Shown here piece by piece: positions 1-21,841 of a stretch of 21,841 nt of DNA. Each line of letters starts with the position of its first letter. The first letter of the stretch is position 1. The stretch lies in the IMG/VR virus record IMGVR_UViG_3300040801_000125, positions 1 through 21,841 of that record. One strand, written 5' to 3'. The DNA comes from a virus. Under the pieces are notes generated by a model. The model ran no database searches. It saw nothing but the letters and a program-made list of their open reading frames with translations, and was not told where the DNA came from. The position numbers were made by a program, and so were the translations under genes.

Positions 1-1457
1 CCTGCCTTCAGCTTGAGGTGGTTTTGGATCGTCCAGAATCCTGTGATGGTCGCTGCTTCCGCTTTCCTTGGGAAGGCTGCGGAGGAATACCCGTTCAGCG
101 TGTTGGCGTCATTGGCAGCGTTCTGAGCCACTAAGGACCAGTGATAAGCCGACTTGCCGGTCTTGCCGTCATAGCTGACATCGACGTTGTATCCAGCGTT
201 GGCCCAATCATAGGCGGCGCCTTCATGGTTCCCAGCCAACTGCGCATTGGTCTGTGCGGTACCCGCATGGCCCTGAGCCTGATCTCGGTAGTCCTCGGCG
301 GTATCCCTGGCGTTGATCGCTTGGGTCCGGTAGCCGTCCGCTTGGTTGGCCGCATTGATCGCCGCTGCCTGGGCCAACCCCGCTGCCGCCTCACTGTCAG
401 ACGCAGCACCCGCTGAATCGGAAGCCGCCGAGGCACTATTGCTAGCCTCTTGAGCCTTGGTGGTAGCCGTGGTGGCCGAACCTGACGCGGAATCAGCACT
501 ATTGGAGGCCGACAACGCATAACCCGACGCATCACCAGCGGCATCAAGTGCGACATCCCGGTACCCAAGGGTCGTGTTCCGATACGCTAAGGCATCGTCC
601 TTGTAGCCATCAGCCGCAGAGGCCGAGTTGCTGGCATTCAGCTCAGAGGTGGACGCTTGATCCCTGTAGCCCTCTGCCGCATCGCGAGCTTCCAGGGCTT
701 GGGTCCGGTAGCCTAGCGCGTTGTTTGCAGCACCCCCAGCCTCATCCGCCGACGCAGCAGCCTCAGCCTCACTGTTGGCCGCGTTGGTTTCGGACGTTGC
801 GGCAGCACTCGCGGAAGCGCTCGCAGCATTGGCCGAGGAGTTCGCTGCACCGGCTGATAAACTCGCATTGTCCGCCGAGTCCGCAGCGTCATTGGCCGAA
901 CTCGCTGCAGCATTCGCGCTGCCCTCAGCGTTGCCCGCCGCAGTCTGGGCTGCCATCTTCGAGACCAAGGCAGCCGCCCGTTCCTCATCAGCCTTCTGTG
1001 CGTAGTGGTAGGCGGAATAGCCAGAGAGGCCATCGAAATCAACGGCAACATCCTCAGCTTCATTCGCCCAATCATAGGCCGCATTGACCTGTGCAGAGAG
1101 ACTGTCGGAGACATTGGTTGCGGTCTCCAGAGCATTATTGGCTTCAGTGAATGACTCCTGAAAGAGGGAGAGCAATTGATTGAAGCCCAGATCGAGATCA
1201 CGTTCTCGCAGGACTGACGCATCCTGAAAGTTGGTCAGCATCTCGTCGTTCTTGGTCCTACGCCGGACAGTCACCAGCGTTCCACTGGTGGGCACAAAGT
1301 CGATCTTGACGGTGCTGTCGGTGTCGAATGACCAATGGTCAGTCAGGGTTCCATCTAATAGAACCTGGACATAGGATGAGCGTAAGTAGTTGAAAGGGAT
1401 GGTGAAATTTCGTGTAGACCCGTCAGCCACATAGTCGACGGTGGTGGTCACCGGCAT
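1..1457 (-). CDS. Tail fibre protein, T7 gp17-like N-terminus (partial, C-terminus beyond window)
   Basis: The frame is open without a stop from an ATG at 1457 to the window edge (485 full codons), so the C-terminal, receptor-binding part is missing. GGAGG lies about 8 bases before the ATG. Residues 1-110 look like the T7 tail-fibre N-terminal domain that attaches the fibre to the tail: the start MPVTTTVDYVADGST, then NFTIPFNYL, VQVLLDG and VTVRRRT. Residues about 155-405 are a low-complexity Ala/Ser/Asn/Asp shaft, probably a trimeric coiled coil, with repeated (G/A/D)YRxxA motifs (GYRTQA, GYRDQA, GYKDDA, GYRDVA). A module AAYDWAN...SAYH occurs before (from residue 126) and after (from 414) the shaft. 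TITGFWTIQNHL near the edge looks like the start of a new fibre domain. It is the last gene of the tail module, as gene 17 is in T7. Role: host recognition and adsorption. The N-terminal assignment is firm; the host receptor cannot be inferred. Confidence 0.9.
   Translation of the reverse strand, partial: MPVTTTVDYVADGSTRNFTIPFNYLRSSYVQVLLDGTLTDHWSFDTDSTVKIDFVPTSGTLVTVRRRTKNDEMLTNFQDASVLRERDLDLGFNQLLSLFQESFTEANNALETATNVSDSLSAQVNAAYDWANEAEDVAVDFDGLSGYSAYHYAQKADEERAAALVSKMAAQTAAGNAEGSANAAASSANDAADSADNASLSAGAANSSANAASASASAAATSETNAANSEAEAAASADEAGGAANNALGYRTQALEARDAAEGYRDQASTSELNASNSASAADGYKDDALAYRNTTLGYRDVALDAAGDASGYALSASNSADSASGSATTATTKAQEASNSASAASDSAGAASDSEAAAGLAQAAAINAANQADGYRTQAINARDTAEDYRDQAQGHAGTAQTNAQLAGNHEGAAYDWANAGYNVDVSYDGKTGKSAYHWSLVAQNAANDANTLNGYSSAAFPRKAEAATITGFWTIQNHLKLKA
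138..218 (-). repeat. Tail-fibre module AAYDWAN...SAYH, copy 2
   Basis: Codes for residues 414-440 of the tail fibre. It shares AAYDWAN, a V.V..DG..G.SAYH stretch and its spacing with the copy at 1002-1082. On the plus strand both copies contain the same cccaatcatagg core. The two copies bracket the Ala-rich shaft, which suggests internal duplication of a fibre segment. Confidence 0.75.
276..335 (-). repeat. Tail-fibre GYRTQA...YRDQA repeat, copy 2
   Basis: Codes for residues 375-394, beginning GYRTQAINARD and ending YRDQA. It matches 17 of 20 residues of the copy at 654-713, 126 residues upstream. The DNA is also alike, for example the shared plus-strand run cttgggtccggtagcc, so the duplication is fairly recent or maintained. 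Confidence 0.75.
654..713 (-). repeat. Tail-fibre GYRTQA...YRDQA repeat, copy 1
   Basis: Codes for residues 249-268, beginning GYRTQALEARD and ending GYRDQA. It pairs with the copy at 276-335. Weaker relatives (GYKDDA, AYRNTT, GYRDVA) lie between the two copies, so the shaft is built from a degenerate series of this unit. Confidence 0.75.
1002..1082 (-). repeat. Tail-fibre module AAYDWAN...SAYH, copy 1
   Basis: Codes for residues 126-152 of the tail fibre, directly after the gp17-like N-terminal domain. It pairs with the copy at 138-218. Confidence 0.75.
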
Positions 1458-1492
1458 CTGAAAACCTCCAATGAAACAGTAGGCAGGCGAAT

Positions 1493-1529
1493 GAGTTCCA
1501 ATGGGTCAACGAGTGACCCAAAGGAACTC
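1493..1529. promoter_or_regulatory. 37-base near-perfect palindrome before the tail-fibre gene
   Basis: It lies in the 85-base gap between the gp16-like stop (1543) and the tail-fibre ATG (1457). The arms are GAGTTCC, then a 2-base symmetric mismatch, then TGGGTCA, a 5-base loop, TGACCCA, 2 bases and GGAACTC: two perfect 7-bp stems around one internal loop. No T-run follows on the minus strand, so it is not a typical intrinsic terminator. By position it could be an RNA processing or stability hairpin for the fibre mRNA, a factor-dependent terminator, or a protein-binding site. T7 has a promoter (phi17) before this gene, but no T7-type promoter is recognisable here. Confidence 0.7.
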
Positions 1530-1542
1530 TCTAGGAATGTCA

Positions 1543-4500
1543 TTACCTCTCAGAGTAGAATGGCATGTCACTGACGGCTGCATTGAGCGCGTTCTGGACA
1601 CCCCAGATATTCTGGAGAAGGATGAGTGACGTGAGGTCGCGGACGTTACCCTGTGTCAATTGCACGTCGGGATTGAACGCTGCCGCTGGGAAGTCAGTCA
1701 TGACGCTGGAAGCCTTGTCGAGCATGTCGAACGTAGGGTTCCCGAGAATGCCCGTGCTCAGTCCAGTGGTTCGAGCATTTGCGAATAGCGCATCTTCCCC
1801 AATCGCTTCCATTGCAGTGTCAATTCCCATAGGTAATAGAGATGACCAGGCTGACCGGTAGAACCCATTCAGTGCCAGCTTCTCTGGCTGAAGGTTCTCT
1901 TCCAGGTACTCATCACGATCATCTCGCCCCGGTGCATTGGAATGGACCTTCAAGGCGTAGGCCAAGGAACCGGCCATCAGTGACGCGGAGAAGCTCAGGG
2001 TTGTCTCCATGTCGTGCATGCGTACCCCGTGGATCAGCTGTTTGCTCCAGGACACGTAGGAGAACGTCCTGAACTGCATGACCAGCTTGGCGAAGTCGTT
2101 GTGCATGATCTGCATGAGGTCTTGAGGATCGTTGCGCTGGATCGCCTTGCGTGTCCACTGGTGCATGGCATCCAGGAACCGTTCTCTGGCGGCGAGGTCG
2201 TCCCAGTTCTCCAGGTCCAGCGATCCCAGGCGGCGCCCGGTGATGCCTCCCTCGATCCACTTGCTGTGCTTCTTGAGCTGGTCGAAGACGCGATCCTTGA
2301 TCTCGCCGGTCAACCCCATGGACTCCAGGCGCTGCGGGCTGAGCTTCCTGCCCTTACCGAGTGCCTCCCTGGCCAGACGTTGGGCTGCCGCTCGGGCTCC
2401 CATGCGCTCGGCGAACATCTGGATGGGGTGCATCAGCGAGACGTCCGAGGTCATCCTGTTGACTCGCTGGAGCCCACGGTCGAGCTTGGTGTTGATCAGG
2501 GTGTCCAATTGCCCGTCGTCATACCTGCCCATCGGTTGGTCGATCAAGCGGTCAACGCCTGGGGCCAGGACAGCCTCAAGCTCAGCCGACAGCTCATCGT
2601 CCAGCTCACCATTGGCCATCCGCCGGAAGACGCCACGAAGCGCGGGCATCTGGTCCATCATGTTGCGGAATCCGAAGTTACCCACAGCTGCCGCGAGATC
2701 AGGAATCTGAGCGATACCGACCTGCCCCATCACTCGGGAGAATTGGTAGGCACGCAGGGAGCGCATGACCCCGTAGGCTTTACGGTGGGCGTCGTTGTAG
2801 TCCCGCAGCGGTCGACCCATGATCATCTTGTGCACAGCCTTGAGCGCATCGAGGTCGGACTTGACCTGATCGGGATGGAGCCCGTAGCGGTGCCCGCTGT
2901 TCTCGATGGTCTGCACGAGCTTCTCGAAGTCAGCATCAGGTCGCCGGAACCCCGCTTCAGCCAGGCCGATCGAGCCGGACATCTGGCGCAGGTAGCTCTC
3001 CATGATGACTTCAGCGTTGTTCTCGAACATCTCGTCCAGCCGGACCAGCGTGCCATCCTCAGCAGCCATGGATTCCGCTTCGTTCAACGCTAGGCGACGC
3101 CTGGCTCGGGTGATCTTGCCGGTCTCCTTGGAAGCCGTACCACTGACCAGATCGTCGAGTCGGTCGAGGTCTTCCTCGCTGAGCTTGCGCAACGGCGAGT
3201 CAGCATCGGCCTCAGAGGCCATCTTCTGCAGTTCCTCCTTGAGCCAGCGGGCCTGGTTCCCAGCGAACAGTCGACCGGTGAAGGGGTCGCTGCGTGTCTG
3301 GTGGCGCTTCACTGCACCGATGTAGGCTGAGGCCAGCAGGTCGGCGGCTTCACTGTCGATGCCCTCGGACCCGTTCATGATCGCGTTCGAGACCAGCCGT
3401 TCCAGACGCACAGACCCCAACTTGGCTTCCAGCTTGCGCAAGCCGTCATGGCTGTGGACGCGCATGAGGTACTGAGGATTCTCTGGGATCTCATCGAACC
3501 CGTGGAGTCCTGCCCGCTGGGCTCGCTCGAGGACTTCAGCGTTGATCTCTCGAAGCGCGTTGGCTGCACGCTGGACGTGAGGATCGGTGGTGTAGTTGGG
3601 ATCACGGATGGTCCGTCCGACCTGCTCCGCAAACTGATCGCGGCCCTTGCCGGACCAGCGCTGGGCACCGTTGAGCCCCTGTGCCTTGGCCCATTCCTTG
3701 TAGGCTGGGAGGTACTGGCGATAGGACTTGGCCATGCTCGACCGGAAGTGCCTGGTGGAGCGGTCCATCGCGTTGACAGGGGCTGGGCCTTTGCCAGCTC
3801 GCCCGTGCAACGTTGGGAACAGCCGCTCGGCACCCCAAGCGAGGACGTCATGAGCACTGCCGAACAGGCGACCCCGCATGTTGAACTCACCCTTGGCGGC
3901 ATTCTTCGGGGGCCGGTCACGCTTGGCGATCTCGACGAGGTTCTCTTCTGATTCCAACAGCGTGTCGTCGACATAGTTGGCGTAGGCAGCACCGGCAGAG
4001 TTGCCCTGATCGGGAGCATCCGGCGTGTCCTCGGCGTTCACCTTGGACACCACCTGATCCCCCTCCAGATCGATCTGTGCGGCCCGTGCTGGCCTTGTTC
4101 GGCTGGCCCTGCCCTCTCGCACTGCTTGGTTGATGATCGCCTCGTCAGCAGCTCTGAGGCCCGCCTCTGGGGTCTTGCTGAGGGCACCGGCAGCACCGCC
4201 AATGGTGAATCCTGCGAGCCCTGCAATGATCACGTCATCCACTGTGCGGAAGGGGTCTTCCTGAGCCAGATAGCTCTCCACAGCAACGTTCTCGGCAGCG
4301 GTGACTCCGCCGATCCTGACGGCACGCTGGAGCTTGGTCAGGCGCGAGCCCCACATCGCCAGCGACCCTAGACCACCAGTGATGGCCCCTAGGGCGATGA
4401 CGCTGGGATCGCCGACCGCTGCCAGCATGCGAAGACCGAAGCCAGTGGCCCCTGCCTCAGCCAGCATCTCCTCGTTGGCCTTGACTTCATCCAGGTTCTC

Positions 4501-4938
4501 CCGGATGGCCTGGGCGTGCTCCCAAGAGACAGCCTCGGCGAAGTGGTCCTCGAAGCGCTCCAGGTGGTCAGCATCGAGCCCACCATAGAGCCGCTCCTTC
4601 TTCTCCTGGTCGAGATCACCAAGGCTGAAGTCCGGGTCAGGCTCGAAGCCCGAGAGGTCAGAGGCTCGCATGAACCAGCTCGAGACCCACTCGGCTTCCA
4701 TCGCTGCCCCGGCAAGTTCCAGAATGCCCGCTTGGTCCTCCTGGGCGCGCGCCTGTTCCCTGGCGAACTGCTCCTCCTTGGACGCATAGGACTCCTGCTG
4801 GAACTGCTGGGCCATGGGGTCACTGTAGGCCCGTCCCTGGGCGTCAGCGGTGCTGGGCTCGACAGTTTCCGTGTCGGGCATCTCGGTGGGGATGTCGGAC
4901 CCGTAGAGGGCGTCGGTGTTGGTGAGATCATCAGCCAT
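1543..4938 (-). CDS. Internal virion protein, T7 gp16-like (ejection/DNA-translocation protein)
   Basis: A protein of 1131 residues; T7 gp16 has 1318. The ATG at 4938 (MADDLTNTDALYGSD) is preferred over an in-frame start 16 codons upstream because GAGGAGAGG lies just before it and the preceding gene stops 2 bases upstream. The N-terminus is acidic and Gln-rich. A hydrophobic, Gly-rich region (about residues 165-255, with LGAITGGLGSLAMWG and IIAGLAGFTIGGAAGAL) could insert into the cell envelope. The C-terminal region (QFRTFSYVSWSKQL, then SLMAGSLAYALKVH and a DRDEYLEENL motif) matches the pattern of the T7 gp16 C-terminal region. It lies after the gp15-like gene and before the tail fibre, as in T7. 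In T7 this protein sits in the inner core and is ejected to form the channel through which DNA enters. The N-terminal lytic transglycosylase domain of T7 gp16 is not visible. Confidence 0.85.
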   Translation of the reverse strand: MADDLTNTDALYGSDIPTEMPDTETVEPSTADAQGRAYSDPMAQQFQQESYASKEEQFAREQARAQEDQAGILELAGAAMEAEWVSSWFMRASDLSGFEPDPDFSLGDLDQEKKERLYGGLDADHLERFEDHFAEAVSWEHAQAIRENLDEVKANEEMLAEAGATGFGLRMLAAVGDPSVIALGAITGGLGSLAMWGSRLTKLQRAVRIGGVTAAENVAVESYLAQEDPFRTVDDVIIAGLAGFTIGGAAGALSKTPEAGLRAADEAIINQAVREGRASRTRPARAAQIDLEGDQVVSKVNAEDTPDAPDQGNSAGAAYANYVDDTLLESEENLVEIAKRDRPPKNAAKGEFNMRGRLFGSAHDVLAWGAERLFPTLHGRAGKGPAPVNAMDRSTRHFRSSMAKSYRQYLPAYKEWAKAQGLNGAQRWSGKGRDQFAEQVGRTIRDPNYTTDPHVQRAANALREINAEVLERAQRAGLHGFDEIPENPQYLMRVHSHDGLRKLEAKLGSVRLERLVSNAIMNGSEGIDSEAADLLASAYIGAVKRHQTRSDPFTGRLFAGNQARWLKEELQKMASEADADSPLRKLSEEDLDRLDDLVSGTASKETGKITRARRRLALNEAESMAAEDGTLVRLDEMFENNAEVIMESYLRQMSGSIGLAEAGFRRPDADFEKLVQTIENSGHRYGLHPDQVKSDLDALKAVHKMIMGRPLRDYNDAHRKAYGVMRSLRAYQFSRVMGQVGIAQIPDLAAAVGNFGFRNMMDQMPALRGVFRRMANGELDDELSAELEAVLAPGVDRLIDQPMGRYDDGQLDTLINTKLDRGLQRVNRMTSDVSLMHPIQMFAERMGARAAAQRLAREALGKGRKLSPQRLESMGLTGEIKDRVFDQLKKHSKWIEGGITGRRLGSLDLENWDDLAARERFLDAMHQWTRKAIQRNDPQDLMQIMHNDFAKLVMQFRTFSYVSWSKQLIHGVRMHDMETTLSFSASLMAGSLAYALKVHSNAPGRDDRDEYLEENLQPEKLALNGFYRSAWSSLLPMGIDTAMEAIGEDALFANARTTGLSTGILGNPTFDMLDKASSVMTDFPAAAFNPDVQLTQGNVRDLTSLILLQNIWGVQNALNAAVSDMPFYSER

Positions 4939-4940
4939 GA

Positions 4941-7922
4941 TTAAGCCTCTCCTCGGCGCTTGAGTTCTTGATCGAAGTCCTTCCACAGCGGATCACCCCG
5001 TTCCTTGAAGAGATCACGGGCGGACTTCAGGGCTGGAGTAGCGTAGGCGTAGAGCAAACGCGGGTTTCCAGCGGAGGTGCGAGTGTTCGCCCGGCTGGTC
5101 TGCTGGTTGCCCTGCAGCGCCTCCATATTCTTCAGAGGATCGACAGGCTTGCCGTCAGGGCTGCGCACCTCGAAGTGCAGGTGAGGCCCGGTGGACTTAC
5201 CGGTGGAGCCGACGGTCGCGATGTTGTCGCCGCGCATGACACGCTGGCCCTTCTTGACGTTGAGCGTCTCTGCGTGGGCGTAGCGGGTGACGTGACCATC
5301 AGGATGCTCGATCTCGACCATGTAGCCATAGCCCCCTCGCTTCCCGGCGGACTTGACGACACCCCCAGCGACGGCGGTGATCGGCGTGCCTGACGGTGCA
5401 GCGATGTCAACGCCTGTGTGCATCTTCTTGACCTTATCGATCGGGTGCATCCGCATACCGAAGTTCGAGCTGATTCGGCCCTCAGTCGCCAACGGCCAGA
5501 CGGATTGGTCAGACGACTGTTGCCTTGTGTCAACCGAAGGTTCGACCATGAGTTCCTCTGGGGTCAGCTGGTTGTCGCCGCCCTGGCCATCCTCAGGGGA
5601 AGGAATCCTGGCGTTCATGATCATAGGGTTGGAGATCAGGTTGTCCTCGCCTGCCTGCTCGATCGACCGGATACGCTTCTGGCGCAGTGCCTCGCTAAGC
5701 ACTCGCAGCTGAGCACTGGTGAAGCGACCAGCGGTCAACTCCATGGTCTCGCCGTTGGGCAGCTCCCAGGTCTTCTTGTCACCAGCGTTGACCACGGGGC
5801 CGAGCGACTTGGACTTCAGGGTCCAGACCGACTGCCCGCCGACAGTATCAGGGACCAGCGCAAGATCACCTGGGTCATCAATGCCCAGTGCCTCGCCGAG
5901 CCCTGAGGCGACATACTCGTCAGCCACGTACTCGGAGATGGTCTCGATGTTCGGTGGGATCGCTCGGTTACCCTTGGTGAAGGCGAAGCCGTTGATGGAC
6001 ATATAGTTGCCCTTCAGGGCATCGGTGGTGATCTTGAAGGCTTGCTTGGGGCTGAAGCCCATCTCCATCAGGGACCGGGCAGAGGTCTTGATGTCCCGCT
6101 TGATGCCCTGCCCGTTGATGACATCGGTCTGCCCACCCTGCCACCAGGACCGGGAGGCTGTCCCCATGACGTCACGAACGGCTTTCTGCAGGTGTTCGCT
6201 GCGATCACTCAGGGCTGAGGTATCGGTCAGCGGCGTGGTGTTCTCCTTCATGCGGGCGACCTGCAGCATCGCTTGATCGGTGTCACCCTTGAACTGGCCC
6301 TTCTCCAATGTGGCCACAGCCTCGTAGAAGGTCTTGGTCTCCTTGTCGACGCCAAGTGCCGATAGCGCACCCTGTGCCTTGAACTCCCTGTACCAGGCCA
6401 TGGCTTCCTTGGCGGCATCCGGGGCCTTGCCCTCAACGAATGCCTTGGCGCTGATCAAGGTGGTCGCTGTCTCGAGCTTGTCGTTGATGTCCTCCCACTG
6501 GTAGCCACTCTGGGCCAGCCAGCTGACGGCATTCTTGGTGACCTGAGGCTTCTCTCGGGGATCAAAGCCTGGGCTTGTGGCCTCACCGAGGGCGATCGTG
6601 GCGATCTGCTCACGCAGCTCATCACCTTCCATGGACTTCATCTGCGTCGGATCGGTCTGGGAGATGACCTGCATGTCGGAGATGTCCCAGATGGCCGAAG
6701 GATCGGCAGCGACAGCGGCAGCCCACGTCTCGATCTCGGTGTTGACCCGCTGGCGAAGTTCGTCGTCGACCTGGCGCTTGGTGTACTCCTGCGCCATCTT
6801 GAGCCTGGACTTCTGTGAGGTCGCCTTGATCCTGGCGATCTGACTCGGGGTCCAGACATCCTTGATCCAAGGGTTGGCCTCGATGTCCTCCTGGATGTCT
6901 TCGCCCAGCGCAGCTCGATACTGCAGGTCCACCAGGAAGCCCTGGTTCACTTCACTGAGCCTGTCGGACTCACGACGCTTGGCCGTTTGTCTGATGGCAT
7001 CGACCTGCTCGCGATACTTGCGCTTCCCAGCGATCGCAGGGATGGTCTCCCCGTCGACCCCTTGGCGCTCTTTCAGTAGCAGCTCCTCGACCAGCGACTC
7101 GTGACCCTGATCGGCAGCCCAAGCGGCAGTCTCGATGACCAGCTCGTCCATCTGAGCGTTCGACAGGTTCAGGTCAGTGCCCGGCCCGTAGCGCCCGTAG
7201 AGCCCCCGGACCCGCTGAGCGATCGCCTCAGGCGGCAAGTCTTCGGCCAGTCCCGCCTGGACAGCCGACAACGCTGTGCCGTAGAAGCCCTCGATGGCCC
7301 GCTCCTGCTGCTTGGCGGCTAGCGCGTTCTGCTGTTCGGTGCGGAGCTTCGGCAGGATGTCCGTGAGTTGACCCTTGATGGTCTCCTGGATGAGAGGGTC
7401 GTCGTACTCTTGGAGGATGGGATCAAGGTGATGGCTGAGGAGCTGGTCGACGCTGGTTTGCGTCAGATCGGTCTGCCCGGACTTGATCCCAGCGAACATC
7501 TTGGTCGCCGCCGAGTAGCCCATGCGCAGCGCAAACTGCTCCTTGAGGGCCTTGCGGTGGTTGGGGCCAAGCAGCTGAGCCTGCTCCTCGTAGAACGCTT
7601 TGGCCTCTTGGTCGTCCATCGAGTACAGCTCGTACTGCAGCTCTTCGGCCTTCTTGTTGCGCTCAGCCTCGAGATACTTCGAGATGTGACCTGTGATCTC
7701 TGGGACCACGGTTGACAGGGCTTTGCCCACCTGGTGCAGCGAGGACTCGTTGAGCCATCGGGCAGAGGAGCGCTCATAGGGGAGGGCAGCCTTCTCGGGC
7801 ATCCTAGGCTTGGCATCGCGACCGGACTTGCTCGGCGCGGCCTTGCGGTCAAAGGTTCGTTGGTAGGCTTCAGTATCGACGGGGCTCGCCGCCGGTCGGA
7901 ATCCTGGAGCGTTGATCGCCAT
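4941..7922 (-). CDS. Internal virion protein, gp15 position, with C-terminal M23 (LytM) peptidase domain
   Basis: A protein of 993 residues, longer than T7 gp15 (747). The start ATG at 7922 (MAINAPGFRP) has GAGGAG about 10 bases upstream; an in-frame ATG 53 codons earlier lies inside the preceding gene and is rejected. The first 800 or so residues are helical and charged with no recognised motif. Residues about 812-930 form an M23 metallopeptidase domain: NFGMRMHP, then HTGVD (H835, D839), YAH (H883) and GPHLHFEV (H914, H916). H835, D839 and H916 fit the zinc ligands, H883 and H914 the catalytic histidines. The domain should cut peptidoglycan cross-links at DNA ejection. A short tail of about 60 residues follows. 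The gene lies between the gp14-like and gp16-like genes, 2 bases from the latter. The gp15 assignment rests on position; the peptidase domain is clear. Confidence 0.88.
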   Translation of the reverse strand: MAINAPGFRPAASPVDTEAYQRTFDRKAAPSKSGRDAKPRMPEKAALPYERSSARWLNESSLHQVGKALSTVVPEITGHISKYLEAERNKKAEELQYELYSMDDQEAKAFYEEQAQLLGPNHRKALKEQFALRMGYSAATKMFAGIKSGQTDLTQTSVDQLLSHHLDPILQEYDDPLIQETIKGQLTDILPKLRTEQQNALAAKQQERAIEGFYGTALSAVQAGLAEDLPPEAIAQRVRGLYGRYGPGTDLNLSNAQMDELVIETAAWAADQGHESLVEELLLKERQGVDGETIPAIAGKRKYREQVDAIRQTAKRRESDRLSEVNQGFLVDLQYRAALGEDIQEDIEANPWIKDVWTPSQIARIKATSQKSRLKMAQEYTKRQVDDELRQRVNTEIETWAAAVAADPSAIWDISDMQVISQTDPTQMKSMEGDELREQIATIALGEATSPGFDPREKPQVTKNAVSWLAQSGYQWEDINDKLETATTLISAKAFVEGKAPDAAKEAMAWYREFKAQGALSALGVDKETKTFYEAVATLEKGQFKGDTDQAMLQVARMKENTTPLTDTSALSDRSEHLQKAVRDVMGTASRSWWQGGQTDVINGQGIKRDIKTSARSLMEMGFSPKQAFKITTDALKGNYMSINGFAFTKGNRAIPPNIETISEYVADEYVASGLGEALGIDDPGDLALVPDTVGGQSVWTLKSKSLGPVVNAGDKKTWELPNGETMELTAGRFTSAQLRVLSEALRQKRIRSIEQAGEDNLISNPMIMNARIPSPEDGQGGDNQLTPEELMVEPSVDTRQQSSDQSVWPLATEGRISSNFGMRMHPIDKVKKMHTGVDIAAPSGTPITAVAGGVVKSAGKRGGYGYMVEIEHPDGHVTRYAHAETLNVKKGQRVMRGDNIATVGSTGKSTGPHLHFEVRSPDGKPVDPLKNMEALQGNQQTSRANTRTSAGNPRLLYAYATPALKSARDLFKERGDPLWKDFDQELKRRGEA

Positions 7923-7959
7923 CGTAGAGGTCTCCTCGGAGAAGTGATGAATCGGGTGA

Positions 7960-8682
7960 TCAGTTGCTGTACTGGGCGTAAGTGGAGATGCCTTGACCGA
8001 TAATGCTAAGGCCAGCCCCCAGCATGCTAGGACGGCTAACCGGCGGCGCGGGCTCCACAGGGTTGACAGGTGCAGGTTCATTGGGCATCTGAATGGGCTC
8101 GAACGAGAGGCGCGGCAGATTCAGGAGCGTGCTTTCGGCCTCGGCCTCGTAGCCTTCCATCTGGCGCTCAAGCTGACGCTGGGTCGCCTCGTTGCTCATG
8201 GTGTTCTGGGTGATCGCTGTGGACTCTTGGCGCTCGATCTCGCCGAGAAGCGCCTGAACAGAGTTGCCCCGGACACCTCGCTCGGCAGCGCCGGTTGTCA
8301 CTTGGGCACGCTGGTCCTGGCCTTGCTGCTGGTAGCTCATGTTCGCCAGCTCGGTTGCGATCGCCTCTTCGGTCATCCTGGCCATGGTGGTTGCGAGCTT
8401 GCCGAAGTAGTTCTGTTGGACGTTGCCTTCGACCTTCTCGCGCCAGACCTTGTAGCGCTCAAACTCGTTCTCCCGGTAGTCCAGGATGTCCTCGACGTAG
8501 GCCAGCTCATTGTTGTACTGCTCGTTCTGCCAGGCTTCGACTTCGCGAGCGTAGCGCCTGCGGGCGGCAGTGATGGCCCGGTTGTGGGACGCTTGGGCAT
8601 CAGCGGCGTCACTCTGGGCATTGGCACTCATCAAGCCGCCGACGACAGAGATGCCTGCTCCAATTGCGGCTGGTCCGCACAT
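7960..8682 (-). CDS. Internal virion protein, T7 gp14-like
   Basis: A protein of 240 residues (T7 gp14: 196). The ATG at 8682 (MCGPAAIGAGISVVGG) follows GGAGG by 8 bases; a TTG five codons upstream overlaps the ribosome binding site itself and is rejected. The N-terminal 20 residues are hydrophobic and Gly/Ala-rich, followed by a long Gln/Glu/Arg-rich helical stretch (about 30-185), a Pro-rich segment (EPAPVNPVEPAPP) and a C-terminal hydrophobic patch (MLGAGLSIIGQGI). Members of this family are packaged inside the head and ejected into the outer membrane at infection. The first 52 bases overlap the end of the gp13-like gene in another frame. Identification is from position, size and the N-terminal pattern. 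Confidence 0.8.
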   Translation of the reverse strand: MCGPAAIGAGISVVGGLMSANAQSDAADAQASHNRAITAARRRYAREVEAWQNEQYNNELAYVEDILDYRENEFERYKVWREKVEGNVQQNYFGKLATTMARMTEEAIATELANMSYQQQGQDQRAQVTTGAAERGVRGNSVQALLGEIERQESTAITQNTMSNEATQRQLERQMEGYEAEAESTLLNLPRLSFEPIQMPNEPAPVNPVEPAPPVSRPSMLGAGLSIIGQGISTYAQYSN

Positions 8683-9137
8683 GATGTAAACCTCCAAAAG
8701 GCTTGAAATGGGAGTCCTAGAGGACTGAGGGTGTGGTTGACGTGCCCGGTGGTGAACCCTGCGTATTCCAGCCAGCGAAGATGCGCCTGGTTGCGGGTGT
8801 CCACGTAGTTGAAGAGCATGTCGTAGCTGCAGTCCTCCTTGGTGACGATCTCAGGGGTCAGCCGGGCGAAGGTGACCCATCGCTTGGTGATCAGGTCACT
8901 GCCCAGCATCCAGCCGACACCGACCGCAGCATCCTGTGGATGACGGGCGAACCCGAAGACAGCCACCAGTCCTTCCTCGGACTCGACGGTGTAGAGCTGC
9001 TCGGGCACTGAGACTCGGTAGGCCATCAGTAGGCCCGTCTGGGGATCGGCGTTGTAGAGCGCGGCCAACTCGTCCTTGTCGGCTTGGCGCAGTTGGATCT
9101 CAAAGAGATCGTCGAAGGCTAATGGGCGAATGTGCAT
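8631..9137 (-). CDS. T7 gp13-like protein, GNAT acyltransferase-like fold
   Basis: A protein of 168 residues. ATG at 9137 is preceded by GGAGG lying within the last codons of the tail tubular B gene, whose stop is one base away. The opening MHIRPLAFDDLFEI is typical of GNAT-type proteins, and LFNYVDTRNQAHLRWLEYAGF (about residues 108-128) matches a stretch of T7 gp13 (NYVWVGNTSHIRFLKTIGA) and the final strand-helix motif of acetyltransferases. T7 gp13 is needed for virion morphogenesis and was long counted with the internal proteins; whether it acetylates anything is unknown. The context between gp12-like and gp14-like genes supports the same role here. Its last 52 bases overlap the start of the gp14-like gene. 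Confidence 0.78.
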   Translation of the reverse strand: MHIRPLAFDDLFEIQLRQADKDELAALYNADPQTGLLMAYRVSVPEQLYTVESEEGLVAVFGFARHPQDAAVGVGWMLGSDLITKRWVTFARLTPEIVTKEDCSYDMLFNYVDTRNQAHLRWLEYAGFTTGHVNHTLSPLGLPFQAFWRFTSCADQPQLEQASLSSAA

Positions 9138-9138
9138 G

Positions 9139-11538
9139 TCATTGGTACCTCCGTGACCGGGCGGTATACAGCGCCTCCCATTCGATGTTCAGCAGGTTCG
9201 ATGGCAGCGGGCTGTCATTGCTGATGACGATGGATACGCCGAGGTTGTTGGCTGTGACAGGGAATCGGAAGACCCCGGTCTGAATCGCTGCAGCACCAAT
9301 CGGGCTGTCCAGCTCATTCAGGGTGTACCCTGTGAACAGGTATTCGTAGGTGGTCCTGCCCTTGGGCGTCACAGCGACCTTGAAGTAGCCGGAGTCGGCA
9401 TAGTTGATCGCCATCCTGCGAATCTGCAGGCGCCCGGATGTCGTCGCCCGGATACCGTTGGCTTCGGTGTTGCGCTCCCTGAGGACCAGGGGTGACAGCT
9501 CGGTCTCCATGGTGTAGCGCTGGCCGACGACCGCGCCTTCGCCTGTGGTGTCCCCCGTCACCCAAACGGCATAGTCGCCCTCTTTCTCGACGACAGGGAT
9601 GATGGTTCCCGCTGGCAGTTCCCCGGTCCCGTCGGCGATGACCTGGAAGTCAGGGTTCTCCATCGCATAGGGCACGAGGTAGCGGGTGCGGTCTTGGTCG
9701 GGATAGTAGTCAGCCGCATAGTCCCCGGCGGTAACCTTGCGATCCAGATGGACACGCCAGACGAACCCTGGGTCGGTGTAGCCCTCGTCGATACGGATGC
9801 GCTCGAGCGTGGTGTAGGTCTTTCGGTTCATGACCAGGAACAGCTCGGCGTCGATGAACTTCGCGTACAGCACCTCTCCATCAGGGAAGGACCACTCGTG
9901 CCAAGCGGCTTGGGACAGGCCCCCGTTCGAGCCCTCGTACCATTGGTACACGGTGAGGGTTGACCGATCGGAACCACTGAGGACAACCAGCATGCGGTTC
10001 TGTGGACTCGCTGTGAGCCCGTAGACCCCACTGGGAATGAACGAGGTAACGTGTTGGGAGATGTCCCTGGGGACGATACTGAGGGACTGGCTGAGCCCTG
10101 ACCGTTCCAAGACGAACTCTGTGATGGCCTCGTTGGTGCCGTTCGGTGTCGCGGCGAAGACCGATGACCCTGCGAGGGCAGGCATGGCCCTAAGGTCCGT
10201 CGGGTATTCCGAGAGAGGACTCACGGTGATCGAGGAGGGCGACAGGGGTCCATCGCTTGAGAGGACGTACTGCGTGTAGTCGGAGAACAGCAGCACTTCA
10301 CCCCCGAACGGCACAGCCTCCCGGATCGCAGAGACGTTCTTGCCGCTGACCTGGAAGTCGATAGGATCAGAGGCCAACAGCTGAGTGGCAGTGCTTCGAC
10401 CGAAGTTCAGGTAGGCCCCTGTGCGCGACATGCTCAAGGCGTTACCGGCAATAAAGCAGAGACGGTCGGCGTGCAGGAAGGTGTCCGAGATGGTGGTCCC
10501 TAGGAAGCTCGGCTGGGGGTTCGTGGTGTCATCGCCGCAATCGCGGGAAGCCCAGTCGCCCTGCCGGAACTCGAAGTTGCCATCAGGCAGGCGCACCAAC
10601 AGGTGAGGCATGGTCGCAGGATCGAATGAATCCTTCAGGCCAGGCTTGAGAATTTCCTTCCAGACCCCCTTTTTGAGGGCAGCTGGGTCACCCTGGAACT
10701 GGAGGTAATAGGTGTCGTACTCCGAGCCCTCAGTGCCGATCACAGCAATCTGGAAGTCTCCGACGCCCACTTCAGGGAGCGACGTGAACGACTGAACCTC
10801 GTCCTTGATGGCCACGATCTGGGCATCGTCAGTGCTCGCAGTCACTTCGACATCAAAGTCATCCATGGCATCATGGTAGATGTGCAGGACGCTGAGGTTG
10901 GGACCATAGTGACAGTTGAAGCCGTCGACCCCTTCGATCCCGCCGTTCACCGAAAGCTGCCGAGCGATCTCTGCGGTCTGGACCGTGGTCTCGTCGGTGG
11001 CGTCCGTGGTGTAGGAGGCTGTCAGGGTCGAGCCGTCCTGCTTGGTGACGGTAATCGTGTAGGTGGTGTCATAGTTGCCTGCCCTGATCCACACGAGCGC
11101 CTCAGGGAGCCGTGGGTTGGTCGCGATGGAGTCCAGGGACCGTGTAGTGACCTCCTTGTTGGTGATCAGGGTGTAGTCGTTGTAGGTGGAGATGGAGAAG
11201 GACAGCTCTGGAGCGTTGCTGACGCTGAGATAGTCCTTGCCGTCTGCAAAGTGAATGGTCTTCTCGTTGCCTTGGAAGTCGAAGACCTTCAGGTCGCCGT
11301 CGAGGAGCACGATGATGTACTTCTCGAACCGGTCCCTGACGACGGTGTGCAGGTAGGCCCCGGACAGGTCATACCCCAGGGCGGTGATGTGTTCAGTGTT
11401 TGGACGCTTGCGAAGCCCATTGGCTGGCGAGGACACAGCGTTGACCTGACGCTCATGCTGGTTACTCGCTCGAAGCGTGAAGGGCTGTTGGGAAACGCCC
11501 CCAATCAGGTTGGGTAAGCTCTCTCGGACCAATCCCAT
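9139..11538 (-). CDS. Tail tubular protein B, T7 gp12-like (nozzle)
   Basis: A protein of 799 residues, close to T7 gp12 (794). ATG at 11538 (MGLVRESLPNLIGGVSQQP) follows GAGGTGG, and the preceding gene stops 3 bases upstream. The LIGGVSQQP opening with RASNQHERQVNAVSSPANGLRKRP is the hallmark start of gp12-family proteins. SGSDRSTLTVYQW and SAAWHEWSF-like segments in the middle fit the beta-propeller part. The C-terminus contains GRLQIRRMAINYADSGYF and SPIGAAAIQTGVFRFPV, typical of the family. In T7 a hexamer of this protein forms the tail nozzle below the gp11 adaptor. It is cotranscribed with the gp11-like gene downstream of the capsid terminator. Confidence 0.93.
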   Translation of the reverse strand: MGLVRESLPNLIGGVSQQPFTLRASNQHERQVNAVSSPANGLRKRPNTEHITALGYDLSGAYLHTVVRDRFEKYIIVLLDGDLKVFDFQGNEKTIHFADGKDYLSVSNAPELSFSISTYNDYTLITNKEVTTRSLDSIATNPRLPEALVWIRAGNYDTTYTITVTKQDGSTLTASYTTDATDETTVQTAEIARQLSVNGGIEGVDGFNCHYGPNLSVLHIYHDAMDDFDVEVTASTDDAQIVAIKDEVQSFTSLPEVGVGDFQIAVIGTEGSEYDTYYLQFQGDPAALKKGVWKEILKPGLKDSFDPATMPHLLVRLPDGNFEFRQGDWASRDCGDDTTNPQPSFLGTTISDTFLHADRLCFIAGNALSMSRTGAYLNFGRSTATQLLASDPIDFQVSGKNVSAIREAVPFGGEVLLFSDYTQYVLSSDGPLSPSSITVSPLSEYPTDLRAMPALAGSSVFAATPNGTNEAITEFVLERSGLSQSLSIVPRDISQHVTSFIPSGVYGLTASPQNRMLVVLSGSDRSTLTVYQWYEGSNGGLSQAAWHEWSFPDGEVLYAKFIDAELFLVMNRKTYTTLERIRIDEGYTDPGFVWRVHLDRKVTAGDYAADYYPDQDRTRYLVPYAMENPDFQVIADGTGELPAGTIIPVVEKEGDYAVWVTGDTTGEGAVVGQRYTMETELSPLVLRERNTEANGIRATTSGRLQIRRMAINYADSGYFKVAVTPKGRTTYEYLFTGYTLNELDSPIGAAAIQTGVFRFPVTANNLGVSIVISNDSPLPSNLLNIEWEALYTARSRRYQ

Positions 11539-11541
11539 GGG

Positions 11542-12132
11542 TTACCACCTCACTGTGCCGTTGCGGTAGACGATGCGCCCGACGTCCCAACTATCGCGGA
11601 TCAGGTTGTAGTCGCCGAGGTTCGCGTCGTAGTTCTCTAGGGCGACTCGAGCCCGCAGCTCGTCCTCCCGGTTGAACCCGTTGAGGGTCTCCGAGCCGAC
11701 GATACGGTCCTGGAACTTCCTCGCAGCCCTGACGTTGATGTACTCGCGGGCAGCTTGCGGTAGGGTCTCGAAGTCGAACAGCCAACAGACGTCGACCTTG
11801 AGGGCCGAGGCGAAGGTGTCGGTGTTGTTCCTGCGGTCGTACAGCCTGGTCCCCACAGGGATCACGTCGATGGTGGGATCAACCGCATCAATCCTCATCG
11901 CAGTCGGCGGCACGGTGATGTGCCCTTCGGAATCCGGTGTGAGGGGATAGTGCTTGTACGAGTTCCAGTGCCATCCGATTCCCTGAACCTCACGGCTGGT
12001 CTCGTGGAGAATCTGGCGAGCGAGGACAGCATCGACATTGCCGTCGATCTCGTCGGAGTTCACCGGGGATTCGCCGATCACCGAGAGCATCAGATTGATG
12101 GCCTCGAGTTCAGTGGTTAAAGCAGATGCCAT
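11542..12132 (-). CDS. Tail tubular protein A, T7 gp11-like (head-tail adaptor)
   Basis: A protein of 196-197 residues, matching T7 gp11 (196). The ATG at 12132 (MASALTTELEAINLML) follows CGGAGGA by about 7 bases. An in-frame upstream extension to 12240 reads straight through the terminator hairpin and is rejected. LEAINLMLSVIGESPVNS at the N-terminus, HETSREVQGIGWHWN and LYDRRNNTDTF are typical gp11-family features. In T7 a dodecamer of this protein joins the portal to the nozzle. The start lies only about 20 bases downstream of the T-run of the capsid terminator, so expression depends on read-through or on a promoter between the capsid and this gene. Confidence 0.93.
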   Translation of the reverse strand: MASALTTELEAINLMLSVIGESPVNSDEIDGNVDAVLARQILHETSREVQGIGWHWNSYKHYPLTPDSEGHITVPPTAMRIDAVDPTIDVIPVGTRLYDRRNNTDTFASALKVDVCWLFDFETLPQAAREYINVRAARKFQDRIVGSETLNGFNREDELRARVALENYDANLGDYNLIRDSWDVGRIVYRNGTVRW

Positions 12133-12152
12133 GCCAATCCTCCGAAAAAAAT

Positions 12153-12191
12153 GAAAAAAAGGGGAGCCCCTGTCGAAACAGGAGACTCCCC
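12153..12191 (-). terminator. Intrinsic terminator after the capsid gene
   Basis: Read on the minus strand: GGGGAG, a few mostly pairable bases, CCTG, a 6-base loop (TTTCGA), CAGG, GG and CTCCCC, followed at once by seven Ts and soon another T-run. Stem, loop and T-tract fit a strong rho-independent terminator. It sits between the major capsid and gp11-like genes, the position of T7's T-phi, where partial termination gives much more capsid than tail mRNA. Confidence 0.9.
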
Positions 12192-12258
12192 GAATGATCC
12201 TAAGGTAGTTAGGAATGCTGGCCCCCAGCGACATGCTCAAGGAGCAGAGGTCTCACTG

Positions 12259-12280
12259 AGGGTTACGTTCTGTCAACCCT
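12259..12280 (-). promoter_or_regulatory. GGTTGACAGAACG element after the capsid stop codon
   Basis: Minus strand: the capsid stop TAA, three Gs, then TTGACAGAACG. The 13-base core (12266-12278) is identical to one after the reductase stop (17599-17611). Here alone it is framed by AGGGTT and AACCCT, giving a 6-bp stem with a 10-base loop. Because the core but not the stem is conserved, a DNA-level site such as a phage promoter or binding site is more likely than an RNA hairpin. TTGACA equals the sigma-70 -35 consensus but no -10 hexamer follows at the usual distance. Confidence 0.5.
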
Positions 12281-13332
12281 TAGCCAAGGATGACGTCAGC
12301 CTCGACGCCAGCGGACGTGAGGTTGGTCTTGGTGTCGTTGGCCACCTCGACGGCGCCCTCAGGACGGAGCACACCGTGACCCACGGCATACTTGGCGACC
12401 ATGAAGGTAGCCTGGTGACGGATCGAGTAGTCCATCTCCATGGCCAGGTCGAGCAGCTTGACGGTACCGATGGCGCTCGGGTGCATGACCATCGCAGCAG
12501 TCGCGCTGTAGTCACCGGCGTACTTCGCACCGGAACCCTGGTCGGGACCAGCGGCAACACCAGTGGTGATGTTGGACGACGGCAGGTTGTTGGTCATGAT
12601 GACAGGCATGCCAGCGATCACCGGGACGTTGCCCATCGCGTAGCTGCCCATGCCACCGTAGTCACGGTTGAGCACATCCTTGTTCTCGATCAGGCGGAAG
12701 TATTGAGCCGGACGGACAAAGATGAAGCACTCATCATGCGGGACGTCCTTCTCCTCGAGCTTCTCGGCAGCCTTGTAGAGGGCCTGCACGAGATCATCGC
12801 CAGAGGTGAAGTAGTTGGCAGTGGCGGGAGCGCCGGTATAGTCGGTCGGCAGGACCAGACCATCACCATGACCCTCGGCACCAGCGATCGCAGCGAGACT
12901 GCGGGCAGCCTGTAGGCCAACAGCAGCGACGTGCTTGTCCATCTGGCGAGCCAGGGCCTTGCCCATCTCGTTCGAGTAGACGCCACGGACATCGTAGTGG
13001 TTCTTGGCCTCATCGATGTTCGCGATGGACTTGTGGGTCACCAGAAGGTCATCGATGGTGATGATCTTCTCAGCATGCTTGACCTCGCCACCGGTCAGCT
13101 CGTTGCCTGGAGTATGGTACTCGGCGTCGGCGACCTTACCGATCACGGGGAATTGCGCACTCTTACCCTGAGCGATCGTGCGAACCTGATGCTTGTCCAT
13201 GAAGACGTTGGTCTCTGCGAACGAGGTCAGAACCTCACCAGAGAACACCTTCAGGAACAGCGCGTTGTCCTGTGCCCAAGTGCCGGTAACGGCGTTGTCC
13301 GAGCCAAGACGAGAGACAGTGAAATCAGCCAT
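12280..13332 (-). CDS. Major capsid protein, T7 gp10A-like
   Basis: A protein of 350 residues (T7 gp10A: 345). ATG at 13332 is preceded by TTGGAGTAAG with good spacing. The sequence shows the HK97-fold T7-type pattern: ALFLKVFSGEVLTSFAETNVFMDKH near the N-terminus, KSAQFPVIGKVADAEYHTPGNEL, ITIDDLLVTHKSIANIDEA, and DVLNRDYGGMGSYAMGNVPVIAGMPVIMTNNLP late in the protein. It forms the icosahedral shell. The gene has a 235-base noncoding leader and is followed by a strong terminator, an arrangement that favours abundant capsid mRNA. No programmed frameshift extension (the T7 gp10B form) is evident: the next bases after the stop are the TTGACAG element. Confidence 0.95.
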   Translation of the reverse strand: MADFTVSRLGSDNAVTGTWAQDNALFLKVFSGEVLTSFAETNVFMDKHQVRTIAQGKSAQFPVIGKVADAEYHTPGNELTGGEVKHAEKIITIDDLLVTHKSIANIDEAKNHYDVRGVYSNEMGKALARQMDKHVAAVGLQAARSLAAIAGAEGHGDGLVLPTDYTGAPATANYFTSGDDLVQALYKAAEKLEEKDVPHDECFIFVRPAQYFRLIENKDVLNRDYGGMGSYAMGNVPVIAGMPVIMTNNLPSSNITTGVAAGPDQGSGAKYAGDYSATAAMVMHPSAIGTVKLLDLAMEMDYSIRHQATFMVAKYAVGHGVLRPEGAVEVANDTKTNLTSAGVEADVILG

Positions 13333-13567
13333 TTGAGCTTACTCCAATTAGCGGAAGTGAATGAAAGTTCATTCGCTCCACGTCACTCAAACGCCTAACG
13401 AACTCACACAAGGTTGTCCTCCGCAGAGGGCCATGGCTTGCGTAAGCGTTCATTCGTTCAGTGGTAGCGCTTTGCGCCCGTCTAAAGAGACGCAGCGTGG
13501 TAGCACTTCAATCGCTATTGGACATCCCAAGAGGCCCCAATGGGGCCACTCAGGATTCACTTGGGGG
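13333..13567 (-). promoter_or_regulatory. Noncoding hairpin-rich leader of the capsid gene
   Basis: The largest gene-free stretch in the window. On the minus strand it holds, in order: GGCCCC-ATT-GGGGCC (13533-13547), CGTCT-CTTT-AGACG (13479-13492), GCGC-AAA-GCGC (13467-13477) and a 9-bp imperfect hairpin around CGAATGA-ACTT-TCATTC (13356-13377), then the ribosome binding site GGAG. On the plus strand GTGGTAGC occurs twice (13461, 13497) and GTTCATTCG twice (13367, 13448). T7 places its strongest late promoter (phi10) here, but I cannot recognise a specific promoter sequence. No open frame with a ribosome binding site was found. Confidence 0.6.
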
Positions 13568-13828
13568 TTACCGGTCGAGCCAGTCGTCGACGGACTCCAT
13601 GGCGGTGCGGTGTTGGGCCTTAATGACTTCACGTTCGCCAGGGATTTCCTTGGCGGTGAACGAGAAGATACCGGCGAGCACCTCGATGACCTTGTAGGCT
13701 TTGCCCACGAGCTTGTCGTCGGCAGGCGTGGGCGTCAGGTTGACGACAGCCACAGCCAGGCCGTGCAGTGCGGCGAGGGCGGCGAAGATGCCGTCGGCGT
13801 TCGCCATGAGAAACGTGATGATGTCCAT
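13568..13828 (-). CDS. Small holin-like membrane protein
   Basis: A protein of 86 residues. ATG at 13828 follows GAGGTAATCACCA; the scaffold gene stops about 24 bases upstream. Residues about 10-32 (IFAALAALHGLAVAVVNLT) are hydrophobic enough to span a membrane, a second weaker stretch lies at about 45-58 (YKVIEVLAGIFSF), and the C-terminus is charged (KEIPGEREVIKAQHR). A short protein with one or two membrane segments and a charged tail fits a holin that would release the GH108 endolysin, but no family motif proves this. It lies between scaffold and capsid, where T7 has no gene. Alternative: a small membrane or capsid-associated protein of unknown role. Confidence 0.6.
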   Translation of the reverse strand: MDIITFLMANADGIFAALAALHGLAVAVVNLTPTPADDKLVGKAYKVIEVLAGIFSFTAKEIPGEREVIKAQHRTAMESVDDWLDR

Positions 13829-13852
13829 TGGTGATTACCTCTAGGATGAGCT

Positions 13853-14593
13853 TCAGAAGAATTTCGAGTTGGCGACCCGCTGGGCCACTTCTTCGCGGTA
13901 GGCGCTATCGGCCTTGTAGCGAGGATCACGCATGGCCTGCAGCATCTCGCCTTGAGACCCGAAGCCACGGGCGGACGCTGGGGCAGGCTTGCCGCCGAAG
14001 AGGTTCGGCTCGTTGCCCTGGGCTGCGGCGTACCGGGCTTGGAGCCCTTGGACGGTCGCCTTGACCTGGTGGACATCGTTCGACTGCATGATCTTGTTGT
14101 AGGCTGCCACCTCGTTCTTATCGAGGTTCTGGCCTGCCCAAGCGATCATCTGGTCGTATGCTTCCTTACCGCCGACAGCGCTCAGAACTTCGTTGGTCTG
14201 CTGTGAGACGACAGCCTTCTGGCCATCAGCCCACTGCTTCACGAAGTCTTCCGGGATGCCGACCTTGTTCAGGGCTTCACGCTGGGACTCAGGAATCTCC
14301 TCGCCGTTGACCAGTGCGGACTGGATGGCATTGAAGTCGACCTGCTGAGGCGGCTGCTGCGGCTGGCTGAGCTTCTTCTCCAGCTCCTGGTATGCCTTGG
14401 CCAGCTCCGAAGGGTCTTTGAACTTCTCCGGGAGCCACTCGGGGCGATCCGACGGTTGCTCCTGCGGATGCTCCTGGGGCTGCTCCGAAGGTTGGCCTTG
14501 GTTGGTCTCCTGTCCGGTCGGCTGTTCCTGACCAGTGGGTTGCTCCGGGATGCCCCCGACGATCTGCTCGCTGTTCTGCTCTTGGTTAGCCAT
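13853..14593 (-). CDS. Scaffolding (capsid assembly) protein, T7 gp9-like
   Basis: A protein of 246 residues, acidic and very rich in Gln, Glu and Pro. The first 50 residues contain repeated (Q)EQPTGQE and QPQEHPQEQP units. PEWLPEKFKDPSELAKAYQELEKKL (about 52-76) is the recognisable scaffold motif found in many T7-like phages; the rest is predicted helical, ending in AYREEVAQRVANSKFF. It follows the portal gene and precedes the capsid module. Scaffold proteins guide procapsid assembly and leave before packaging. The ATG at 14593 lacks a good Shine-Dalgarno sequence; the only purine-rich bases upstream (AGGTGACAG) belong to a TTGACAG-like element. Confidence 0.9.
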   Translation of the reverse strand: MANQEQNSEQIVGGIPEQPTGQEQPTGQETNQGQPSEQPQEHPQEQPSDRPEWLPEKFKDPSELAKAYQELEKKLSQPQQPPQQVDFNAIQSALVNGEEIPESQREALNKVGIPEDFVKQWADGQKAVVSQQTNEVLSAVGGKEAYDQMIAWAGQNLDKNEVAAYNKIMQSNDVHQVKATVQGLQARYAAAQGNEPNLFGGKPAPASARGFGSQGEMLQAMRDPRYKADSAYREEVAQRVANSKFF

Positions 14594-14599
14594 AGTTGA

Positions 14600-14610
14600 C
14601 TTCTGTCACC
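14600..14610 (-). promoter_or_regulatory. Divergent TTGACAG-like element between portal and scaffold genes
   Basis: The minus strand reads GGTGACAGAAG in the 30-base gap between the portal stop and the scaffold ATG. It resembles the GGTTGACAGAACG element at 12266 and 17599 but lacks one T, and GTCAAC follows, so the site is partly palindromic. T7 places promoter phi9 in the same gap. The call is tentative. Confidence 0.3.
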
Positions 14611-14623
14611 TATTGTGAGTGGT

Positions 14624-16165
14624 TTAAGGTTGCTGCTGCTGCGGGTTCTGCTGGGCCTGCTGCTGTGCCATCTTCATGGCTTCAGGCCCCAGCTGCTGCA
14701 CCATCTGTTGACGCTGGGCGGCTTGGCGCTCCTGGGCGATCTGTTCTGCAGACTTGACCAGCCCGTCCATGTCGATGCCTAGAGAGACACCGATGCGAGC
14801 GATGAAGTCCTGAGGATTGATCGACCCTGCGAAGGCTTCCGGTCCAAGCGTTCTCTGCACGAGATCACCGAAGGTCATCAGCCGTTGCAGCTCATGGCCT
14901 CGGCCTAGGGCTTCGAGTCCTGTCGTGATGGTCGGCTCGACTTCCTTGGGCAGCGGCGGAATCCGCTTCTGTCGGGTGAGCGTAGCGATCAGGCGCCGGA
15001 CCATCGGCAGCTGCAGCTCCTGAGCGAGGATCGAGTAGACGCCACCAAGGGCATCTTCCAGCTCATTGGCTGTGATCCTGATCTCCTCAGCAGTGACGCG
15101 CTCGGCATCGCGCCGAACACCATCGAACAGCATGAAGGCTTGCGCCAGGCGTTGCTCGATCTTGCTGGACATCTCCAGGGCGACCCTGAAGTCCGCGTAC
15201 TTCTCGAACTGCAGGACACTGACGTCCTCGGCCCGGCCCGAGCGCACAGCAAGGTTCGGAGCTTCCGAGATGTCCCGGATTCTGGTGAGCCCATTGGGGT
15301 TGACCAGCATGAGGAGCTTCGAGGCAGCGGCTGAGCCCTGCACGACCGCAGTGGTGAGCCCTTCGAGGGACCGCAGGTCACCGAGGTATTCCTCGACGTG
15401 GCCCCTGCCGTAGTCTTCACCGTCGATCTTGGCCCAACGCAGGGCGATCCAGGGGGAGCGCTCAATCGGCACGTTGCCCTTGGTCTGATCGATCACAATG
15501 TCCAGCGCTTCCTGGTGGAAGTAGACCTTGTTGCCGTCTCGGCGGACCCAGGTGTAGACGTCGATCTCGCTGGGCTTGCCCTCCCCTTCCTGGGAGACAG
15601 GCACTTGCTCGGTGATCTCCTTGGGCAGTGCCGACGGGCTGATGGACTCCTTGGTGACCAGTTCAAGCAGGTTGCCCTCAGCGTCTCGCTTGCAGACATA
15701 GCGATCCAGCGAGTACACGCGCATGCCACCATCGGGCGGTAGGTAGAGCAGGGCGTTACCGACGACCATCAGATGCTTGAGGCCCTCAAAGGCCGACACG
15801 CGGATGGTTGAGGTCTCGATCTCGGACATGATGGCCCGCTCGATCTCGCCGAGGGCCTTCTCGACGTCTGTGCGTTTGCTCCCGTCACCGCCAGTCAGCG
15901 ATTGCAGGGCGAAGTCGCTCAGCTGCAGCCGAAAGAAGGGATTGCTGGGCGGCAAGAGGGCCATCAGGAGCTTCGACGCCAGGTTGTTGACGCCTCGAGC
16001 CCCGAGTCCCTGGTAGGGGGTCGGCAGGTCCGACGTGCTGTTGTGGCCATCTCTGGGGAGCAAAGCAGGGATCGTGAGTTCCGAGGCTTCCCTGCCCCGA
16101 TCAAGGTAGGGTTGTCGGCCAGGTTCCAGTTCCATGTACCGGCCTTTCGCTGTGGATGCAGCCAT
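14624..16165 (-). CDS. Portal protein (head-tail connector), T7 gp8-like
   Basis: A protein of 513 residues (T7 gp8: 536). ATG at 16165 follows AGGAG, which overlaps the last codons of the preceding gene. Typical podovirus portal features are seen: the N-terminal segment with REASELTIPALLP and TPYQGLGARGVNNLASKLLMALLPP, KHLMVVGNALLYLP, SPWIALRWAKIDGEDYGRGHVEEYLGDLRSLEGL in the clip/stem region, and AEEIRITANELEDALGGVYSILAQELQLP. The C-terminal 40 residues are Gln-rich (QRQQMVQQLG, then QQNPQQQQP). The dodecameric portal is the entry pore for packaging and the seat of the tail. It is first of the portal-scaffold-capsid series. Confidence 0.95.
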   Translation of the reverse strand: MAASTAKGRYMELEPGRQPYLDRGREASELTIPALLPRDGHNSTSDLPTPYQGLGARGVNNLASKLLMALLPPSNPFFRLQLSDFALQSLTGGDGSKRTDVEKALGEIERAIMSEIETSTIRVSAFEGLKHLMVVGNALLYLPPDGGMRVYSLDRYVCKRDAEGNLLELVTKESISPSALPKEITEQVPVSQEGEGKPSEIDVYTWVRRDGNKVYFHQEALDIVIDQTKGNVPIERSPWIALRWAKIDGEDYGRGHVEEYLGDLRSLEGLTTAVVQGSAAASKLLMLVNPNGLTRIRDISEAPNLAVRSGRAEDVSVLQFEKYADFRVALEMSSKIEQRLAQAFMLFDGVRRDAERVTAEEIRITANELEDALGGVYSILAQELQLPMVRRLIATLTRQKRIPPLPKEVEPTITTGLEALGRGHELQRLMTFGDLVQRTLGPEAFAGSINPQDFIARIGVSLGIDMDGLVKSAEQIAQERQAAQRQQMVQQLGPEAMKMAQQQAQQNPQQQQP

Positions 16166-16168
16166 GCG

Positions 16169-16666
16169 TTAAGCTCCTGGGATCGTGAGAAGGTTGCGCC
16201 GCTTGGCCCGCTTGAAGTTGTCTTGCAGCACGACGTGCGTTGAGCCCTGCTGGTCACCCTCGTTGGCGATCAGAAGGTCAGATGCTGAGACGCTTTCCTC
16301 GGGGGGCGGCGGTGGCGCAGCAATCTCCTCCTCGACTTCATCCAGCTGGTCGTCGTTGTAGTCCTCGACCTCATCATTCAGGTCGTCGGCCCGGTCCTCG
16401 ACCTCATCCGCGTCATCGCGCATCCCTGTGTCGTCGGCCCCACTCGAAGAGCTATCGCCTGTCGCTTCTTGTTCTGGCCATAGGTCTTCCTGGCCATTAC
16501 GCCCCCAGGCGTCCCAGTCCTGCGCATCAGTCCCATAGATGTTGAGTCCGCCGGACCACGATCGGCGCCTCTGGGTACGTCGGGCACCTCCGGGAGGGTC
16601 AATGCCCAAATCCTTGTAGAGGTCACCAAGCGAGTCGTACTCGTTGCCTCCATACCTGTAATTCAT
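16169..16666 (-). CDS. Unidentified acidic protein upstream of the portal gene
   Basis: A protein of 165 residues. ATG at 16666 is preceded by GGAGG placed in the last codons of the preceding gene. The N-terminus is Tyr/Gly/Asp-rich (MNYRYGGNEYDSLGDLYKDLG), followed by an Arg patch (RRTQRRRSW), a Ser/Gly linker, a strongly acidic, possibly coiled-coil stretch at about 80-115, five consecutive prolines, and a basic C-terminus (FKRAKRRNLLTIPGA). T7 has small structural genes (6.7, 7.3) just before the portal gene, and a basic C-terminus is also found in gp7.3, so a minor virion or tail-assembly role is plausible. This rests on position only; no homology is claimed. Confidence 0.8.
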   Translation of the reverse strand: MNYRYGGNEYDSLGDLYKDLGIDPPGGARRTQRRRSWSGGLNIYGTDAQDWDAWGRNGQEDLWPEQEATGDSSSSGADDTGMRDDADEVEDRADDLNDEVEDYNDDQLDEVEEEIAAPPPPPEESVSASDLLIANEGDQQGSTHVVLQDNFKRAKRRNLLTIPGA

Positions 16667-16674
16667 GATGTGTT

Positions 16675-16899
16675 CTAGCCTCCAGGGTCGTCATTGGTAT
16701 TCAAGATGTCCCTGGTCTGTTCTTCGTGGATGGCCTTGAGGTATCGAACGACCTCTCGTGCCCCCACTTCCCGCCAGATACGACGCTCATCCCAAGCTGG
16801 ATCAGGGCACCGCTCAGGGAATCGCTCATCAAGCGCCTCCAAAAGGTCTCCAGGGATTCCAGGGAATGAGGTGACTTGGGGATTACTTAGGGTGTACAT
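16675..16899 (-). CDS. Small protein of unknown function (74 aa)
   Basis: ATG at 16899 follows TAGGAG by 6 bases. The protein is small, soluble-looking and charged, with DLLEALDERFPERCPDP, then DERRIWREVGAREVVRYLKAIHEEQT, likely a helix-turn-helix-sized helical unit but with no recognised motif. Its stop overlaps the spacing region of the next ribosome binding site. It lies between the endolysin and the portal module, the place of the small T7 genes 6.5-7.3. No function can be assigned. Confidence 0.75.
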   Translation of the reverse strand: MYTLSNPQVTSFPGIPGDLLEALDERFPERCPDPAWDERRIWREVGAREVVRYLKAIHEEQTRDILNTNDDPGG

Positions 16900-16929
16900 T
16901 TCGCACTCCTATATGGGGCGTCATTTTGC

Positions 16930-17547
16930 TTATCGGATCAAGGCGATAAGACCTGCAACCACCTGATCCAATCGCAACAATTGCTCGTCAATCAATTCGT
17001 CCCGAGTCATCTCCTCCTGATCGCTGGCTAACATCAGGGAATCCTCGCGGACCCGCTGAACTCGAGCTTTCCAGCCGCGCTTGAAGGTGCTCCAGGTCTT
17101 GAGCCGCTGCATGAAGGCCAAGCGTCGATCGCAGATGGCCTCGATGAGATCGGCAGTCCCGTGACGGTTGACGTGCGCTGTGACTGCGGTGAGCGTGCGG
17201 GGTCCGAACGCACCATCAGGCTTAGCACCGACGACACGCTGGACAGTCTTGGTTGCCTGACGTGGACCGCTGTTGACCGCATAGTCGAAGACGCAATAGT
17301 CCACCCCAGCAGGCAGCTGATCGCCCTTGATGGGCAGCCAATAGCGCTGGCGGTAGATGTGGGCCACCTCTTCATCGGTGATCCGCTTCAGGTCATCCAC
17401 AGTGGCGTTATCGCCCATGACCGATCGGTAGGTGCGCAGGGTGATGCCGCGATTGGTGTGCCCGCCGGGGTCAAGTGGGTGGTTCACATAGCCACCTTCC
17501 GATTCATCGAGGGCCTCGAGGGCGAAGTCGTCAAAGGTTTGTCGCAT
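16930..17547 (-). CDS. Endolysin, GH108 N-acetylmuramidase
   Basis: A protein of 205 residues. ATG at 17547 (MRQTFDDFALEAL) is preferred over a GTG five codons upstream because TGGAG lies about 9 bases before the ATG and the GTG overlaps it. The GH108 signature is clear: SEGGYVNHPLDPGGHTNRGIT with catalytic Glu17 in EGGY, then ITDEEVAHIYRQRYW, GVDYCVFDYAVNSGP and a C-terminal peptidoglycan-binding part with GAFGPRTLTAV. It cuts the glycan chain of peptidoglycan for lysis. There is no signal peptide, so a holin is needed; the small membrane protein at 13568-13828 is the only candidate here. T7 instead uses an amidase (gp3.5). The TTGACAG element lies in the 65-base gap upstream. Confidence 0.92.
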   Translation of the reverse strand: MRQTFDDFALEALDESEGGYVNHPLDPGGHTNRGITLRTYRSVMGDNATVDDLKRITDEEVAHIYRQRYWLPIKGDQLPAGVDYCVFDYAVNSGPRQATKTVQRVVGAKPDGAFGPRTLTAVTAHVNRHGTADLIEAICDRRLAFMQRLKTWSTFKRGWKARVQRVREDSLMLASDQEEMTRDELIDEQLLRLDQVVAGLIALIR

Positions 17548-17598
17548 TACGGTGGTCTCCACAGTGAGTTGTTGGAGCGTCCCTGCTCAGTGTAATTC

Positions 17599-17611
17599 CG
17601 TTCTGTCAACC
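17599..17611 (-). promoter_or_regulatory. GGTTGACAGAACG element after the reductase stop codon
   Basis: Three bases (CGG, whose GG is part of the core) separate the stop TGA from TTGACAGAACG. The 13-base core is identical to the element after the capsid gene; a related CACTGAG follows here and CAGTGAG there at nearly the same distance. No hairpin is formed here. T7 has a promoter (phi6.5) at the corresponding start of the late genes, so a late promoter or regulator site is a reasonable guess. Confidence 0.5.
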
Positions 17612-17612
17612 G

Positions 17613-19346
17613 TCAGTCACAGGTACGATCGCCGGTCACAGGATCGAACGTGCATGCCTCGACGGCTTCCTCGGGCGTCTCCTCGTCGACAGGCTGGGCC
17701 TGCAGGATGCCGAAGCGCTTGCCTGCCGCTCGGAAGGTGGTCATGCCCTTGGCGCCATCCATGTAGCCCTGCAGGTACAAGCCTTTGAACTCGTCGTAGG
17801 GCACTTGATCGCCGACGTTGCAGGTCTTGGAGCAAGCAGAATCGACCCACTGCTGAGCCACGGCCAGAACATTGACGTGTTGCTCGGCGGTGACTTCATC
17901 GGCAGTGGCTCCCCGAATCCCAAGGAACCTGTAGCCGTAGTCCTGCACCTTCTCGATCTTGGCGCCATCGAAGGTCTGGATGGTCCGCTGGTACTCGAGG
18001 GTGTAAGGGGGCTCGATGCCTGAGGACACGTTGTCGGCGGTGATCGAGATGGTCCCTGTCGGCGCGATGGACAGCAGGTGACTGTTGCGGATACCGAACT
18101 TCAGCACTGCGTCCCGAATCTCAGCAGGCATGCGCTGCATGAAGCCAGACTGGATGTACTTCTCCCGGTCCAACAGCGGGAAACTGCCCTTCTCCTTGGC
18201 CAGGTTGATGCTGGCGTTGTAGGTCTCCCAAGCGATGAACGAGAGCACGTCAGCCTCAGCCTCGAGGAACGCCTGCGTGCCGTAGCGATACCCGCAGGCT
18301 TCCAGGGCGTTGGCCAGGCCGGTGACGCCTAGGCCCATGCGGCGCTTGTTCTTGGCCTCGATCTCCTGCTCGGGCAACGGGTAGGTCGTGCGGTCGATCA
18401 CGTTGTCCATGGCCCGGACGACATGCGGGATGTCCTCGGCGAGCTGCCGGTAGTCGAGCCCCATCCCCTTGCCATCGTCGCGTGGCTTGAGGTACTTCAC
18501 CAGATTCCAAGAGCCCAACAAGCAGGCACCGAACGGGGGCAGCGGCTGCTCTCCGCAAGGATTTGTGGCAGCGATCTGCTCGCAGTACCAGAGGTTGTTC
18601 TCTTCGTTGATCCTGTCGATGAAGAGCACGCCGGGCTCAGCCCAGTCCCAATTGGTGCGCATGATCTCGTCCCAGAGATCGGTGGGGTCAATCCATTCGT
18701 AGATGCGCCCGTCGAAGCGCAGCGGGAACTTCTGGCCTCGCTCGAGGTGATCCATGAACTCATCGGTGACACCGACGGAGATGTTGAAGCCGTTGAGCTT
18801 GTCGCTGTTGCGCTTGGCGCGGATGAACTGGAGGATGTCCGGGTGGTCGATCCGCAGCACAGCCATCTGAGCACCTCGGCGGTGACCGCTGGAGGCAATG
18901 GTCTGACAGACGGCATCGAAGATCGACATGAAGCTGACAGGGCCACTGGCCTGACTGTCGAGCGACTTGATGCGATCCCCTCGGGGGCGAATGTTCGAGA
19001 AGTCGTAGCCGATGCCTCCACCGAGGCGCATGGTCTCCGCAGCTTCAGTCGCGCGCTGCATGATGCTGGCCATGGAGTCTTCGATGGCGCCACTGACGAA
19101 GCAGTTGTAAGCGGTGACGGTCTTGAGGGCGCCCATGGCGGACTGGACTCGGCCCCCAGCGAGGAACCCCTGATCCAGCAGGATCGGCTTGAGCGCCCGG
19201 AAGTGCTCAGGGTTATCGGCCAAGGCCCCAGCGTTTCGGACCATCGCATCCCTGAAGTTCTCGCCGTCTTGGCGATACTTCATCTGGTGCATCTCTCGAG
19301 CCAGCGGGGTGACCGGCCCGTACACAATGTGGTTCTTCTCTGTCAT
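17613..19346 (-). CDS. nrdJ: Class II (adenosylcobalamin-dependent) ribonucleotide reductase
   Basis: A protein of 577 residues that should reduce ribonucleotides to deoxyribonucleotides with a B12-derived radical. The central motif NPCGEQPLPPFGACLLGS gives the thiyl-radical Cys264 with Asn262 and Glu266, and Cys275, which with Cys82 (in YNCFVSGAI) fits the active-site disulfide pair. RLGGGIGYDFSNIRPRG and RRGAQMAVLRIDHPDI are typical barrel motifs. There is no N-terminal ATP-cone and no NrdB-like small subunit gene beside it, both consistent with class II. The C-terminus carries two cysteines (C565 and C576), a candidate for the redox-relay pair, although the spacing is wider than usual. It is the last gene of the metabolic block. 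ATG at 19346 has only a weak purine-rich upstream sequence. A functional enzyme implies a host that makes or imports cobalamin. Confidence 0.93.
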   Translation of the reverse strand: MTEKNHIVYGPVTPLAREMHQMKYRQDGENFRDAMVRNAGALADNPEHFRALKPILLDQGFLAGGRVQSAMGALKTVTAYNCFVSGAIEDSMASIMQRATEAAETMRLGGGIGYDFSNIRPRGDRIKSLDSQASGPVSFMSIFDAVCQTIASSGHRRGAQMAVLRIDHPDILQFIRAKRNSDKLNGFNISVGVTDEFMDHLERGQKFPLRFDGRIYEWIDPTDLWDEIMRTNWDWAEPGVLFIDRINEENNLWYCEQIAATNPCGEQPLPPFGACLLGSWNLVKYLKPRDDGKGMGLDYRQLAEDIPHVVRAMDNVIDRTTYPLPEQEIEAKNKRRMGLGVTGLANALEACGYRYGTQAFLEAEADVLSFIAWETYNASINLAKEKGSFPLLDREKYIQSGFMQRMPAEIRDAVLKFGIRNSHLLSIAPTGTISITADNVSSGIEPPYTLEYQRTIQTFDGAKIEKVQDYGYRFLGIRGATADEVTAEQHVNVLAVAQQWVDSACSKTCNVGDQVPYDEFKGLYLQGYMDGAKGMTTFRAAGKRFGILQAQPVDEETPEEAVEACTFDPVTGDRTCD

Positions 19347-19352
19347 GGGGTT

Positions 19353-19363
19353 CTCTCTGTCAA
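19353..19363 (-). promoter_or_regulatory. TTGACAGAGAG element before the reductase gene
   Basis: It starts 2 bases after the TGA stop of the MazG-like gene and fills the gap to the reductase ATG. It shares TTGACAGA with the elements at 12266 and 17599. Part of it (GAGAGA) may serve as a weak ribosome binding site, which could by itself explain the similarity. Confidence 0.35.
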
Positions 19364-19365
19364 CT

Positions 19366-19818
19366 TCAATCGGTAGCGGTGGGGAAGATCAAGGACTCGA
19401 TGTCGGGCTCTTGGTAGTTCGGCCCCTTCATGACCTTGCCGGTCTCCCGATCACGGATAGGCTGGCCATCGAACCCCAGCTTGCTCATGTTGGATTGATG
19501 GACCGCTTGGATCACTTGTTCTCCAAGCTCAGCCTCCTCCAGGGCACTCGCGGTCTTGATGGCAGTCGCTGCCGCCTCACGCAACACATCGAGGTGAGCC
19601 TGGGGGATGTCTTCCTGTTCGATGGGGTTCAAGCGGAACGCTCGGTCATAGCCGGTAGTGACGTAGGCCAGGTCAGCCAGTTCCTTCATCAAATGGGCAC
19701 AGGCTTCCTTGACTTCCTTGGTCTCCTCATCGATCAGGTTGGCCCACAGCTCGGGGTCATCCGGTGGAGTGAACACAGCACAGAACTCATCGAGCATCTC
19801 GGGGAGGGATTGACTCAT
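19366..19818 (-). CDS. MazG-like nucleotide pyrophosphohydrolase
   Basis: A protein of 150 residues. ATG at 19818 has GTGAGG about 9 bases upstream. The all-alpha NTP pyrophosphatase signature is present: EETKE (E31, E32, E35) and, 10 residues on, ELAD (E46, D49), the four acidic residues that bind Mg2+. The C-terminal half, with VHQSNMSKLGFDGQPI and GKVMKGPNYQEPD, is typical of phage enzymes of the MazG/PRA-PH (HisE-like) group. Such enzymes split nucleoside triphosphates or related nucleotides to monophosphate and pyrophosphate; the substrate here is unknown. Clustered with exonuclease and reductase it probably tunes the nucleotide pool. Confidence 0.85.
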   Translation of the reverse strand: MSQSLPEMLDEFCAVFTPPDDPELWANLIDEETKEVKEACAHLMKELADLAYVTTGYDRAFRLNPIEQEDIPQAHLDVLREAAATAIKTASALEEAELGEQVIQAVHQSNMSKLGFDGQPIRDRETGKVMKGPNYQEPDIESLIFPTATD

Positions 19819-19827
19819 CGTTTGGCC

Positions 19828-20094
19828 TCACAGTGGGGAATAGGTTGGGTGAAGATCGTCGGGCTCCGCGACCGCTGCCGGGTGGTTCGCCTTGACGACG
19901 CGATCGAGCTGATACTCAAGGTAATGAATGGCCTTCTGCAGGTCTTCCTCTCGGTCATCCTTCGAGCGCAAGAGATACTTCAGGGCATTGCCTTCCCAGA
20001 AGTTCAGCCCGTACTCTTCGATGATGTCCCAGGGCTGGATGCTGTGCTGCTTGTAGTGGTTGCCGCCTACTTGGTAGGCTCGCGGGTTGGACAT
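19828..20094 (-). CDS. DUF3310 family protein
   Basis: An 88-residue protein. The ATG at 20094 (MSNPRAYQVGGNHYK) follows GGGAGG by about 9 bases; a longer frame upstream is low-complexity and lacks support. The DUF3310 pattern is nearly complete: VGGNHYKQHSIQPWDIIEEYGLNFWEGNALKY, RSKDDREEDLQKAIHYLEYQLD. The family is common in phages, often next to nucleotide-metabolism genes, and its members are sometimes annotated as nucleotide kinases, but the biochemical role is not established. Its stop is about 9 bases from the MazG-like start, so the two are translated from one message. Confidence 0.9.
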   Translation of the reverse strand: MSNPRAYQVGGNHYKQHSIQPWDIIEEYGLNFWEGNALKYLLRSKDDREEDLQKAIHYLEYQLDRVVKANHPAAVAEPDDLHPTYSPL

Positions 20095-20180
20095 GCTTGT
20101 GGCCTCCCAGGGTTGGGCTGAATGAGCTGAGGGAACGCTAGGCACAGGTAGGCCACAGCGTCGACGTTCATGAGGTTGAT

Positions 20181-20202
20181 CGGGGGAATGGGAACTCCCC
20201 CG
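20181..20202 (-). terminator. GC-rich hairpin between exonuclease and DUF3310 genes
   Basis: Minus strand: CGGGGGAG, a short loop, TTCCCCCG, an 8-bp stem with one G-T pair. It lies about 20 bases after the exonuclease stop in a 127-base gap. No T-run follows, so it may be a weak or factor-dependent terminator, or a 3' stabiliser of the upstream message. The rest of the gap holds nothing I can identify apart from the DUF3310 ribosome binding site. Confidence 0.4.
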
Positions 20203-20221
20203 GTTCGATGCGTGGGTACTG

Positions 20222-20980
20222 CTAGCCTTCGGGTGTCCATGGGCGCACCCCTCGCTTCTTGCTGTACTCACCCTTGCGGAGAATCCTTGCGACCTGCGCC
20301 TGGACCAGTGCTTCCTCTGCTGAGGACTTGGCCTTGACATAGGCAGGCACGATGACGTCCTTCCAGATCGCTGAGATGTCCTTGCTGTCGATCTTCCCGT
20401 CGTCCGGCAGGAGCGCTTGGGCGCGCTTGGGGCCGATCCCTGGGCAGCCTGAGTAGCCGTCAGTGGTATCGCCGGTCAGCGCCTGGTACAGGTGCCACCA
20501 GTTGGCCTCAGGTTCGCTGATCTCCAAGACATCACTCTCGAGATCACGTAGGTACCTACATGGGATGGTCTTCAGGTCTTTGTCGATCGACCAGACGATG
20601 CTGTCGCCCTTGTGACTGCCGGTTGCCCAGACCCCTAGGATGTCATCACCTTCCAAGGACGGAACCACGAGGGCACCGAGGTTGGCGATCAGGTGTTCCC
20701 GGATGGCGATCAGGGCTAGGGGCTTCTTACCTCCCTTCCTGTTTTCCTTGTAGGTCGGCAGGATGTCCTTGCGCCAATTCCAAGCGGTATCCGTGAGGGC
20801 CAGTTGGTAGCCGTCAGCTCCGACGGTTTCCACGGCTTGGTCAATCCATCGTTCCGCTGTGTCAACTGCACGGTCGGCGTCGACATGCCAGGTCCAGAAG
20901 CCCGGCTCCCATTCGATGGCTTCCTCGATGACCTGCGCAGCCTTGTAGGCCACGACGTCAGCATCAATCAGTAGCATCAT
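20222..20980 (-). CDS. 5'-3' exonuclease, T7 gp6-like
   Basis: A protein of 252 residues (T7 gp6 is about 300). The ATG at 20980 overlaps the PhoH stop (ATGA) and has AGGAG 8 bases upstream; a second ATG follows directly. An earlier in-frame start lies inside the PhoH gene. FEN/PIN nuclease features: IDAD (D6, D8), NWRKDILPTYKENRKGGKKP, LEGDD (about 109-113), IDKDLKTIP, and GDTTDGYSGCPGIGPKRAQ (about 170-188), the metal-binding acidic residues plus helix-hairpin DNA-binding motif. ANWWHLYQALTGDTTDGYSG closely matches T7 gp6. In T7 this enzyme degrades host DNA and removes RNA primers, feeding nucleotides to replication. Confidence 0.93.
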   Translation of the reverse strand: MMLLIDADVVAYKAAQVIEEAIEWEPGFWTWHVDADRAVDTAERWIDQAVETVGADGYQLALTDTAWNWRKDILPTYKENRKGGKKPLALIAIREHLIANLGALVVPSLEGDDILGVWATGSHKGDSIVWSIDKDLKTIPCRYLRDLESDVLEISEPEANWWHLYQALTGDTTDGYSGCPGIGPKRAQALLPDDGKIDSKDISAIWKDVIVPAYVKAKSSAEEALVQAQVARILRKGEYSKKRGVRPWTPEG

Positions 20981-21687
20981 CGCGTGTTCTCCTGTTGCTC
21001 GTAGTCCATCCAGTTGACGATGAAACGCTTGCACAGGCTCGAGCGCACGATGTCACTGGCGCTGAAGTCCACCACCGGCACATCCATATCGTACTGCTGG
21101 ATGATCTTCAGGAGAGTGGTGAGCCCTGATCGGCCTTTGAGATCGGACTGGAGCACGTCGCCGTTGACAACGACCGTGGTGTCCTCGCCGAGCCGAGTGA
21201 CGAACATCTTCATCTGATCAGGCGTGGTGTTCTGGGCCTCATCGAGTAGGACGAAGGAGCTGTTGAACGAGCGCCCCCGCATGGTCTCGAAGGGGACCAT
21301 CTCGATGGTGCCTCGCTTGAGCCCGACGTCCACTGCGCCTGCACCCATGCGTTCCCGCAAGAGGCTGAGCTGTTCAGCGAACCATTCGGACATCTTCTCG
21401 ATCATGGTGCCTGGGCGGTATCCGATCGGGCGACCACTGGCCTCATTGGGACGGGTGAGGATGATCTTGCTGATCCCGCCGAAGGCTTCACCGTCGATGT
21501 AGGCATCCGCTGCCATGATGGTGGGCACGTAGGTCTTGCCGGTCCCTGGGTAGCCCGTGGTGATCGTCATCTGGTGGGCGTTGATGGAATCAATCAGTCG
21601 ATCCTGATTGGGCGATTGGGGGATCAGAGGCGCTCGCTGCCTAGGGGCATTACTCACGAACTTCTGCTTCTTCTGCCTCTTGGTCAT
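20977..21687 (-). CDS. phoH: PhoH-like ATPase
   Basis: A protein of 236 residues from the ATG at 21687; Walker A GYPGTGKT at about 45-52 and Walker B FVLLDEAQN at about 145-153, with IILTRPNEASGRPIGYRPG between them, define the PhoH family. A GTG 10 codons later (21657), overlapping the stop of the upstream ORF, is an alternative start that would give a protein beginning MSNAPRQRAP. PhoH genes are widespread in marine phages; in bacteria some belong to the phosphate regulon and other relatives are linked to RNA helicase or ribonuclease activity. The phage role is not settled. It overlaps the exonuclease start by 4 bases, so the two are coupled. Confidence 0.9.
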   Translation of the reverse strand: MTKRQKKQKFVSNAPRQRAPLIPQSPNQDRLIDSINAHQMTITTGYPGTGKTYVPTIMAADAYIDGEAFGGISKIILTRPNEASGRPIGYRPGTMIEKMSEWFAEQLSLLRERMGAGAVDVGLKRGTIEMVPFETMRGRSFNSSFVLLDEAQNTTPDQMKMFVTRLGEDTTVVVNGDVLQSDLKGRSGLTTLLKIIQQYDMDVPVVDFSASDIVRSSLCKRFIVNWMDYEQQENTR

Positions 21688-21841
21688 TGGGAATACTGAC
21701 TCCCGTCTGCTGTTGGATGGCTTGCCAGGTCACTGGGAAACGCTTGGCGACTTCGGGCACGATGAACTGCTGGACCCACTCACGGGTTTCAGTCTGGGCA
21801 GTCGGATGGGATCGCTCGCGGATCAGGTGGAGCCAGGCCAA
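21650..21841 (-). CDS. C-terminal end of an unidentified ORF (partial at window edge)
   Basis: The frame is open from the window edge to a TAA at 21650, giving 63 codons. The first codon at the edge is TTG and need not be the start. The visible part (WVQQFIVPEVAKRF, WQAIQQQTGVSIPND, then an acidic end EAEEAEVRE) is helical and matches no family I recognise. It overlaps the PhoH ATG by 38 bases, or the alternative GTG by about 8. Given the context it probably belongs to the replication or nucleotide-metabolism block. Confidence 0.6.
   Translation of the reverse strand: MAWLHLIRERSHPTAQTETREWVQQFIVPEVAKRFPVTWQAIQQQTGVSIPNDQEAEEAEVRE

Follow-up and report, generated by a model that had tools for sequence, protein, structure and literature searches.

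Repeated elements directly past stop codons in a T7-like phage genome fragment as candidate stoperator-like operators

Introduction

Cluster A mycobacteriophages (L5 and its kin) carry stoperators, short (13–16 bp), repeated and mostly intergenic sites that have one orientation relative to transcription and a lineage-specific consensus (PMC9283540, PMC6550527). The L5 sites are asymmetric, their repressor binds as a monomer, and it is the RNA polymerase of the host that they act on (PMC9283540, PMC6550527). How T7-like phages, long held to be strictly lytic, keep a prophage silent is an open question, and blocking a single promoter may not suffice because a self-activating phage RNA polymerase runs away from little leak. 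For the temperate T7-like phages Pasto and LUZ100, binding sites for MarR regulators, palindromes near the RNA polymerase and early promoters, have been proposed as a hypothesis; the sections of that study drawn on here name the flanks of the RNA polymerase promoter only (PMC10134795). T7-type promoters themselves (T7 phi9, gh-1 phi12, LUZ100 phi1–phi8) are intergenic, lie on the coding strand and often directly follow a stop codon. Here, we describe a repeated post-stop element in a fragment of a T7-like phage genome and compare it with these systems.

Results

A repeated element lies directly past stop codons

We analyzed a stretch of 21,841 bases of viral DNA (the window; IMG/VR record IMGVR_UViG_3300040801_000125), of which 943 bases are intergenic. 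The element is a real repeat: GGTTGACAGAACG occurs twice on the minus strand in 13 of 13 identical positions (12266–12278 and 17599–17611), each time starting 1 base past a stop codon, that of the capsid gene and that of the reductase gene; an earlier note on this DNA had reported both copies. The window holds three copies of the core TTGACAGA versus 0.81 expected from shuffles, all of them on the minus strand; they start 3 nt past the capsid and reductase stops and 2 nt past the MazG stop, in agreement with the offset of 2–3 bases noted before. The copy at the MazG stop, GTTGACAGAGAG, is likewise present, but it spans 19353–19364 rather than 19353–19363; the divergent copy recognized in the portal-scaffold gap was recovered as GGTGACAGAAG at 14600–14610 on the minus strand. 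All three occurrences of GTTGACAGA in the window are intergenic and just past a stop codon, and all three of TGACAGAA in the whole window are intergenic and on the coding strand. Near-identical short copies recur at gene boundaries, as looked for in a dispersed operator. The bases after TTGACAG differ across the sites (TTGACAG-AACGT, -AACGG, -AGAGA and -AAGTC). Because the reductase gene starts ATGACAGAGAAGAAC, the MazG copy directly abuts a near-copy of itself, a point absent from the earlier note.

The sites lengthen to a partly symmetric 16-mer, GTTGAC-N7-AAC, of which the window holds five versus 0.12–0.29 expected. AAC follows GTTGAC five times at a distance of exactly 7 nt versus zero to one time at other spacings, and at least five such matches were reached in none of 900 simulations. 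When a matrix was built from sites A–D only, the coding copies F, G and H ranked next. The sites and possible sites are:

Site A, 12262..12278, minus strand: GGTTGACAGAACGTAAC, starting 1 nt past the capsid stop; with flanks GGGTT-N10-AACCC.
Site B, 17595..17611, minus strand: GGTTGACAGAACGGAAT, starting 1 nt past the reductase stop; same 13-mer as site A.
Site C, 19349..19364, minus strand: GTTGACAGAGAGAACC, starting 1 nt past the MazG stop and reaching into the ribosome-binding region of the reductase gene.
Site D, 14595..14610, minus strand: GGTGACAGAAGTCAAC, the sole exact GKTGAC-N4-GTCAMC dyad of the window.
Possible site E, 1495..1510, minus strand: GTTGACCCATTGGAAC, part of a long hairpin, in the gap that precedes the tail fibre gene; may be hairpin only.
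Possible site F, 20851..20866, minus strand: GTTGACACAGCGGAAC, within the exonuclease gene.
Possible site G, 5519..5534, minus strand: GTTGACACAAGGCAAC, within the gene for an internal virion protein.
Possible site H, 9959..9974, plus strand: GTTGACCGATCGGAAC, within the tail tube B gene, in the opposite orientation.

The dyad is near-perfect at site D and is formed at site A by the outer arms GGGTT/AACCC, while the right halves of sites B and C are weak. Consistent with the earlier note, sites A–D all lie between genes and read on the coding strand; the one copy in the opposite orientation is H, which lies in a coding region. The intergenic copies number only three to four, and some of the extended matches in coding DNA or in the hairpin may be due to chance.

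T7-type promoters and a terminator near the sites

Three predicted transcription signals lie close to these sites:

T7-type promoter, 14605..14627, minus strand: TTAAACCACTCACAATA followed by GGTGAC, predicted from sequence, with +1 at 14610, 14 nt past the portal stop.
Second, weaker and tentative T7/gh-1-type promoter candidate, 17554..17576, minus strand: TCCAACAACTCACTGTG followed by GAGACC, before an endolysin-like gene.
Intrinsic terminator, 12154..12191, minus strand: downstream of site A in the gap from capsid to tail tube, at the position of T7 Tphi; -23.6 kcal/mol with z -4.4; a T run follows.

The promoter in the portal-scaffold gap, which the earlier note had overlooked, is the best match of the window to the T7 consensus (15/23), and its register to the portal stop is that of T7 phi9 and gh-1 phi12. 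The element at site D spans positions +3 to +10 of this promoter. Site A lies between the capsid stop and the strong terminator.

Relatives carry their own stop-proximal palindromes

Five T7-like relatives that carry an integrase or derive from lysogens each have a palindrome of their own 1–16 nt past stop codons (P 4e-5 to 2e-8):

LUZ100: CTATCCACYRRCGCATAG, 4 of 9 sites 1–5 nt past stops, including those of the RNA polymerase, primase and capsid genes; P 4e-5.
RHEph01: TCCACCNGTGAAT, 7 of 19 sites past stops; P 4e-8.
RHEph21: TCCACCNGTGAAT, 5 of 9 sites past stops; P 4e-7.
TRX32-1: TCCACCNGTGAAT, 7 of 18 sites past stops; P 2e-8.
Pasto: GTCACTCAAAGGTGAC, 4 of 8 sites past stops; P 1e-5.

LUZ100, RHEph01 and Pasto also have the palindrome between integrase and RNA polymerase, in early or RNA-polymerase promoter regions; in LUZ100, it additionally lies within P1 and P2, two host promoters that have been mapped. 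The MarR-like regulators are 74–92% identical where the palindrome is common and 24–31% identical where it differs. The lysogeny sites of LUZ100 and Pasto rest partly on hypotheses from the literature. Words shared among post-stop stretches were also sought automatically in partial relatives; this search, which misses sites with indels, gave a clear signal for RHEph01, a weaker one for the window, TRX32-1 and RHEph21, and little in the rest.

A search of 2.9 million viral contigs for the same element (GGTTGACAGAACGNAA) returned 40 stretches, none from a close relative and none with two matches to the pattern, and no related phage was found to contain the exact word. The earlier note had named absence of the 13-mer from related phages as evidence against its proposal; this absence applies to the exact word, while the position and arrangement recur. 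No relative above ~64% protein identity was found with portal, capsid, reductase, tail tube B and exonuclease in viral contigs or with capsid in bacterial and archaeal genomes. A portal, capsid and tail-tube tree places the window in a clade with LUZ100, Rhizobium phages and BB8 (support 0.95), on a long branch whose exact place within the clade is unsupported (0.365). Because the element differs from the palindrome of every relative, the argument for an operator is one by position and not by homology.

Alternative explanations

The phage might transcribe from the element with a single-subunit RNA polymerase of divergent specificity, GG(T)TGACAG forming the specificity region and the next bases the start, as the earlier note had suggested. 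Such a promoter should repeat, and no other intergenic element of the window is clearly repeated; the phage promoters of relatives also lie near stop codons, and words are shared with promoter-like repeats of three related contigs (CAATTAGGGGACAGTCTTGGAG in L015, CAATTAAGTGACAGTCTAGGAG in L021 and GGTTGCAGTTATGGAGG in L039, compared with CAATAGGTGACAG at site D). However, the TTGACAGA element has neither the CACT-TATA-GG core of T7-type promoters nor a +1 G, and the sites are without an AT-rich melting stretch, unlike the mapped LUZ100 promoters and the repeats of the related contigs; the promoter consensuses of relatives match the sites at background level. Moreover, there is no copy upstream of capsid (best match 8/13), where LUZ100 has the mapped phi7, a terminator directly follows site A, site D overlaps a T7-type promoter that is more complete and keeps the conserved register of phi9, and a dyad is unexpected in a promoter of this type. 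We consider this reading unlikely, and the proposal of the earlier note is not supported in this respect.

Short local duplication between two gene ends together with unrelated TTGACAGA words, all without function, would account for there being only two exact copies, and several 13-mer repeats are expected per 22 kb if location is ignored. A location-blind word count is indeed weak (12 matches at ≤3 mismatches were reached in 3 of 100 shuffles), and the exact word with its flanks gave unrelated matches only in other viral contigs. Two location-aware nulls (roughly 3e-3 or lower) oppose this explanation: in a first-order Markov simulation of post-stop stretches (n=4000), one run gave a shared 13-mer at about equal offset and none gave a 9-mer common to three genes, and among 20,000 draws of random non-overlapping same-strand stretches, 51 had a 13-mer common to two and 15 a 9-mer common to three. 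Because the purely intergenic occurrence of GTTGACAGA and TGACAGAA (3/3 each) and the restriction of the dyad excess to one spacing also speak against it, we regard chance or copying as distinctly unlikely. An RNA element, i.e. a post-stop hairpin (GUU-loop-AAC) that would stabilize the 3' end or serve as an RNase III cleavage site or as the target of a phage RNA-binding protein, has in our judgement only a slim chance of being correct. Folding exceeds that of shuffles at sites A and D (z -2.5 each), and in gh-1 RNase III sites are annotated downstream of its promoters at these same boundaries between genes; however, no fold forms at sites B and C (-1.4 and 0 kcal/mol) so that there is no conserved structure, and what A and B conserve is primary sequence and not a stem.

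Other candidates were rejected. The -35 word of a bacterial sigma-70 promoter, TTGACA, is perfect but no -10 follows at 16–18 nt at any site, as had been observed before. The best matches to SP6-, T3- and K11-type promoter consensuses fall away from the sites. By inspection, the 17 bases upstream of A, B, C and D are mutually unlike, arguing against GG as a transcription start with a promoter in the upstream gene end, and a small peptide per site (TTG ACA GAA ...) has no ribosome-binding site and a varying frame. Searches for known structured RNAs and tRNAs found none.

Discussion

We suggest, with a probability of roughly 0.5, that the element represents dispersed, stoperator-like, lineage-specific operators of a phage repressor in a T7-like phage of temperate type. 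A binding site for a phage regulator, which the earlier note had offered as its second option, is supported at the sequence level by the dyad extension and by the palindromes at the same position in five relatives. We infer the temperate life of the phage from its kin because the 21.8-kb fragment does not include the early region, where any repressor or integrase would be encoded.

The repressor would probably be a small MarR-like regulator of the winged-helix type with its gene in the early region that the fragment lacks, and its binding site would be ~16 bp long, roughly GTTGAC-A(G/C)A-NNG-N-AAC, and partly symmetric. Placed directly past stop codons, the sites would leave coding undisturbed. 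In a lysogen, repressor bound to them would act as a local block to transcription: at site D, it would cover the start of the phi9-like phage promoter, whereas at sites A, B and C it would possibly form a roadblock against read-through from one gene into the next, in the manner of the stoperators of cluster A mycobacteriophages. The likeness to those stoperators includes promoter copies, here found in the relatives of the present phage; we claim no homology, and the present site is partly symmetric, its repressor is putative and transcription of the late genes is expected to depend on a phage RNA polymerase, unlike in L5. The sites proposed for Pasto and LUZ100 belong to the same phage group and differ in sequence from the present element, and the post-stop sites described here add to the promoter flanks named in the sections of that study considered.

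More tentatively, it is possible that temperate T7-like phages silence the prophage with genome-wide post-stop stoperators that are roadblocks also to their own single-subunit RNA polymerase, the window representing a new operator specificity. With the stop-proximal palindromes in five phages, a single purified regulator and a single reporter would suffice for a direct test of the repressor-site idea. If these are repressor sites, the post-stop copies at RNA polymerase, primase and capsid genes would be a many-point brake, and immunity groups could be read from sequence alone.

A repeated element directly past stop codons

The three copies of TTGACAGA past stop codons and the two 13-mers lie exactly where the earlier note had placed them, with TTGACAGA starting 3 nt past the capsid stop (site A), 3 nt past the reductase stop (site B), and 2 nt past the MazG stop (site C). 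The window as a whole has three copies of TGACAGAA, all of them intergenic and on the coding strand, with intergenic DNA making up only 943 bases. The sites belong to a longer motif with partial symmetry. Specifically, GTTGAC-N7-AAC occurs five times in the window (0.12, 0.19, and 0.29 expected under Markov models of order 1, 3, and 5; five reached in 0/900 runs), and other spacings from 3 to 11 yield none or one. The exact dyad GKTGAC-N4-GTCAMC is present only at the site in the portal-scaffold gap (site D), and in a matrix built on the four intergenic sites, three coding copies rank next. We also note that the gap between MazG and reductase, together with the beginning of the reductase gene (19332-19364, minus strand), resembles an imperfect tandem copy (TTGACAGAGAGAACCCC / ATGACAGAGAAGAACCAC), and that two related viral contigs (L026 and L030) carry CCTTGACAGG/CATTGACAGG at 12-20 nt past the capsid stop, which recall the window element and are not equal to it.

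A probable T7-type promoter in the portal-scaffold gap

The sequence of the portal-scaffold gap is TTAAACCACTCACAATAGGTGACAGAAG. No other stretch of the window matches the T7 promoter consensus as well as the first part of this gap does (15/23), though this score alone is little above background, with several 14/23 matches lying elsewhere. For a putative T7-type promoter in this gap, position is the stronger argument: T7 phi9 and gh-1 phi12 begin within the portal stop codon and start transcription ~13-15 nt past it, and the candidate would start 14 nt past the portal stop. Because the register matches these two promoters, the fourth site, which had been described as a divergent copy of the element, overlaps a probable phi9-type promoter, and its TGACAGAA would be positions +3 to +10 of that promoter. 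The assignment is probable rather than sure because the window holds no near-identical second copy. In LUZ100 and most of the other relatives, portal and scaffold are not separated by a gap of this kind.

Candidate T7-type promoters in the window
14605-14627, minus strand: probable promoter of T7 type between portal and scaffold, in T7 phi9/gh-1 phi12 register
17554-17576: weaker candidate of phi9-like type, before an endolysin-like gene

Alternative explanations for the element

That the element is a phage RNA polymerase promoter, as the earlier note had suggested, seems unlikely: the TTGACAGA sites have neither a melting stretch nor a starting G, the word is missing from the 235-base gap before capsid, the capsid copy directly precedes a strong terminator, and the promoters of LUZ100 mapped by cappable-seq carry a different motif, AATTACCACACAG-N3-TGGAG (PMC10134795). 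A chance origin is more doubtful still, given that a simulated location-aware null produced the two-gene 13-mer in 1/4000 and the three-gene 9-mer in 0/4000 cases and random same-strand stretches did so in 51/20,000 and 15/20,000, values that are somewhat optimistic as these nulls were devised once the pattern was known. Least probable is action at the RNA level; RNA folding is favourable at sites A and D, whereas B and C show none, and the symmetry therefore more likely resides in the DNA than in a conserved RNA hairpin.

The pre-capsid gap (13333-13567) contains a set of imperfect direct repeats (GTGCTACCACGCTGCG / GCGCTACCACTGAACG) but neither a tRNA nor a promoter that could be recognised. 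By contrast, the same region has a tRNA-Asn in LUZ100 and the RHEph phages, and LUZ100 has a mapped promoter there as well. An orphan gene upstream of portal carries ACAGGTATGGAGG at its start (16647-16666, minus strand); this sequence matches positions -6 to +6 of the LUZ100 phi2-phi4 promoters, perhaps by chance or as ribosome-binding context. A long, strong hairpin without a T run (1485-1530; -24.6 kcal/mol, z -4.95) lies between the genes for the large internal virion protein and the tail fibre; it may serve as an RNase III site, act as an attenuator, or represent paired halves of an operator.

Stop-proximal palindromes in related phages

The window is a viral fragment of 21,841 bases that lacks the half of the genome in which RNA polymerase, and a regulator or integrase if there is one, would be expected. 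Searches of viral contigs, bacterial and archaeal genomes, and phage records yielded no close relative (best protein identities ~53-64%). By capsid and tail tube B, LUZ100 is the nearest cultured relative; in a portal, capsid, and tail tube B tree, the window shares a clade with LUZ100, Rhizobium phages, BB8, and loci from Litchfieldella, Devosia, and Rhizobiales assemblies (support 0.95), where it forms a long branch with no supported exact sister.

LUZ100, RHEph01, RHEph21, BB8, and Pasto encode an integrase, and TRX32-1 is lysogen-induced. In five of these six phages, a lineage-specific palindrome recurs directly past stop codons; no comparable post-stop element was found in BB8. In LUZ100, CTATCCACYRRCGCATAG lies past the stops of RNA polymerase (+3), gp14 (+1), primase (+1), and capsid (+5). 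TCCACCNGTGAAT in RHEph01 lies +5 to +10 past gp04, RNA polymerase, gp15, primase, nucleotide kinase, capsid, and the large internal virion protein, and likewise follows stop codons in RHEph21 and TRX32-1, while GTCACTCAAAGGTGAC in Pasto lies +8 to +16 past four genes, including RNA polymerase. Binomial P for closeness to stops ranged from 4e-5 to 2e-8 across the five phages, and reversed-pattern controls gave 0-5 sites versus 8-19 for the true palindromes. The palindromes of RHEph01 and Pasto also lie upstream of the regulator, a probable MarR-like winged-helix protein and proposed repressor, and in the stretch separating integrase from RNA polymerase, and that of LUZ100 lies within P1 and P2, the two early host promoters mapped in that phage. 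These placements are as expected of an operator. In P1 and P2, the palindrome (LUZ100 positions 376-393 and 577-594) sits between the -35 and -10 boxes.

The regulators of RHEph01, RHEph21, and TRX32-1, which share a palindrome, are 74-92% identical; those of LUZ100 and Pasto, which have other palindromes, are 24-31% identical to them. The Pfam MarR-like winged helix scores above cut-off in RHEph01 and TRX32-1 and below it in the rest. A lysogeny switch based on MarR, with sites on either side of the RNA polymerase promoter, has been proposed (PMC10134795); the text consulted does not mention stop-codon sites, which may have been described earlier elsewhere.

In position, orientation, and repetition, the element is like the stoperators of mycobacteriophages (PMC9283540, PMC6550527), a likeness of arrangement rather than a claim of membership. 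The most economical reading, to which we give a probability of about 0.5, is that the element represents a dispersed repressor operator in the form particular to the window's lineage.
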